Below are positions 1 to 64,000 of a stretch of DNA of 64,000 bases, one piece after another (the stretch's first letter is position 1; every line of letters starts with the position of its first letter). The DNA is from Allobosea robiniae (GTDB lineage Bacteria; Pseudomonadota; Alphaproteobacteria; Rhizobiales; Beijerinckiaceae), in assembly GCF_900102525.1 (NCBI RefSeq), contig NZ_FNBZ01000004.1, positions 186,001-250,000 on the forward strand, in the 5' to 3' direction. A program made the translations under genes and the position numbers. The notes under the pieces were generated by a model, which saw only the letters and a list, made by a program, of their open reading frames with translations, had not been told where the DNA came from and made no database searches.

Positions 1-1526
1 GCATCACCGGCATCCTCGCCCGCGCCCTGATCGGCATCGCCTATGCCCTGTGGCTGGCGCGCCGCCGGCGGCCGCTCGGCATCGGAGATCTCGCCGCGCT
101 GAGCGCCATCGACGCCCTCATCCTGATCGCCTCGGTGGGCTTCATCCCTGGCGCGGCCGGCGAGCGCTTCCTGCGCGAAGCCGTGCCGGTGATGATCCTG
201 GTCGGAACGATCGGCATCTTCCTGACCGGCATCATCGTCATCAACGACAGCGAAAGACGGGAAACGGCCTATCGGCTGCGCACGCTGATCGATCGCGCGC
301 CGGGCACGCTCTACCAGCGCATCGTGCGACCGGACGACACGCTGACCTATCAGTTCGCCTCCTTCGCCATCGACAGGCTGCTCGGCATCACCAGGGAAGA
401 GGTCGAACGGGACCCGGAGATCTGGCTTGGAAAACTCCTTCCGGAGGATCGCACCCGTTTCGAGCAGCAGCGGCGCGACCAGCAGGACACCGAGACGCTC
501 TGGCGCTTCGAGGGACGCTATCACGCGCCCGACGGCGGCATCGTCTGGCTGCGCAGTGAATCGACCAAGCGACGCCTGCGCGACGGAACGCTGGTCTGGG
601 ACGGCATCCTGCTCGACATCACCTCCGAAAAGACGCTGGAAACCCGCCGCGGCGAGATCGAGACGCTGCGCAAGACGACCCTCGACGCGCTGGCCGGTGA
701 TCTGGAGCGAACCGTCGGCAAGGCGCTCCGCGATGTCGGCGCCTCGCTGCGCGGCATGCACGATGCCGCCGGCCAGATGGTCGAGAACGCCAACAAGACG
801 ACTCAGCGCGCCGAAAGCGTGACGCAGGAGGCCGGCAGCGCCTCGCGCCGGATCGGCAGCGTCGCGATCGCGGCCGAAGAGATCGAGGCCTCGATCCGCG
901 AACTCACCCAGCAGACCAGCCATGCCGACGACACCGTGCGCGCCGCTGCATCCTACGTCCGCAGCACGCGCAGCGACGTCGCCGGGCTGACGGAAGCTGC
1001 CGACAAGGTCCGCGCCGTGCTCGACTTCATCGAGGAGATCGCGGCCCGCACCAACCTGCTCGCCCTCAACGCGACGATCGAGGCGGCCCGCGCCGGGGCG
1101 GCCGGACGCGGCTTCGCGGTGGTGGCCGGCGAGGTCAAGACGCTCGCCGAGCAGACGCAGAAGGCGACCCGCGACATCGCCGCGACGCTGGCCGATATCC
1201 GCGGCGCCGCCGCGACCGCCTTCGAGGCCGTCGCCCATATCGAAGGCACGATGACGACGATCGAGCAGACCTCGGGCGCGATCGCCGCCGTCGTCAGCCG
1301 CCAAGCCGGCATCGCCTCGACGATCGCCACCGATGCGCAGGCCGTCGCGCTGAGCGCCGACACCGTCACCACCAATGTCGGGGCCGTCGGCGCGGAAGCA
1401 CGCGTCACCGGCGATGCCGCGATCCATGTCGCGGAGGCCGCCCGCAAGGTCGACGAGCAGGCCGAGGCGCTCGACCGCTATGTCGCGGATTTCGTGCGCA
1501 GCGTGCGCACCGCCTCGCGGACCTGA
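1..1526 (+). CDS. Methyl-accepting chemotaxis protein with PAS domain (5' end outside window)
   Basis: The reading frame is open from the first bases of the window, so the true start lies upstream. The visible part is about 507 residues. It begins with two to three hydrophobic segments (one ending just before an Arg-rich patch, another around positions 175-240 of the window), then a PAS-like domain (about 250-620) and a long Ala/Glu-rich helical signalling domain. The conserved hairpin tip of chemoreceptors is clear at about 1030-1150 ([20 protein letters not shown], followed by a [18 protein letters not shown]-like stretch). Known role of the family: relay of ligand or redox signals to CheA/CheW. 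There is no obvious HAMP domain; the PAS domain probably does the sensing. No chemotaxis gene sits next to it here. The family call is firm, the ligand unknown. Confidence 0.93.
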
Positions 1527-1578
1527 CCCGCCCGGGATACCCTTCGCCACGACAAGAGTTCTGTGAAGCACTCGCCGC

Positions 1579-1607
1579 TTGTGATCTCGGGCGCCGCCGC
1601 CTTATGG
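1579..1607 (+). promoter_or_regulatory. Candidate sigma-70 promoter of maeB
   Basis: TTGTGA (1579-1584) and TTATGG (1602-1607) are separated by 17 nt, 40 bases before the maeB start codon. Each hexamer matches the consensus only partly. Confidence 0.4.
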
Positions 1608-1647
1608 TCGGTACCCCTCGAGGAAACGCACAAGAAAAGACGCTTCG

Positions 1648-3933
1648 ATGAACGACCGTCCGACGACCAAGAGAGCCCGCCCGACCTTTACCGATCAGGA
1701 AGCCCTGCTGTTCCATTCGCAGGGACGGCCCGGCAAGCTGGAAATCGTGCCGACCAAGCCGATGGCGACGCAGCGCGACCTCTCGCTGGCCTATTCGCCC
1801 GGCGTTGCCGTACCGGTGCTGGCGATCGCGGAGGATCCGTCGCGCGCCTATGACTACACGACGCGCTCGAACCTCGTCGCCGTGATCACCAACGGCACCG
1901 CGATCCTCGGCCTCGGCAATCTCGGCGCGCTCGCCTCGAAGCCGGTGATGGAGGGCAAGTCGGTCCTGTTCAAGCGCTTCGCCGATGTCGACTCGATCGA
2001 TCTCGAGGTCGATACCGAGGACCCGGACAAGTTCATCGACGCCGTGCGCTATCTCGGCCCGTCCTTCGGCGGCATCAATCTCGAGGACATCAAGGCGCCC
2101 GAGTGCTTCATCATCGAGCAGCGCCTGCGCGAATTGATGGACATCCCCGTCTTCCATGACGACCAGCACGGCACCGCGATCATCGCCGCCGCCGGCCTGA
2201 TCAACGCGCTGGATATCACCGGGCGCGACATCAAGACGACCAGGCTCGTCATCAACGGCGCGGGTGCCGCCGCCATCGCCTGCATCGAACTGCTCAAGGC
2301 GATGGGCTTCAAGCCCGACAACGTCATTCTCTGCGACACCAAGGGCGTGATCTACCAGGGCCGCACCGAGGGCATGAACCAGTGGAAATCGGCTCATGCC
2401 GCGGTCACCGACCGGCGCACGCTGGCGCAGGCGCTGGACGGGGCCGACGCCTTCTTCGGCCTATCGCAGAAGGGCGCGGTGACGCCGGAGATGGTCGCCG
2501 CGATGGCGCCGAACCCGATCATCTTCGCCATGGCCAATCCCGATCCGGAGATCACGCCGGAGGAGGTCCATGCCATCCGCGACGACGCGATCATGGCGAC
2601 CGGCCGTTCGGACTATCCGAACCAGGTCAACAACGTGCTGGGCTTCCCCTTCATCTTCCGCGGCGCGCTCGACGTGCGCGCGACCACGATCAACATGGAG
2701 ATGAAGATCGCCGCGGCCGAGTCGCTGGCGATGCTCGCCCGTGAGGACGTACCCGACGAGGTCGCCGCCGCCTATCAGGGTTCCCGGCCGCGCTACGGCA
2801 AGGACTATATCATCCCGGTGCCCTTCGACCCGCGCCTGATCCATGTCGTGCCGATGGCCGTCGCCAAGGCCGCGATGGACTCAGGCGTCGCCGGCAAGCC
2901 GATCGTCGACGTCGCCGCCTACAAGGCGCAGCTCTCGGCCCGGCGCGACCCGATCGCCGGCACGCTCAACCGCATCTTCGAACGCGTCCGGCGCTATCCC
3001 AAGCGCGTCGTCTTCGCCGAGGGCGAGGAGGAGCAGGTCATCCGCGCCGCCGCCTCCTTCGTGGCGCAGGGGCTCGGCCATGCCATCCTGGTCGGCCGCG
3101 AGGACCGCATCACCGAAGCTGCGACCTTCCTCGGCGTCGATCTCGAAGCCAAGGGCATCTCGATCCAGAATGCCCGGCTCTCCCACCGCAACAGCGCCTA
3201 TGCGCAATATCTCTACGAGCGGCTGCAGCGGCAGGGCTATCTGTTCCGCGACTGCCAGCGCCTGATCAACCAGGACCGCAACCATTTCGCCGCGGCGATG
3301 GTGGCCCTCGGCGATGCCGATGCGATGGTGACCGGCGTCACCCGCAACTACTCGATCGCGCTGGAAGAGGTCCGCCGCGTCATCGACGAGAAGCCGGGCC
3401 ACCGGGTGATCGGCATCTCGGTCGTGATCTCGCGGGACCGCACCGTCCTCGTGGCGGATACCGCGATCACCGAGATGCCGACCGCGCGGCAGCTCTCGGA
3501 AATCGCGATCGAGGCGGCTGGCGTCGCGCGACGCCTGGGCTATGAGCCGAAGGTCGCGATGCTCGCCTTCTCGACCTTCGGGCATCCGGCCGGCGAGCGT
3601 TCCGAGAAGGTGCGCGAGGCCGTGGCGCTGCTCGACGGCCAGCGCGTCGATTTCGAGTATGACGGCGAGATGGCGGCCGATGTCGCGCTCAACCGGGAGG
3701 TGATGAGCCAGTACCCGTTCTGCCGCCTCTCGGGGCCGGCGAACGTGCTGGTGATGCCGGCCTTCCACTCGGCCTCGATCTCGACCAAGCTGCTGCAGGA
3801 GCTTGGCGGCGCGACCGTGATCGGCCCGCTGATCGTCGGCCTCGACAAGCCGATCCAGATCGTGCCGCTCGGCGCCAAGGATTCCGACATCGTCAACATG
3901 GCCGCCCTCGCCGCCTTCAATATCGGCGGCTGA
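1648..3933 (+). CDS. maeB: NADP-dependent malic enzyme with C-terminal phosphotransacetylase-like domain
   Basis: This is a 761-residue fusion of the usual MaeB length. Residues 1 to about 430 are the malic enzyme part: [13 protein letters not shown] near residue 50, the DDQHGTAII metal/substrate loop near 170 and a Rossmann motif [10 protein letters not shown] near 200. Residues from about 435 to the end are a phosphate acetyl/butyryl-transferase fold. The enzyme decarboxylates malate to pyruvate with NADP reduction in the cytoplasm; in the family the PTA-like part acts mainly in allosteric control by acetyl-CoA rather than as a proven transacetylase (established knowledge). It stands alone between the chemoreceptor and a convergent small gene. 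The ATG was chosen because the conserved N-terminus begins there. Confidence 0.96.
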
Positions 3934-3946
3934 TTGCCCGACAACG

Positions 3947-3975
3947 CCTGAGCCGGACGGATCGTCCGGCTCAGG
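3947..3975. terminator. Bidirectional terminator-like hairpin between maeB and the convergent small gene
   Basis: A perfect 12-bp inverted repeat (3947-3958 with 3964-3975, 5-nt loop) lies just after the maeB stop and overlaps the stop codon of the convergent gene. There is no clean T-run on the + strand, so the terminator role is inferred from structure and position. Confidence 0.55.
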
Positions 3976-4273
3976 ATGCCTTCTTCCTGCGCGTCTCGGC
4001 TGCCTTTTTCGCTGAAGCGGAACGCGCCGCTTTCGGCCGCGCGGCGGAAGCTTCGCCACCCAGCTTGCCACCCCGCTTTGCGGCTTCATCGGTGTCCGGC
4101 TGCCCCCGACCTGAGCCGGACTTGTTGCCGCCGCCGCTGTCCTTGTTGACGGTCGCCCAGGCGCGGCGCTCGGCCTCTTCGTGCGAAACGCCACGTTCCT
4201 CGTAGCTTTCCTCGATATGCTCAGCCTTGCGCTTCTGCTTGTCGGTGTAGGCGGACTTGTCTCCCTGAGGCAT
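3971..4273 (-). CDS. Small basic protein of the type often labelled plasmid stabilization protein
   Basis: The product is 100 residues, very hydrophilic and lysine/arginine-rich. It has a conserved-looking core KAEHIEESYEERGVSHEEAE followed by RRAWATVNKDSGGGNKSGSGRG, then an Ala/Lys-rich tail. Small proteins with this core are common in Rhizobiales and are often annotated as plasmid stabilization protein; I know of no firm function and there is no toxin-antitoxin partner next to it. The ATG at 4273 was chosen because AGGGGAG lies about 6 nt upstream. Longer in-frame starts have no such site. Confidence 0.75.
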   Translation of the reverse strand: MPQGDKSAYTDKQKRKAEHIEESYEERGVSHEEAERRAWATVNKDSGGGNKSGSGRGQPDTDEAAKRGGKLGGEASAARPKAARSASAKKAAETRRKKAS

Positions 4274-4526
4274 GGCAAAACTCCCCTGTGAATTCGAACT
4301 GGAAACGCAAGGCTGCGCATCGCTGTTCCCGCCCCGCGATCGCACGCGCCTGGCCATGGTCGGGGAGGTGAGCGCATCGCGCCAGTCGCCTCCTTCATCG
4401 GCGTCATTCGTCGCAGCGGCTTGTGCATTGCCGCCGAGGCGTTATCTGTCGGGCGGAGCTTGAACCCGAGCCCCGCCCGCCACCGCGCCGCCGCGATCCC
4501 GCAGCGCCGCGCAACCCCGAGAGCGC

Positions 4527-5501
4527 ATGTCGTTCGGCCCGCATGAGCCAGGAATGCCCCTGCGCAAGCGCAGCCGCTGGTGGTGGCTCGGCCCGCTGGC
4601 GAGCTTCGTCATCTTCGGCGCCTCGCTGGTCGTGCTCTGGCATATCATCAGCGGGATGGAGCCGGGCCAGCTTGCCGGCGCCTTCGCCAATGCCAGCCTG
4701 CGCCAGCTCGGCCTCGCCGTCGCCTTCACCGCGCTGAGCTATCTGCTGCTGACCGGCTACGACAAGCTGGCGCTGCGTCGGCTCGGCCTCTCGATTCCCT
4801 ATCGCACAACCGCGCTCGCCTCCTTCACCAGCTATTCCGTCTCGTTCACGCTCGGCTTCCCGATCGTGACCGGCGGCACGGTGCGCTACTGGATCTATTC
4901 GCCGAAGGGGGTGCGCGCCTCCGAGGTGGCGAGCCTGACGGTGATCGCCGGCATCACCTTCTGGCTCGGGCTCGGCGCCATCCTTTGCGCCAGCCTGATC
5001 TATTCGGCCGATGCGGTGGCGATGCTGGCGCGGACCTCGCCGCTGGTCGTCCAGATCGTCGGCGGGCTCGTGGGCCTGGGCATCCTCGGCTATCTCGCCT
5101 GGATCGCCACGGACGAGCGGACGATCCGGGTGCGCGGCTGGAACCTGCACCTGCCCGGCCTCGGCACCACGCTCGGCCAGATGGCGCTCGGCGCCTGCGA
5201 GGTCTGCGCGGCCGCCGCCGTGCTCTTCGTGCTGCTGCCCGGCGGCTACGGCCTGGAATATCCGACCTTCCTCGCCGCCTATATCTTCGCCTGCCTGATC
5301 GGCATCGCCAGCCATGCGCCGGGCGGGCTCGGCGTGTTCGAGGCGACGATGCTCGTCGCGCTCAACCGCTTCCCCTACGAGCATGTGCTGGGCGCGCTGC
5401 TGATCTTCCGGGTGGTCTACTACATCCTGCCGTTCATCCTGGCGCTGGTCCTGCTGGCGCTGAACGAGATGATCCGCCGCATCCGTCGCCACGAGCCGTA
5501 G
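4527..5501 (+). CDS. YbhN/UPF0104-type multi-pass membrane protein (LPG synthase transmembrane-like)
   Basis: The product has 324 residues and about seven or eight hydrophobic segments spread over its whole length, with the family-typical stretch TGGTVRYWIYSPKGV near residue 115 and SHAPGGLGVFEA near 265. This resembles the transmembrane domain of lysylphosphatidylglycerol synthases (MprF) and the YbhN family, but the soluble aminoacyltransferase domain of MprF is absent, so a lipid-related membrane role is only a guess. The start ATG at 4527 precedes the first hydrophobic segment after a short basic stretch (RKRSRWWW). It is divergent from the small basic gene and convergent with the next gene. 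Confidence 0.85.
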   Translation: MSFGPHEPGMPLRKRSRWWWLGPLASFVIFGASLVVLWHIISGMEPGQLAGAFANASLRQLGLAVAFTALSYLLLTGYDKLALRRLGLSIPYRTTALASFTSYSVSFTLGFPIVTGGTVRYWIYSPKGVRASEVASLTVIAGITFWLGLGAILCASLIYSADAVAMLARTSPLVVQIVGGLVGLGILGYLAWIATDERTIRVRGWNLHLPGLGTTLGQMALGACEVCAAAAVLFVLLPGGYGLEYPTFLAAYIFACLIGIASHAPGGLGVFEATMLVALNRFPYEHVLGALLIFRVVYYILPFILALVLLALNEMIRRIRRHEP

Positions 5502-5510
5502 GGTCTGCGC

Positions 5511-6260
5511 CTACTTCATCGCGACGATGATCAGCAGGAAGGCCAGCATCAGCAGGAGCAGGCGGAAGCTCCAGTTGATTTTGCCCAGCTGCTCGGCAGC
5601 GGTTTCCGGCCAGTCATCCTCGGTCTCATGGACGGGAGCCGGCGCGGGATCGGAGGTCGGCGCGGTCTCGATGGCGACCGGACGCTCGCGAGGCCGCCAC
5701 TCGATCGTCTCGATGAAGCCGCGCGCGGGCTGGGCCGAGCGCCCATCGGCGTCGAGGCCGAGATACCAGTCGAGCGGCTCGCCCTGTGCGCGCCCGCGAT
5801 CCTCCTCGCGCATCCAGAGGCTCGTCGTAGCGCTCAGCGAGATGTCCTGCGCCAGGCCGACCTGCATATCCGCCTCGAGCGCTGCAAACACGGCGGGCGC
5901 CAGAAAGGCCTCGGCGAAGGGCTGCGAGGCGCCGCCCTCGTCGCGACAGCCGAGCATCAGGAGGAGGCGTGGCTGCTCGCCAGCCTGCGACAGCGGGCGC
6001 AAGGTCAGGGCGATCGTGCCGGCCTCGCCTTCGCGCCCGGCGCGGCGCAAGCCGCCATCGACAACCGTCGCCTCGGCGAGGAAGCGCCGGCTTTCCTCCA
6101 GACGGCCGTCGCGGCTCTCGAAGCCGCCGACGAAACGCAGGCCCGAAGCCGACAGCCGGAAGCGCCGCGCCGCATCCTGGACATAGCGGGTCGACAGACC
6201 CTCGATCGCCATCCGCCCGTCGCTGACGGAAACGCTGCGCGCCACGCCTGATTCGTTCAT
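5511..6260 (-). CDS. Hypothetical protein with a C-terminal membrane anchor
   Basis: The product has 249 residues, is largely soluble, and ends in one hydrophobic segment (about residues 229-247) with only two residues after it, giving a tail-anchored topology. Before the anchor lies a Pro/Ala/Glu-rich linker. I do not recognise a domain in the N-terminal part. It is convergent with the YbhN-like gene, whose stop is 10 bases away. The coding call rests on length and high-GC codon pattern compared with shorter ORFs on the opposite strand. Confidence 0.72.
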   Translation of the reverse strand: MNESGVARSVSVSDGRMAIEGLSTRYVQDAARRFRLSASGLRFVGGFESRDGRLEESRRFLAEATVVDGGLRRAGREGEAGTIALTLRPLSQAGEQPRLLLMLGCRDEGGASQPFAEAFLAPAVFAALEADMQVGLAQDISLSATTSLWMREEDRGRAQGEPLDWYLGLDADGRSAQPARGFIETIEWRPRERPVAIETAPTSDPAPAPVHETEDDWPETAAEQLGKINWSFRLLLLMLAFLLIIVAMK

Positions 6261-6387
6261 GTTTCCGTCCTGTTTCGTCGCGACGATAACAGCTCAGGCT
6301 GCCCGCGTCAGGCGACGGGCTCCTGACAGCGTCACGCCGATGCCGCAGGATAAGGGCATCCTCGAACCATCACGGAGGCAAAAGACG

Positions 6388-7023
6388 ATGGCCGACGAAC
6401 TCGTCCTTTACACCAACCCGATGTCACGCGGACGCATCGCCCGCTGGATGATGGAGGAGATCGGCCAGCCCTACCGAGCCGAGATCGTCGGCTTCGGCGA
6501 GCCCATGAAAGGCGCCGCTTACAAGGCAATCAACCCGATGGGCAAGGTGCCGGCGCTGCAGCATGGGGACACGGTCGTGACCGAATGCGCTGCGATCTGC
6601 GCCTATATGGCCGATGCCTTCCCGCAGGCCGGGCTCGCGCCCGCGCCGAACAGCCGGTCGCGCGGCCCCTATTATCGCTGGATGTTCTTCGCCGCCGGCC
6701 CGGTCGAGGCCGCCGTCGCCAGCAAGGCCTTCGGCCTGGAAGTGCCGCCCGACCGGGCGCGGGCCATCGGCTACGGCACCTATGCCGATACGATGGACAC
6801 GCTCGAATACGCGGTGACCCGCGGCGAGTACCTGACCGGCGACCGTTTCAGCGCCGCCGACGTCTATGTCGGCTCGCAGGTCCTGTGGGGGCTGCAATTC
6901 GGCACGATCGAGAAGCGGCCGGCCTTCGAGGCCTATGGCGCCCGCATCTCCGCGCGGCCGGCGGCCCGGCGCGCCGCCGAGATCGACGATGCGCTGATGG
7001 CCGAGATGCAGAAGCAAGGGTGA
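6388..7023 (+). CDS. Glutathione S-transferase family protein
   Basis: The product has 211 residues, the usual GST length. The N-terminal thioredoxin-like part shows YTNPMSRGRIARWMMEE (Ser near the expected catalytic position) and the NPMGKVPAL segment with the cis-proline that binds glutathione. The C-terminal all-helical part contains TGDRFSAADVYVGS, the typical N-capping box of GSTs. The enzyme would conjugate glutathione to electrophiles, or act in redox repair. Start at 6388 was chosen because GGAGGC lies about 9 nt upstream and the beta-strand begins right after it; the frame is open further upstream without a good ribosome site. Confidence 0.92.
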   Translation: MADELVLYTNPMSRGRIARWMMEEIGQPYRAEIVGFGEPMKGAAYKAINPMGKVPALQHGDTVVTECAAICAYMADAFPQAGLAPAPNSRSRGPYYRWMFFAAGPVEAAVASKAFGLEVPPDRARAIGYGTYADTMDTLEYAVTRGEYLTGDRFSAADVYVGSQVLWGLQFGTIEKRPAFEAYGARISARPAARRAAEIDDALMAEMQKQG

Positions 7024-7162
7024 ACGCGCCCGGCGCATGGCGCATGGCCGATTGGACCGGTTGCCCGGCGGACCCGGCGGGGCTAATGCTGCGGGCAGAA
7101 TTTCGCCCGCCGCTGCCGCATGACCGCAGCCGCCGGGTCTAGCAGCAAGCTTCGCGATCGCC

Positions 7163-8401
7163 ATGAACGACATGTCCGCCCTTGCCCGGCCGCGCCACGG
7201 CATGGGCTTCTACCCCTTCGTCGGCCTGACCGCCGCCTTGATGGCGACGAATGCGCTCGCCATCGATTCGATGCTGCCGGCCTTGCCGCAGATGGCCGAG
7301 GCGCTCGGCATCGCCGAGGCCAACCAGCGGCAATGGATCATCACCGCCTATCTGCTCGGCTTCGGCGTCTCGCAGATTTTCTACGGCACGATCTCGGATC
7401 GGTTCGGCCGGCGCCCGGTGCTGCTCACGGGCCTTTCGATCTACGTCGTCGCCAGCATCGCCGCTGCCTTCGCCGGTTCGTTCGAGGCGATGATGGCAGC
7501 GCGCGTGGTGCAGGGCATCGGCGCCGCCGCGACCCGCGTGCTCGTCGTCTCGATCGTGCGCGACTGCTATTCCGGCCGCGAGATGGCGCGCGTCATGTCG
7601 CTCGCCATGATCGTCTTCCTGGCCGTGCCGATCCTGGCGCCCTCGATCGGCCAGGCGATCCTCTGGGTCGCGCCCTGGCGCTGGATTTTTGGCGTGCTGA
7701 CCAGCTTCGGCGCTGTCGTGATGATCTGGGTCCTGCTGAAACTGCCGGAGACCCAGCATCCCGAGGACCGCAAGCCGATCGAGCCAGCGAGCGTGCTCGC
7801 CTCCTTCCGGACGACGCTGACCAGCCGCATCGGCGTCGGCTACATGCTGGCCATGGCCTTCGTGCTCGGAGGCCTCTTTGGCTTCATCAACTCGGCGCAG
7901 CAGGTCTTCGTCGACGTCTTCCACGCGCCGGAGCTGTTCACCACCATCTTCGCCCTGATCGCGATGTTCATGGCGGCGTCCTCGCTGCTGAATTCGCGCA
8001 TCGTCGGCAAGCTCGGGATGCGCCGCGTCTCGCATGGCGCGCTGCTCGGCTATATCGCGCTGACCGGCATCCATGCGCTGGTGGCGCTGGCCGGCCATGA
8101 ATCGCTCTGGAGCTTCGCGATCCTGCAGGGCGGGGCGATGTTCTGCTTCGGGCTGATCGGCCCCAATTTCGGGGCGATGGCGATGGAGCCGCTCGGCCAT
8201 GTCGCCGGCACGGCCTCCTCGGTGCAGGGCTTCGTCACCACGGTGATCGGCGCGCTGCTCGGCTTCTATATCGGCCAGCATTTCAACGGCACGGTCGTGC
8301 CGCTGACGCTGGGCTTCGCGCTCTGCGGCATCGCGGCGCTCGTCGTCGTGCTGATCGTGGAGCGAGGCCGGCTGTTCCATCCGGCGCCGGGCCGGGTCTG
8401 A
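7163..8401 (+). CDS. Bcr/CflA-type multidrug efflux MFS transporter
   Basis: The product is 412 residues with about 12 hydrophobic segments. MFS motif A is present at about residues 74-89 (GTISDRFGRRPVLLTG), and the Bcr/CflA-like stretch YFIT-type WIITAYLLGFGVSQIFYG precedes it. RVVQGIGAAATRVLVVSIVRDCYSG matches the motif region of the drug:proton antiporter (DHA1) branch. It would export small hydrophobic compounds using the proton gradient across the inner membrane. No regulator lies directly beside it, so the substrate is not indicated. Confidence 0.92.
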   Translation: MNDMSALARPRHGMGFYPFVGLTAALMATNALAIDSMLPALPQMAEALGIAEANQRQWIITAYLLGFGVSQIFYGTISDRFGRRPVLLTGLSIYVVASIAAAFAGSFEAMMAARVVQGIGAAATRVLVVSIVRDCYSGREMARVMSLAMIVFLAVPILAPSIGQAILWVAPWRWIFGVLTSFGAVVMIWVLLKLPETQHPEDRKPIEPASVLASFRTTLTSRIGVGYMLAMAFVLGGLFGFINSAQQVFVDVFHAPELFTTIFALIAMFMAASSLLNSRIVGKLGMRRVSHGALLGYIALTGIHALVALAGHESLWSFAILQGGAMFCFGLIGPNFGAMAMEPLGHVAGTASSVQGFVTTVIGALLGFYIGQHFNGTVVPLTLGFALCGIAALVVVLIVERGRLFHPAPGRV

Positions 8402-8426
8402 GAAAGCCCTTAGGCCCTTGTCATCG

Positions 8427-8470
8427 CATCGGGTTTTTCCGAAAAGTGGGATCCACTTTGCGGCCCGATG
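8427..8470. repeat. Intergenic nested inverted repeat
   Basis: Outer arms CATCGGG (8427-8433) and CCCGATG (8464-8470) enclose inner arms AAAGTGG (8443-8449) and CCACTTT (8453-8459). It lies between the MFS gene and the convergent cold-shock gene. I have seen similar sequences scattered in Rhizobiales genomes; copy number here cannot be checked. It may also end transcription. Confidence 0.6.
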
Positions 8471-8605
8471 CTTTCACCTGCGCACCGCCGCCTGCGGCGA
8501 CGGGAATGCCTGGAATCCGCTTCGGTCCGACATGGGCCGAAAGCGGTCCGCCCTAGGCTCGGGAAAGACGCCGCCACCGCCTTCCCGCAGAACGCAGAAA
8601 AGCGC

Positions 8606-8815
8606 TCAGGTCGTCTGCAGGTTCACGGCCGAGTTCTTGCCGGTCTTGCGATCGGGCTCGAGGTCGTAGCTGACCTTCTGCCCTTCGTTCAGACCGCGCA
8701 GACCAGCGCGCGTCACTGCGCTGACATGGACGAAGACATCATTGCCGCCGCCATCCGGGGTGATGAAGCCGTAACCCTTGGTCTCGTTGAACCATTTCAC
8801 GGTTCCCGTACTCAC
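8606..8815 (-). CDS. CspA-type cold-shock protein
   Basis: The product is a 69-residue single cold-shock domain with both RNA-binding motifs: KGYGFITP (RNP1 type) and DVFVHVSA (RNP2 type), preceded by [10 protein letters not shown]. Such proteins bind single-stranded RNA/DNA and melt mRNA structure. The GTG at 8815 is chosen as start because GGAAGGA lies at good distance and STGTVKWF is the usual N-terminus. An ATG immediately overlapping this GTG is followed directly by TGA, so the ATG cannot start this protein. Confidence 0.95.
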
Positions 8816-8858
8816 ATGCCGTTCCTTCCATAGGCTCGCCGGTTCCCCCGGCGGGGTA

Positions 8859-8887
8859 ATGTAAGGAGCAAATCGTCCCACTTGCAA
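8859..8887 (-). promoter_or_regulatory. Sigma-70 promoter of the cold-shock gene
   Basis: On the minus strand TTGCAA (8887-8882) and TTACAT (8864-8859) are spaced by 17 nt. Predicted transcription would begin near 8852, leaving a short leader of about 37 nt, much shorter than the long 5' leader of E. coli cspA. Confidence 0.6.
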
Positions 8888-9031
8888 CGACGCGCCGCAC
8901 AACCCGTGCCGCGCCTGCGAAAAGCGTGCCGCAATGCCTCCCGTGCAGGCCCGCCGCCGCCGCAAGCCGCTTGCGGTCCGGGCGCCGCTCGCCCATGAAC
9001 GGCGCAAGCTTGTGATCAAGGGAGCAGCAGG

Positions 9032-9718
9032 ATGAGCAATTTTGTGATCGACCCGCCGGCCGTGACGGCCGTCCCGGTCGCGGGCGGCGGCTCCTTCCCG
9101 GTACGGCGCATCTTCTGCGTCGGGCGCAACTATGCCGAACATGCCCGCGAGATGGGCCATGATCCCGACCGCGAGGACCCGTTCTTCTTCACCAAGCCGG
9201 CCGATGCGCTGCTGATCAACGGCGCCGACATGCCCTATCCGAGCAAGACGAAGGACCTCCACCACGAGATGGAGCTCGTCGTCGCCATCGGCACCGGCGG
9301 CAAGGACATCCCCGAATCCGAGGCGCTGGCCCATGTCTACGGCTATGCCGCCGGCCTCGACATGACCCGCCGCGACCTGCAGAACGTCGCCAAGAAGGCC
9401 GGCCGGCCCTGGGACATGGCCAAGGGCTTCGATCTCTCCGGCCCGATCGGCGAGATCGTGCCGGCGAGCCATGCCGGCCATCCCAGCGCCGGCAAAATCG
9501 AGCTCACCGTCAACGGCGTCGTGCGCCAGACATCCGACCTCGCCAAGCAGATCTGGAATGTCGAGGAGACGATCGCCTATCTCTCCGGCCTCGTCGAACT
9601 GAAGCCGGGCGACCTGATCTTCACGGGCACGCCGGAAGGCGTCGCCGCGGTGAACAAGGGCGACGTACTCGAAGGCGAGATCGTCGGCGTCGGCACCGTC
9701 CGCACCCGCATCGCCTGA
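9032..9718 (+). CDS. Fumarylacetoacetate hydrolase (FAH) family protein
   Basis: The product is 228 residues, the length of the short FAH family (fumarylpyruvate hydrolases, oxaloacetate decarboxylases, 2-keto-3-deoxy acid dehydratases). It shows [12 protein letters not shown] near residue 26, the acidic metal-binding motif [11 protein letters not shown] near 75 and the family C-terminal motif [19 protein letters not shown]. It would bind a divalent metal and cleave or decarboxylate a dioxo acid. The next gene on the same strand is a DHDPS/NAL-family enzyme, which supports a catabolic role for sugar- or amino-acid-derived keto acids. AGCAGGATG gives an SD-like sequence at the start. Confidence 0.9.
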
Positions 9719-9724
9719 GTCTAT

Positions 9725-9849
9725 CTCAGCCCTCATCCTGAGGAGCAAGCCGATGGCTTGCGTCTCGAAGGATGGTCCAGGAGGCTCCGGAACCATCTGG
9801 AGCATCCTTCGAGACGCCGCTGACGCGGCTCCTCAGGATGAGGGCTGAG
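9725..9849. repeat. Large palindromic repeat element of about 125 bp
   Basis: The ends are perfect 22-nt inverted arms (9725-9746 and 9828-9849). Nested inside are 15-nt inverted arms (9760-9774 and 9803-9817) and a short inner pair around 9771-9797. The folded RNA or single-stranded DNA would form a long branched hairpin. Elements with CTCATCCTGAGGAGC-type ends are dispersed in many alphaproteobacterial genomes; here only one copy of this family was found. It fills most of the gap between the FAH and DHDPS-family genes. Confidence 0.85.
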
Positions 9850-9887
9850 TGGGACAGTAATCTTCAGCTATTTTGAAGGACCGCATC

Positions 9888-10817
9888 ATGCGCCTCACTC
9901 CCGACGCTTCCGGCGTCTTCCCGATCGCGCCGACCCCGTTCAATCCTGACGGCAGCATCGACTGGGCCTCGGCCGACCGGCTGTTCCAGTTCTACCACGA
10001 CATCGGCTCGGACGGCGTCACCGTGCTCGGCATCATGGGCGAGGCGCCCAAGCTCGAGCCCGAGGAATCGGTCGAGCTGGTCAAGCGCTGCGTCGCCCGG
10101 ATGGGCGGCAAGCCGATCATCGTCGGCGTCTCGGCGCCCGGCTTCGCGGCGATGCGCTCGCTCGCCCGGCAGGCGATGGATCTCGGCGCCGGCGGCGTGA
10201 TGATCGCCCCGCCACCCTCACTGCGCACCGACGACCAGATCACCGGCTATTACGCGCAGGCCGTCGAGGCAATCGGCAGCGACATCCCCTTCGTCATCCA
10301 GGACTACCCGCTGACGCTCTCGGTGGTGATGACGCCGGCCGTGATCCGCAAGATCGTCATGGACAATCCGTCCTGCGTGATGCTGAAGCACGAGGACTGG
10401 CCGGGGCTGGAGAAGATCTCGACGCTGCGCAAGTTCCAGAAGGAAGGCTCGCTGCGCCCGATCTCGATCGTGACCGGCAATGGCGGACTCTTCCTCGATT
10501 TCGAGATGGAGCGCGGCGCGGACGGCGCCAATACCGGCTATGCCTTCCCGGAGCTGCTGATCGACGTGGTCCGCCTGCAGAAGGCCGGCAAGCGCGACGA
10601 GGCCCATGACATCTTCGACGCGCATCTGCCGCTGATGCGCTACGAGCAGCAGCAGGGCGTCGGCCTCGCCGTGCGCAAGTATACGATGATGAAGCGCGGC
10701 ATTCTCAGCCATGACGCCCAGCGCAAGCCGGGCGCGGCGCTCAGCGCCGCGGCCAAGGCCGAGGTGGACTACCTGCTGTCGCGCATCGCCAAACACGATC
10801 CGCGCGCGAAGATCTGA
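9888..10817 (+). CDS. Dihydrodipicolinate synthase/N-acetylneuraminate lyase family protein
   Basis: The product is a 309-residue class I aldolase-type TIM barrel. The Schiff-base lysine is K167 (VMLKHEDWPG) and the catalytic tyrosine Y140 (VIQDYPLTL). The substrate-loop motif that reads GTTGE in true DapA reads GIMGE here, so lysine biosynthesis is unlikely. A catabolic aldolase or dehydratase acting on a keto acid is more probable, and this agrees with the FAH-family gene upstream. ATG 9888 is preferred over an upstream TTG because GAAGGA lies 8 nt before it. Confidence 0.88.
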   Translation: MRLTPDASGVFPIAPTPFNPDGSIDWASADRLFQFYHDIGSDGVTVLGIMGEAPKLEPEESVELVKRCVARMGGKPIIVGVSAPGFAAMRSLARQAMDLGAGGVMIAPPPSLRTDDQITGYYAQAVEAIGSDIPFVIQDYPLTLSVVMTPAVIRKIVMDNPSCVMLKHEDWPGLEKISTLRKFQKEGSLRPISIVTGNGGLFLDFEMERGADGANTGYAFPELLIDVVRLQKAGKRDEAHDIFDAHLPLMRYEQQQGVGLAVRKYTMMKRGILSHDAQRKPGAALSAAAKAEVDYLLSRIAKHDPRAKI

Positions 10818-10830
10818 AGAACCGCAACCG

Positions 10831-10917
10831 TCATGCTCGCCCCCGTGGCGAGCATCCACGGCTTGAACACGCCTTTCGATCCATGAAGACGTAGATGGTC
10901 GGGACAAGCCCGACCAT
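10831..10917. repeat. Pair of REP-like inverted repeats
   Basis: Unit 1 is ATGCTCGCC/GGCGAGCAT (starting 10831) and unit 2 is ATGGTCGGG/CCCGACCAT (10895-10903 and 10909-10917, loop ACAAG). The second unit ends in CATGAC like other units of this family in the window. The pair fills the space between the DHDPS-family gene and the convergent copper chaperone. Confidence 0.7.
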
Positions 10918-10940
10918 GACGGCATGTGGCAGCCTGGGGC

Positions 10941-11420
10941 TCAATGCCCCTTGTGCTCGCCCTCGCCGCCCTTTGCCGCAATCGAGTCGACCTTGAACTC
11001 GACATCGACGGTCCCGGCCTTCTCGAAGGTCAGCGTGCCCTTCATCATCTCGCCCTGCTTGAGCTGCTGCTTCAGGTCCATGAACATGATGTGGTAGCCG
11101 CCGGGCTTGAACTCGACCTTGGCGCCGGCCGGAACATCGACGCCATTGTCCAGTGGCCGCATCGTCATGATGCCGTCCTTGACCGCCATCTCATGGACTT
11201 CCGCGCGCGTCGCGAAGGGAACGGACACCGAGACCAGCCGGTCCGCGACCGTGCCCGTGTTCTCGATCGAAAGATAGCCGCCGCCGACCTTGGCGCCAGC
11301 CGGCGTGGCGCGCGACCAGGGATGGCCGATCTTGAGCGGACCCGCCTTGAATTCATGGGCGGTGGCGAAGCCGGCCGAGAGCAGGAGAGCCGCGGCGGCG
11401 AGTGAATAGGAAAGCTTCAT
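10941..11420 (-). CDS. Periplasmic copper chaperone PCu(A)C family
   Basis: The product has 159 residues with a signal peptide (MKLSYSLAAAALLLSAGFATAHE). The copper-binding pattern H-x10-M ... H-x-M is visible: H76, M87, H110 and M112. The C-terminus is His-rich (GEGEHKGH). Members carry Cu(I) in the periplasm, for example to the CuA site of cytochrome oxidase. It follows a DUF2946-like gene on the same strand, a common pairing. The ATG at 11420 was chosen because the signal peptide begins there. Confidence 0.93.
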   Translation of the reverse strand: MKLSYSLAAAALLLSAGFATAHEFKAGPLKIGHPWSRATPAGAKVGGGYLSIENTGTVADRLVSVSVPFATRAEVHEMAVKDGIMTMRPLDNGVDVPAGAKVEFKPGGYHIMFMDLKQQLKQGEMMKGTLTFEKAGTVDVEFKVDSIAAKGGEGEHKGH

Positions 11421-11530
11421 GATGGATATCCTGGATGAACGGGCCGCTGACGCAGCCTCATGAAGACGTGCCCTCGCTCCCAAACGAAGCGGACAGGCCG
11501 GAATTGGATGCGGATGGGCAGGCGGAGGTT

Positions 11531-11908
11531 TCAGCCCAGCGGCGGCGCGCGCGATTGCGCGAGCCCGGCCGCGAAACGATGCGGCAAACCCTCGGCCCAT
11601 AGCTCGACCGCAACGAGCCGCGTGGCGAGGCGTCCCGGTACGGGCGCAGCCTCGACTGGCGGGCCAGCGAGAACGGGATTGAGCGGGCAACCCTTGCAAT
11701 GGGCGAGATCGCCGAGAGGAACCGGCTGGCCTTCATTGGGAACCGGAGCGCCCGAGCAGAGCACGACGCCGTCCGAACCACCGAACGCCGCCATGGCAGG
11801 AGCCGGCGCGAGCGCCAGGGCCATGACGCAGAGCGCATAGGCCATCGCCAGCCAGGCCCCGAGCCCGGAGCGGCGAAGACGATCGAGAAGGGCGGCGCGA
11901 GCCTGCAT
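11531..11908 (-). CDS. DUF2946-like small exported or membrane protein
   Basis: The product has 125 residues. It has one N-terminal hydrophobic segment (about residues 15-40, ending APAMAA), followed by a short region with three cysteines (VLCSGAPVP and AHCKGCPLNP), the pattern typical of DUF2946 proteins found beside copper genes. A role in copper handling with the PCu(A)C gene 110 bases downstream is inferred. The start is uncertain: ATG 11908 lacks a good ribosome site, and the frame continues upstream to about 12055. Confidence 0.6.
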   Translation of the reverse strand: MQARAALLDRLRRSGLGAWLAMAYALCVMALALAPAPAMAAFGGSDGVVLCSGAPVPNEGQPVPLGDLAHCKGCPLNPVLAGPPVEAAPVPGRLATRLVAVELWAEGLPHRFAAGLAQSRAPPLG

Positions 11909-12032
11909 GGCCGCAAATGGCGCCGCTTCCCCGGCTTCGTCAAGCCGCGCATTGCCGCATCCGTCATCGAAGCAGCGAGTCTGCGGAGAAAATTCTTCTC
12001 CACGCCCCAGTTTCTTTAAAAGAACGATCCGG

Positions 12033-12061
12033 TTGACAAAGAGGACGCTCTCCATCAGATT
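12033..12061 (+). promoter_or_regulatory. Candidate promoter of the SAM-II/metNIQ operon
   Basis: A perfect TTGACA (12033-12038) is followed after 17 nt by CAGATT (12056-12061), a weak -10. Transcription would start near 12068, about 20 nt before the riboswitch. Confidence 0.5.
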
Positions 12062-12085
12062 GCAGATCGTTCCTTGAGCAATCGG

Positions 12086-12140
12086 GGAGCCGCGGAGATT
12101 TGAGCAGCAGCTTGCGCCGCGTCACCAAACGCTAAAGCGC
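12086..12140 (+). promoter_or_regulatory. SAM-II riboswitch upstream of the methionine-import operon
   Basis: The segment fits the SAM-II (metA motif) layout: P1 arms CGCGG (12091-12095) and CCGCG (12117-12121) pair perfectly; the joining loop carries GATTTG (12097-12102); CTTGCG (12111-12116) sits directly before the 3' P1 arm, where the consensus has UUGCA; and GCTAAA (12131-12136) follows after 9 nt, where SAM-II has the conserved GCUAAA pseudoknot strand. It precedes metNIQ, which fits S-adenosylmethionine control. The linker before GCTAAA is about 2 nt shorter than in the examples I remember. SAM-II usually controls by sequestering the ribosome site. Confidence 0.75.
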
Positions 12141-12156
12141 CACGACTGGGTCGTGG
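12140..12156 (+). promoter_or_regulatory. Hairpin directly after the SAM-II aptamer
   Basis: CCACGAC (12140-12146) and GTCGTGG (12150-12156) form a perfect 7-bp stem with a 3-nt loop. No T-run follows, so it is not a classical terminator; it could be part of the expression platform or an anti-sequestering structure. Confidence 0.5.
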
Positions 12157-12178
12157 GCTCCAGATCGAGGAGACTGAC

Positions 12179-12247
12179 ATGACCGTTGCGAAAACGAGCC
12201 GAAGCCAATCCCGCTTCCGCCGAATGTCCTGCCGCTGTCGACGCTGA
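12179..12247 (+). CDS. 22-residue Arg/Ser-rich leader ORF after the SAM-II riboswitch
   Basis: A short ORF starts with ATG at 12179, six bases after a strong ribosome site GAGGAG (12167-12172), and ends at TGA 12245-12247. The peptide would start MTVAKTSRSQSRF and end in RCRR; it is very basic. It is the first ORF with a good ribosome site after the riboswitch, so it is the natural target of translational control. Whether the peptide matters or only its translation does is unknown. It could also be a decoy with no function. Confidence 0.5.
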   Translation: MTVAKTSRSQSRFRRMSCRCRR

Positions 12248-12318
12248 GATCGCAAGGCCGAGAGGCCGTTCCCACCCGATCGTTTCGACGAACGCCGCCA
12301 GCGGCGAAAGGCAGTTCC

Positions 12319-12567
12319 ATGTCCCAGATTCATTCCCTTCCCAGCCGGGCGCGCCCGGCGCAGCAAGCCTATGTCATCGAGCTCGGCGAGGCCCAGATCG
12401 GGCTGGTGAGCCGCCGCGCCGACGAGCGCGATTTCACCTTCGTCTCGGCCTCCGCCGCCTTCCGGGCTCTGGACGGGCAGCGTTTCGCGACGCCTGGCGC
12501 TGCCGAGACCGCCGCCCGCCGGCTCTTCCGTTCGCAGCGACGCGCGCCGCTGCTGCTGGCTTCGTGA
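12319..12567 (+). CDS. Small hypothetical protein in the SAM-II/met operon
   Basis: The product has 82 residues with no signal peptide or membrane segment. It is moderately basic, with a central YVIELGEAQIGLVSRRAD stretch and RRLFRSQRRAP near the end. I do not recognise a family. GAAAGG lies upstream of the ATG. It sits between the riboswitch/leader and metN on the same strand; the next small gene begins 7 bases after its stop, so it is probably co-transcribed with metNIQ. Confidence 0.68.
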   Translation: MSQIHSLPSRARPAQQAYVIELGEAQIGLVSRRADERDFTFVSASAAFRALDGQRFATPGAAETAARRLFRSQRRAPLLLAS

Positions 12568-12574
12568 GGCGGCG

Positions 12575-12748
12575 ATGCAGCTTCTTGCCGCGCTCTGGAA
12601 CAGTATCGCGAACTGGTTCGCGCAAGCCGTCCCTGCCACCTTCGACCCGCTCGACGCCGCAGCCGCGGACGACCAGCGCCGCTCGGTCCATGACGTGACC
12701 ATCGAGCAGCTCGGTATCGCCCACTGGTCCTGCCACACGCATTTCTGA
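12575..12748 (+). CDS. Very small hypothetical protein directly before metN
   Basis: The product has 57 residues: an amphipathic N-terminus (MQLLAALWNSIANWFAQ), an acidic middle and the end HWSCHTHF. I recognise no family. The start has GAGGCGG at a suitable distance; the stop is 4 bases before the metN start, the spacing expected of translationally coupled genes. Coding is supported by this tight packing and by GC-rich third positions. Confidence 0.6.
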   Translation: MQLLAALWNSIANWFAQAVPATFDPLDAAAADDQRRSVHDVTIEQLGIAHWSCHTHF

Positions 12749-12752
12749 GGAC

Positions 12753-13863
<1,111 letters not shown>

Positions 13864-13874
<11 letters not shown>

Positions 13875-14529
13875 AATCATCCGCCTGATCGCGCAATCGA
13901 CGCTGGATACGCTGGCCATGGTCGCGGTCGCGGCAGGCATCGGCACATTGTTCGGCCTGCCGCTCGGCGTCTTCCTCGCCACCAGCAAGCGCGGCGAGCT
14001 CTTCGCGGCGCCGGCCGCCAATCTCCTGCTGGGCACGCTGGTCAACGCCACGCGCTCGACGCCCTTCATCATTCTGGTCGTCGCGATCATCCCGTTCACC
14101 CGCCTGATCGCTGGCACCTCGATCGGCACGGCAGCGGCGATCGTACCGCTGACCGTCGCCTCCACGCCCTTCATCGCAAGGCTGATCGAAGGCGCGGTGC
14201 GCGAGGTCGACCAGGGGCTGGTCGAGGCCGCGCGCGCCATGGGCGCCACGCCCGTGCAGATCGTGCGGAAGGTGCTGGTGCCCGAAGCCCTGCCGGCGAT
14301 CGTGCTCGGCCTGACGCTGGCGCTCGTCAGCCTGATCGGCTTCTCGGCCATGGTCGGTGCGGTCGGCGGCGGCGGGCTCGGCGATCTCGGCATCCGCTAC
14401 GGCTACCAGCGCTTCATGCCCGACGTGATGGCGGCGGTCGTCGCCGTGCTCATCGTCCTCGTCCAGCTCGTCCAGAGCATCGGCGACCGGCTCGCCCGCC
14501 ATCTCAACAAGCGCCTGCGCCACGCCTGA
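13864..14529 (+). CDS. metI: Methionine ABC transporter permease
   Basis: The product has 221 residues with five or so membrane segments and the ABC-permease EAA loop (VEAARAMGATPVQIVRKVLVPEALP). Length and position between metN and metQ fit MetI. The start overlaps the end of metN, consistent with coupled translation. Confidence 0.96.
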
Positions 14530-14571
14530 CGCTGCCCCATTCATCCGCATCCGATTGAAGGAAACGACATC

Positions 14572-15372
14572 ATGACGACCCTCCTCAACCGCCGCGCCGC
14601 GCTGCTCGCCGGCTTCGCTCTCACCCTCGCCGCCGTCCCGGCGCTTGCCCAGCAGAACCAGGTGGTCCGCATCGGCGTCTCGCCCGGCCCGCATGCCGAG
14701 ATTCTGGAGAAGGTGAAGCCCTTGCTCGCCAAGAAGGGCATCGACCTCAAGATCATCGAGTTCTCCGATTATGTCGTGCCGAACCAGGCGCTCGATGCCG
14801 GCGAGCTGGAGGCCAACTCCTTCCAGAACCAGCCTTATCTCGACAATCAGGTGAAGGATCGCGGCTTCAAGATCGAGAGCGTCGGCCTGACCGTGAACTT
14901 CCCGCTCGGCATCTACTCGGCCAAGTACAAGGACTGGTCGCAGGTGCCGGATGGCTCCACCGTCGCGATCCAGAACGACCCGACCAATGGCGGCCGCTCG
15001 CTGCTGCTGCTGCAGGACAAGGGCGTGATCAAGCTGAAGGACGGCGTCGGCTTCAAGCCGAGCCCGGCCGATATCGTCGGCAACCCGAAGAAGCTGAAGA
15101 TCATCGAGATCGAGGCCGCGCAGACCCCGCGCTCGCTGGCCGATGTCGCGGCTGCCGCGATCAACACCAACTATGCCGTCGATGCCAAGATCGACCCGGC
15201 CTCGGCGATCCTGCGCGAGGACGCCAAGGGCCCCTATGTCAACCTGATCGCCGTGCGCAGCGCCGACAAGGACAAGCCCTGGGTCAAGACGCTGGTCGAA
15301 AGCTACCACACGCCCGAGATCAAGGCCTTCGTCGCCGAGCGCTTCAAGGGCGCCGTCCTCGCCGGCTGGTAA
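14572..15372 (+). CDS. metQ: Methionine ABC transporter substrate-binding protein
   Basis: The product has 266 residues of the NlpA/MetQ family: VVRIGVSPGPHAEILEKVKP at the start of the mature part, IEFSDYVVPNQALDAGELEANSFQ and NDPTNGGRSLLLLQ. The signal peptide ends ALAQQ and contains NRRAALL; there is no lipobox cysteine, so unlike E. coli MetQ it is probably soluble in the periplasm. Third gene of metNIQ, 42 bases after metI. Confidence 0.96.
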   Translation: MTTLLNRRAALLAGFALTLAAVPALAQQNQVVRIGVSPGPHAEILEKVKPLLAKKGIDLKIIEFSDYVVPNQALDAGELEANSFQNQPYLDNQVKDRGFKIESVGLTVNFPLGIYSAKYKDWSQVPDGSTVAIQNDPTNGGRSLLLLQDKGVIKLKDGVGFKPSPADIVGNPKKLKIIEIEAAQTPRSLADVAAAAINTNYAVDAKIDPASAILREDAKGPYVNLIAVRSADKDKPWVKTLVESYHTPEIKAFVAERFKGAVLAGW

Positions 15373-15417
15373 CCGCTCCTCCCACCTGGCTTTCCAGTCA
15401 AAATAGCCAGGCGCCTT

Positions 15418-15453
15418 GCCCCGGATGCGACCCGCATCCGGGGCTTTTCTTTT
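15418..15453 (+). terminator. Rho-independent terminator of metNIQ
   Basis: GCCCCGGATGCG (15418-15429) pairs with CGCATCCGGGGC (15433-15444) across a 3-nt loop and is followed by TTTTCTTTT. It lies 46 bases after the metQ stop. Confidence 0.93.
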
Positions 15454-15460
15454 ACCGCTC

Positions 15461-17662
15461 TCAGCGCTGCAGCGGGCCGAAGGCGAAGAACTGAGTCTCG
15501 CCGGAGGAATCGTCGACGCCGTCATTGTCGGTGACGACGAAGAGATTGCCGGCCTTGTCGACCGTCATGCCCTCGACCTTGTCGAGGCCGTAGCCGCCGG
15601 CCTTCATCAGGTCGAGCGTGAGATCGCGCAGCAGGGTCTTGGTCACGGTCGGGATCTCCGCCGCACCGATCGCCGCCGGCTTTAGGCCCTTCACCGAGAA
15701 GGTCTGGAGCGTCTTCACCGCCTTGGCGCCGAAGCCGTTGTCGCGCTCGATCACGGCGAAGCGGTCGTCGCCAAGGGAAACCAGCTCCGACAGCCCCATC
15801 CAGAAGCCAGCGGCAGCTTGCGACAGCGGGTAGTGCAGCACGCTCCACTCCTTGGTCGCCGGCTTGTAGGAGAGGAGCTTGGCCTTGCCCTTGGGATCGT
15901 CCTTCCACTCGCGCTGCACAGCGAGCCAGACCGTCTCGTCCGCGCCCGTACCGGTCACAGCAACGCCCTCGAAGCCGAAGCGGACCGCGTGCTTCGCCAG
16001 CTCTTCCGGCAGGCGAATCTCCTCCTCGACCTCGCCCTTGGCCGAGACACGCAGCAGGATATCGGCGAGCGGCGCATCCTTCTTCTCGGGGTTGCCCTCG
16101 GAAGCCAGCCAGAAGCCGCCGCCCTCGCGGGTCGCGATGCCCTCGAGGTCGTAGGAAGCCGGCTTGCCGTCCTTGGTCACGGTGATGGCCCCCGTGATCT
16201 TCGCGGGCTTCTGCGTCGCGTCGATCTCGAGGAGGCGCGAGGGCGTATAGGCGCTGTCGGTGATCGCGAAGAGTTTCCCCGGAGCCGTGCGATCGGCGGC
16301 GAGGCCGGAGAGCGCGCCCCAGCCGATCGGCAGGCCGTTCTCGTCGGCGGACTGGATCGTCGGATAGGCGGCCGTCTGCTCGGCGCGGCGATAGATCATC
16401 ACGGCCGAGCGGGCACCGCCCTTCTCGCCGACATCGGTCTCGGAAGCGGAGACGAAGAGATCGCGCTGCGGGATGGCGAGCAGGCCCTCCGGGCCGATGC
16501 CGGTCGGCAGCGCCTGCAGGAAGCGCGGCGCCTTGCCGGCCCCCTCGTCCTTATAGACCAACACCAGCGAGGCGCGCTCCAGCCCGACGAAGATCAGACG
16601 GTCGTTGCCGTAGGTCGCAACCTCGATGCCTTCGGGCTCGCTGCCCTTCGCGCCCGAGCGCTTCTCGGGATAATGGCCGAGGCGCATGGCGATGTGGTCG
16701 ACATCGGAGCCGGAATCGAACTCGACCGTGCCGTCCTTGCGGAAGATCGTGAAGCCGCGCGAGCCGCCCTTCCAGTCGCCCTCATTGGCGGTTACGAAGC
16801 GGTCATTGTCGAGCCAGCGCACGGCGTCGGGCTCGCGGGCAACGCCCTTCAGCTCCTCGGTCGGGCTGATCCTGCCGTCGCGGGTCTTGTCGATGTTCTT
16901 GAGATCGACAGAGCCCGCGGAAAAATGCGTCACGACCTTGCCGGTCTTCGAATCGACGATGGCGAGGTGGTTGTTCTCCTGCAGCGTCACCACGACGAGC
17001 CCGTCCTGGTTCACATCGACGAATTCCGGCTCCGGATCGGTGGGCTCGATCGCCGCGATACCGGTCATGTCGACGACCTGGCGGGTGGCGCAGTCGATGG
17101 CGCCGTCCTTGATGCCGATCAGGGTGAGATTGCCGGCGGGAAGCTGCGGCAGGGCGCCCTTGTTGAGCTTCTCGTCACGCTCGTTCTCGATGGCGATGAC
17201 GATCTTGCCCTTGTCCTTGGTCAGCGTGACCGAGTCCGGCTGGCCGCCGAGATCGCATTTCGCCACGACCTGCTTCGTCTTGAGATCGACGGTGGCGAGA
17301 TGGCCGGCCGGCTCCTTGAAATTGTCGCCGGATGTGACGACGGCGACGAAGGCCTTGTCGCCGAGGATGGTGACCGAGGTGGATTCGCCTTCGAGCGGCA
17401 CGAAGCCGGCGGGCTTGGGGTTGGCGGGATCGGCGATGTCGATGATCCCCAGCGCCTTCTGCTCCGCGTCGGTATAGGCGAGCAGCGTGCCGTCGCCATT
17501 GGCCGCGATGATCTCGGAGACGGTCTTCTTCTTCGGATCGCGATCGGCCGGCAGGTTCTGCGGCACGGAGAAGGTGGCGATCCGGTTGAAGAGCGGCTCG
17601 GCCATGGCCGTGCCGCTGAGCAGGACGGCGGCAAGAGCCGCGAGGACGAGGGGCTGGCGCAT
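15461..17662 (-). CDS. Secreted phytase-type esterase-like beta-propeller protein
   Basis: The product has 733 residues with a signal peptide (MRQPLVLAALAAVLLSGTAMA). The first half repeats propeller-like motifs (LLAYTDAEQKALGIIDI, VTILGDKAFVAVVTSG, FVTANEGDW); the second half, from about residue 440, resembles the esterase-like activity of phytase domain (LSGLAADRTAPGKLFAITDS, YDLEGIATREGGGFWLASEG, RFGFEGVAVTG, NGFGAKAVKTLQTF). It is likely a periplasmic or secreted phosphoesterase, though actual phytate activity is not shown. It stands alone and ends 8 bases from the metQ terminator of the convergent operon. Confidence 0.85.
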   Translation of the reverse strand: MRQPLVLAALAAVLLSGTAMAEPLFNRIATFSVPQNLPADRDPKKKTVSEIIAANGDGTLLAYTDAEQKALGIIDIADPANPKPAGFVPLEGESTSVTILGDKAFVAVVTSGDNFKEPAGHLATVDLKTKQVVAKCDLGGQPDSVTLTKDKGKIVIAIENERDEKLNKGALPQLPAGNLTLIGIKDGAIDCATRQVVDMTGIAAIEPTDPEPEFVDVNQDGLVVVTLQENNHLAIVDSKTGKVVTHFSAGSVDLKNIDKTRDGRISPTEELKGVAREPDAVRWLDNDRFVTANEGDWKGGSRGFTIFRKDGTVEFDSGSDVDHIAMRLGHYPEKRSGAKGSEPEGIEVATYGNDRLIFVGLERASLVLVYKDEGAGKAPRFLQALPTGIGPEGLLAIPQRDLFVSASETDVGEKGGARSAVMIYRRAEQTAAYPTIQSADENGLPIGWGALSGLAADRTAPGKLFAITDSAYTPSRLLEIDATQKPAKITGAITVTKDGKPASYDLEGIATREGGGFWLASEGNPEKKDAPLADILLRVSAKGEVEEEIRLPEELAKHAVRFGFEGVAVTGTGADETVWLAVQREWKDDPKGKAKLLSYKPATKEWSVLHYPLSQAAAGFWMGLSELVSLGDDRFAVIERDNGFGAKAVKTLQTFSVKGLKPAAIGAAEIPTVTKTLLRDLTLDLMKAGGYGLDKVEGMTVDKAGNLFVVTDNDGVDDSSGETQFFAFGPLQR

Positions 17663-17732
17663 GGGATCTCACCGCTGACGGGGACAGAGGCCCGTCGGCT
17701 AATCAGCCCATGCGACAGTCACATGACGGTTT

Positions 17733-18158
17733 TCAACGAAGCGACGCGGCCTCGCCGGAAAGGGCTGCCGCACCCGAGCGCTTGAAGCCGATGACTTCGA
17801 GCTCGGTCACGATCGCAACCGCAGCAGCCTGGGCCAGGACGAAGGCGATGCCGAGCCCGGTCGGGGCGAACCAGCCCATCAGCAGGATCGCGATGCTGTC
17901 GGCGATCCAGAGCAGGTTGATGCCGATCACGGCGTAGACCGCGAGGCGCGGCAAAACCCTGCGGCTGGCGAACCAGGCGATCAGCGCCGCGCAAGGCAGC
18001 AGCACGAGGCCGGCGCCGCGCAGGAACTCCGCGGGCAGACCAAGCGGGGCGGCGAGCGGACCGGCCGCAGCGGCGAGGATCAGACCCATGCCGCCGCAGG
18101 CGGCGGCATCGAGGGCGAGAGCGTTGCGCAGCAGGGGCGAGGACTGGATCAGCGACAT
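17733..18158 (-). CDS. Hypothetical four-helix membrane protein
   Basis: The product has 141 residues, almost wholly hydrophobic, with four predicted membrane segments (two in the first 60 residues, one near 75-95, one near 100-120). I do not recognise a named family. The ATG at 18158 has AAGGAG six bases upstream. It is divergent from the MmyB-type regulator with 129 bases between the starts, an arrangement that suggests it is the regulator's target. Confidence 0.78.
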   Translation of the reverse strand: MSLIQSSPLLRNALALDAAACGGMGLILAAAAGPLAAPLGLPAEFLRGAGLVLLPCAALIAWFASRRVLPRLAVYAVIGINLLWIADSIAILLMGWFAPTGLGIAFVLAQAAAVAIVTELEVIGFKRSGAAALSGEAASLR

Positions 18159-18287
18159 GGCATTCTCCTTGGCGGTTCTGGGCCTCAAGCCCGTTTCGAT
18201 GAGGGGAATGCTGACGGAACCGCGTCGGCCCGTCGATTAAGCGGGAGGTAATTGGAACCGACCGTCGGGATCGCTAGCTTCTCCCCC

Positions 18288-19109
18288 ATGACGACACACC
18301 ACCCTCCCCCGATCGGCGCGCTGCTGCGCGACTGGCGCCAACTCCGCCGCTTCAGCCAGCTCGATCTCGCGCTCGAAGCCGAGATATCGCAGAAGCATCT
18401 CAGCTTCATCGAAAGCGGGCGTTCCCGCCCCAGCCGCGAGATGGTCCTGCTGCTGGCCGAGCATCTCGGCGTGCCCCTGCGCGAGCGCAACGCGCTGCTG
18501 CTGGCGGCGGGCTACGCCCCGATCTATCCGGAGCGCCCGCTAGAGGACCCTTCGCTGAACGCCGCCCGCAGCGCGATCGACCTTATCCTCAGGGGGCACG
18601 AGCCCTACCCGGCTGTCGCCGTCGATCGGTACTGGACGCTGCTGGCCTACAACAGCGCGGTGACGCGATTGCTCGGCCTCGTTGCGGACGCGGAATTGCT
18701 GAAGCCGCCGGTCAATGTGCTGCGCCTGTCGCTGCATCCGGACGGGCTCGCGCCCTTCATCCTCAATCTCGCGGAATGGCGCGCGCATCTGCTGGCCAGG
18801 CTGCGCCAGCAGGTCCGGGCGACCGCCGATCCCAAGCTCGGCGAATTACTGGGGGAGCTCATGGGCTACCCCGACCCCGGCGGGGGGACGCAATCGCGCC
18901 ACGAAGCCGAGGTGGAAGCCGCGATCGTAGTCCCCATGCAATTGAAGCTCGGCGAGACCACGCTGTCGCTGATCTCGACGACGACCGTGTTCGGCACGCC
19001 TGTCGACATCACGCTTTCGGAGCTGGCGCTGGAGACGTTCTTTCCGGCTGATGCGGCGACCGCAGAGGCGCTGCGTGGCCTCGCCGCGCAGGCGGAAAGT
19101 GCGGCCTGA
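18288..19109 (+). CDS. XRE-family regulator with MmyB-like ligand-binding domain
   Basis: The product has 273 residues. Residues 6-70 are a helix-turn-helix (LLRDWRQLRRFSQLDLALEAEISQ then FIESGRSRPSREMVLLLAEHL). The remainder resembles the PAS-like MmyB ligand-binding domain (PAVAVDRYWTLLAYNSAVTRLL). Regulators of this type usually control the adjacent divergent gene. The ATG at 18288 was chosen because the HTH starts soon after; the frame extends only to a TTG at 18252 upstream. Confidence 0.92.
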   Translation: MTTHHPPPIGALLRDWRQLRRFSQLDLALEAEISQKHLSFIESGRSRPSREMVLLLAEHLGVPLRERNALLLAAGYAPIYPERPLEDPSLNAARSAIDLILRGHEPYPAVAVDRYWTLLAYNSAVTRLLGLVADAELLKPPVNVLRLSLHPDGLAPFILNLAEWRAHLLARLRQQVRATADPKLGELLGELMGYPDPGGGTQSRHEAEVEAAIVVPMQLKLGETTLSLISTTTVFGTPVDITLSELALETFFPADAATAEALRGLAAQAESAA

Positions 19110-19187
19110 AACCCGGAACCTTTCCGCGCCGTGCCGGTTTCTTCAGCGGAAAACGGCTGGGGGCCGACCTTTCAGGAGTCAAGCGCG

Positions 19188-19379
19188 ATGGGCAGCACCA
19201 CCGACAAGATCAAGGGCCTGGCCAACGAGGCCGCCGGCAACGTCAAGCAGGCCGCCGGCAAGGCGTTCAACAAGCCGGACCTCGAAGCCGAGGGCGCCGC
19301 CCAGGAGCTGAAGGGCGAGGCCCAGCAGGCGCTGGGCAAGGGCAAGGACGCGGTCAAGAAGGCCGTCGACAAGGTCTGA
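19188..19379 (+). CDS. CsbD family stress protein
   Basis: The product is a 63-residue hydrophilic protein with the CsbD pattern: DKIKGLANEAAGNVKQAAGK followed by ELKGEAQQALGKGKDAVKKA. These small proteins accumulate in general stress responses; their molecular role is unknown. AGGAG lies about 10 bases before the ATG at 19188. Confidence 0.93.
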   Translation: MGSTTDKIKGLANEAAGNVKQAAGKAFNKPDLEAEGAAQELKGEAQQALGKGKDAVKKAVDKV

Positions 19380-19396
19380 GGCATCCGCTTCAAAGC

Positions 19397-19424
19397 AAAA
19401 GGGCCGCCGAAAGGCGGCCCTTTT
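19397..19424. terminator. Bidirectional terminator between csbD and dnaJ
   Basis: AAAAGGGCCGCC (19397-19408) pairs with GGCGGCCCTTTT (19413-19424) across a GAAA loop. The A-run and T-run make it usable for both convergent genes. Confidence 0.93.
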
Positions 19425-19444
19425 CATATCGGTGCAGCGATGCT

Positions 19445-20581
19445 TCAGGCCGTGCCGCCGAAACCGCCGAGGAAATCCTTGACCCGGCCGAAGAAGCCGG
19501 CGGTCTCCGGATGGTTGTTGTGCGAGCTCTCGCGCTCGAACTCCTCCAGCAACTCGCGCTGGCGGGCCGTCAATTTCTGCGGCGTCTCGACCACGACCTG
19601 GATGTAGAGGTCGCCGACATCGCGCGAGCGCAGCACGCTCATGCCCTTGGCCTTCAGGCGGAACTGCTTTCCGGTCTGGGTGCCCTCGGGAATCTTGACC
19701 CGCGCCTGCTCGCCCGACAGCGTCGGCACTTCGATCTCGCCGCCGAGCGCGGCGGAAGCCAGCCCGATCGGCACGCGGCAGAACAGGTCGGCGCCATCGC
19801 GCTGGAAGATCGCGTGCGGCTTGATCGAGAGGAAGATGTAGAGATCGCCCGCGGGCCCGCCGCGCAGGCCCGCTTCGCCCTCGCCGGCCAGGCGGATGCG
19901 CGTGCCGTCCTCGACGCCGGCGGGGATGTTGACCGAGAGCGTGCGCTCGCGCGTGACGCGCCCGGCGCCCTGGCAGTTCTTGCAGGGATCGTCGATGACC
20001 TCGCCGCGGCCCGAGCAGGTCGGGCATGTCCGCTCGACCGAGAAGAAGCCCTGATTGGCACGGACGCGGCCATGGCCGCCGCAGGTCGGGCACTGGCGCG
20101 ATTTCGAGCCGGGCTTGGCGCCGGTGCCGGAGCAGGAGTCGCAGGAGATCGAGGTCGGCACCCGGATCGATTCGTTCTTGCCGGTGAAGGCCTCTTCCAG
20201 CCCGATCTCGAGATTGTAGCGCAGGTCGGCGCCGCGCTCGCGGCCATTGGCGCCGCGCGCGCCGCCGCGCCGGGCATCGCCGAAGAAGGAATCGAAGATA
20301 TCCGACATGAAGTCGGAGAAATCGGCATTGCCGCCGGGGCCACCGCCGCCGCCGTTCTCGAAGGCCTGATGGCCGAAGCGGTCATAGGCCGAGCGCTTCT
20401 GGCCGTCCGAGAGGACCTGATAGGCCTCGTTGATTTCCTTGAACTTGATCTCGGCTTCCTTGTCGCCGGGATTCTTGTCGGGATGATGCTGCATCGCGAG
20501 CTTGCGGAAGGAGCCCTTGAGCTCGACCTCCGTCACGGTCCGGCTGACGCCGAGAATCTCGTAGTAATCGCGTTTCGACAT
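19445..20581 (-). CDS. dnaJ: Chaperone protein DnaJ
   Basis: The product has 378 residues, the usual length. The J domain carries the HPD motif at residues 33-35; a Gly/Phe-rich linker follows; then come four zinc-binding CxxCxGxG repeats ([32 protein letters not shown]) and the C-terminal substrate-binding domains. It stimulates DnaK's ATPase and delivers clients. The ATG at 20581 begins [12 protein letters not shown]; longer frames upstream lie in the intergenic repeat. Confidence 0.98.
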
Positions 20582-20613
20582 CGAAATGTCTGTCCCCGCA
20601 GCTTTGACGCGGC

Positions 20614-20684
20614 ATGGCCGGGCAGCGAGCCCGGCCATCCGTACAGCATGCAATTCCTGGACGCGATGACCGGGTCGAGCCCGG
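20614..20684. repeat. REP-like inverted repeat pair between dnaK and dnaJ
   Basis: Unit 1: ATGGCCGGGC/GCCCGGCCAT (20614-20623, 20629-20638). Unit 2: CCGGG/CCCGG (20670-20674, 20680-20684). Both have 5-nt loops. The element sits between co-directional dnaK and dnaJ and could stabilise the upstream dnaK message. Confidence 0.7.
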
Positions 20685-20715
20685 CCAAAACGTCGCTTGC
20701 GTTACGAGCGCGCGA

Positions 20716-22632
<1,917 letters not shown>

Positions 22633-22777
22633 GGATGGGATCCCTTTCGATTGAGCAGATCGCCGACCTGCGACGGTTGTCCGTCGCCTGCCGGCCCATG
22701 GACCGGATCGCCCCCGCTTCAGCGGCGAACGAAACCGGCATTCCACGTTTGACGGTGGTTAAACCGCCCCTTGGCGG

Positions 22778-22810
22778 CGTATATAGTGAGGGTGTTCCAC
22801 CCCTTGCAAG
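22778..22810 (-). promoter_or_regulatory. Candidate heat-shock (RpoH) promoter of dnaK
   Basis: On the minus strand CTTG (22810-22807) is followed after about 19 nt by ACTATATACG (22787-22778), which fits the alphaproteobacterial RpoH -10 pattern CyTATnTnnG in 9 of 10 positions. The spacing is one or two bases longer than usual. The rest of 22633-22953 holds no gene that I can support. Confidence 0.45.
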
Positions 22811-22953
22811 ACAGGCGAGCCGATTAAGCAACGGGGAGCACCGGCCGGGCTGCCCGCGAAACGCGCTTTCCGGCGGGGTGTGGCCTTCCCGTCCTTGTCT
22901 AACCCGGCTCGCGCCTGCATGCAGAAAGGCCGTTCAGGCTTCACTGGGCCGCC

Positions 22954-23826
22954 ATGACTCGACCGATGCGCCTTATCCTGGCCTCGATAGCCCTCGCCAC
23001 GGCCGCAACCGTGGCGCATGCGCAGCCGCTGCAACTGCCCGGCGCCCAGCCGTTCAACGCGCCCGGAACCCAGCAGGCCGCGCCCTCCCGGCCCGGCGCC
23101 CCGGCAGCGCCACGCCCGCCCAGCATGCCCGCCATCAAGGTCGCCGGCGAGGATGCCATCATCGGCAAGACCCTGCACCGCCACGGCCATCACGGCGAGG
23201 CGGTGTTCTCGAAGACGGCGACGGGCTATGGCCTCAAGCTCAATCTCGACGGCTTCCAGAGCACGAACCTCGTCGAGCCCTGCGCCGTCTCCTTCGGCGA
23301 CGCGCCTCTCCCCGTCACGGCGCTCGGGCGCCCGGCCGGCGTGCCGCGCTATCGGCTGGAGGCGCCGATCTGCCCGATCGTCTTCGACGTGCTCGACGGC
23401 GCCTTCCTCGTGGTCGAGCCGACGGAGCCCTGCGTCGTCCAGGCCGCGCAATGCCGGATCGACCCGCGCGGGCTGTGGGGCCCCGATGCGCGTGTGGTTT
23501 CAGGGCAGGCCAAGGAGATCGAGCGCGCGCGCGGCGTCGCCGAGCGCGCCGTGCGCGAGGGCTACCGGACGCTGACCGCCAAATCCGACGCCATCGAGCA
23601 GCGCGTGCTCGCGCGCGAGCAGGCCGGCTTCTCGGCCGAGCGCGAGATGATCTGCCGGGATTTCCAGCGCGAGGGCCAGTTCGGCTTCTGCGGCGCGCGG
23701 GTCACCGAGGCGCGGGCCGCCTCGCTGCGCGCCCGGCTCGGCCTCAACACCGAGCCGAAGGCCGCCGCGACCAAGCCGAGGCCACGCCCGAAGCCTGCGC
23801 CGCTCTCGCTGACGCCGACGCAATAG
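22954..23826 (+). CDS. Hypothetical secreted protein
   Basis: The product has 290 residues with a signal peptide (ending AHAQ), a Pro/Ala-rich linker (residues 25-58), and a folded part with paired cysteines (EPCAVSF, APICPIVF, EPCVVQAAQC, MICRDFQ, FGFCGARV). The C-terminal third is helical and charged and ends in a Lys/Pro-rich tail. I do not recognise the family; the even set of cysteines suggests disulfides in the periplasm. Divergent from dnaK. Confidence 0.72.
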   Translation: MTRPMRLILASIALATAATVAHAQPLQLPGAQPFNAPGTQQAAPSRPGAPAAPRPPSMPAIKVAGEDAIIGKTLHRHGHHGEAVFSKTATGYGLKLNLDGFQSTNLVEPCAVSFGDAPLPVTALGRPAGVPRYRLEAPICPIVFDVLDGAFLVVEPTEPCVVQAAQCRIDPRGLWGPDARVVSGQAKEIERARGVAERAVREGYRTLTAKSDAIEQRVLAREQAGFSAEREMICRDFQREGQFGFCGARVTEARAASLRARLGLNTEPKAAATKPRPRPKPAPLSLTPTQ

Positions 23827-23893
23827 CGGGGCAGAGCACTGTCATAGAGCGCTGTCGTCCCGTGTCTGCGCGTGCGAGATGACAGCGGTGGCT

Positions 23894-26690
<2,797 letters not shown>

Positions 26691-26695
26691 GGACG

Positions 26696-26724
26696 AGGTT
26701 AGGCGCAGCGCCGCCGCTTGGCAA
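26696..26724 (-). promoter_or_regulatory. Sigma-70 promoter of thiC
   Basis: On the minus strand TTGCCA (26724-26719) and TAACCT (26701-26696) are 17 nt apart. The predicted start of transcription (about 26690) coincides with the first base of riboswitch stem P1, which supports both calls. Confidence 0.7.
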
Positions 26725-26762
26725 CGGGCTGTGCAAAGGTCTGGTCGGATAGGACGGAGGGC

Positions 26763-26960
26763 TCAGACAGTCAGGTCGACCAGCGTGCCCTGCCCGGCCG
26801 GCAGCGCGGCTTGCGTCTGCTCGGCGCTCTGCTGGAGCATGGCGACCAGAGCCTGATCGGCCTGCGCATTCTGCCTGAGCATCTCGACGGACAGCGCCTG
26901 CTGGGTCGAGGCGGCCTGCATCGTGACGATGCTCTGGGCAAGGGAAACGGTGTCGCTCAT
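26763..26960 (-). CDS. YjfB-like small putative motility protein
   Basis: The product has 65 residues, is Gln/Ala-rich and helical (VSLAQSIVTMQAASTQQALS then VEMLRQNAQADQALVAMLQQ). It resembles the YjfB family of putative motility proteins, whose function is unknown. The ATG at 26960 has no strong ribosome site, so the start is uncertain. It lies just upstream of the thiC promoter on the same strand. Confidence 0.6.
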   Translation of the reverse strand: MSDTVSLAQSIVTMQAASTQQALSVEMLRQNAQADQALVAMLQQSAEQTQAALPAGQGTLVDLTV

Positions 26961-27008
26961 GGCGGGCACCCTAGCCGGGCAACCCTACCAAATCCTCAAC
27001 CCGGTCGC

Positions 27009-27281
27009 TCAAGGTGCGATGATCGAGGGCACCGGCTTGGGCATCGGCGGATCGCGCTCGGGCCGAACCTGCGCCTTGTCCTCGCCGGTACCGCGCTTTT
27101 CGTCGCGGGGCGCCACAGTGTTGGGCGTCGTCGGACGAGCCGCCTCCCCCGATCGCGGCGCCGGCGGCACGCCGGGAGCCTGCGGCCTGGCCGGAGGCGA
27201 TACCGTCTGCGCCTGCACCGGCACTGCACCAGGCAGGCTGGCGGCCAGTAATCCAGCCAGAACCGGAACGAACTTTCTCAT
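27009..27281 (-). CDS. Small secreted proline-rich protein
   Basis: The product has 90 residues. A signal peptide (MRKFVPVLAGLLAASLPGAVPVQAQ) is followed by a Pro/Ala/Arg-rich, presumably disordered chain. No family recognised. GGGAGA lies before the ATG. The style of the mature part resembles the linker of the OmpA-type protein encoded just upstream. Confidence 0.62.
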   Translation of the reverse strand: MRKFVPVLAGLLAASLPGAVPVQAQTVSPPARPQAPGVPPAPRSGEAARPTTPNTVAPRDEKRGTGEDKAQVRPERDPPMPKPVPSIIAP

Positions 27282-27381
27282 GGCGGCATCTCCCTTCGGC
27301 CTGGACCATTGCTTGTCGCATTTTCTTCACGCGAACCGGTGCCCACCTCGCTCGAAAATGCTCTGTCCTCCGCAAATGAAA

Positions 27382-27413
27382 CAGGCGCAGGGAACGGGTG
27401 TTCCCTGCGCCTG
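27382..27413 (-). terminator. Terminator hairpin after the OmpA-type gene
   Basis: Perfect 13-bp arms (27382-27394 and 27401-27413) with a 6-nt loop; on the minus strand the stem is followed by TTTCATTT. It lies 41 bases after the stop of the OmpA-type gene. Confidence 0.8.
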
Positions 27414-27454
27414 CGGAAGAGCGGGGCTGCCTGGAAAGCCGCCCCGCCCGGGTG

Positions 27455-29581
27455 TCACTGGTTCTGGCCGTTGAGCAGCGGCGTGATGCGCCGGAGCGTG
27501 ACGCGCCGGTTCTCGCGGGAAGCCTCCTGCGTGTTCACCTTCAGGTACTGCTCGCCATAGCCTTGGGTCGTCAGGTTCTCCGGCGGGATCTGGAAGTCGC
27601 GCGTCAGGATCTCCGCGACCGACTCCGCCCGGCGATCGGAGAGCGAGAGATTGTCGACATCGGCGCCGACCGCGTCGGTGTGGCCCTCGACGAGGAAGAC
27701 CTCGTTGGGCGAGCGCTGCAGGGCGCGCTTCACCGAATCCGCGATCACCGAAAGGCGGCGCGCCTGATCCTGCCCCACCTGCCAGGAGCCGGTATCGAAA
27801 TTGATCGTATCGATATCGACACTGCGCATGCGGGCGCGCAGATCCGGCGAGTAGCGGACCTCGTCCAGCGTGTATCGGCGCGGAATCGCGGCGATCGGCG
27901 GGGCGGTGATCGTCTCGTAGATCAGGTCCTCGTCGGCCTGGTCCGCATCGACGATATAGCGCTCGCGCGGGATCGGCAGCGGCGGCGGCGGCAGCACGAC
28001 GACATCGTCGGCAAAGCGCCCCGGACGGTCGCGCAGCGTGTTGTCGATGATGATCACCTCGCGGTTGTCCCGGTCGATGCGGGTGCGGCGGATCAGCCGG
28101 CCCTGCTCGTCCGTGACGGTGACGATCCGTGTGCCGTCGGGGCGCTCGAAGATCGTGCGGTTCTCGTCGCCACGGCGTTCGGAGCGGCCCTGCCAGCCGA
28201 GATCGCGGAAGCGCTGGTCCTCGTCGCGGCGGATGATGGCGCGGCCGTCATCGTCGCGGATGATGGTGCGGCCGGGCTCGCGGATGATGGTGAGGTCGCC
28301 CTCGCGCTGCTCCCGCCGCTCGCGGCGGATGTCGTCGAAGCGCTCGGCGCCCTGCGTCGCCATGATGCCACCGATGACGCCGGCGCCGAGGCCGATCGCA
28401 CCGGCCACGCCCGGCGAGATGCCGCCGCGGCGGCCCTCACGCTGGGGCGGCTGGCCGGGAGGTCCGGCTGGCGGCTGGCCCGGAGCGGCGCCCGGCTGCG
28501 CGGGAGCAGCCGTACCTGGCGCTCCACCGGAAGGCATGCCGGGAGCCGTGCGTCCCGGCTGGACCGGCGCGGCACCGGCGGGCGGCGTCGGGACTGCGGC
28601 GCCCGGCTGTGCAGGAGCCGGAGCGCCCGGCGTCCCGGCCGGAGGCGTTCCCGGAGCCGGGCGCGACGGCCGCGTCGGAGCCGTCCCTGCAGGCGGCGTC
28701 GGAACGGTCGCATCCGGCTGGACGGGAGCACCGGGCTGCGGCGCTGCGGCCGGCGGGCGCTGCCGGTCCGGCGCAGCCGAAGGCGGAACGGCCGGGCCGC
28801 CACGCGGAACCGCAGAGGGCGGCGCGCCGGCACCGGGCTGGGACGGAGCGGCCGGCGCCGTCGCAGGCGGCGTTCCCGGCGGGCGGGGCTGGGTCGGCGC
28901 AGCCGAGGGCGGAACAGCCGGGCCACCACGCGGAACCGCAGAGGGCGGTGCGCCGGCACCGGGCTGGGACGGAGCGGCCGGCGCCGTCGCAGGCGGCGTT
29001 CCCGGCGGGCGGGGCTGGGTCGGCGCAGCCGAAGGCGGAACAGCCGGGCCGCCACGCGGAACGGTTGATGGCGATGCGCCGGCCGGCGGCGCGGGCGGCT
29101 GAGGCGCGGTACGCGGCGCCGAGGGCACCGTCGGCCCGGCCGGCGGACGCGGTGGTGTCGGGCGGGCGGCCGGGGCCTCCCGGGGAGATGGCGCGGCATT
29201 CGGCGCGGGGCGAGGCGCAGCAGGCACCTCACGCGGCATCGCCGGGCGCTCGGGCTGCGGACGCGCGGCCGGGGGCTCGGCGCGCGGCGCGGGCATGGCG
29301 GGAGGCTGCGGCCGGGGTGCCGCCGGAGCGGGCTGCATCTGCGGCGGGCGCGGCGCATGCGGCTGGGCGGGGGCGCTCGGGGCAGCAGGGCGTTCCGGGC
29401 CACGCTGACCGGGCTGTGCGCCTGGCTGCTGCGGGCGCCGCGGCCCGCGCGGATCATCCTTGTCTCCGGGACCGGGGGCCTGTGCGACCCGGTATCCGGC
29501 CTCGGCGAAGGCCTGCCCGGCTTGCGAAAGGACGAGGGCCGGCAGGACGGTCCCGACCAGCAACCAGCGTTTCGTGCGCAT
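27455..29581 (-). CDS. OmpA-family protein with long proline-rich repeat linker
   Basis: The product has 708 residues. It has a signal peptide (ending AFAEAG), then more than 300 residues of Pro/Ala/Gly-rich, low-complexity sequence including a 42-residue tandem repeat, then a Gly-rich hydrophobic stretch (GVAGAIGLGAGVIGGI), an Arg-rich region with REQREGDLTIIREPGRTIIR, and a C-terminal OmpA peptidoglycan-binding domain (INFDTGSWQVGQDQARRLSV, VEGHTDAVGADVDNLSLSDR, NRRVTLRRI). The OmpA domain should bind peptidoglycan in the periplasm; the linker could span the cell wall. There is no N-terminal beta-barrel. Confidence 0.93.
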   Translation of the reverse strand: MRTKRWLLVGTVLPALVLSQAGQAFAEAGYRVAQAPGPGDKDDPRGPRRPQQPGAQPGQRGPERPAAPSAPAQPHAPRPPQMQPAPAAPRPQPPAMPAPRAEPPAARPQPERPAMPREVPAAPRPAPNAAPSPREAPAARPTPPRPPAGPTVPSAPRTAPQPPAPPAGASPSTVPRGGPAVPPSAAPTQPRPPGTPPATAPAAPSQPGAGAPPSAVPRGGPAVPPSAAPTQPRPPGTPPATAPAAPSQPGAGAPPSAVPRGGPAVPPSAAPDRQRPPAAAPQPGAPVQPDATVPTPPAGTAPTRPSRPAPGTPPAGTPGAPAPAQPGAAVPTPPAGAAPVQPGRTAPGMPSGGAPGTAAPAQPGAAPGQPPAGPPGQPPQREGRRGGISPGVAGAIGLGAGVIGGIMATQGAERFDDIRRERREQREGDLTIIREPGRTIIRDDDGRAIIRRDEDQRFRDLGWQGRSERRGDENRTIFERPDGTRIVTVTDEQGRLIRRTRIDRDNREVIIIDNTLRDRPGRFADDVVVLPPPPLPIPRERYIVDADQADEDLIYETITAPPIAAIPRRYTLDEVRYSPDLRARMRSVDIDTINFDTGSWQVGQDQARRLSVIADSVKRALQRSPNEVFLVEGHTDAVGADVDNLSLSDRRAESVAEILTRDFQIPPENLTTQGYGEQYLKVNTQEASRENRRVTLRRITPLLNGQNQ
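28777..29072. repeat. 126-bp in-frame tandem repeat inside the OmpA-type gene
   Basis: The same sequence recurs with an exact 126-base period (for example GGCGGAAC at 28782, 28908 and 29034), giving a little over two copies that differ by few bases. It encodes a 42-residue Pro/Ala-rich unit. The near-identity suggests recent slippage or recombination. Confidence 0.9.
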
Positions 29582-29693
29582 TTTCTTTTCCCGTCGTTCG
29601 TTTCAACGTGCAGGTATCAGGCCGCCTCCGGCCTGAACCCCCGATGAAGCGAAAACGGCAGGAATCGGGCAGCGGTTCCGCCGCCCTGCCGAT

Positions 29694-30596
29694 TTAGATG
29701 CCGGCCTCAGCCTTCACATAGGCCGCGATCTCGGCATGGGTCGCGAACCAGCAATCGCCCTTCGCCTTGGCCAGCCGGACCAGCTCCTCGAGGATCCAGA
29801 AGCGCGAGCGATAGGTGATGACATGCGGATGCATGGTCAGCAGGAAGAGGCCGCCATCCGCATAGGCCCCCTCGAACTCGCGGCGGAATATGTCGAAGAC
29901 CGCTTCCGGCGACGTATAGGGCCGGAGCGCCTGGAAGCGGTTCATGCTGAGATAGGGTGCGTCGTCGCGGATCCACTCGACCGGCAGTTCGACGATGCCG
30001 GTCGCCTCACCCTTCTCGACGATCTCGTAGGGATCGTCATCGGCGAAGAGCGAGCTGTCGTAGAGCAGGCCGAGCTCGCGCTCGATGGCGAGCGTCACCT
30101 CGGAAAAGTCCCAGGACGGGGTGCGCATGCCGACCGGGCGGATGCCGGTGATCGTCTCCAGCGTATCGGCCGAGCGCAGATGCAGTTCGCGCTCGTTCGC
30201 GGCCGGCACCGCCGTGTTGACCTCGTGAATCCAGCCGTGGAGGCCGATCTCGTGGCCGGCGCCGACGATGCGGCGCTGCTCTTCGGGATAGAGCAGGGCG
30301 GTGACGGCCGGCACGAAGAAGCTCGCCGGGATATCGTGCCGCTTCAGCAAATCGAGGATGCGCGGCACGCCGACGCGGTTGCCGTACTGGCCCCAGGAGA
30401 GCCGCCCGACCGACTTACCGCCGTCGCGCAGTTCGTTGGTCTCGTGATCGACGTCGAAGGAGAGGGCGACGGCGCAGCGGGCGCCGTTCTTCCACCTGGC
30501 CGGCTTCAGGTTGCGGCCGGCGCGGACCTGCTCGACCTTGCCGCGCCAGATCTCTTCCGGCCATTGCCAGGGCAGGAGTTCGTTGGCGTCGGTCAT
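29694..30596 (-). CDS. Polysaccharide deacetylase (NodB) family protein, PuuE-like
   Basis: The product has 300 residues. The NodB motifs are visible: LSFDVDHE (metal-binding Asp) and HEIGLHGWIHE (metal-binding His pair), then RTPSWDFS and LTMHPHVI. This length and N-terminal WPEEIWRGK-type lead resemble the cytosolic branch that includes metal-dependent allantoinase PuuE and formamidase-like enzymes, rather than secreted chitin deacetylases; no signal peptide is present. It is the last gene of the ABC-transporter operon, 11 bases after the ATPase gene, so it probably hydrolyses an amide bond of the imported compound. Confidence 0.88.
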   Translation of the reverse strand: MTDANELLPWQWPEEIWRGKVEQVRAGRNLKPARWKNGARCAVALSFDVDHETNELRDGGKSVGRLSWGQYGNRVGVPRILDLLKRHDIPASFFVPAVTALLYPEEQRRIVGAGHEIGLHGWIHEVNTAVPAANERELHLRSADTLETITGIRPVGMRTPSWDFSEVTLAIERELGLLYDSSLFADDDPYEIVEKGEATGIVELPVEWIRDDAPYLSMNRFQALRPYTSPEAVFDIFRREFEGAYADGGLFLLTMHPHVITYRSRFWILEELVRLAKAKGDCWFATHAEIAAYVKAEAGI

Positions 30597-30607
30597 GGCA
30601 GCTCTCC

Positions 30608-32320
30608 TCAGGTCGTAGCAGTGCCCGGCAGCACCGGCACCGCGGCAAGCAGGCGCTTGGTGTAGTCGTGCTGCGGATGGTCGTAGACCGCGCCGGCCGG
30701 GCCGCTCTCGACGATCCGGCCGCGATACATGATCGCGACGCGGTCGCAGAGATGGCGGACGACCGAGAGGTCATGCGAAATGAAGATCAGCGTCAGGTCG
30801 AGTTCCTGCCGCAGGCGGATCAGCAGGTTGATGATCTGCGCCTGGATCGAGACGTCGAGCGAGGCGACCGGCTCGTCGCAGACCACGACATCGGGCTGCA
30901 TCGCGAGGGCGCGGGCAATGGCGACGCGCTGGCGCTGGCCGCCGGAGAACTGATGCGGATAGCGGGTCGCGAAATCGGGATCGAGCCCGACCGCCGCCAG
31001 CCATTGCCGGACATAGGTCTTCGCCTGTGCGCGCTCGACGAGCCCGTGCGCCAGCGGCCCCTCGGCGATGCTGTCGCCCACGGTCATGCGCGGGTTGAGC
31101 GAGGCGAAAGGGTCCTGGAAGATGGTCTGGACGCGGGTCGTGACCTTATGCGGGTTGTCGCCCGCGCTCATCACGGCTGAGCCGTCGATGCGGACCGAGC
31201 CGTGATCCGGCGCATAGATGCCGGCGGCGACGCGCCCGAGCGTCGATTTGCCGGAGCCGGATTCGCCGACGAGGCCGAGCGCCTCGCCGCGCTTCAGCAC
31301 CAGCGTGACATCGTCGACCGCCTGCACCACGGTCGGCGCCTTGGACAGGCCGGCCTTCTGGGCCAGCTTGCGGAACAGGCCGGGCGTCTGGGTGAAGCGC
31401 TTGGCGACATGCTCGATGCGGACATAGTGCACGGCGTCGGCGACGGCAGGCGGCACCTGCCTGGCGAGGCGCGGCGGCGGCGCGATGTCGGAGCCGACGC
31501 CGCCGGCCAAGAGCTTGCCGGGCTCGGAACGCGAGGGCAGGGCGTCGAGCAGGGACTGCGTATAGGGATGCTGCGGATGGGTCAGCACCGCGAGCGTCGG
31601 CCCGGCCTCGACGATCCTGCCGTGGCGCATGACGCAGACATGGTCGGCGAGCGAAGCGACGACGGCGAGGTCATGGCTGATCCAGATCAGCGCCGTGCCG
31701 AGCTCGGCGACCAGCTCCTTCATCTCGGCAAGAATCTCGGCCTGCACGGAGACGTCGAGCGCCGTGGTCGGCTCGTCGCAGATGATCAGCTTCGGCCGGT
31801 GCAGCAGGGCGATCGCGATGGCGACGCGCTGGCGCATGCCGCCGGAAAACTGGTGCGGGTAGAAATCGACCTTGGCTTCCGCGTCGGGAATGCGGACCTG
31901 CGCCAGCGCGGCAACGGCGCGGCGGCGCGCCTCGGCGCCCGACACCGTCTCATGCGCCTCCAGGGCGAGCCTGATCTGCGTACCGATGGTCAGCATCGTG
32001 TTCAGCGTCATCATCGGGTCCTGGAAGACCATCGAGATCTGCTTGCCGCGGATTTTTCGCAGATCCGACGGCGCCAGCCCAACGAGCTCGCGCCCCTCCA
32101 GCTTCACCGAGGAGCCTGCCTCGACGCGGCCCGGCTGGTCGATCAGGCCGATGATCGAGAAGCCGGTGATGCTCTTGCCCGAGCCGGACTCGCCGACGAG
32201 CCCCATCACCTCGCCGCGCTTCAGGGCGAAGGAGACGCCGTCGACCGCCTTCACCACACCGGCGCGGGTATGGAAATGGGTTGTGAGGTCAGTCACTTCG
32301 AGGAGAGGCGCGTCGCTCAT
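30608..32320 (-). CDS. Dual ATPase of a dipeptide/oligopeptide ABC importer (DppD-DppF fusion)
   Basis: The product has 570 residues with two complete ABC modules in one chain: Walker A GESGSGKSIT with signature FSGGMRQRVAIAIAL in the first half and GESGSGKSTLG with FSGGQRQRVAIARAL in the second. Each is followed by the HPQHPYT/HPQHDYT-type oligopeptide C-terminal motif. It powers the two permeases encoded directly upstream. The ATG at 32320 overlaps the stop of the DppC-like gene (ATGA), which fixes the start; the frame is open much further upstream only as an out-of-frame shadow of the permease. Confidence 0.96.
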   Translation of the reverse strand: MSDAPLLEVTDLTTHFHTRAGVVKAVDGVSFALKRGEVMGLVGESGSGKSITGFSIIGLIDQPGRVEAGSSVKLEGRELVGLAPSDLRKIRGKQISMVFQDPMMTLNTMLTIGTQIRLALEAHETVSGAEARRRAVAALAQVRIPDAEAKVDFYPHQFSGGMRQRVAIAIALLHRPKLIICDEPTTALDVSVQAEILAEMKELVAELGTALIWISHDLAVVASLADHVCVMRHGRIVEAGPTLAVLTHPQHPYTQSLLDALPSRSEPGKLLAGGVGSDIAPPPRLARQVPPAVADAVHYVRIEHVAKRFTQTPGLFRKLAQKAGLSKAPTVVQAVDDVTLVLKRGEALGLVGESGSGKSTLGRVAAGIYAPDHGSVRIDGSAVMSAGDNPHKVTTRVQTIFQDPFASLNPRMTVGDSIAEGPLAHGLVERAQAKTYVRQWLAAVGLDPDFATRYPHQFSGGQRQRVAIARALAMQPDVVVCDEPVASLDVSIQAQIINLLIRLRQELDLTLIFISHDLSVVRHLCDRVAIMYRGRIVESGPAGAVYDHPQHDYTKRLLAAVPVLPGTATT

Positions 32321-33195
32321 CGCTTCAGCCTCGGATTGACCTGGTCGCGGATACGGTCGCCGACGAGGTTGATCGCGACGATCAGCACGATCAGCGCGAT
32401 GCCGGGATAGATCGAGATCCAGTACCGGCCCGAGAGCATGTACTGGAAGCCGTTCGCGATCAGCATGCCGAGCGAGGGCTCGGTCACCGGTAGGCCGACG
32501 CCGAGGAAGGAGAGCGTCGCCTCGAGCGCAATGGCATTGGCCACCTGCACGGTCGCGACCACGATCAAAGGCGGCAGGCAGTTCGGGAAGATGTGGCGCA
32601 GCACCACGCGCCAACCCGGCAGCGGCGTCGAGAGCACCGCCTCGACATAGTCCTTGCCGCGCTCGGCCGAGGCCGCGCCATGAGCGGTGCGGGCGAAATA
32701 GGCGTATTGCGCAGCGGCGAGCGCGACGATGAGCTGCATCTTGCCCTGACCGAGCGAGGCTGAGAGCACAAGCGCCAGCAGGATCGCCGGGAAGGCGAGC
32801 TGCAGGTCGATGACGCGCATGATGAAGGCCTCGCGGCGCCCACCGGCATAGGCTGCGCCGATACCGAGCGAGACACCGAGCACGAAGGCGAAGGCGCCGG
32901 CGACAAGCCCCATCTGCAGGGAGATGCGCAGGCCGTAGAGGATGGCCGAGAGCAGGTCGCGCCCCTGCGCATCGGTGCCGAGCCAATGGGTGTAGCCGCC
33001 TTCGCCGACGAAACCGGGCGGGCGGCGTGCATCGGAGAGCGAGAGATTGGCGAGGTCGTAAGGGTCCTGCGGCGCGACCAGCGGCGCCAGCAAGGCGATG
33101 CCGATCATCAGGACGACGACGGCGAGCGCGATGACAGCGGTCCGGCTCTCGCGGAACTCGGCCCAGAAGCGGGCGGCGGGGGACGCGTCCTTCAT
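32317..33195 (-). CDS. ABC transporter permease, DppC type
   Basis: The product has 292 residues with an N-terminal membrane segment, the DppC-type periplasmic segment (LGTDAQGRDLLSAILYGLRIS) and five further segments. The EAA loop reads GAASAERGKDYVEAVLSTPLPGWRV. It forms the inner-membrane channel with the DppB-like partner. The ATG at 33195 overlaps the stop of the dppB-like gene. Confidence 0.95.
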   Translation of the reverse strand: MKDASPAARFWAEFRESRTAVIALAVVVLMIGIALLAPLVAPQDPYDLANLSLSDARRPPGFVGEGGYTHWLGTDAQGRDLLSAILYGLRISLQMGLVAGAFAFVLGVSLGIGAAYAGGRREAFIMRVIDLQLAFPAILLALVLSASLGQGKMQLIVALAAAQYAYFARTAHGAASAERGKDYVEAVLSTPLPGWRVVLRHIFPNCLPPLIVVATVQVANAIALEATLSFLGVGLPVTEPSLGMLIANGFQYMLSGRYWISIYPGIALIVLIVAINLVGDRIRDQVNPRLKR

Positions 33196-34166
33196 CGCGC
33201 GCCTCCCTTCCGCAACCGCGGATCGAGCCCGACATAGGCGAGATCGACGAGGAAGTTGATGGTGATGAAGACGAAGGCGACGAGCATCAGGTAGGCGACC
33301 ATCACCGGCCGGTCGAGCGACTGGATGGAGTCGATGATCAGCTTGCCGATGCCAGGCCAGGAAAAGATGGTCTCGGTAACCACGGCGAAGGCCAGCGTCG
33401 AGCCGAATTCGAGGCCGAAGACGGTGACGAGCGGGATCGCGATCAGGCGCAGCACATGGCGACGCAGCACGGTCCATTCGGAGAGGCCTGCGGCGCGGGC
33501 GAATTTCACGGTGTCGGAGAGCATGGTCTCGCGCGTGCCGGCACGCGCGAGCCGCGTCATCAAAGCGAGCTTGAAGAAAGCCAGATTCAGCGCCGGCAGC
33601 AGCAGATGGCTCAAGCCGTTCAGAGTGAGGAAGCTCCACTCGACGCCGAAGAGCGAGACCGTCTCGCCGCGCCCGCCCGCCGGAAGCCATTGCAGTTCGA
33701 CGGCGAAGGCCATGATCAGCACGAGGCCGATCCAGAAGGTGGGCACGGAGAAGCCGAGGATCGAGACCGTCATGATCAGCTTGGAGGCGAAACTGTCCGG
33801 CCTGTAGCCGGCATAGATTCCAGCGGGAATGCCGATCAGCGCCGCGCCGCAGACCGCGGCCAGCGTCAATTCCAGCGTCGCCGGCAGCCGCGACAGGATC
33901 AGGTCCATCACCGGCATGCCGAAGACGAAGGAGCGGCCGAAATCGCCATGCAGCACGCGGCCAAGGAAGGTCAGGTACTGCTCCCAGAGCGGCCGGTCGA
34001 GCCCGTAATGGGCGATGGTCTGGAGGCGCAATTCCTGGCTGACATCGGGGCCGATCAGCACGTCGATCGGGTTGCCGATGGCGTAGACGCCGACGAAGAC
34101 CAGCACCGACATGACGAGCATGACGACGAGCGCCTGCGCGAGCCGGCTGGCGACGTGGCCTAGCAT
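33192..34166 (-). CDS. ABC transporter permease, DppB type
   Basis: The product has 324 residues with six membrane segments and the DppB-type N-terminus (LVFVGVYAIGNPIDVLIGPD then LRLQTIAHYGLDRPLWEQY). The EAA loop is DTVKFARAAGLSEWTVLRRHVLR. It is the first permease gene, 22 bases after the creatininase gene and overlapping the DppC-like gene. Confidence 0.95.
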   Translation of the reverse strand: MLGHVASRLAQALVVMLVMSVLVFVGVYAIGNPIDVLIGPDVSQELRLQTIAHYGLDRPLWEQYLTFLGRVLHGDFGRSFVFGMPVMDLILSRLPATLELTLAAVCGAALIGIPAGIYAGYRPDSFASKLIMTVSILGFSVPTFWIGLVLIMAFAVELQWLPAGGRGETVSLFGVEWSFLTLNGLSHLLLPALNLAFFKLALMTRLARAGTRETMLSDTVKFARAAGLSEWTVLRRHVLRLIAIPLVTVFGLEFGSTLAFAVVTETIFSWPGIGKLIIDSIQSLDRPVMVAYLMLVAFVFITINFLVDLAYVGLDPRLRKGGAR

Positions 34167-34188
34167 CAGCGAAGCTTTCGGCGCGGCA

Positions 34189-34890
34189 TCACGGCCAGTT
34201 CTCGACCATCACGGCCCGCGTCTCCTCGACGCCGACCTTCCAAAGCCCAAGCATCTCCTCGTCCGGCCGCTGGTAGAGGCCGTGGAAATTGCCGTCGCCG
34301 AGGATCTCGCGACGCTTCGCCGGGCTCGCCGCCTGATATTCGGCCGCATTGAAGGGCGGCTTCGACGTCTCGGGCATGGCAACGCCGGCGAGCCGCGTCC
34401 AGGGGAAATTCTCCATCCAGGAGGCGTGCGAGGCGGCCGGGTCGACGGCCTTCACCGCCGCCTGGAATTGCGGCGCCGCCCACCAGTTATGCAGGCGGAC
34501 GCTCGCATCGGGGTGCTTGTCCAGCCATTCGGTCGCGAAGTTCAGGGCCGGCGAATTGCCGCCATGACCGTTGACGAGGACGATGCGGCGGAAGCCGGAG
34601 CGGTAGAAGCCGTCGAAGATGTCGCCCAGCAGCGCCGCATAGGTGCTCAGGCGCAGCGAGATGCTGCCGGGGAAATTCAGGAAGCCCGGCGTCAGGCCAT
34701 AGGCGAGCACCGGAAAGACCGGAATGCCCAGCGGTTCGGCCGCCTCCTGCGCCACGCGCTCGGACAGGATCACATCGGTCGCGAGGCTCAAATAGGCGTG
34801 CTGCTCGACGCTGCCGAGCGGCAGCACGCAGCGGTCGTCCCGCTTGGCCTGGGCCTCGATCTGCATCCAGTTCAAATCGGCGACACGCAC
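34189..34890 (-). CDS. Creatininase-family amidohydrolase
   Basis: The product has 233 residues. Family motifs are clear: LPLGSVEQHAYLSLATD near residue 20 (metal-binding Glu/His/Asp) and VNGHGGNSPAL near 115. Members are metal-dependent and open cyclic or linear amides (creatinine, formylated aminopyrimidines, mycofactocin peptide). GTG 34890 is preferred as start: AAGGAT lies upstream and VADLNW is the typical N-terminus; ATG starts further upstream would run into the divergent marR gene. As the first gene of the ABC operon it suggests the imported substrate holds an amide ring or a blocked amine. Confidence 0.88.
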   Translation of the reverse strand: MRVADLNWMQIEAQAKRDDRCVLPLGSVEQHAYLSLATDVILSERVAQEAAEPLGIPVFPVLAYGLTPGFLNFPGSISLRLSTYAALLGDIFDGFYRSGFRRIVLVNGHGGNSPALNFATEWLDKHPDASVRLHNWWAAPQFQAAVKAVDPAASHASWMENFPWTRLAGVAMPETSKPPFNAAEYQAASPAKRREILGDGNFHGLYQRPDEEMLGLWKVGVEETRAVMVENWP

Positions 34891-34991
34891 GGCGCGATCC
34901 TTGCTTCGCTCTGACAAGCGGTAGACAATCCCGGCAGGCGGCACGGGCTGCCCGCCACAGCCATCCTTGACTCCGGCGTCCGGGAGCGTCA

Positions 34992-35007
34992 AGTTCCATT
35001 TGGAACT
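34992..35007. promoter_or_regulatory. Palindromic operator candidate between creatininase and marR
   Basis: AGTTCCA-TT-TGGAACT is a perfect 16-nt palindrome (34992-35007), 22 bases before the marR start and 101 bases before the divergent creatininase start. Size and position fit a MarR dimer site that would control both directions. Confidence 0.6.
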
Positions 35008-35029
35008 AAATCCGCCGAGAGATTTCCTG

Positions 35030-35596
35030 ATGCGGCGCGCGCCGACCTCTCCTTCCCGCGTCGACCCGGAGCGCGAAGCCGCGCTGGCCGATCTCGACCC
35101 GCTGACCGTAACCAAGCTCTGGGACAATCCCTGCTGGCTCTCGTTCCGGCTGAACTTCATTGCGTTCCGCTTCAACGACCCGGTCTATCGCTGGATCGAA
35201 ACCCGCTACGGGCTCGTGCGCCCCGAATTCGTCGCGCTCTATGCGGTCGGGCTCAAGGAGGGCGTCGCCGCCAAGAACATCGTCGCCTCCTCCGGTCTGC
35301 CGAAGAACACGCTCTCGCGCGCCGTGCAGAAGCTGCTGCAACGGCGCCTGCTCAAGCGCGAGACCGATCCGGCCGACCTGCGCAGTTACGTGCTCCATCT
35401 CACGCCGGCCGGCCGCAACATCTTCGACGAGACCATGGGGCCGATGATCCAGCACCAGGCGACGATGCTCGCCGGCCTCAGCGGAGACGAGCAGCGGCAG
35501 CTCTGCGTGCTGATGGACAAGCTCGTCATCGCCTCGCCTAACTGGCCTCAGGAACTCCAGCCAGAACCACACAAAACAACAGGGGATCTCTCATGA
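35030..35596 (+). CDS. MarR-family transcriptional regulator
   Basis: The product has 188 residues with a winged helix (FVALYAVGLKEGVAAKNIVA, then SSGLPKNTLSRAVQKLLQRR and the wing RETDPADLRSYVLHLTPAGR). It likely binds the palindrome in front of it and reacts to the imported compound or a breakdown product. Its stop overlaps the start of the binding-protein gene (ATGA), so both are co-translated. ATG 35030 was preferred over a TTG at 34967. Confidence 0.93.
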   Translation: MRRAPTSPSRVDPEREAALADLDPLTVTKLWDNPCWLSFRLNFIAFRFNDPVYRWIETRYGLVRPEFVALYAVGLKEGVAAKNIVASSGLPKNTLSRAVQKLLQRRLLKRETDPADLRSYVLHLTPAGRNIFDETMGPMIQHQATMLAGLSGDEQRQLCVLMDKLVIASPNWPQELQPEPHKTTGDLS

Positions 35597-37185
35597 AACT
35601 CGCGCAAAGCTTCCGCCTCGCCGCCCTCGCCGCCCTGCTCGGCGCCGCCGTCTCGACCGGCGCGCTCGCCCAGACCCTGACCATCGGCGTCCGCGCCGGG
35701 CCGGAATCGATCGACCCGCATTACACCGCGACCGGCACCCATGCCGAAGCGCTGAAGCAGGTCTTCGACACGCTGATCTGGTCCGGCGACAAGCTGCAGC
35801 TCGAGCCGCGGCTGGCGACCAGCTGGAAGGCGGTCTCGCCCGATGTCTGGGAGTTCAAGCTGCGCCCCGGCGTCAAGTTCCATGACGGCTCGGACTTCAC
35901 TGCAGAGGACGTCAAGTTCTCGATCGAGCGCATCCCGGTCGTCGCCGGCCCGAACCCGACGACGATCTATGTCCGCCGCGTCAAGGAGGTGAAGATCGTC
36001 GATCCGCTGACCGTCAGGGTCGTTACCGACGGCCCGGCGCCGAACCTGCCGAACGACTTCATCCGGCTCTTCATCGTCTCGCACAAGGCGGCGGCCGGCC
36101 TGACCAAGGACAATGCCAACGAGGCCTTCAATTCCGGCAAGGCCGCGATCGGCACCGGACCCTACAAATTCGTCTCCTGGACGCCGAAGGACCAGCTCCT
36201 GCTCGAGCGGTTCGACGGCTTCTGGGGCGAGAAGGAGCCCTGGGCCAAGGTTGTCCGCAAGGAGCTGCCCAACGATGCCGCCCGCGTCGCGCAGCTCAAG
36301 GCGGGACAGGTCGACATCATCGTGCGCGCGCCGGCCTCGGACGTGCCGACGCTGAAGCGCGACCCGAAGCTTTCCGTCGCGACTGTCGAGACCGTCTACC
36401 TCTTCAACATGGAGCTCGACCTGCGCGACAAGCCCCCGCAGATCACCGCCAAGGACGGCTCCGCCCTGCCGAAGAACCCGCTGCAGGACGTCCGGGTGCG
36501 CGAGGCGATCGATATCGCCATCAACCGGCCGGCGCTTGCCGAAATCGCCATGGAAGGGCTCGGCGCCGCCGCGAACCAGCTGGTCACCCCCACGATCGCC
36601 GGCTTCAACAAGGAGCTGCCCGCGATCAAGGCGGATACCGTCAAGGCGAAGAAGCTGATGACGGATGCGGGATATCCCGACGGGTTCAAGGTCACCTTCT
36701 CCTTCACCAGCGACCGCCTGCCCGGCGACCGGCAGGTCGGCACCTCGATCGCCCAGATGCTCGCCCGCATCGGCATCGAGGTGGTGGCGAACGCCCAGCC
36801 GGCGGCCGTCTTCTTCCCGGCGCGCGCCCGTTCCGAATACTCGATGGCGATGTCGGGCTGGGGCACGCTGACCGGCGAGGCCAACTACACCCTCTCCTCG
36901 CTGGTCCACTCCAATGAGCCCGCCAAGAAGCTCGGCGCCTTCAACCTGCTCGGCTACAAGAACGCCGAGGTCGACAAGCTGATCGAGGACGCCTCGGTCG
37001 AGATGGACGAGGCGAAGCGCAACAAGATGCTGTCCGACGTCGCGGCGATCGTCGCCAAGGACCGGCCGCGCATCGCTGTCACCTCGATCGGCTCGGCCTG
37101 GGCGATGCAGAAGGACAAGGTGACGATCTCGCCGCGCGTCGACGAGGACACCCTCGCGATGGACATCAAGCCCGTTAAGAAGTAA
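35593..37185 (+). CDS. Dipeptide-type ABC transporter substrate-binding protein (SBP_bac_5)
   Basis: The product has 530 residues with a Sec signal peptide (ending GALAQ) and the SBP family-5 landmarks: LTIGVRAGPESIDPHY at the mature N-terminus, VFDTLIW, RPGVKFHDGSDFTAEDVKFSIER and AIGTGPYKFVSW. It captures the substrate in the periplasm for the DppBC/ATPase importer encoded divergently. The separation of binding protein and permeases on opposite strands around the shared promoter region suggests joint control by the MarR regulator. Confidence 0.96.
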   Translation: MKLAQSFRLAALAALLGAAVSTGALAQTLTIGVRAGPESIDPHYTATGTHAEALKQVFDTLIWSGDKLQLEPRLATSWKAVSPDVWEFKLRPGVKFHDGSDFTAEDVKFSIERIPVVAGPNPTTIYVRRVKEVKIVDPLTVRVVTDGPAPNLPNDFIRLFIVSHKAAAGLTKDNANEAFNSGKAAIGTGPYKFVSWTPKDQLLLERFDGFWGEKEPWAKVVRKELPNDAARVAQLKAGQVDIIVRAPASDVPTLKRDPKLSVATVETVYLFNMELDLRDKPPQITAKDGSALPKNPLQDVRVREAIDIAINRPALAEIAMEGLGAAANQLVTPTIAGFNKELPAIKADTVKAKKLMTDAGYPDGFKVTFSFTSDRLPGDRQVGTSIAQMLARIGIEVVANAQPAAVFFPARARSEYSMAMSGWGTLTGEANYTLSSLVHSNEPAKKLGAFNLLGYKNAEVDKLIEDASVEMDEAKRNKMLSDVAAIVAKDRPRIAVTSIGSAWAMQKDKVTISPRVDEDTLAMDIKPVKK

Positions 37186-37261
37186 CGCGGCCGCCTTCCA
37201 CGCCACGGCCGTTTGTCCGGCCGTGGCGGATCACGCCTTCAAGACCCGACAGGATACCGAT

Positions 37262-38209
37262 ATGACCCTCGCGCTTGCCATCCACGGCGGCTGCGGCACG
37301 CTGCCGAAGGCCGAGATGACGGAGGGCGAATGGGCCCAGGCCCGGTCCGACCTCGCTGGTGCGCTCCGCGCCGGCTGGGCGATCCTGAGCAAGGGCGGCG
37401 CGGCGGTCGACGCCGTCGAGGCGGCCGTGCGGGTGATGGAGGATTCCCCGCATTTCAACGCCGGCCATGGCGCAGCCTTCAACAGCGAGGGCGAGCACGA
37501 GCTCGACGCCTCGATCATGGACGGGGCGACGCTCGCCGCCGGCGCGATCTGCGGGGCCAAGCGCATCCGCAACCCGATCAGCGCCGCCAAGGCACTGATG
37601 CTGCGCGGCGACCCGCTGATGCTCGCCGGCCCCGCCGCCGACGACTTCGCCGAGCATGACGGCGTCGACACCGTCGCGAACGAGCATTTCTCGACCGAGC
37701 GCCGGCGCAAGAACCTCGCCTCGATGAAGCTGCGCGAGATCGTCGGCACCGCCGCCGAGGCGAGCGAGGCCGAGAAGCATGGCACGGTCGGCGCCGTCGC
37801 CTGCGACGCGCAGGGCCATCTCGCCGCCGCGACCTCGACCGGCGGCTACACCAACAAGCCGGTCGGCCGCGTCGGCGATTCCCCGATCATCGGCGCCGGC
37901 ACCTATGCCCGCGACGGGCGCTGCGCCGTCTCCGGCACCGGCAAGGGCGAGTATTTCATCCGCTACTGCGTCGGCCACGAGATCGCGTCGCTGATCGCCT
38001 ATAAGGGCCTCTCGCTGGAAGCGGCGACGGACGCGGTCCTGGCCGAACTGTCCGAGCACAGGATCGGCGCCGGACTGGTCGCGGTCGGTGCCGACGGCAC
38101 GGTCGTCGCGCCTTACAACACCGAGGGCATGTATCGGGGCTGGGTGACGGCGGACGGACTCGTCCATGTCGCGACCCACGACCATGTCGAATTGGCGGGG
38201 CAGGCGTGA
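37262..38209 (+). CDS. Isoaspartyl peptidase/L-asparaginase (Ntn-hydrolase)
   Basis: The product has 315 residues of the plant-type asparaginase family. N-terminal ALAIHGGCG and NAGHGAAFN are conserved; the self-cleaving nucleophile is T175 in KHGTVGAVA; the substrate loop RVGDSPIIGAGTYA follows. The precursor is expected to split before T175 into alpha and beta chains. It hydrolyses beta-aspartyl peptides or asparagine-like amides. ATG 37262 has AGGATA before it. It follows the binding-protein gene and overlaps the next gene by 4 bases. Confidence 0.95.
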   Translation: MTLALAIHGGCGTLPKAEMTEGEWAQARSDLAGALRAGWAILSKGGAAVDAVEAAVRVMEDSPHFNAGHGAAFNSEGEHELDASIMDGATLAAGAICGAKRIRNPISAAKALMLRGDPLMLAGPAADDFAEHDGVDTVANEHFSTERRRKNLASMKLREIVGTAAEASEAEKHGTVGAVACDAQGHLAAATSTGGYTNKPVGRVGDSPIIGAGTYARDGRCAVSGTGKGEYFIRYCVGHEIASLIAYKGLSLEAATDAVLAELSEHRIGAGLVAVGADGTVVAPYNTEGMYRGWVTADGLVHVATHDHVELAGQA

Positions 38210-39243
38210 GCGAACCCATCCTGATCTGGGGCGCAGGCGCCATCGGCGGTACGCTCGGTGCCTATTGGGCGCGCGCCGGCGTGCCGGTTCTGCTTGTCGA
38301 CATCGTGCCGGAGCATGTCGAGGCCTGCCGCACGCGCGGGCTCGCCATTTCCGGGCCGGTCGAGGAATTTACGCAAGTTCTGCCGGCCGCGACGCCGGGT
38401 GAACTGACCGGCCGCTACAGCCGCATCGTACTGGCCGTGAAGGCTGGCGCGACGGAAGCTGCGCTCGCTGCGTTGAAGCCGCATCTGACTGACGACGGCT
38501 TCGTGCTCTCCGCCCAGAACGGCCTGAACGAACTCGCCATCGCCAAGGCGGTCGGCGAACAACGCACCATGGGCTGCTTCGTCAATTTCGGCGCCGACTG
38601 GCTCGGGCCGGGCGAGATCCTCTACGGCAATCGCGGTGCGACGGTCGTCGGCGAGCTCGACGGCTCGATCAGTGAACGCGCCGTCGAGATGCACCGGCTG
38701 ATGAGGCTGTTCGAGCCGGACGCGATCCTGACCGACAACATCTTCGGCTATCTCTGGGGCAAGCTCGCCTATGGCGCGATGCTGTTCGCCACCGCCCTGA
38801 CCGACGATTCCATGTCGGCGAACTTTTCGGACCCGGAACGGCTGCCGGTCTGGCTCGCGCTCGGGCGCGAGGTCGGAGCGGTCGCGGCCAGACGTGGCGT
38901 GACCTCGCTCGGCTTCGGCGATTTCGACCCGATGGTGTTCGCGCCCGGCCGACCGGAAGGGCCGCAGATCGAAACGATCAACTGGCTGACGCATTACACC
39001 GCGCAGAGCGCCAAGACCCATTCCGGCATCTGGCGCGATCTCGCCGTGCGCAAGCGGAAGACCGAAGTCGATCCGCAGATCGGCGTCATCGCCACGCTCG
39101 GCCGCGAGGTCGGCATCGCGACGCCCGCGATCGAGACGCTGGTCTCGCTGATTCACGACATCGAGGACGGCCGCCGCCCGATGGCCTTCGAGACGCTCAA
39201 GGTATTGATCGACCGATGCAGATCCGCTTCGACAACCGCGTAG
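38206..39243 (+). CDS. 2-dehydropantoate 2-reductase family (PanE/ApbA-like)
   Basis: The product has 345 residues. The Rossmann motif ILIWGAGAIGGTLGAYWARAG opens the protein and LSAQNGLNE follows near residue 102, as in ketopantoate reductases. Given its place in a catabolic cluster, it probably reduces or oxidises another 2-keto/2-hydroxy acid with NADP(H) rather than making pantothenate. The GTG start overlaps the asparaginase stop (GTGA). Confidence 0.9.
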   Translation: MSEPILIWGAGAIGGTLGAYWARAGVPVLLVDIVPEHVEACRTRGLAISGPVEEFTQVLPAATPGELTGRYSRIVLAVKAGATEAALAALKPHLTDDGFVLSAQNGLNELAIAKAVGEQRTMGCFVNFGADWLGPGEILYGNRGATVVGELDGSISERAVEMHRLMRLFEPDAILTDNIFGYLWGKLAYGAMLFATALTDDSMSANFSDPERLPVWLALGREVGAVAARRGVTSLGFGDFDPMVFAPGRPEGPQIETINWLTHYTAQSAKTHSGIWRDLAVRKRKTEVDPQIGVIATLGREVGIATPAIETLVSLIHDIEDGRRPMAFETLKVLIDRCRSASTTA

Positions 39244-39971
39244 CCCTCGTCACCGGCGCAGCCCAGGGCATCGGGCGCGCAATCGCCGTCGCGCTGGCCG
39301 AGGCCGGGGCGCGGGTCCACCTCGCCGATATCGATGCGGCGGGGGTGCAGGCCACAGCGAAAGAGATCGGCGCGACCGGCCATGCCGCCGATCTCGGCTC
39401 GCCCGAGGCGGCGCAGGCACTGGTGCGCGCGATCGTGGCGGCCGATGGCGGGCTCGACCTTCTCGTCCATGCCGCCGGCGGCGTGCGCGGACAGGTCGGC
39501 CGGGCGATCGAGGCGGTTTCCGAGGAAGACTGGCGCGTGATCTTCGCCGCCAATGTCGATGCCGCCTTCTTCCTGGCGCAGGCGGCGGCGCCCGCGATGA
39601 AGCAGGCCGGCTATGGGCGGATCGTGACGATCTCGTCGGGCGCGGGACTGAGGCCGAGCCTCACCGGCATCCAGGCCTATGCCAGCGCCAAGCATGCGCT
39701 GGTCGGCCTGACGAAGCAGCTCGCCTGGGAGTTCGGGCCGCATGGCATCACGGTGAATTCGGTGGCGCCGGGCTTCGTGCGTTCCAACCCCGCGACCGAG
39801 CGGCAATGGCAGAGCTACGGGCCTGAGGGGCAGAAAAAGCTGGTCGAGAGCATCCATACCCGCCGGCTCGGCACGCCCCAGGATATCGCCAACGCCACGC
39901 TGTTCTTCCTGAGCGAGCAGGCCGGCTGGATTTCCGGGCAGGTGCTCTCCGTGGATGGCGGGCGGTCGTAG
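39216..39971 (+). CDS. Short-chain dehydrogenase/reductase
   Basis: The product has 251 residues of the classical SDR family: cofactor motif TGAAQGIG (residues 13-20), active-site Ser near 140, Y155 and K159 (YASAK), and the end VDGGRS. D38 after the second strand suggests NAD preference. It overlaps the PanE-like gene by 28 bases and is the last gene of this strand's cluster; a repeat element follows. Confidence 0.94.
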   Translation: MQIRFDNRVALVTGAAQGIGRAIAVALAEAGARVHLADIDAAGVQATAKEIGATGHAADLGSPEAAQALVRAIVAADGGLDLLVHAAGGVRGQVGRAIEAVSEEDWRVIFAANVDAAFFLAQAAAPAMKQAGYGRIVTISSGAGLRPSLTGIQAYASAKHALVGLTKQLAWEFGPHGITVNSVAPGFVRSNPATERQWQSYGPEGQKKLVESIHTRRLGTPQDIANATLFFLSEQAGWISGQVLSVDGGRS

Positions 39972-39992
39972 CGACGGCTGGAGCGCGCCGGC

Positions 39993-40078
39993 ATGCTCGG
40001 GCTTGGCCCGAGCATCTCGTCCCGAAGGAGGCTCCAGCGCCTTGTTCTGGGTCAGATTCTCGGGTCAAGCCCGAGAAT
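39993..40078. repeat. Pair of REP-like inverted repeats
   Basis: Unit 1: ATGCTCGGG/CCCGAGCAT (39993-40001, 40007-40015). Unit 2: ATTCTCGGG/CCCGAGAAT (40056-40064, 40070-40078), followed by GACG. It lies between the convergent SDR and VOC genes. Confidence 0.75.
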
Positions 40079-40093
40079 GACGCCACCCGTGCC

Positions 40094-40528
40094 TCACCCG
40101 CAATTCGCCTGATCGGCCGGCATCTCGGCACCGACCATCCAGTTGGTACCGAAGCGGTCGGTCAGCATGCCGAAGCGCGGCGACCAGAAGGTCTCGGCCA
40201 TCGGCATGGTGATCTTGGCGCCGCCCTCGGACAGGCCGGCGAAGATGCGATCGGCTTCATCCGGGGTCGCGACGCCGACGCTGACCATGACCGAGCGCAT
40301 CGGCCCGTCGCTGTTGTTGGGCGGCGCGTCGGAGGCCATCAGCATCTGGCCATCGATCTCCAGGCAGGCATGCAGGATCTTGTCATGCCAATCGGGCGCG
40401 ACATGCTCCTCGGCCGGCGTGCCCTTGTGGTCCATCATGGCGAGCATCTTGCCGCCCAGCACCTTCTCGTAATGGGTGAAGGCCTCGCGGCAATTGCCTT
40501 CGAACATCAGATAGGTCGAGAGTTTCAT
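40094..40528 (-). CDS. VOC superfamily protein (PhnB/3-demethylubiquinone-type)
   Basis: The product has 144 residues: STYLMFEGNCREAFTHYEKVLGGK at the N-terminus and WSPRFGMLTDRFGTNWMV at the C-terminus are typical of PhnB-like VOC proteins. The precise reaction is unknown. GGAGGA precedes the ATG at 40528. It is the last gene of the ArsR operon. Confidence 0.9.
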   Translation of the reverse strand: MKLSTYLMFEGNCREAFTHYEKVLGGKMLAMMDHKGTPAEEHVAPDWHDKILHACLEIDGQMLMASDAPPNNSDGPMRSVMVSVGVATPDEADRIFAGLSEGGAKITMPMAETFWSPRFGMLTDRFGTNWMVGAEMPADQANCG

Positions 40529-40560
40529 CGCGTATCCTCCTGCGTGCTTACGGGAAGCGT

Positions 40561-41043
40561 TCAGCGCTTGCGGTAATACTGGGCGGCCATGAACTCGGCC
40601 CACTGGCCGTCGGGCCCAAGCGCACGCGAGGTCAGGGTGCGGTGGTCAGGCGACAGGAAGGTGATGACGTCCTGATATTTCGCCATGGAGCCGTCGCCGG
40701 CCATGCTCGGCCCCTCGGTGTCGAGGACCAGCGACTTGCCGTCATCCGAGAGCGCGCCGTCATAGGTCCACATCATCGTCATCATCGAGGCGACGAAGCT
40801 GCCGACGAAGCGGCCCTTGGCCGGGTCGAAGCCGAGCGTCATCAGGCTGGTGACCGGCTTGCCCTCAGGCCCCTCACCCTGCCCCTCGCCGAGCGTCCAG
40901 AGCCCGCCGAGCGAGCGCACGCTCTCGGTGCCCTTCGACGAGGATGGCGGCTGATCCGGCCCCATCGAGCAGTTCATCTCGGCGGTCCAGTCACCGACCA
41001 GCTGGTGGAGCCACTCATGTTCCTTCTGCGGTTCGCCCATCAT
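40561..41043 (-). CDS. DUF1579 family protein
   Basis: The product has 160 residues with the lipocalin-like DUF1579 pattern (EHEWLHQLVGDWTAEM, GTESVRSLGGLWTLGEGQG, LGFDPAKGRFVGSFV). Function unknown. It is often found with SRPBCC and VOC genes under ArsR regulators, as here. AGGAGAG lies before the ATG. Confidence 0.9.
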   Translation of the reverse strand: MMGEPQKEHEWLHQLVGDWTAEMNCSMGPDQPPSSSKGTESVRSLGGLWTLGEGQGEGPEGKPVTSLMTLGFDPAKGRFVGSFVASMMTMMWTYDGALSDDGKSLVLDTEGPSMAGDGSMAKYQDVITFLSPDHRTLTSRALGPDGQWAEFMAAQYYRKR

Positions 41044-41084
41044 GGTTTCTCTCCTCTGGTTTTTCGTTCTCTGGGTGATCGGGA

Positions 41085-41630
41085 TCAGGCGGGGCGCTCG
41101 GCCGCGGCCTTCATGGCCTTGAGTCCGGCCTCGAAATCGCCGCCGACCATGCGGTCCATGTCCATGAAGACATGGATGATCTTGCCGATGAACGGCGTCG
41201 GGCCGGTCATGATCCAGGTCACGTTCGTACCCTGGCTCTGTGGCGTCAGCGCGAAGACGACATCGTTATGCGCCTCGAAGGGCTTGAGGAAATCGAGCTT
41301 GAGCGCGAGCTTGCCCGGCGCCTGCGCCTCGGTGATGCGCATGCTGCCCTCGCCGACATTCTTGTCGCCGGCCCAGGCATAGGTCGCGCCGACACCGGTC
41401 TCGGGGCCGCCGAAGGTGCGCTTCATCGCCGGGTCCTTCTTCTCCCAGGGCGACCAGGCGCTCCAGGCCCGGAAATCGGCGATCAGCGGATAGATGCGCT
41501 CGGGTGCGGCATTGATCGCGATGGAGCGGGTGACCTGGAAGGTGTCGGGCTTGCGGGCGGCCAGGATGAGCACGACGACGAGGCCGGTCGCGAGAAGGCC
41601 GAGCAGGCCGAGAAGAATGGTCTTGAGCAT
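41085..41630 (-). CDS. SRPBCC family protein with N-terminal membrane anchor
   Basis: The product has 181 residues. One hydrophobic segment (about residues 2-25) precedes a START/Bet v1-like fold (VTRSIAINAAPERIYPLIAD, WSAWSPWEKKDP, TYAWAGDKNVGEGSM). Such proteins bind hydrophobic ligands. The ATG at 41630 is preferred; a GTG lies three codons upstream. Second gene of the ArsR operon. Confidence 0.9.
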   Translation of the reverse strand: MLKTILLGLLGLLATGLVVVLILAARKPDTFQVTRSIAINAAPERIYPLIADFRAWSAWSPWEKKDPAMKRTFGGPETGVGATYAWAGDKNVGEGSMRITEAQAPGKLALKLDFLKPFEAHNDVVFALTPQSQGTNVTWIMTGPTPFIGKIIHVFMDMDRMVGGDFEAGLKAMKAAAERPA

Positions 41631-41670
41631 GACGAACACCTGAAATGGGGCTGAAGGAATGGCTTCGGCG

Positions 41671-42021
41671 TCAAACGCCTGATTTATCGGGTGGTCTCGC
41701 CTTGATCGCGCGGAGCATCTCGTCCAGCCGCCCCAGGCTCTGGTCCCAGAAACGGCTGTAATGCTCCAGCCATTGCGAGACGTCCTGCAGCGGGCCGGGA
41801 TCGAGCCGGCAAGGTCTCCACTGGGCTTCCTTCCCCCGCGTGATCAGCCCGGCACGCTCCAGCACCTTCAGGTGCTTGGAAACCGCGGGAAGGCTCATCG
41901 CGAAGGGCTCTGCCAGCTCCTTCACAGAACTCTCGCCTTGCGACAGCCGGGCCAGGATGGCGCGGCGCGTCGGATCGGCGAGGGCTGCGAAGGTCAGGCT
42001 GAGCGGGTCCGTCGACATCAT
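41671..42021 (-). CDS. ArsR-family transcriptional regulator
   Basis: The product has 116 residues with a winged helix (FAALADPTRRAILARLSQGE, then SLPAVSKHLKVLERAGLITR). It lacks the paired cysteines of metal-sensing ArsR proteins and belongs to the SRPBCC-associated branch. The start codon lies 4 bases from a 30-bp perfect palindrome, so autoregulation is very likely. It heads a four-gene operon on the minus strand. Confidence 0.94.
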   Translation of the reverse strand: MMSTDPLSLTFAALADPTRRAILARLSQGESSVKELAEPFAMSLPAVSKHLKVLERAGLITRGKEAQWRPCRLDPGPLQDVSQWLEHYSRFWDQSLGRLDEMLRAIKARPPDKSGV

Positions 42022-42024
42022 ATG

Positions 42025-42054
42025 AAACCGATCAGTTAATTAACTGATCGGTTT
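42025..42054. promoter_or_regulatory. 30-bp perfect palindrome, ArsR operator candidate
   Basis: Bases 42025-42039 are the exact reverse complement of 42040-42054 (half-site ACCGATCAGTTAA). The palindrome covers the expected transcription start of arsR, directly downstream of its -10, so a bound dimer would block the promoter. Confidence 0.85.
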
Positions 42055-42081
42055 ACTAATCGCATTCCTCCTGCCTGTCAA
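42053..42081 (-). promoter_or_regulatory. Promoter of the arsR operon
   Basis: On the minus strand a perfect TTGACA (42081-42076) is followed after 17 nt by TAGTAA (42058-42053). Transcription would start near 42046, inside the palindrome. Confidence 0.65.
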
Positions 42082-42173
42082 CCATGCCGGGCCGCAAGCT
42101 GGCGCGGGCCACCGCCGGTTGTTGTCAGGAGCGGCGCCCCACGGCTAGAACCAGTGCAATACGAGGAGGGTTC

Positions 42174-43628
42174 ATGAGCTTCGAGACCGCAGCGACACCG
42201 GAAGCCGCCGTGGACCGGCTCGAACGACTCTATGACGAGGCGCGCTCGGCCTTGCGCGGCGACCTGCAACGTTTCTTCGACACCGGCGAGGCGCCGACGC
42301 CCGATGACCGGGAGCGCTATCGTTATCCGATGCTGCGCGTGACCTACGAGCCCTCGAAGCTGCCGGCGGCGACGCGGCGCGGCTATGCCAAATTCGCGGT
42401 GCCCGGCATCTATTCGACCACGGTGACGCAGCCGGCCGAGTTCCGCACCTATCTGCTCGACCAGTTGAAGCCGCTCGTCGCCGAATATGGCGCGACGATC
42501 GAGACGGGCGTCAGCACGCAGGAAATCCCCTACCCCTACGCGCTCGAAGGCGGCGACGAGCTGGGGCGCGGCAAGATCACGGCAGCCGAGCTCGCACGCC
42601 ATTTCCCAACGCCGCTGCTGGCGCTGGTCGGGGACGAGATTGCGGACGGCAGCTATGAATTGATCGAGGGCGAGCCGCGCCCGCTCTCGCTGTTCGACGC
42701 GGTCCGGGTCGACTATTCGCTGCGGCGGCTGGTGCATTACACCGGCACCGACTGGCGGGCCGTGCAGCCTTGGGTGCTGCTGACCAACTACCATCGCTAT
42801 GTCGACCAGTTCGTCCGGCTCGGCCTCGCCGAGATCGAGGCCGGCACGGCCGAGGCGCTGATCGCGCCGGGCGGCATCCGCATCGACAGGGACGGCATCG
42901 ACGTCTCGGCCGCCGAGCGGGTGATGTCAGCGCCCTGGCACCGCTTCCAGATGCCGGCCTATCACCTGATCCGAAAGGGCGGCGAGGGCGTAACGCTGGT
43001 CAATATCGGCGTCGGCCCTTCCAACGCGAAGAACATCACCGACCATCTCGCGGTACTCAGGCCGAATTGCTGGCTGATGGTCGGCCATTGCGGCGGGCTC
43101 CGCCAGACCCAGATCATCGGCGATTATGTGCTGGCCCATGCCTATCTCCGGCAGGACCGCATCCTCGACGACCTCGTGCCGCCGGACATCCCGATCCCGG
43201 CGCTGGCGGAGGTGCAGGTCGCGCTCCAGCAGGCGGCGGCCGACATCACCGGCGAAAAGGGCGACCGGCTGAAGCAGCGCCTGCGCACCGGCACCGTCGT
43301 GACCCAGGACGACCGCAACTGGGAATTGCAATGGACCAAGGAGCGGCGGCGCATCAACCTGTCGCGCGCCATCGCGGTCGACATGGAATCCGGCACGATC
43401 GCGGCCCAAGGGTATCGGCTGCGCGTGCCCTATGGCACCTTGCTCTGCGTCTCCGACAAGCCGCTCCACGGCGAGATCAAGCTGCCCGGCGCCGCCAACG
43501 CCTTCTACGAGCGCGCCGTCGGCGAGCATCTGCGGATCGGGCTCGATGCGCTGGAGAAGCTCAAGGAAGCGGGCGCCACGATCCATTCGCGCAAGCTCAG
43601 GAGCTTCGACGAACCGCCGTTCCGGTAA
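42174..43628 (+). CDS. amn: AMP nucleosidase
   Basis: The product has 484 residues, matching the Amn family. It has the N-terminal regulatory domain (residues 1-180) and the phosphorylase-like catalytic domain (NIGVGPSNAKNITDHLAVLRP, MVGHCGGLRQTQIIGDYVLA, DMESGTIAAQGYR). It hydrolyses AMP to adenine and ribose 5-phosphate. Start 42174 is fixed by GAGGAGGG; the frame is open further upstream without a site. Confidence 0.96.
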   Translation: MSFETAATPEAAVDRLERLYDEARSALRGDLQRFFDTGEAPTPDDRERYRYPMLRVTYEPSKLPAATRRGYAKFAVPGIYSTTVTQPAEFRTYLLDQLKPLVAEYGATIETGVSTQEIPYPYALEGGDELGRGKITAAELARHFPTPLLALVGDEIADGSYELIEGEPRPLSLFDAVRVDYSLRRLVHYTGTDWRAVQPWVLLTNYHRYVDQFVRLGLAEIEAGTAEALIAPGGIRIDRDGIDVSAAERVMSAPWHRFQMPAYHLIRKGGEGVTLVNIGVGPSNAKNITDHLAVLRPNCWLMVGHCGGLRQTQIIGDYVLAHAYLRQDRILDDLVPPDIPIPALAEVQVALQQAAADITGEKGDRLKQRLRTGTVVTQDDRNWELQWTKERRRINLSRAIAVDMESGTIAAQGYRLRVPYGTLLCVSDKPLHGEIKLPGAANAFYERAVGEHLRIGLDALEKLKEAGATIHSRKLRSFDEPPFR

Positions 43629-43635
43629 GCGCTGC

Positions 43636-45192
43636 TCAGCCGAACAGACCGTAGGCCAAGAGCCCCGCAATCACCCAGAGCGCGAGATTGCCCCAGCGGT
43701 TGCGCCGGGCTTCGGCCCGGCCGATCGCCTCGACGCTGCCCTCGTCGAGCGAGAAGCCGTGGCGCGAGGCATCCTCGAGCTGGCCAAGCACGCGCTCGGC
43801 GCGGATGACCGTGTCGGGCAGGCTCGCGAGCGAGCCGAGCAGGGAGCGGGCGCCGCGCCCGGCCTCTTCCAGACGGCCGAGCGGACCGAGATTATGGGTG
43901 ATCCAGGACCGCACCACCGGATCGGCCGTGCCCCACATGTCGAGATGGGGATCGAGCGTGCGCGCCACGCCCTCGACCACCACCATGGTCTTCTGCAGCA
44001 TGACGAGCTCGGTGCGCGTCGCCATGTCGAACATGCCGGTGATCTCGAAGAGCAGGGTCAGGACCTTGGCCATCGAGATCTGGTCGGCGCTCTTGTCGTG
44101 GATAGGCTCGCCGACCGCGCGGATCGCCTGGGCGAAATCGGCGACGTCGTGATGGGCCGGGACATAGCCCGCCTCGAAATGCACCTGCGCCACGCGTGTG
44201 TAGTCGCGGGTGATGAAGCCGAGCAGGATTTCCGCGAGGAAGCGCCGCTCCTTCAGGCCGAGCCGGCCCATGATGCCGCCATCGACCGCGACGAGGCGCC
44301 CCTCCGCATCGACGAAGAGGTTTCCGGGATGCATGTCGGCATGGAAGAAGCCGTCGCGGATCGCATGCTTCAGGAAGGACTGGATGATGTTGCGGGCGAG
44401 CTCCGGCAGATCGTGGCCGGCGGCGCGCAAGCCCTCGACATCGGAGAGGCGGACGCCGTCGATCCATTCGTCGACCAGCATCTCCCGCGCCGTGAGCTGC
44501 CAGTCCGGCTCCGGCACGCGGAAATCGGTGTCGCCCTTGGTATTCTCCGCGAATTCGGAGAGGGCGGCGGCTTCGAGCCGCAGGTCCATCTCCATCGCGA
44601 CCGAGCGCGCCAGGGTCTCGACCACGCCGCTGAAGCGCAGCCGCCGCGCCTCCGCCGAGCGTGCTTCCGCCGTTTCGGCGCCGAAACGCATCGCGGCGAG
44701 ATCACGGTTGAAGCGGTCGCGGATACCAGGACGCAGAATCTTGACCGCGACCTCGCGGCCGTCCTTCAGGCGGGCGCGATGAACCTGAGCGATCGAGGCG
44801 GCGGCGACCGGCTCGCTGAATTCGACGAAGAGGTCTTCGAGCTTTCCGCCATGCGCGGCTTCGACGATGGCGCGGGCTTCCGCCATCGGGAAGGCCGGCA
44901 TCCGGTCCTGCAAGGCCGAGAGATCCTGCGCGATCCGCATGCCGACGACGTCAGGCCGCGTCGCCAGGAACTGGCCGAACTTCACATAGGACGGGCCGAG
45001 CCGGGTCATCGCGGCCGCGAGGCGGGTGGCGGAGGAGCCGGCGCCGCGACGCTCGATCAGGCGGCCGACGCGGATCAGCCCGCGCGCCAGCGGCGGCAGT
45101 ACGGAGGGATCGACCAGCGCCAGCGCACCCTCGCGCGCCAGCACGAAGCCGACGCGCGCGCCGCGCAGCATGTGGAAGAAGGAGGAGATCAT
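43636..45192 (-). CDS. ubiB: Ubiquinone biosynthesis protein UbiB
   Basis: The product has 518 residues of the atypical kinase family: the KxGQ motif (VKFGQFLATRPD) near residue 72, AAASIAQVHRARL, the EXD-type motif EMDLRLEAAALSEF, and FFHADMHPGNLFV with VAVDGGIMGRL. The C-terminus is hydrophobic and anchors it in the membrane. It is an ATPase needed for ubiquinone synthesis. It follows ubiE by 16 bases on the same strand. Confidence 0.96.
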   Translation of the reverse strand: MISSFFHMLRGARVGFVLAREGALALVDPSVLPPLARGLIRVGRLIERRGAGSSATRLAAAMTRLGPSYVKFGQFLATRPDVVGMRIAQDLSALQDRMPAFPMAEARAIVEAAHGGKLEDLFVEFSEPVAAASIAQVHRARLKDGREVAVKILRPGIRDRFNRDLAAMRFGAETAEARSAEARRLRFSGVVETLARSVAMEMDLRLEAAALSEFAENTKGDTDFRVPEPDWQLTAREMLVDEWIDGVRLSDVEGLRAAGHDLPELARNIIQSFLKHAIRDGFFHADMHPGNLFVDAEGRLVAVDGGIMGRLGLKERRFLAEILLGFITRDYTRVAQVHFEAGYVPAHHDVADFAQAIRAVGEPIHDKSADQISMAKVLTLLFEITGMFDMATRTELVMLQKTMVVVEGVARTLDPHLDMWGTADPVVRSWITHNLGPLGRLEEAGRGARSLLGSLASLPDTVIRAERVLGQLEDASRHGFSLDEGSVEAIGRAEARRNRWGNLALWVIAGLLAYGLFG

Positions 45193-45208
45193 GCCGCCGC
45201 AGCCAGCA

Positions 45209-45985
45209 TCACAGCTTCCAGCCGGAATGCAGCGCCACGACGCCGCCGGTCATCGGCGTGAACTTCGCGCGGCGGAAGCCGGCATCCTCGATCATGTTGG
45301 CGAAAGCCTGCGGCTTCGGGAACTTGCGGATCGATTCGACGAGATACTGATAGGGCTCGGCCTCGCCGGTGACCATGCGGCCCATCGGCGGGATGACCTT
45401 GAAGGAATAAGTCTCGTAGATCTTGTCGAGCAGGGGCACGTCGACATGGCTGAATTCGAGGCAGAGGAAGCGCCCGCCGCGCTTCAGCACGCGATAGGCC
45501 TCGGCCAGCGCCTTGTCGATGCGCGGCACGTTCCGGATGCCGAAGGCGATGGTGTAGCAGTCGAAATGATTGTCGGGCAGGCCGAGCTCTTCGGCATTGC
45601 CCTGGACGAAGCGGATGCGATCATTGTCCGGGAAGCGCTTGTCGGCGCGCTCGCGCCCGACGCGCAGCATGTCGGCGTTGATATCGAGCACGGTGACATC
45701 GGTCTCAGGGCCGCCGGCCTCCAGCACCGAGAAGGCGACATCGCCCGTGCCGCCGGCCACGTCGAGATGATGGAAGGGGCGATCCTTCGCAGGATTGATC
45801 GCGGTCAGCAGCGCGCTCTTCCAGGCCCGGTGGAGCCCGCCCGACATCAGATCGTTCATCAGGTCATAGCGGTTGGCGACCTTGTGGAAGACGTCGTCGA
45901 CCTTGGCCTGCTTCTCGGCGAGCTTCACCGTCTCGAAGCCGAAATGGGTGGTGTCCCCGGGTCCGGTATTCTGGGCTGCTGTCAC
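45209..45985 (-). CDS. ubiE: Ubiquinone/menaquinone C-methyltransferase
   Basis: The product has 258 residues. The SAM-binding motif [11 protein letters not shown] and the UbiE signatures [17 protein letters not shown] and [20 protein letters not shown] are present. It methylates the quinone ring in the membrane-bound pathway. It forms an operon with ubiB, divergent from mutM; this trio is a common arrangement near dnaA in Rhizobiales. Confidence 0.97.
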
Positions 45986-46084
45986 GTTTCTGGCCGCTCT
46001 TGTGTTTGGCTGAAGCGATGAATAGCCAAAGGTTGCGGGCTTGTCGCGGCCCGTCTCGACGCAGGCTTTACGAAGGTCGTTGAT

Positions 46085-46981
46085 ATGCCGGAGCTACCCG
46101 AGGTCGAAACCGTCCGGCGCGGGCTGGAGCCCGCCATGCTGGGCGAGCGCTTCCAACGCGTCGAGTTGCGCCGGCCGGATCTGCGCTTCCCCCTGCCCGA
46201 GCGCTTCGCCGAGCGCCTGACCGGGCGGCGGATCGACGCCCTGTCGCGGCGGGCGAAATATCTGATCGCCGATCTCGACGACGGCGCTGCGCTCGTGATG
46301 CATCTGGGCATGAGCGGGCGCTTCATCGTCGAGGCGCCCGGAACGCCGCCGACCGAGCCCGGCTCCTATTATAATGAGATCGGCCGGCACCTGATCCATG
46401 ACCATGTCGTGTTCGAGATGGGGACGGGCGCGCGCGTCACTTATAACGACGTACGCCGCTTCGGCTTCATGGACATTCTGCCGCGCAACGAGCTCGAGAC
46501 CTGCAGACACTTCGCCGGGATGGGCATCGAGCCGCTCGGCAACGAACTATCCGGCGAGACGCTGGCAAAACTCTTCGCGGGCAAGTTCGCGCCGCTGAAG
46601 GCCGCGCTGCTCGACCAGCGGCTCGTGGCGGGCTTAGGCAATATCTATGTCTGCGAAGCCTTGTTCCGGGCCGGCCTCCATCCGGAGGCGGAAGCGGGAA
46701 CGATCGCGACTCCGACGGGGCGACCGCGCGAGAAGGCCCATGAGCTCGCCCGCATCATCCGCGAGGTGCTGGAGGAGGCAGTCGCGGCCGGCGGCTCGAC
46801 GCTGCGCGACTTCGCCCATGCCGACGGCTCGCTCGGCTATTTCCAGCACCGCTTCAAGGTCTATGATCGCGAGGGCGAGGTTTGCGTCACGCCGGGCTGC
46901 GGGAAGCTGGTGAAGCGGCTGGTGCAGTCGGGACGCTCGACGTTTTATTGCGAGAGCTGCCAGAAGCGGGCCGTTCGCTAG
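46085..46981 (+). CDS. mutM: Formamidopyrimidine-DNA glycosylase
   Basis: The product has 298 residues. The catalytic N-terminus [13 protein letters not shown] (Pro2 nucleophile, Glu3), [21 protein letters not shown] and the C-terminal zinc finger ([20 protein letters not shown] with FYCESCQ) are intact. It removes 8-oxoguanine and formamidopyrimidines. Divergent from ubiE. Confidence 0.98.
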
Positions 46982-47070
46982 CGGTCCGATCTCCGCTTAG
47001 GGTCGGAAGCGGAAATCGATCGCAGCGCCTACCCCTTCTCCGAGGACCTCATCTCCGAGGCACCCCGAGC

Positions 47071-47712
47071 TCACGATTTCAACTTGTCGTAACCGACAAA
47101 CGTGAACATGCGTTCGCCCAGCACGAGAGGGGAGGGTTTTCCCCGAAACTGGTGGACCCCGACGGCCAACTCTGTCTCGGGGGCAGATAGCCAATGTTGT
47201 TCGAAGTCTAGCCCTTCGAACCGTCGACAGATCATGGGCACCCGATCCGGCTTTCGGCGGTGGCGGGTCCAGATAACGCGTCCACCGGTTGCGCACAGTT
47301 GCGGACAGCGGTCGATCGTGCGCTCGATATCACCATCATGGATGTTGCCGAACAGGCCGCAGATCAGCACGAGATGCGCTGGCGTCATGCCGCGATAATG
47401 ATCGCTGATCGAAGCGTCAGCGGTCATGACCTCGATCTGATGAAGCCCGCTGGAGAAGGCGAGCCGCTCGGCAAACTCCGTATTTCGACGGTCCAGCTCG
47501 ACAAGGCGGGCCTGAACGTCATTCCGGCGCGGATGACCCTGCAGGACCTCGAGCAAATCCCGGCCTTGGCCTGCGCATAGGCTGATTACGCGGATCGGAC
47601 CCGGATCGCAGCTGTTGAGAGCAAGGTCGATTTGCGCTTGAACAGTCCGCAGTCGCTCGGCCATCCGTGAGTGGGGAGTGTCGTATTTGCCGTGCCAAGT
47701 TTGCCAATCCAC
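47071..47712 (-). CDS. Class I SAM-dependent methyltransferase-like protein
   Basis: The product has 213 residues. The SAM-binding motif I is RVISLCAGQGRDLLEVL (about residues 40-57), followed by an acidic end of strand 2 (ARLVELDRRN) and LVLICGLFGN. The target is unknown. Base composition looks lower in GC than the neighbours. It lies in the insert between mutM and the enoyl-CoA hydratase gene, on the minus strand. Confidence 0.75.
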   Translation of the reverse strand: MDWQTWHGKYDTPHSRMAERLRTVQAQIDLALNSCDPGPIRVISLCAGQGRDLLEVLQGHPRRNDVQARLVELDRRNTEFAERLAFSSGLHQIEVMTADASISDHYRGMTPAHLVLICGLFGNIHDGDIERTIDRCPQLCATGGRVIWTRHRRKPDRVPMICRRFEGLDFEQHWLSAPETELAVGVHQFRGKPSPLVLGERMFTFVGYDKLKS

Positions 47713-47841
47713 AACGGCCTCGGATCAAAACGTCGCCTCACACAGAGTAGCCTCTGCTACGATGCCTGCAACGGGTCGGCAGCCGCCATTGGCGTCCGCC
47801 CGGCAATGCACCAGCCAACGCCGGCGTCGACGCGGCGTTGG

Positions 47842-49035
47842 CTAATGGCCGCCTCCGGCAAGACCGATTCCGGCGATCAGTGCGCCCCACACCTTCAGGC
47901 GCAAGCCGACAGCCTTGACCACGCCCGTGGCCGCGATCAGGTGCCCCGTGAATCCGCCGAGATCGTTGGTGTAGGTCTGAACGATACAGCCGGTACCGTC
48001 GACCATGATCTTCTCTTGGTCCTTATGCTCAAGCTCCAGATAGACCAGAAGCGATCCGCGCGTGACTCGCTGGCTGAGATCGATCAGTTGCCCTCCCGGC
48101 ACGATCTGGCCGGTCGCTATCGCCGGCTGGATGTGGCGGACCCGTGCAGGGAGGACCGTGTTGCTGAAGCTCAGGCCGATATTGGTGTCGCAGGAAATTT
48201 CCGCTGGCATCCCTTCGTAGAGGGCTGAACGCGCGACCTGGGGAAAGCCCGCCGTGATTCTCAGCGGAAGATCGTTCGGGCGGTCGGGAATGATCACCAT
48301 CGCGGGGCTCAATATCAGCGTGGACGCGGGGCTTCCCGTGCTCATGGCCAATTGGGTCACGACACCATCGGTGAACGAGCGCACCTCGGTCATCCCCAAC
48401 GCAACCTTGGCGCTTTCCAGAGCGGCCTCGGCGGCTTTTCGCTGCGCCGGGATGGTTTGGGAAATCTCGGCCTGGGCCAGGCTTTGTTGTGCCTGCGCCG
48501 ACGCCAGATTGGCCTCGCCGATCGCGAAGGAAGACTCCGCCAGGCGCACGGCTTCCCTTGTGCCGGAGTTCCTGGCGACCAGAGCCTGCGCGTTTTCGAG
48601 GTCGCCTTTCAGCTTGTCCAGCGAAGCGCTCGATACGGCCACGCTCGCCTCCGCGACCTTCAGAGTGTCAGAGGCTTTGGCCGCGGCGGCCGTGATCTTG
48701 TCGAATTCGGCCTCCGCCTGCTTCAGCGCCGCCTTCTGGGTGTTGTTCTCGATCCGGAAAAGCAGATCGCCGACAGAGACCCTCTGCATGTTCCTGACGG
48801 CGACCTCCGTGACCGGGCCGCTCGTCTGCGCGACGATCGATACGGTGCGGTAAGGCAGGAGGCCGGAATAGGACTTCGGATGGAAATAGAAAATCGTGAC
48901 GAACAGTAAGAATGCTAGGAAGGCCCACAGGAACACCGCCGTGCGCATGTTCCAAACGGTCATGGCTTCGCCACGACGCTTCAACTGGTAGTAGCGGAAA
49001 ATCGCCGGAAAGGAGGTCAGAAGGAGCTCAATCAT
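47842..49035 (-). CDS. HlyD-family membrane fusion protein
   Basis: The product has 397 residues: one N-terminal membrane segment (about residues 32-50), a lipoyl-like half (TVSIVAQTSGPVTEVAVRNM then VSVGDLLFRIENN), a long Ala-rich coiled coil (about 95-215), the second half (VRSFTDGVVTQL) and a beta-barrel. It would link an inner-membrane pump to the outer membrane or act alone. No ABC, MFS or RND pump is next to it; its partner is the small membrane protein upstream, with which it overlaps by 4 bases. The pair recalls E. coli YiaV-YiaW/YibH-YibI (low certainty). Confidence 0.88.
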   Translation of the reverse strand: MIELLLTSFPAIFRYYQLKRRGEAMTVWNMRTAVFLWAFLAFLLFVTIFYFHPKSYSGLLPYRTVSIVAQTSGPVTEVAVRNMQRVSVGDLLFRIENNTQKAALKQAEAEFDKITAAAAKASDTLKVAEASVAVSSASLDKLKGDLENAQALVARNSGTREAVRLAESSFAIGEANLASAQAQQSLAQAEISQTIPAQRKAAEAALESAKVALGMTEVRSFTDGVVTQLAMSTGSPASTLILSPAMVIIPDRPNDLPLRITAGFPQVARSALYEGMPAEISCDTNIGLSFSNTVLPARVRHIQPAIATGQIVPGGQLIDLSQRVTRGSLLVYLELEHKDQEKIMVDGTGCIVQTYTNDLGGFTGHLIAATGVVKAVGLRLKVWGALIAGIGLAGGGH

Positions 49036-49469
49036 TTCTGTCCCCCTTCGGCCGGGGCAGGGGCGGCGACGACCGCAACCTCCGGAGATCCCGCTCCGAC
49101 GGCCACCGGCGAGACGACGGCGTGCTCTTCGCCCGCGCCTTCACCTTCGTGAATTCGCGGAACGTGGAAGCGCGACCAGTCCGCCATCAGGGCGATAAGG
49201 ATTGCGCTCAGCGGAAGGAAAACGTGGAAATGTTCGAGCGGAAAGACTTCGTAGAGCAGGGCGATTGCCAACAATGTCGGGATGGTCTTTGCAAGCGGGG
49301 TGCCCTTCGAGCTGTGTTCGGCCCAACGGTCGAACGCAGCATAGAGTGTCACGATCCCGTACAGCGCGAGGCAGATGAGTGCCAAAGCCACCCACGCCAA
49401 CATGTCGGTCTCGCCTGGAGCGGTGAACCAGGATGGGCTTGAGTGCCCGAGACTGGCTTCTGTCGCCAT
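49032..49469 (-). CDS. Small inner-membrane protein coupled to the HlyD protein
   Basis: The product has 145 residues with two or three hydrophobic segments (about 23-45 and 63-95) and a Gly/Ala/Pro-rich C-terminal tail. Its coupling to an HlyD gene resembles DUF3302 proteins, but I cannot confirm family membership from sequence alone. AAGGGG lies upstream of the ATG at 49469. Confidence 0.7.
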   Translation of the reverse strand: MATEASLGHSSPSWFTAPGETDMLAWVALALICLALYGIVTLYAAFDRWAEHSSKGTPLAKTIPTLLAIALLYEVFPLEHFHVFLPLSAILIALMADWSRFHVPRIHEGEGAGEEHAVVSPVAVGAGSPEVAVVAAPAPAEGGQK

Positions 49470-49511
49470 AAAACAACCCCTTAGCAAGCAATACGCGGCA
49501 GCCTATCAGGC

Positions 49512-49525
49512 GTTCGTATACGAAC
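49512..49525. promoter_or_regulatory. 14-bp perfect palindrome upstream of the HlyD operon
   Basis: GTTCGTATACGAAC (49512-49525) lies 43 bases before the start of the small membrane gene. It looks like an operator for a dimeric (for example TetR-type) repressor; no such regulator is encoded nearby. Confidence 0.55.
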
Positions 49526-49633
49526 TGCGAATTGTAAGCGCGTTAGGACATGTCGGGAATGGGCCGTCAGCCGACATTGGCCGGAAACTAATTCCCGCCC
49601 TTCATACCACCTTTATCCTCGTTCCACCTCATC

Positions 49634-49672
49634 CCGAGAACCCTTCTCCCCCTGCGGGAGAAGGGTTCTCGG
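49634..49672. repeat. Perfect 17-bp inverted repeat in the 411-bp gap
   Basis: Arms 49634-49650 and 49656-49672 with a 5-nt loop CCTGC; the core CCCTTCTCCC/GGGAGAAGGG is a familiar dispersed element of alphaproteobacteria. The gap 49470-49880 also holds the 14-bp palindrome and a degenerate REP unit; I see no gene in it. Confidence 0.75.
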
Positions 49673-49746
49673 CGTAGTCGGGACGGATGAAGGGCCTCGC
49701 GGCGCTTCGCCATGTGAATGCCTGACAAAGGGCAAACGATCACGAG

Positions 49747-49769
49747 ATGGCCTGGACAAGCCCGACCAT
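49747..49769. repeat. Degenerate REP-like unit
   Basis: ATGGCCTGG-ACAAG-CCCGACCAT (49747-49769), followed by GAC, matches the REP family seen near 10895 and 40056 with one impaired base pair. Confidence 0.55.
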
Positions 49770-49880
49770 GACGACAGGCGGCGGGGAGGCAGCGCGAATG
49801 CGCGGATGCGTGCGACGCGCATGGACCGCTCTCCCGCCGCCCGCTAAAGCTGGCGGCACAGGAGCATCCGGGAGGCCGCC

Positions 49881-50654
49881 ATGGCTTATGAGACCATTCT
49901 CGTCGAGACGAAGGGCAAGGTCGGGCTGATCACGCTCAACCGCCCCCAGGCGCTGAACGCGCTGAACGGCCAGCTCATCGGCGAGATCAACCAGGCGCTC
50001 GACGGGTTCGAGAAGGATGCCGGCATCGGCTGCGTCGTCCTCACCGGCTCGGAGAAGGCCTTCGCCGCCGGCGCCGACATCAAGGAAATGCAGAGCCGGA
50101 CCTTCCCCGGCACCTATCTCGACGACAAGTTCGAGGACTGGGACCGGATCGGCCGGCGCCGCAAGCCGATCGTCGCCGCGGTCGCGGGCTTCGCGCTCGG
50201 CGGCGGCTGCGAGCTCGCCATGATGTGCGACTTCATTATCGCCGCCGACAACGCCAAGTTCGGCCAGCCCGAGATCAATCTCGGCGTCATCCCCGGCGCC
50301 GGCGGCACGCAGCGCCTGACCAAGGCGGTCGGCAAGGCCAAGGCGATGGACCTGTGCCTGACAGGCCGCATGATGGGCGCCGAGGAGGCCGAGCGCTCCG
50401 GCCTCGTCGCCCGCGTCGTGCCGCTGGCCGACCTCATGACCGAGACGCTGAAGGCGGCCGAGGCGATTGCGGCCAAGTCCCTGCCTTCCGTGCTGATGGC
50501 GAAGGAATCGGTCGAGCGCGCCTTCGAGGTGACACTGCAGGAAGGCCTGCGCTTCGAGCGCCGCGTCTTCTCCTCGCTTTTCGCGACGGCCGACCAGAAG
50601 GAGGGCATGTCCGCCTTCGCCGAGAAGCGGAAGCCCGATTTCAAGAACGCCTGA
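49881..50654 (+). CDS. Enoyl-CoA hydratase/isomerase
   Basis: The product has 257 residues of the crotonase family: [12 protein letters not shown] (oxyanion-hole Gly region), [17 protein letters not shown] and [15 protein letters not shown] with the catalytic glutamates expected of hydratases. It hydrates enoyl-CoA in fatty-acid or amino-acid breakdown. An enoyl-CoA hydratase near rpsT-dnaA is a recurring arrangement in Rhizobiales. GGGAGG lies before the ATG. Confidence 0.96.
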
Positions 50655-50762
50655 GCGGCCGGTCCTCACCTGTCGCATGGCGGCGTCGAGTCGCGCCGCC
50701 TTGATGAAACGACGCTCCTGCTGGCAGATAGCTCCCGTCTTTCGCCAGCAGGAATTCCCGCG

Positions 50763-51746
50763 ATGAACGCCCAAGCCGGACCGTCCCTCCCGACCTATGC
50801 CGATGTCGAGGCCGCGGCAGAGCGGCTCAAGGGCATCGCCCATCACACGCCGGCGATGAGCTCGGCCACCGCCAACCGGCGGACTGAAGCCAGCCTCGTC
50901 TTCAAGCCCGAGAACCTGCAGCGCATGGGCGCCTTCAAGTTCCGCGGCGGCTACAACGCGATCGCCTCGCTCTCGGCCGAACAGAAGAAGGCCGGCGTCG
51001 TCACCTATTCCTCCGGCAACCATGCCCAGGCCATCGCCTATGCCGGCCAGCTTCTGGGCGTGCCGACCACGATCATCATGCCGAACGATGCGCCGGCCGC
51101 GAAGGTCGCGGCGACCGAGGGCTATGGCGGGCAGATCGTGCGCTATGACCGCTATAAGGAGAACCGGCTCGAGATCGGCAACAAGCTCTCCGCCGAGCGC
51201 GGGCTGACGATCATCCCGCCTTACGACCATCCGCATGTCATCGCCGGCCAGGGCACCGCGACCAAGGAGCTGATCGAGGATGCCGGCCCGCTCGACATCC
51301 TGCTCGTGCCGCTCGGCGGCGGCGGCCTGCTCGCAGGCGCGGCGCTGACCGCGAAGGCGCTGAACCCGGGCTGCCGTGTCTTCGGCGTCGAGCCGGAAGC
51401 CGGCAATGACGGCCAGCAATCGCTGCGCAAGGGCGAGATCGTCGCGATCGGCGTGCCCAAGACCATCGCCGACGGGGCACAGACCGCCTTCCTCGGCAAC
51501 CTGACCTTCCCGATCATCCAGCGCGAGGTCGAGGATATCGTCACCGTCAGCGACGCAGCGCTCGTCGACGCGATGCGCTTCTTCGCCGAGCGGATGAAGC
51601 TCGTGGTCGAGCCGACCGGCTGCCTCGCGGCGGCGGCCGCCTTCACCGGCGCCGTGCCGGTCGCCGGCAAGCGGGTCGGCATCATCCTCTCCGGCGGCAA
51701 TGTCGATCTGGCGAGTTTCGCGGCCTTCATCGCGCCGTCCGCCTGA
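50763..51746 (+). CDS. PLP-dependent threonine/serine dehydratase
   Basis: The product has 327 residues of fold type II: PLP lysine K59 (GAFKFRGGYN), SSGNHAQAIAYAG and the phosphate-binding GGGGLLAGAAL. It lacks the C-terminal ACT domain of biosynthetic IlvA, so it is the short catabolic type (threonine/serine dehydratase or serine racemase-like). It stands between the enoyl-CoA hydratase gene and rpsT. Confidence 0.92.
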   Translation: MNAQAGPSLPTYADVEAAAERLKGIAHHTPAMSSATANRRTEASLVFKPENLQRMGAFKFRGGYNAIASLSAEQKKAGVVTYSSGNHAQAIAYAGQLLGVPTTIIMPNDAPAAKVAATEGYGGQIVRYDRYKENRLEIGNKLSAERGLTIIPPYDHPHVIAGQGTATKELIEDAGPLDILLVPLGGGGLLAGAALTAKALNPGCRVFGVEPEAGNDGQQSLRKGEIVAIGVPKTIADGAQTAFLGNLTFPIIQREVEDIVTVSDAALVDAMRFFAERMKLVVEPTGCLAAAAAFTGAVPVAGKRVGIILSGGNVDLASFAAFIAPSA

Positions 51747-51774
51747 GATCGGCAGGCTTGCGACGATTCCGGCG

Positions 51775-51803
51775 TTGACGTAGCGCCGGCAAGCGACTAT
51801 AGC
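51775..51803 (+). promoter_or_regulatory. Sigma-70 promoter of rpsT
   Basis: TTGACG (51775-51780) and TATAGC (51798-51803) are 17 nt apart, one of the best promoter matches in the window. Transcription would start near 51810. Confidence 0.8.
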
Positions 51804-51812
51804 CCCACCACT

Positions 51813-51852
51813 CGCGGCGGCCCGCGCAAGCTCGGCCGCCGCGCACGTTTTT
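51813..51852 (+). promoter_or_regulatory. Attenuator-like hairpin in the rpsT leader
   Basis: CGCGGCGGCC (51813-51822) pairs with GGCCGCCGCG (51834-51843), and CACGTTTTT follows. It begins just after the predicted transcript start and 75 bases before rpsT ATG, so it could stop transcription early. Confidence 0.55.
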
Positions 51853-51927
51853 CCAGCAAGGATGCGGCCAGCCCCGCCGGCAATGACGCCAGGCGACCGG
51901 TCGCGATGAAGAGACGAGGACGTTTCG

Positions 51928-52194
51928 ATGGCCAATACGACGTCGGCCAAGAAGGCTACGCGCAAGATCGCTCGCCGCACCGAGGTCAACAAGGCGCGCC
52001 GCTCGCGGATGCGCACCTTCCTGCGCAAGGTCGAGGAGGCGATCGCCTCCGGCGACAAGGCCAGCGCTGCCGAGGCCCTGAAGGCCGCCCAGCCGGAAAT
52101 CATGCGCGCCGCGCAGAAGGGCGTGGTTCACAAGAACACCGCCTCGCGCAAGGTCTCGCGCCTCGCTCATCGCATCGGCGCCCTGGCTTCCTGA
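51928..52194 (+). CDS. rpsT: 30S ribosomal protein S20
   Basis: The product has 88 basic residues: [38 protein letters not shown] and [17 protein letters not shown]. It binds 16S rRNA during assembly of the small subunit. rpsT directly upstream of dnaA is a common alphaproteobacterial order. Confidence 0.98.
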
Positions 52195-52222
52195 GCCAAA
52201 CGTCTTTAGCGTTTCGACGATC

Positions 52223-52252
52223 AAAAAGCCCGGCCGCAAGGCCGGGCTTTTT
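52223..52252 (+). terminator. Rho-independent terminator of rpsT
   Basis: AAAAAGCCCGGCC (52223-52235) pairs with GGCCGGGCTTTTT (52240-52252) across GCAA. It lies 28 bases after the stop. Confidence 0.95.
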
Positions 52253-52974
52253 CGTTGGCTTCAAGGTCTCTGTGGCAGCCCCGCCACAACCTTCCGAGGA
52301 ACAAAACAAAGCTGCCTTCAAGCTATTTTCCCAAGCTTTCCACGGCTTTGCCGACTTGACTCTCGGGCGCCGTTCAGGGCGCAAAGCCGGGCTCCGAGCC
52401 CGGCTAGGCCGCTCATAAAAAGATGTGATTTTTCATCATCTTAGCAGGCAAAGGATTTTGGAAGACGGAATCACGGCGACTCTGTGGCAGGCTTTCCGGG
52501 GGCGCGCAAAAAAAGATTCGGCCGCCCCCGAAAGGGGGACCGTGAAGAAAATCTTAAGTTCCCCAACCAATTGCGGCGGTCTGCCCCATGGTCACGAACA
52601 GCCGCCGCACGACGAGTCTCGGAAGCCGGCTGAAAGGGGTGTTGCAGCCCGTCGAGGGCGCCTTGTAAGGTCCCCTCATCGCCGGGCGGACAGCAATGAC
52701 CGCCACGGGATTTCCAGAGATGATCAGCGTTTTGGCTCGCGACCATGGAGGTTGGAGGATGTGACCCTTTGTCTTTCTTGATCGAGATGAAGGGTGGCGT
52801 CGTCTCTCGGCGAGCCTTCCAAGCGTAATCAACACAAGCGGGACCGGAGCCTGCCGCGGCGTCATGCGCCCGCCGGGACCGGAACCATTTTGACCAGACA
52901 GCAGCGCCGGGACGGTGGCCAGGAAGCGACCGCCGAACCCCAGCTGCGCACATTTTCAAAGAACGGGGCCATTG
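52253..52974. other. Non-coding region upstream of dnaA
   Basis: About 720 bases without a gene that I can support. It holds a 9-bp hairpin (52385-52405), a short AT-rich patch (about 52413-52445), a GGCCGCCCCC/GGGGGACCG-type hairpin near 52520 and long AT-poor stretches. DnaA-box-like sequences are weak (TTTCCACGG near 52337). It is likely the dnaA regulatory region; an origin function is not shown. Confidence 0.5.
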
Positions 52975-54495
52975 ATGTTCGAGCGGCAGGATTTCGGGGA
53001 CATGGTCGAGACGACGCCGGTGGTGGTGACGATCGCTGCGGAAGAGACCGCCGTCATCCGGGTGGAGGAGGCATCGATTCAGGACGCATGGGAGCGTGTG
53101 CGCCGGCGCCTGCGGGCGGAACTCGGCGAGGATGTCTTCTCGAGCTGGTTTGGCCGGCTGGAGATCGCGGGGATCGTCGAGGGCGTGGCCTATCTCACCG
53201 TCCCCACCCGCTTCCTGAAGAGCTGGCTCGAGGCGCATTATACCGAGCGCCTGCGGGTGAACTGCATCGCCGAGCTGCCGGCCCCGAACGGCGTGCTGCT
53301 CTCGGTCCGCACCGTCTCGCGCGACCCGGCCGCCCAGCCGCAGATCGAAGCCCTGCGCAGCCGCCCGGCAACGGTAGCGAGCCCCACGCCGGCCGAGGCC
53401 GGCCGCCCTGCCACTGTCAGCCTGTCCCAGGCCGGCGAAAGCGACCTCGTCGATGCCTGCGGCACCGGGCTCGACCGGCGCATGAGCTTCCAGAGCTTCG
53501 TCGTCGGCAAGTCGAACCAGCTCGCCTTCGCCGCGGCCGAGCGCATTGCGGCTGCGCCCGCGGGCCAGAGCCCCTATAATCCGCTCTACCTTCATGCCGG
53601 CGTCGGCCTCGGCAAGACGCATCTCCTGCAGGCGATCGCGCAGGATGCGCGCCGCCAGGGCAAGCGCGTCGCCTATTTCACCGCCGATCGCTTCATGTAC
53701 GGCTTCGTCGCGGCGCTGAAGTCGCAGACGGCGCTCGCCTTTAAGGAGAAGCTGCGCGGCATCGACCTGCTCATCGTCGACGACGTGCAGTTCATCCAGG
53801 GCAAGTCGATCCAGCAGGAGTTCGGCCACACGATCAACGCCCTGCTCGATGCCGGCAAGCAGATCGTCGTCGCCGGCGACCGCCTCGCCGGAGAGCTCGA
53901 AGCGCTCGACGAGCGCATCCGCTCGCGGCTCGGCGGCGGCCTGGTGGTCGAAGTCGGAGAACTCGACGAGACCCTGCGCGCCACGATCCTGTCCAGCCGG
54001 CTGGAGGCGCTGCAGGCGACCCACCCGAACTTCCGGGTCAGCCCGGACGTCGTCGCCTATGTCTCGCGCGTCGTCGCGACCAATGGCCGCGACCTCGACG
54101 GCGCCGCCAACCGCCTGCTCGCCCATGCCACGCTGTCCGGCCAGCTCGTGACGCTGGAAACGGCGGAAGCGGCGATCCGCGATCTCGTCCGCACCCGCGA
54201 GCCGCGCCGGGTCAAGATCGAGGACATCCAGAAGCTCGTCGCGACGCGCTACAATGTCAGCCGCGCCGACATCCTCTCGGAGCGCCGCACGGCGGCCGTG
54301 GTGAAGCCGCGTCAGATCGCGATGTATCTGTCGAAGGCGCTGACACCCCGCTCCCTGCCCGAAATCGGCCGCCGCTTCGGCGGGCGCGACCACACGACGG
54401 TGCTGCACGCCGTGCGCAAGATCGAGAAGGCGATCAGCGAGGATCGCTCGCTGCATGACGAGGTCGATCTGCTGAAGCGCATGCTGCAGGAGTGA
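52975..54495 (+). CDS. dnaA: Chromosomal replication initiator protein DnaA
   Basis: The product has 506 residues. Domain I starts at IQDAWERVRRRLRAELGEDVF; domain III holds Walker A GVGLGKTH near residue 210 and LLIVDDVQFIQGKSIQQEF; domain IV ends with the DNA-binding signature GGRDHTTVLHAVRKIEKAI. It binds DnaA boxes with ATP and opens the origin. Start at ATG 52975 is the best fit, but an ATG nine codons later and one 20 codons earlier are possible; none has a strong ribosome site. Confidence 0.97.
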   Translation: MFERQDFGDMVETTPVVVTIAAEETAVIRVEEASIQDAWERVRRRLRAELGEDVFSSWFGRLEIAGIVEGVAYLTVPTRFLKSWLEAHYTERLRVNCIAELPAPNGVLLSVRTVSRDPAAQPQIEALRSRPATVASPTPAEAGRPATVSLSQAGESDLVDACGTGLDRRMSFQSFVVGKSNQLAFAAAERIAAAPAGQSPYNPLYLHAGVGLGKTHLLQAIAQDARRQGKRVAYFTADRFMYGFVAALKSQTALAFKEKLRGIDLLIVDDVQFIQGKSIQQEFGHTINALLDAGKQIVVAGDRLAGELEALDERIRSRLGGGLVVEVGELDETLRATILSSRLEALQATHPNFRVSPDVVAYVSRVVATNGRDLDGAANRLLAHATLSGQLVTLETAEAAIRDLVRTREPRRVKIEDIQKLVATRYNVSRADILSERRTAAVVKPRQIAMYLSKALTPRSLPEIGRRFGGRDHTTVLHAVRKIEKAISEDRSLHDEVDLLKRMLQE

Positions 54496-54647
54496 GCCTG
54501 GAAAGCGGTCGCCACGCCCGTGAAATGGTTGTGGTTGCCCGGGCGGGCAGGCCTTGCGCCCCCGCCCGGTGTCCTGCAATGTCGCTGGCCATTCATTCGG
54601 CTCGCGCGTTCGCGCGCGGGCGACCAGCGCCAGAAGACTAGACAATC

Positions 54648-55763
54648 ATGAAGGTCACGGTCGAACGTTCCACGCTGCTCAAGTCGCTCAGTCACGTCCA
54701 TCGCGTGGTCGAGCGCCGCAACACGATCCCGATCCTGTCGAACCTGCTGCTCTCGGCCTCCGAGAGCGGCCTGCGGCTGAAGGCGACCGATCTCGATATC
54801 GAGGTGGTGGAGACGATCGCGGCGGACGCGCCCGAGCCCGGCGCCACCACCGTTCCGGCGCATACCCTCTACGACATCGTCCGCAAGCTGCCCGATGGCG
54901 CCCAGGTCTCGCTGGAAACCACCGGCGATAGCGGCCTCGTGCTGCGCTCGGGACGCTCGCGCTTCCAGCTCCAGACCCTGCCGGAAAGCGATTTCCCGGA
55001 TATCACCGCCGGCGACATGGCGCATCGCTTCGTGCTGCCGGCCGGCGAGCTGAAGCGCCTGATCGACAAGACCCAGTTCGCGATCTCGACCGAGGAGACG
55101 CGCTACTACCTCAACGGCATCTATCTCCACACCATCGATGTCGACGGCCGCCCCGTCCTGCGCGCAGTTGCGACCGACGGTCACCGTCTCGCCCGCGTCG
55201 ACACCGCCGCCCCGCAGGGTTCGGTCGGCATGCCCGGCGTGATCGTGCCGCGCAAGGCCGTGGCCGAGATCCAGAAGCTGCTGGAAGACGGCGAGAGCGA
55301 GGTCGCGGTCGAGCTGTCCGGCTCGAAGATCCGCGTCGCCACCGCCGACGTCGTACTGACCTCCAAGCTGATCGACGGCACCTTCCCGGACTACCAGCGC
55401 GTCATCCCCAGCGGCAACGACAAGCGCCTCACCGTCGACAGGGGCGATTTCGCCGCTTCTGTCGACCGCGTCTCGACGATTTCGTCCGAACGCGGCCGCG
55501 CCGTGAAGCTCTCGATGGCCGAGGGACGCATGACGCTTTCCGTCACCAACCCGGATTCCGGCTCGGCGACCGAGGAGATCGAGGTCGATTACGAAGCGAG
55601 CCCGCTCGATATCGGCTTCAACGCCCGCTACCTGATGGACATCGCCGCCCAGCTTGACGGCGACACCGCCCTGCTCAAGCTCGCCGATCCCGGTTCGCCG
55701 ACGGTGATCCAGGACCGCGAAGGGGCCTCCGCGCTCTATGTGCTGATGCCGATGCGCGTCTAG
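54648..55763 (+). CDS. dnaN: DNA polymerase III beta sliding clamp
   Basis: The product has 371 residues with the three-fold clamp repeat: MKVTVERSTLLKSLSHVHRVVERR..., then FAISTEETRYYLNGIYLH and the C-terminal YVLMPMRV. It tethers polymerase III to DNA. It follows dnaA after 152 bases and precedes recF by 10. Confidence 0.98.
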   Translation: MKVTVERSTLLKSLSHVHRVVERRNTIPILSNLLLSASESGLRLKATDLDIEVVETIAADAPEPGATTVPAHTLYDIVRKLPDGAQVSLETTGDSGLVLRSGRSRFQLQTLPESDFPDITAGDMAHRFVLPAGELKRLIDKTQFAISTEETRYYLNGIYLHTIDVDGRPVLRAVATDGHRLARVDTAAPQGSVGMPGVIVPRKAVAEIQKLLEDGESEVAVELSGSKIRVATADVVLTSKLIDGTFPDYQRVIPSGNDKRLTVDRGDFAASVDRVSTISSERGRAVKLSMAEGRMTLSVTNPDSGSATEEIEVDYEASPLDIGFNARYLMDIAAQLDGDTALLKLADPGSPTVIQDREGASALYVLMPMRV

Positions 55764-55773
55764 CAGCTGGCTC

Positions 55774-56901
55774 ATGGCCGCCGTCGCGCGCCTGATCCTG
55801 CAGGATTTCCGTTCCTACGAGGCCCTCGATCTCCCGGTCGAGGGCCAAATCGTTGCGCTCGCAGGCGAGAACGGAGCCGGCAAGACCAATATCCTCGAAG
55901 CGCTCTCGCTGTTCACGCCGGGGCGGGGCCTGCGCCGCGCCGAGATCACGGCGATGGCACGGCAAGGCGGCGACGGCTCCTTCGCCGCCTCCGTCACCCT
56001 GGCTGACGACGCGGGCCGGCTCGGCATCGGGCTCGGCGCACTCGATGCGGAGGGGCGTAGGCCGCGTCTCGCCCGGATCGACGGGGCCAATGTCGGCTCG
56101 GCGCTCGCCTTCAGCGACTACCTCCGCGTGGTCTGGCTGACGCCCGATCTCGACGGGCTGTTCCGAGGTGCCGCCGGCGATAGGCGCCGCTTCCTCGACC
56201 GGCTCGTGCTGGCGATCGATCCGAGCCACGCCACCCGCTCGAACGCGCTGGAGCGGGCGCTGCGCTCACGCAATCGCATCCTCGAGGAAAGTCCCGGCCA
56301 GGGCCAGTGGCTCGACGCGGTCGAGCGCGAGGTCGCGGAGCTCGGCGTCGCCGTCGCGGCCGCGCGGGCCGAGACGGTGGCCCGGCTCTCCGCCATCATC
56401 GCCGAGACGCGCGACGAGGCCTCGCCTTTCCCCTTCGCCGATATCGCGCTCTCCGGCGAGATCGATACGCTGGTCGCCCGCCTGCCGGCCGTCGATGCCG
56501 AGGACGCCTATCGCGATCTGCTGCGCCAAGGCCGCCATCGCGACAAGGCGGCCGGGCGCACACTCACAGGGCCGCAAGCCTCCGATCTCGAAGTCCGGCA
56601 CGGACCGAAGGACATCCCCGCAGGCCAGGGCTCGACCGGCGAGCAGAAGGCGCTATTGATCGGGCTCGTGCTCGCCCATGCCAGGCTGGTCGCGGCGATG
56701 AGCGGCATCGCGCCGCTCGTTCTGCTCGACGAGATCGCCGCCCATCTCGACCCGCGCCGGCGGGCTGCGCTCTACGAGGGGTTGACGGATTTGGGCTGCC
56801 AGGTCTGGATGACCGGTGCTGACGCCGCCCTGTTCGGCGACCTGCCGGCCGGCGCGCAGCGCTTTTCGGTCACGCCCGGACGGATCGATCCGCTCGATTG
56901 A
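55774..56901 (+). CDS. recF: DNA replication and repair protein RecF
   Basis: The product has 375 residues. Walker A is ENGAGKTNILEALSLF near residue 30; WLTPDLDGLFRG, the signature STGEQKALLIGLVLAH and Walker B VLLDEIAAHLD are present. It loads RecA at gaps. Co-transcribed with dnaN. Confidence 0.97.
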   Translation: MAAVARLILQDFRSYEALDLPVEGQIVALAGENGAGKTNILEALSLFTPGRGLRRAEITAMARQGGDGSFAASVTLADDAGRLGIGLGALDAEGRRPRLARIDGANVGSALAFSDYLRVVWLTPDLDGLFRGAAGDRRRFLDRLVLAIDPSHATRSNALERALRSRNRILEESPGQGQWLDAVEREVAELGVAVAAARAETVARLSAIIAETRDEASPFPFADIALSGEIDTLVARLPAVDAEDAYRDLLRQGRHRDKAAGRTLTGPQASDLEVRHGPKDIPAGQGSTGEQKALLIGLVLAHARLVAAMSGIAPLVLLDEIAAHLDPRRRAALYEGLTDLGCQVWMTGADAALFGDLPAGAQRFSVTPGRIDPLD

Positions 56902-56977
56902 TCGGTCAGGCCACGGCTTGCGATGGGACGCTTCGTCCCGTTCCTGCTAGTCTTCGGCATCCTCGGGGACTTCGACC

Positions 56978-57592
56978 ATGGACATTTCCAGCCTTGCCCT
57001 GTTCGCTGGCGTGTATTTCCTCGCCGTCGCCTCGCCCGGCCCGGCCATCGCGGCGCTGGTCGCGCGTTCGCTGTCCTCGGGCTTCCGGCGCTCCTTGCCC
57101 TTCCTCGCCGGGATCGTGATGGGCGATCTTGTCTGGTTCACGCTCACGGCACTGGGCCTCAGTGTCCTCATGCAGAGCTTCCACGGCGTCTTCGTCGCGA
57201 TCAAATATGCCGGCTGCGCCTATCTGCTCTATCTCGCCTGGAAGGCCTGGACGGCCCCGGCCGAGGCGCCGAAGCCGTCCGCCGCCGCACGCGGCGAGGG
57301 CCTCCGCCTGTTCCTCGGCGGCATCGCGCTGACGCTCGGCAACCCCAAGGTCATGGTCTTCTTCCTGTCGATCCTGCCGCTGGTCATCGATCTCAACGCG
57401 ATGAGCACGCTCGCCTTCGTCGAGGTCGCCGCGCTGATCGCCCCGATCATCACGGGAACGCTGATGGCCTATGCCTATGCCGCTGACCGGGCACGGCGCC
57501 TCGTCGCCAGCCCGCGCGCGATGCGCTGGATCAACCGGACGACCGGTGGCGTGATGGCGGGCGCGGCCGCCGCGATCGCGACGCGGAGCTGA
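56978..57592 (+). CDS. LysE-family amino-acid exporter
   Basis: The product has 204 residues with six membrane segments and the LysE/RhtB N-terminus (VASPGPAIAALVARSLSSG), followed by GDLVWFTLTALG and LTLGNPKVMVFFLS. It would export an amino acid or derivative. It sits between recF and recQ, an unusual place. Confidence 0.93.
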   Translation: MDISSLALFAGVYFLAVASPGPAIAALVARSLSSGFRRSLPFLAGIVMGDLVWFTLTALGLSVLMQSFHGVFVAIKYAGCAYLLYLAWKAWTAPAEAPKPSAAARGEGLRLFLGGIALTLGNPKVMVFFLSILPLVIDLNAMSTLAFVEVAALIAPIITGTLMAYAYAADRARRLVASPRAMRWINRTTGGVMAGAAAAIATRS

Positions 57593-57598
57593 GCGGCC

Positions 57599-57952
57599 TT
57601 GGCTCTGGCGGCGGGGCTCATCGATCTCGGCTTTGCGCTGTTCCATGTCGCGTTCCGGCGCCTGTTCGGCTGGCCGGAGCGCCTCGCACCCTCCGGCAGC
57701 CTGAACACAGCGATCACGCAGACGCTCAACGCGATGCTGATCTTCGTCTTCCTCGCGTATGGCGCGGCCTTGATCTGGCTATCCGGGCAGGGAAGCGTGC
57801 ATCCCGTGCTGCCGCTGGTCGGCGCCGCGTTCTGGGGGCTGCGGCTCGCTCTGCAATTCATCTGGTTCGACCTCAAGCCGTGGCCGTCGAAGCTGATCGC
57901 GGCGGTTTTCGCGGTTACCGCCGTGGTCCATCTGCTCGCTGTGCGGGTCTAG
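57599..57952 (+). CDS. Hypothetical small membrane protein
   Basis: The product has 117 residues with about four hydrophobic segments and the ends FHVAFRRLFGWPERL and FIWFDLKPWPSKLIAAVFAV. It is in the same frame as the LysE stop and starts 6 bases after it, with a TTG as the first plausible start and GGAG about 10 bases before. I do not recognise the family with certainty. Tight spacing suggests an operon with the LysE gene. Confidence 0.65.
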   Translation: MALAAGLIDLGFALFHVAFRRLFGWPERLAPSGSLNTAITQTLNAMLIFVFLAYGAALIWLSGQGSVHPVLPLVGAAFWGLRLALQFIWFDLKPWPSKLIAAVFAVTAVVHLLAVRV

Positions 57953-58012
57953 GCACAGGATATCCGGCGAAAGGCTGGCCAAGCGCCTTCGGCTGCGGCA
58001 CATCCCTTCTTC

Positions 58013-59851
58013 ATGTCGCCATCCCGCGAATCAGACGCCCGCGCGATCCTCAAGTCGGTCTGGGGCTATGACGATTTCCGCCCCGGCCAGTGGGAGGTGA
58101 TCGCAGCCGCGCTCAATGGCGAGGACGTCTTCGCGGTGATGCCGACCGGCTCCGGCAAATCGATGTGCTACCAGCTCCCGGCGCTGGTCGCGGGCGGGCT
58201 GACGCTGGTCGTCTCGCCGCTCATCGCCCTGATGCGCGACCAGGTCGGCCAGCTCGTCCGGGCCGGCGTATCGGCCGCCTCGCTCAACTCGATGAATACG
58301 GAGGAGGAGGCGGCGCAAGCCTGGGACAGGCTGAATTCCGGCGATCTCAGGCTGCTCTTCGTCTCGCCCGAGCGGCTGGCCGGCGAGGGGCTGGTTTCCC
58401 GACTGAAGCGCCTTGGCGTGAACCGGCTCGCCATCGACGAGGCCCATTGCGTCTCGCAATGGGGCCATGATTTTCGGCCCGAGTATCGCCTGCTCGCCAA
58501 GACGCGCGAGGCGCTCGGCGGCGTGCCGGTGACGGCGCTGACCGCGACCGCCGACCGGCAGACCCAGGCCGATATCGCGAGCCAACTCTTCCCGCAGCCG
58601 CCGCATATGGTGGTGCATTCCTTCGACCGGCCGAACCTGAAGCTCGCCTTCGCGCCGAAGGAGCAGCCGCGCCGGCAGATCGACGATTTCCTGCGCCGGC
58701 ACCGCAACGGCTCCGGCATCGTCTACTGTTCCTCGCGCAGCAAGACCGAGCGCCTTGCAACCGCCTTGAGCGAAAAAGGCTGGAACGCCCTGCCCTATCA
58801 TGCCGGGCTCGAACAGGAGACGCGCAACCGCAACCAGGACGTCTTCCTGCAGGAGGACGGCGTCGTCGTCTGCGCCACCATCGCCTTCGGCATGGGCATC
58901 AACAAGCCGGACGTCCGCTTCGTCGTGCATGCCGACATGCCCGGCTCGATCGAGGGCTATTACCAGGAAATCGGCCGCGCCGGGCGCGACGGCCTGCCGG
59001 CGGATACGCTGACGCTCTACGGCGTCGACGACATGTCGCTGAGGCGCCGCCAGATCGACGAGAAACAGATCGACGACGAGCGCCGGCGCATCGAGCACAA
59101 GCGCCTCAACGCGATGATCGATCTCTGCGAGAACGCCTTGTGCCGGCGCAGCGCGCTGCTCGCCTATTTCGGCGAGGAGACGCCGCCCTGCCGGCATGGC
59201 AACGCGCCGTTCCGCTGCGATCTCTGCAGCGCGGAGGCGCCGGCGCTGGCCGACGTGACGCTCGATGCGCGAAAACTGCTTTCAGCCGTGATCCGTTCCG
59301 GCCAGCGCTTCGGCGCCGGCCATCTCGCCGACATCCTGACGGGCACAACGACCGAGGTCATCCGTCGCCAGAACCATGACGGCCTCAAGACCTTCGGCGT
59401 CGGCGCCGACAAGCCCAAATCCGCCTGGATGGGGCTGACGCGCAAGCTCTTCGCGGCCGGCGCGCTGGCCGAAGCCAGCATGGAGCATGGCGGGTTCTGC
59501 CTGACAGCGAAAGGCGAGGACATCCTGTTCGGCCGCGAGAGCATCGCGCTGCGGGCCGATCCCTTCACGGAGAAGCGTTCCCGCCGCTCCGAGCGCGATG
59601 CGGCCCGCGCCGACGGGCTCGACGAGGGCACGGCCGGCCTGTTCGAGCATCTGCGCAAGCTCAGGCTCCAGATCGCCCGCGAGGAGGGCGTCGCGGCCTA
59701 TATCATCTTCACCGACCGGACCCTGATCGCCATGGCGCGGGAACGGCCGCTCGGGCTCGACGAGATGCGGACGATCGAGGGCGTCGGCGAACGCAAGCTT
59801 GCGCAATACGGCGAGGCCTTCGTCGAGGCGATCTCGGAGTTCCGGGGTTAG
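58013..59851 (+). CDS. recQ: ATP-dependent DNA helicase RecQ
   Basis: The product has 612 residues. Helicase motifs: PTGSGKSMCYQLPAL near residue 43, DEAHCVSQWGHDFRPEY, TALTATAD and QEIGRAGRDG. The zinc-binding RQC region has CENALCRRSALLAYF...CRHGNAPFRCDLC, and the C-terminal HRDC domain ends PLGLDEMRTIEGVGERKLAQ. It unwinds DNA for recombination repair. Confidence 0.97.
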   Translation: MSPSRESDARAILKSVWGYDDFRPGQWEVIAAALNGEDVFAVMPTGSGKSMCYQLPALVAGGLTLVVSPLIALMRDQVGQLVRAGVSAASLNSMNTEEEAAQAWDRLNSGDLRLLFVSPERLAGEGLVSRLKRLGVNRLAIDEAHCVSQWGHDFRPEYRLLAKTREALGGVPVTALTATADRQTQADIASQLFPQPPHMVVHSFDRPNLKLAFAPKEQPRRQIDDFLRRHRNGSGIVYCSSRSKTERLATALSEKGWNALPYHAGLEQETRNRNQDVFLQEDGVVVCATIAFGMGINKPDVRFVVHADMPGSIEGYYQEIGRAGRDGLPADTLTLYGVDDMSLRRRQIDEKQIDDERRRIEHKRLNAMIDLCENALCRRSALLAYFGEETPPCRHGNAPFRCDLCSAEAPALADVTLDARKLLSAVIRSGQRFGAGHLADILTGTTTEVIRRQNHDGLKTFGVGADKPKSAWMGLTRKLFAAGALAEASMEHGGFCLTAKGEDILFGRESIALRADPFTEKRSRRSERDAARADGLDEGTAGLFEHLRKLRLQIAREEGVAAYIIFTDRTLIAMARERPLGLDEMRTIEGVGERKLAQYGEAFVEAISEFRG

Positions 59852-59872
59852 GCCCCGCCTGTGGCAGCCGTC

Positions 59873-59969
59873 ATTCTCGGGCGGAGCGAAGCGCAGACCC
59901 GAGAATCTCCTCCCGGGAAGGACAGTAGAGCCCACATCGGCATGAGATGCTCGGGTCAAGCCCGAGCAT
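59873..59969. repeat. Pair of REP-like inverted repeats before gyrB
   Basis: Unit 1: ATTCTCGGG/CCCGAGAAT (59873-59881, 59898-59906). Unit 2: ATGCTCGGG/CCCGAGCAT (59947-59955, 59961-59969), followed by GACGG. Same family as the pair at 39993-40078. Confidence 0.75.
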
Positions 59970-60004
59970 GACGGTCTGGCCCGGACGTCAATCAAAAATG
60001 CGCC

Positions 60005-62553
<2,549 letters not shown>

Positions 62554-62744
62554 TCGTCGCGACGACTGTGAAACCGCGGTTACGGGCTCAGTCTTTAGCC
62601 ATTTGCTGTACTGGGAGGCGAGGTCGCCGGGCCGTTGGCTGACAGGGTTTTTTGGGTAAGCTCGGACCAGCCTTTGTGGTGATCGGACGGTGCGCTGCGC
62701 TGGTCGAGCCGACTTCGCTACCGGCGCGAAAAGATCGACGGGCG

Positions 62745-63707
62745 TCACGCTGCCGCGTCGAGCGGGTGGTGGCAGCGGAACATCCCCCCAGCGACGGCGG
62801 TCTGCTCTGGCATCTGCGTGCGGCAGATGTCACTCGCCCTTGAACAGCGTGGGTTGAACGGACAGCCCGGCGGTGGCTCGACCGGGTTGGGCGGCTCGGC
62901 GATAACCTCTGACCAGGATGGGCGCTGCCCCGGCGTCGGCGGCAGCACGGCGTCGAGCAGTGAGCGCGTATAGGGATGGCGCGGTCGCGCGAACAGCTCC
63001 TCGGTCGGCCCGGTCTCGACCACGGTGCCGAGATACATCACCGCCACCCGCTCGGCCATGTGGTAGACAACGGCGAGGTTGTGGCTGATCAGGAGCACGG
63101 TCAGCCCGAGCTTCTTCTGCAGCGCGCCGATCAGGTTGATGATCTGCGACTGCACGGAGACGTCGAGCGCCGAGGTCGGCTCGTCGCAGATCAGGATGCG
63201 CGGCTGCGCGATCAGCGCACGAGCAATCGCAACGCGCTGGCGCTGCCCGCCGGAGATCTGGCTCGGATAGGCGTTGAGCAGATGCGGCGGCAGGCCGACG
63301 GCCTGCATCATCTCGGCCACCGCGGCCTGGCGGCTGCGGGCATTCCCGTCGCCGCGCACCGCGAGCGGCGCCGCGATGATGCTGCCGAGCGTCTGGCGCG
63401 GATTGAGCGAGGAATACGGGTCCTGGAAGACGGGCTGGATCAGCCCGGCACGCTCGATGCGATGATAGGACGCGATCGGCTTTCCGGCGACCGCGACGGT
63501 GCCGCTGGTCGGCGGCTCGATGCCGAGCATCAGCCGCGACAGCGTGGTCTTGCCGCAGCCGGATTCGCCGACGATCGCGACAACCTCGCCCTGCCCGACC
63601 TCAAGATCGATGCCGCGCAGCGCCCGCAGGATCCGCCGCTGGCCATGGAAGGAGACGGCGTAGTCGCGCGTCGCGCCGACGATGCTCAGTGCGGCCTGCG
63701 CGCTCAC
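62745..63707 (-). CDS. Oligopeptide/dipeptide ABC transporter ATP-binding protein (OppF/DppF type)
   Basis: The product has 320 residues: Walker A GESGCGKTT, signature ISGGQRQRVAIARAL, Walker B ILICDEPTSALDVSVQ, and the oligopeptide C-terminal region with RHPYTRSLLDAVLPPTP and a cysteine-containing CPFNPRCSRASDIC motif. It overlaps the next ATPase gene upstream by 4 bases and belongs to a second peptide-type importer reaching beyond the window. Confidence 0.95.
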   Translation of the reverse strand: MSAQAALSIVGATRDYAVSFHGQRRILRALRGIDLEVGQGEVVAIVGESGCGKTTLSRLMLGIEPPTSGTVAVAGKPIASYHRIERAGLIQPVFQDPYSSLNPRQTLGSIIAAPLAVRGDGNARSRQAAVAEMMQAVGLPPHLLNAYPSQISGGQRQRVAIARALIAQPRILICDEPTSALDVSVQSQIINLIGALQKKLGLTVLLISHNLAVVYHMAERVAVMYLGTVVETGPTEELFARPRHPYTRSLLDAVLPPTPGQRPSWSEVIAEPPNPVEPPPGCPFNPRCSRASDICRTQMPEQTAVAGGMFRCHHPLDAAA

Positions 63708-64000
63708 GACACCACCTCGCCCTGCTCTTCGAAACCCGGTTCGCCCGCCCGCTCCGCAATGGGGCGGACGCAGCGCAGCGCACGCTCCCCGTCGAGCGGC
63801 ACGAGCGGCACCGGCGCGGCGCAGACGGGCCGCGCATAGGGGCAGCGCTCCATGAACAGGCAGGCTTCCACTGTGCCGGTCGGCGGCGGCACGATCCCGG
63901 GGATCGAGCCCAGCAGCGCGCCCCGCGCGGTGCCCCCCGGCGTCGGGATCGCCTGCAGCAGGCCTTCGGTATAGGGATGCGCCGGCGCGGTCAGGACGGC
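63704..64000 (-). CDS. Oligopeptide/dipeptide ABC transporter ATP-binding protein (OppD/DppD type), 5' part outside window
   Basis: Only the last 98 residues are visible. They contain the family C-terminal motif APAHPYTEGLLQAIPTPGG, and the cysteine-rich end CPYARPVCAAP, as in OppD/DppD proteins. The stop overlaps the start of the OppF-type gene. The gene runs off the end of the window. Confidence 0.9.
   Translation of the reverse strand, partial: AVLTAPAHPYTEGLLQAIPTPGGTARGALLGSIPGIVPPPTGTVEACLFMERCPYARPVCAAPVPLVPLDGERALRCVRPIAERAGEPGFEEQGEVVS

Follow-up and report, generated by a model that had tools for sequence, protein, structure and literature searches.

SAM riboswitches and cysteine leader peptides, the latter including the polycysteine attenuators of mycobacteria, are already known singly. 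The SAM-II class was introduced in a report whose available text does not mention leader peptides at SAM-II elements (PMC1273637). According to the accessible part of PMC9373788, the S. meliloti members of this class stand before two biosynthesis genes, metA and metZ, and translation of metA, whose start lies 74 nt further downstream, depends on a Shine-Dalgarno sequence (SD) inside the riboswitch. Cysteine leader peptides precede sulfur genes in Actinobacteria, as described in the available portion of PMC1262725. The main text of a study of the S. meliloti small proteome, as far as it was accessible, does not contain the word 'cysteine' (PMC10117765). In the literature, with subscription journals poorly covered, we found no description of a SAM riboswitch and a cysteine leader in series, of the SAM-II variant reported below, or of the protein family of ORF A.

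The window, i.e. the whole stretch of DNA that was analysed (64,000 nucleotides of a contig of Allobosea robiniae), carries a putative arrangement of this kind upstream of metNIQ. The closest named loci are those of Bosea, the genus to which the genome of the window appears to belong and whose other genomes share these loci. Our main reading is that a SAM-II-variant RNA gates a cysteine-sensing leader peptide ahead of ORF A and importer genes; to this account as a whole we assign a probability of about 0.6, and to the gene and leader anatomy alone a much higher one. The features of the locus, numbered from the first letter of the window, are as follows.

12082..12155, plus strand: SAM-II-like aptamer (SAM_alpha variant), core at 12088..12141; RF00521 22.8 bits (gathering 36)
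12140..12156, plus strand: hairpin CCACGAC..GTCGTGG directly 3' of the aptamer core, read from the sequence and present in 30 of 33 genus loci
12167..12172, plus strand: leader-peptide SD GAGGAG, 6 nt 5' of the leader ATG, read from the sequence
12179..12247, plus strand: 22-codon leader ORF MTVAKTSRSQSRFRRMSCRCRR* with Cys codons at its end; a Cys-ended short ORF in the genus loci
12293..12306, plus strand: hairpin CGCCG..CGGCG directly 5' of the ORF A SD, from RNAalifold on 35 Bosea sequences
12307..12314, plus strand: ORF A SD region AAAGGCAG, whose GGCAG is predicted to pair with CTGCC of the leader in the minimum-energy fold
12319..12567, plus strand: ORF A, 82 aa, of a sulfur-poor small-protein family (ORF, profile, selection, structure model)
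12575..12748, plus strand: ORF B, 57 aa, conserved end HWSCHTHF*, found in Bosea only
12753..13874, plus strand: metN (Pfam ABC_tran, NIL)
13864..14529, plus strand: metI (Pfam BPD_transp_1)
14572..15372, plus strand: metQ (Pfam Lipoprotein_9)

A first-pass annotation of this DNA had described two small proteins packed between a SAM-II leader and metN. Both are real: their coordinates and the gaps of 7 bases between ORF A and ORF B and of 4 bases between ORF B and metN were confirmed, and each ORF has homologues with a conserved frame that are under purifying selection, rather than the missing homologues or broken frames named beforehand as counter-evidence. That annotation had overlooked a third ORF, the 22-codon Cys-ended leader between the aptamer and ORF A. 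The divergent neighbours on the minus strand are a PCuAC copper chaperone gene (10941..11420; Pfam) and an ORF of 174 aa with a CKGC motif (11531..12055) for which Pfam gave no match at E<=1. The sole Rfam match of the window at gathering level is a TPP riboswitch at 26588..26692 on the minus strand (68.6 bits).

The earlier identification of a SAM-II leader holds in part. An element is present, but its RF00521 score lies under the gathering cut-off, as does its score of 17.6 bits with RF01726 (gathering 44), and the default Rfam scan is silent about it. Our own covariance model, referred to as R1, spans 55 positions and was built from 29 aligned elements, the one in the window among them; it gives the window element 78.2 bits and the next best match in the window 8.4 bits. 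In an Rfam scan of 20 loci bearing R1, no family, SAM-II included, reached gathering in any locus. A permissive scan of seven loci returned only sub-threshold SAM_alpha, BjrC68 and Scr6925, and membership of a catalogued class was rejected. For the 'sul1' motif, considered as a candidate for the identity of the RNA, the literature covered gave nothing usable.

Across the 29 rows, the P1 stem is paired in 100% of cells and is nearly invariant: a change of both partners is seen for one pair, in a single row. As the observed pairing is moreover reached by 74 of 500 shuffles, covariation support for it is thin. The presumed P2 pseudoknot pairs in 74.3% of cells; one of its pairs is standard in just 2 rows of the 29, another in 20. 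The blocks GAUUUG, GCUUGC and GCUAAA are conserved as in SAM-II, some rows reading GAUUUC or ACUUGC. The RNA may bind SAM or a related metabolite. A relative of SAM-II tuned to another sulfur metabolite, and hence no SAM sensor, would agree with the failure of all 20 loci to reach the Rfam cut-off, with a stretch between P1 and GCUAAA that differs from that of SAM-II and a mismatch (C.A) that most rows show in the presumed P2, and with the occurrence of the variant at sulfur-uptake operons as against the canonical-looking SAM-II elements found at metA and metX (L283 and L285, R1 42-43 bits, translations read by eye). The retention of all three blocks speaks against such retuning, which we regard as doubtful though not negligible.

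The association of this RNA with ORF A extends well beyond the genus. The ORF A profile matches in 123 of 397 genomes of the order. In a sample of 289 genomes from the class it matches in 24 at E<=1e-6, and 22 of the 24 belong to other orders. Screening the 397 order genomes with R1 gave 101 sites of at least 41 bits, 74 of which are followed on the same strand, at a distance of 55-461 nt, by an ORF A found independently with the protein profile; none of the next 15 sites (37.0-39.8 bits) has one. This survey consisted of the best 116 sites, all of at least 37 bits. The 74 sites come from 73 genomes, 12 families and 21 genera (labels copied by hand). By a hand count, 22 of them recur among the 29 rows from which R1 was built, so that the unbiased figure is 52 of 79. 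Counted from the side of the protein, 74 of 148 ORF A matches have an R1 RNA of at least 41 bits and the other 74 do not. Small ORFs resembling a divergent ORF A were read by eye at 5 of 27 RNA sites without a profile match (L260, L263, L264, L270, L272).

Two sets of ORF A loci were compared at the sequence level. The first comprises 80 loci of the order, i.e. the highest-scoring non-Bosea matches among the 148, minus two near-duplicates and one locus fetched earlier; R1 lies upstream of ORF A in 40 of these (38 at >=55 bits, two at 32 bits), and 21 of the 80 had served in building R1. The second, held-out set comprises 20 loci from other orders of the class, taken from 28 places with ORF A (three end at contig ends), and one plasmid locus of Terrarubrum flagellatum (Hyphomicrobiales). 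Here R1 scores at least 43 bits upstream on the same strand in 14 of 21 loci, or 13 of 20 with the plasmid locus set aside; the 20 include loci from the same genus and are therefore not all independent. The plasmid locus (L286, NZ_CP091853.1) has the RNA upstream of an ORF A annotated as hypothetical (WP_342364162.1), which heads an amino-acid ABC transporter near cysE, and by the criterion given below it has no Cys-rich leader. Three loci with distant ORF A homologues (L032, L033, L034) all carry an upstream element of SAM-II type together with a Cys-rich short ORF, and one of the three precedes a sulfonate operon (translations read by eye).

The leader ORF is the second constant element. Cys occurs within its last nine residues in 33 of 33 genus loci and in 39 of 39 sequences of a second set (38 Bosea loci plus the window), two sets drawn from largely the same species, for which reason their counts are not to be added; two distinct Bosea leaders have a single Cys there. 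Equivalents in relatives include MTGSVLRPVEPLVRSMMCCCRR*, MTDATLGQTRTLILRAGCCCRL* and MTLSDLPQPAPAKASPACCCRMPILR*. Among the 39 Bosea sequences, pN/pS is 0.34 over the last five codons, which form the Cys/Arg end, and 1.04 over the remainder. A drifting body with a constrained end is the mark of an attenuator leader, whose translation matters rather than its product, and the leader combines the short ORF, the regulatory codons near the end and the free body expected of a cysteine attenuator. At L016, L017 and L037 the GCTAAAGCGGAG of the aptamer joins the leader start directly, the hairpin being replaced by a direct junction of SD and ATG, so that the RNA would gate leader translation there directly.

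Outside Bosea, we counted as Cys-rich any leader within 350 nt upstream of ORF A with at least two Cys among its last eight residues. Such leaders occur at 30 of the 80 order-wide loci, compared with 5 of 80 on the antisense strand and 5.8 of 80 in mononucleotide shuffles. Of the 21 held-out loci 12 have one; on the antisense strand 1 of 21 does, and 200 mononucleotide shuffles averaged 1.6 and reached 6 at most. Within the held-out set the leaders accompany the RNA, being present in 11 of the 14 loci bearing R1 vs 1 of the other 7. Starting instead from the RNA, we took 63 sites, made up of 38 of the 40 R1-bearing order loci (L161 and L172, at 32 bits, set aside) and 25 of the 27 sites without an ORF A match (L283 and L285 set aside for their canonical SAM-II at metA and metX). 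The short ORF with the best SD has Cys in its last nine residues at 52 of these sites and in its last five at 43; for the latter measure, 50 dinucleotide shuffles averaged 7.5 sites and reached 13 at most. Before tauA-like genes the leaders can be as short as six residues (MTTRLC*, MTPRLC*, MTNRLC*, MTRLRC*).

These counts bear on the proposal that the leader ORF is incidental and that the SAM-II-like RNA alone controls ORF A at a distance. The available text of PMC9373788 lends it a precedent in the 74 nt that separate the start of S. meliloti metA from the required SD. The excess of Cys-ended ORFs over shuffled sequences at the 63 sites, that over the antisense strand in the held-out loci and the confinement of selection to the last codons of the leader all argue in the opposite direction, and we consider an incidental leader improbable.

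The two elements can also be found apart. Four loci of family f36 (L129, L135, L137, L138) combine ORF A with a Cys-run leader ending in ..AATGACCCC*, and no SAM-II-like element was found at any of the four, so that the leader can exist without the RNA; two of them precede an apparent sulfonate binding protein gene. In the genome of the window itself, the RNA variant occurs twice with a Cys-free best short ORF, at L268 (G000:C7 near 67498), preceding an OsmC-like protein and a binding protein, and at L273 (G000:C18 near 114131), preceding a LacI-type regulator (translations read by eye). The best RF00521 match of the genome (L041, G000:C19:3646-3723, minus strand; 33.3 bits, under the cut-off) precedes a binding protein resembling the taurine/sulfonate type, and no leader ORF was seen there.

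At the 63 RNA sites the downstream gene was defined by script as the next long ORF, which lies on the same strand in 47. NCBIfam and Pfam assign 10 of these 47 genes to taurine/aliphatic sulfonate binding proteins, 8 to MetN with NIL, 2 to MetQ-type lipoproteins, 2 to Cys/Met PLP enzymes and 6 to SBP_bac_11, the last probably sulfate-binding to judge from their sequences; the counts are per family, and the groups are presumed not to overlap. About 19 of the 47 have no evident role in sulfur metabolism (5 GGDEF/EAL proteins, 3 of Na/H-exchanger type, a chaperonin and others). Most of the identified genes serve the uptake or assimilation of methionine, sulfonate, taurine or sulfate. In one genus (L174, L175, L176, L181, L191) the gene behind the element and ORF A encodes a protein of about 766 aa, and these proteins are taken to be the five with GGDEF and EAL domains. 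In 12 of 38 RNA-bearing ORF A loci (one of which, L118, is near a contig end), or in 11 of 38 by another ORF chooser, the next gene lies on the opposite strand, so that ORF A alone can be the target.

The first-pass annotation had proposed a role for both small proteins in methionine or sulfur handling, for example as accessory factors of the transporter. The general part of this proposal is likely to be right, given the SAM-II-like RNA upstream of both ORFs. The specific part is not supported for ORF A, since the same RNA and ORF A also precede sulfonate, sulfate and other genes and since its neighbour so often lies on the opposite strand, which unties it from metNIQ. For ORF B, a link with the transporter agrees with its occurrence, as far as seen, in Bosea only and before metN, but ORF B is dispensable.

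ORF A is present in 33 of 37 genus genomes, the four misses being assemblies listed as 92-96% complete, and its core has a pN/pS of 0.33 (39 sequences: 38 Bosea loci and the window). As the earlier annotation had supposed, it belongs to no named family: the window protein has no NCBIfam or Pfam match, and 23 relatives gave no credible Pfam match, the best E-values being 0.036 (AAA_lid_2, two members), 0.05 and 0.059 (DUF3126, one member). The family is poor in sulfur. All 39 Bosea proteins are free of Cys and 37 of 39 lack internal Met; in the 80 order loci Cys makes up 0.18% and Met 0.58% of residues, 70 proteins being Cys-free and 52 free of internal Met (10 contain Cys and 28 contain internal Met). 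The corresponding values are 0.79% and 1.93% for a baseline of 35 long ORFs of the window, selected by GC3, which may include wrong frames. This composition fits a protein made under sulfur shortage.

The AlphaFold model of ORF A, with a core pLDDT near 90, places strands at 16-22, 25-32 and 39-43 and helices at 46-51 and 59-78, predicting a beta-beta-beta-alpha-alpha domain of about 55 residues that is nearly free of Cys and Met. Against the PDB there was no Foldseek match below E 0.89 and no sequence match at E<=1. The best weak structural neighbour was YkuJ of B. subtilis (PDB 2ffg; VIA Z 4.3; 58 residues, rmsd 2.9, Foldseek E 0.89), a likeness that is not significant and concerns the fold only, no sequence kinship being seen. 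ORF A represents an unnamed family. In our main reading its product would be dedicated to sulfur starvation, most probably as a small adaptor or regulator that acts on sulfur assimilation from the cytosol rather than as the subunit of one transporter. That it acts as a trans-acting effector is a tentative suggestion, which we would sooner doubt than accept.

ORF B is an accessory gene of Bosea whose Cys/His tail is strongly conserved. At E<=0.001 it is present in 25 of 37 genus genomes and missing in 12; it is also missing in 11 of the 38 Bosea loci of the second set, and in the order it was found in 2 of 397 genomes, both of this genus. In 28 sequences, pN/pS is 0.23 over the last ten codons and 0.70 over columns 2-20, the end reads HWSCHTHF in 18 and the tail Cys is kept in 26. 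The window protein has no Pfam or NCBIfam match, and the 28 members gave a best Pfam E-value of 0.089, to an unrelated family, with no match to DUF1127. The latter had come up by eye and was rejected, hhalign giving a probability of 0.6% against a DUF1127 alignment made from relatives. The predicted structure consists of two helices at low confidence (pTM 0.29). Perhaps ORF B docks on MetNIQ.

Both ORFs could in principle be mere translational spacers handing ribosomes on from leader to metN, their products being unimportant. The tight spacing would suit such a role, as would the loss of ORF B with metN then placed directly after ORF A. The selection on the ORF A core and on the ORF B tail, the conservation of ORF A in other families and orders and the opposite-strand genes that follow it weigh against it, and we hold this to be highly unlikely. 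For ORF B, it might also be proposed that the conserved end is a nascent chain tuning metN translation. Its selection is concentrated near a stop codon 4 bases before metN, and traces of its last codons were read by eye before metN at L100 and L108, which lack ORF B; yet the Bosea species without ORF B keep metN. To our knowledge, no known stalling motif matches this end. We give the nascent-chain proposal little credence, and read ORFs A and B as the first protein genes of the proposed operon.

According to our main reading, two sensors in series would govern a sulfur-starvation operon. At high SAM (or a related metabolite) the aptamer would close and the leader SD would be blocked, whereas at low SAM ribosomes would translate the leader. 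Only with Cys-tRNA scarce would the ribosome stall on the last Cys codons and thereby free the otherwise sequestered start of ORF A, so that ORF A would be translated and, given the tight coupling, ORF B and metNIQ with it. Since the leader would be gated by SAM and the stall would occur on Cys codons, output would need both low SAM and low cysteine. What the data show directly is the gene anatomy, its conservation, the selection and the co-occurrence of the RNA, the leader, ORF A and sulfur genes; the ligand, the stalling, the switching and the targets and location of the two proteins are interpretation.

The energetic support that folding lends to this scheme is weak. With the ribosome absent, CTGCC at 12229..12233 is predicted to pair with GGCAG at 12310..12314 in the window and some near relatives only. 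When ribosomes were simulated by masking in 39 sequences, a stall at the Cys codons lowered the average cost of opening the ORF A SD from 10.34 to 9.29 kcal/mol, an effect of about 1 kcal/mol (p=0.004, by a statistic that ignores relatedness) that is absent or reversed in several loci; a ribosome at the leader stop codon gave nearly the same value, 9.59 kcal/mol. RNAalifold on the gap between leader and ORF A in 35 Bosea sequences kept the SD hairpin as its only helix, with no compensatory changes, and a proof of the attenuator by covariation therefore failed. In a broader form, the RNA would constitute an altered-ligand class derived from SAM-II, forming with the Cys leader an AND gate, and ORF A would be a trans-acting sulfur-starvation regulator in a wider sulfur-sparing response; taken together, we consider this version unlikely.

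If the main reading is correct, Alphaproteobacteria including Bosea would place sulfur uptake under the joint control of SAM and cysteine with no protein regulator, and the RNA, as the most constant partner of ORF A, would provide a direct handle on the function of this protein.

The variant RNA shares with the SAM-II riboswitch (RF00521 SAM_alpha, RF01726) the P1 stem and the GAUUUG, GCUUGC and GCUAAA blocks, and both lie just 5' of a Shine-Dalgarno sequence in Alphaproteobacteria. It differs in its sub-gathering score, in a shorter and different joint before GCUAAA, and in being followed by a leader peptide and mostly by sulfur-import genes. S. meliloti metA resembles the Bosea locus in that the SD of SAM-II acts upstream of the real start of a Rhizobiales met gene, and differs in that no Cys leader is mentioned in the available text of PMC9373788, where 'cysteine' occurs 0 times in the main text. 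Like the cysteine leaders of Actinobacteria described in the accessible part of PMC1262725, the Bosea leader is a short ORF, has its run of Cys codons close to the stop and stands before sulfur genes. Those leaders belong to another phylum and Rho-dependent termination was suggested for them, whereas the Bosea leader immediately follows a SAM-II-like RNA, and a hairpin adjoins the start of the gene after it.
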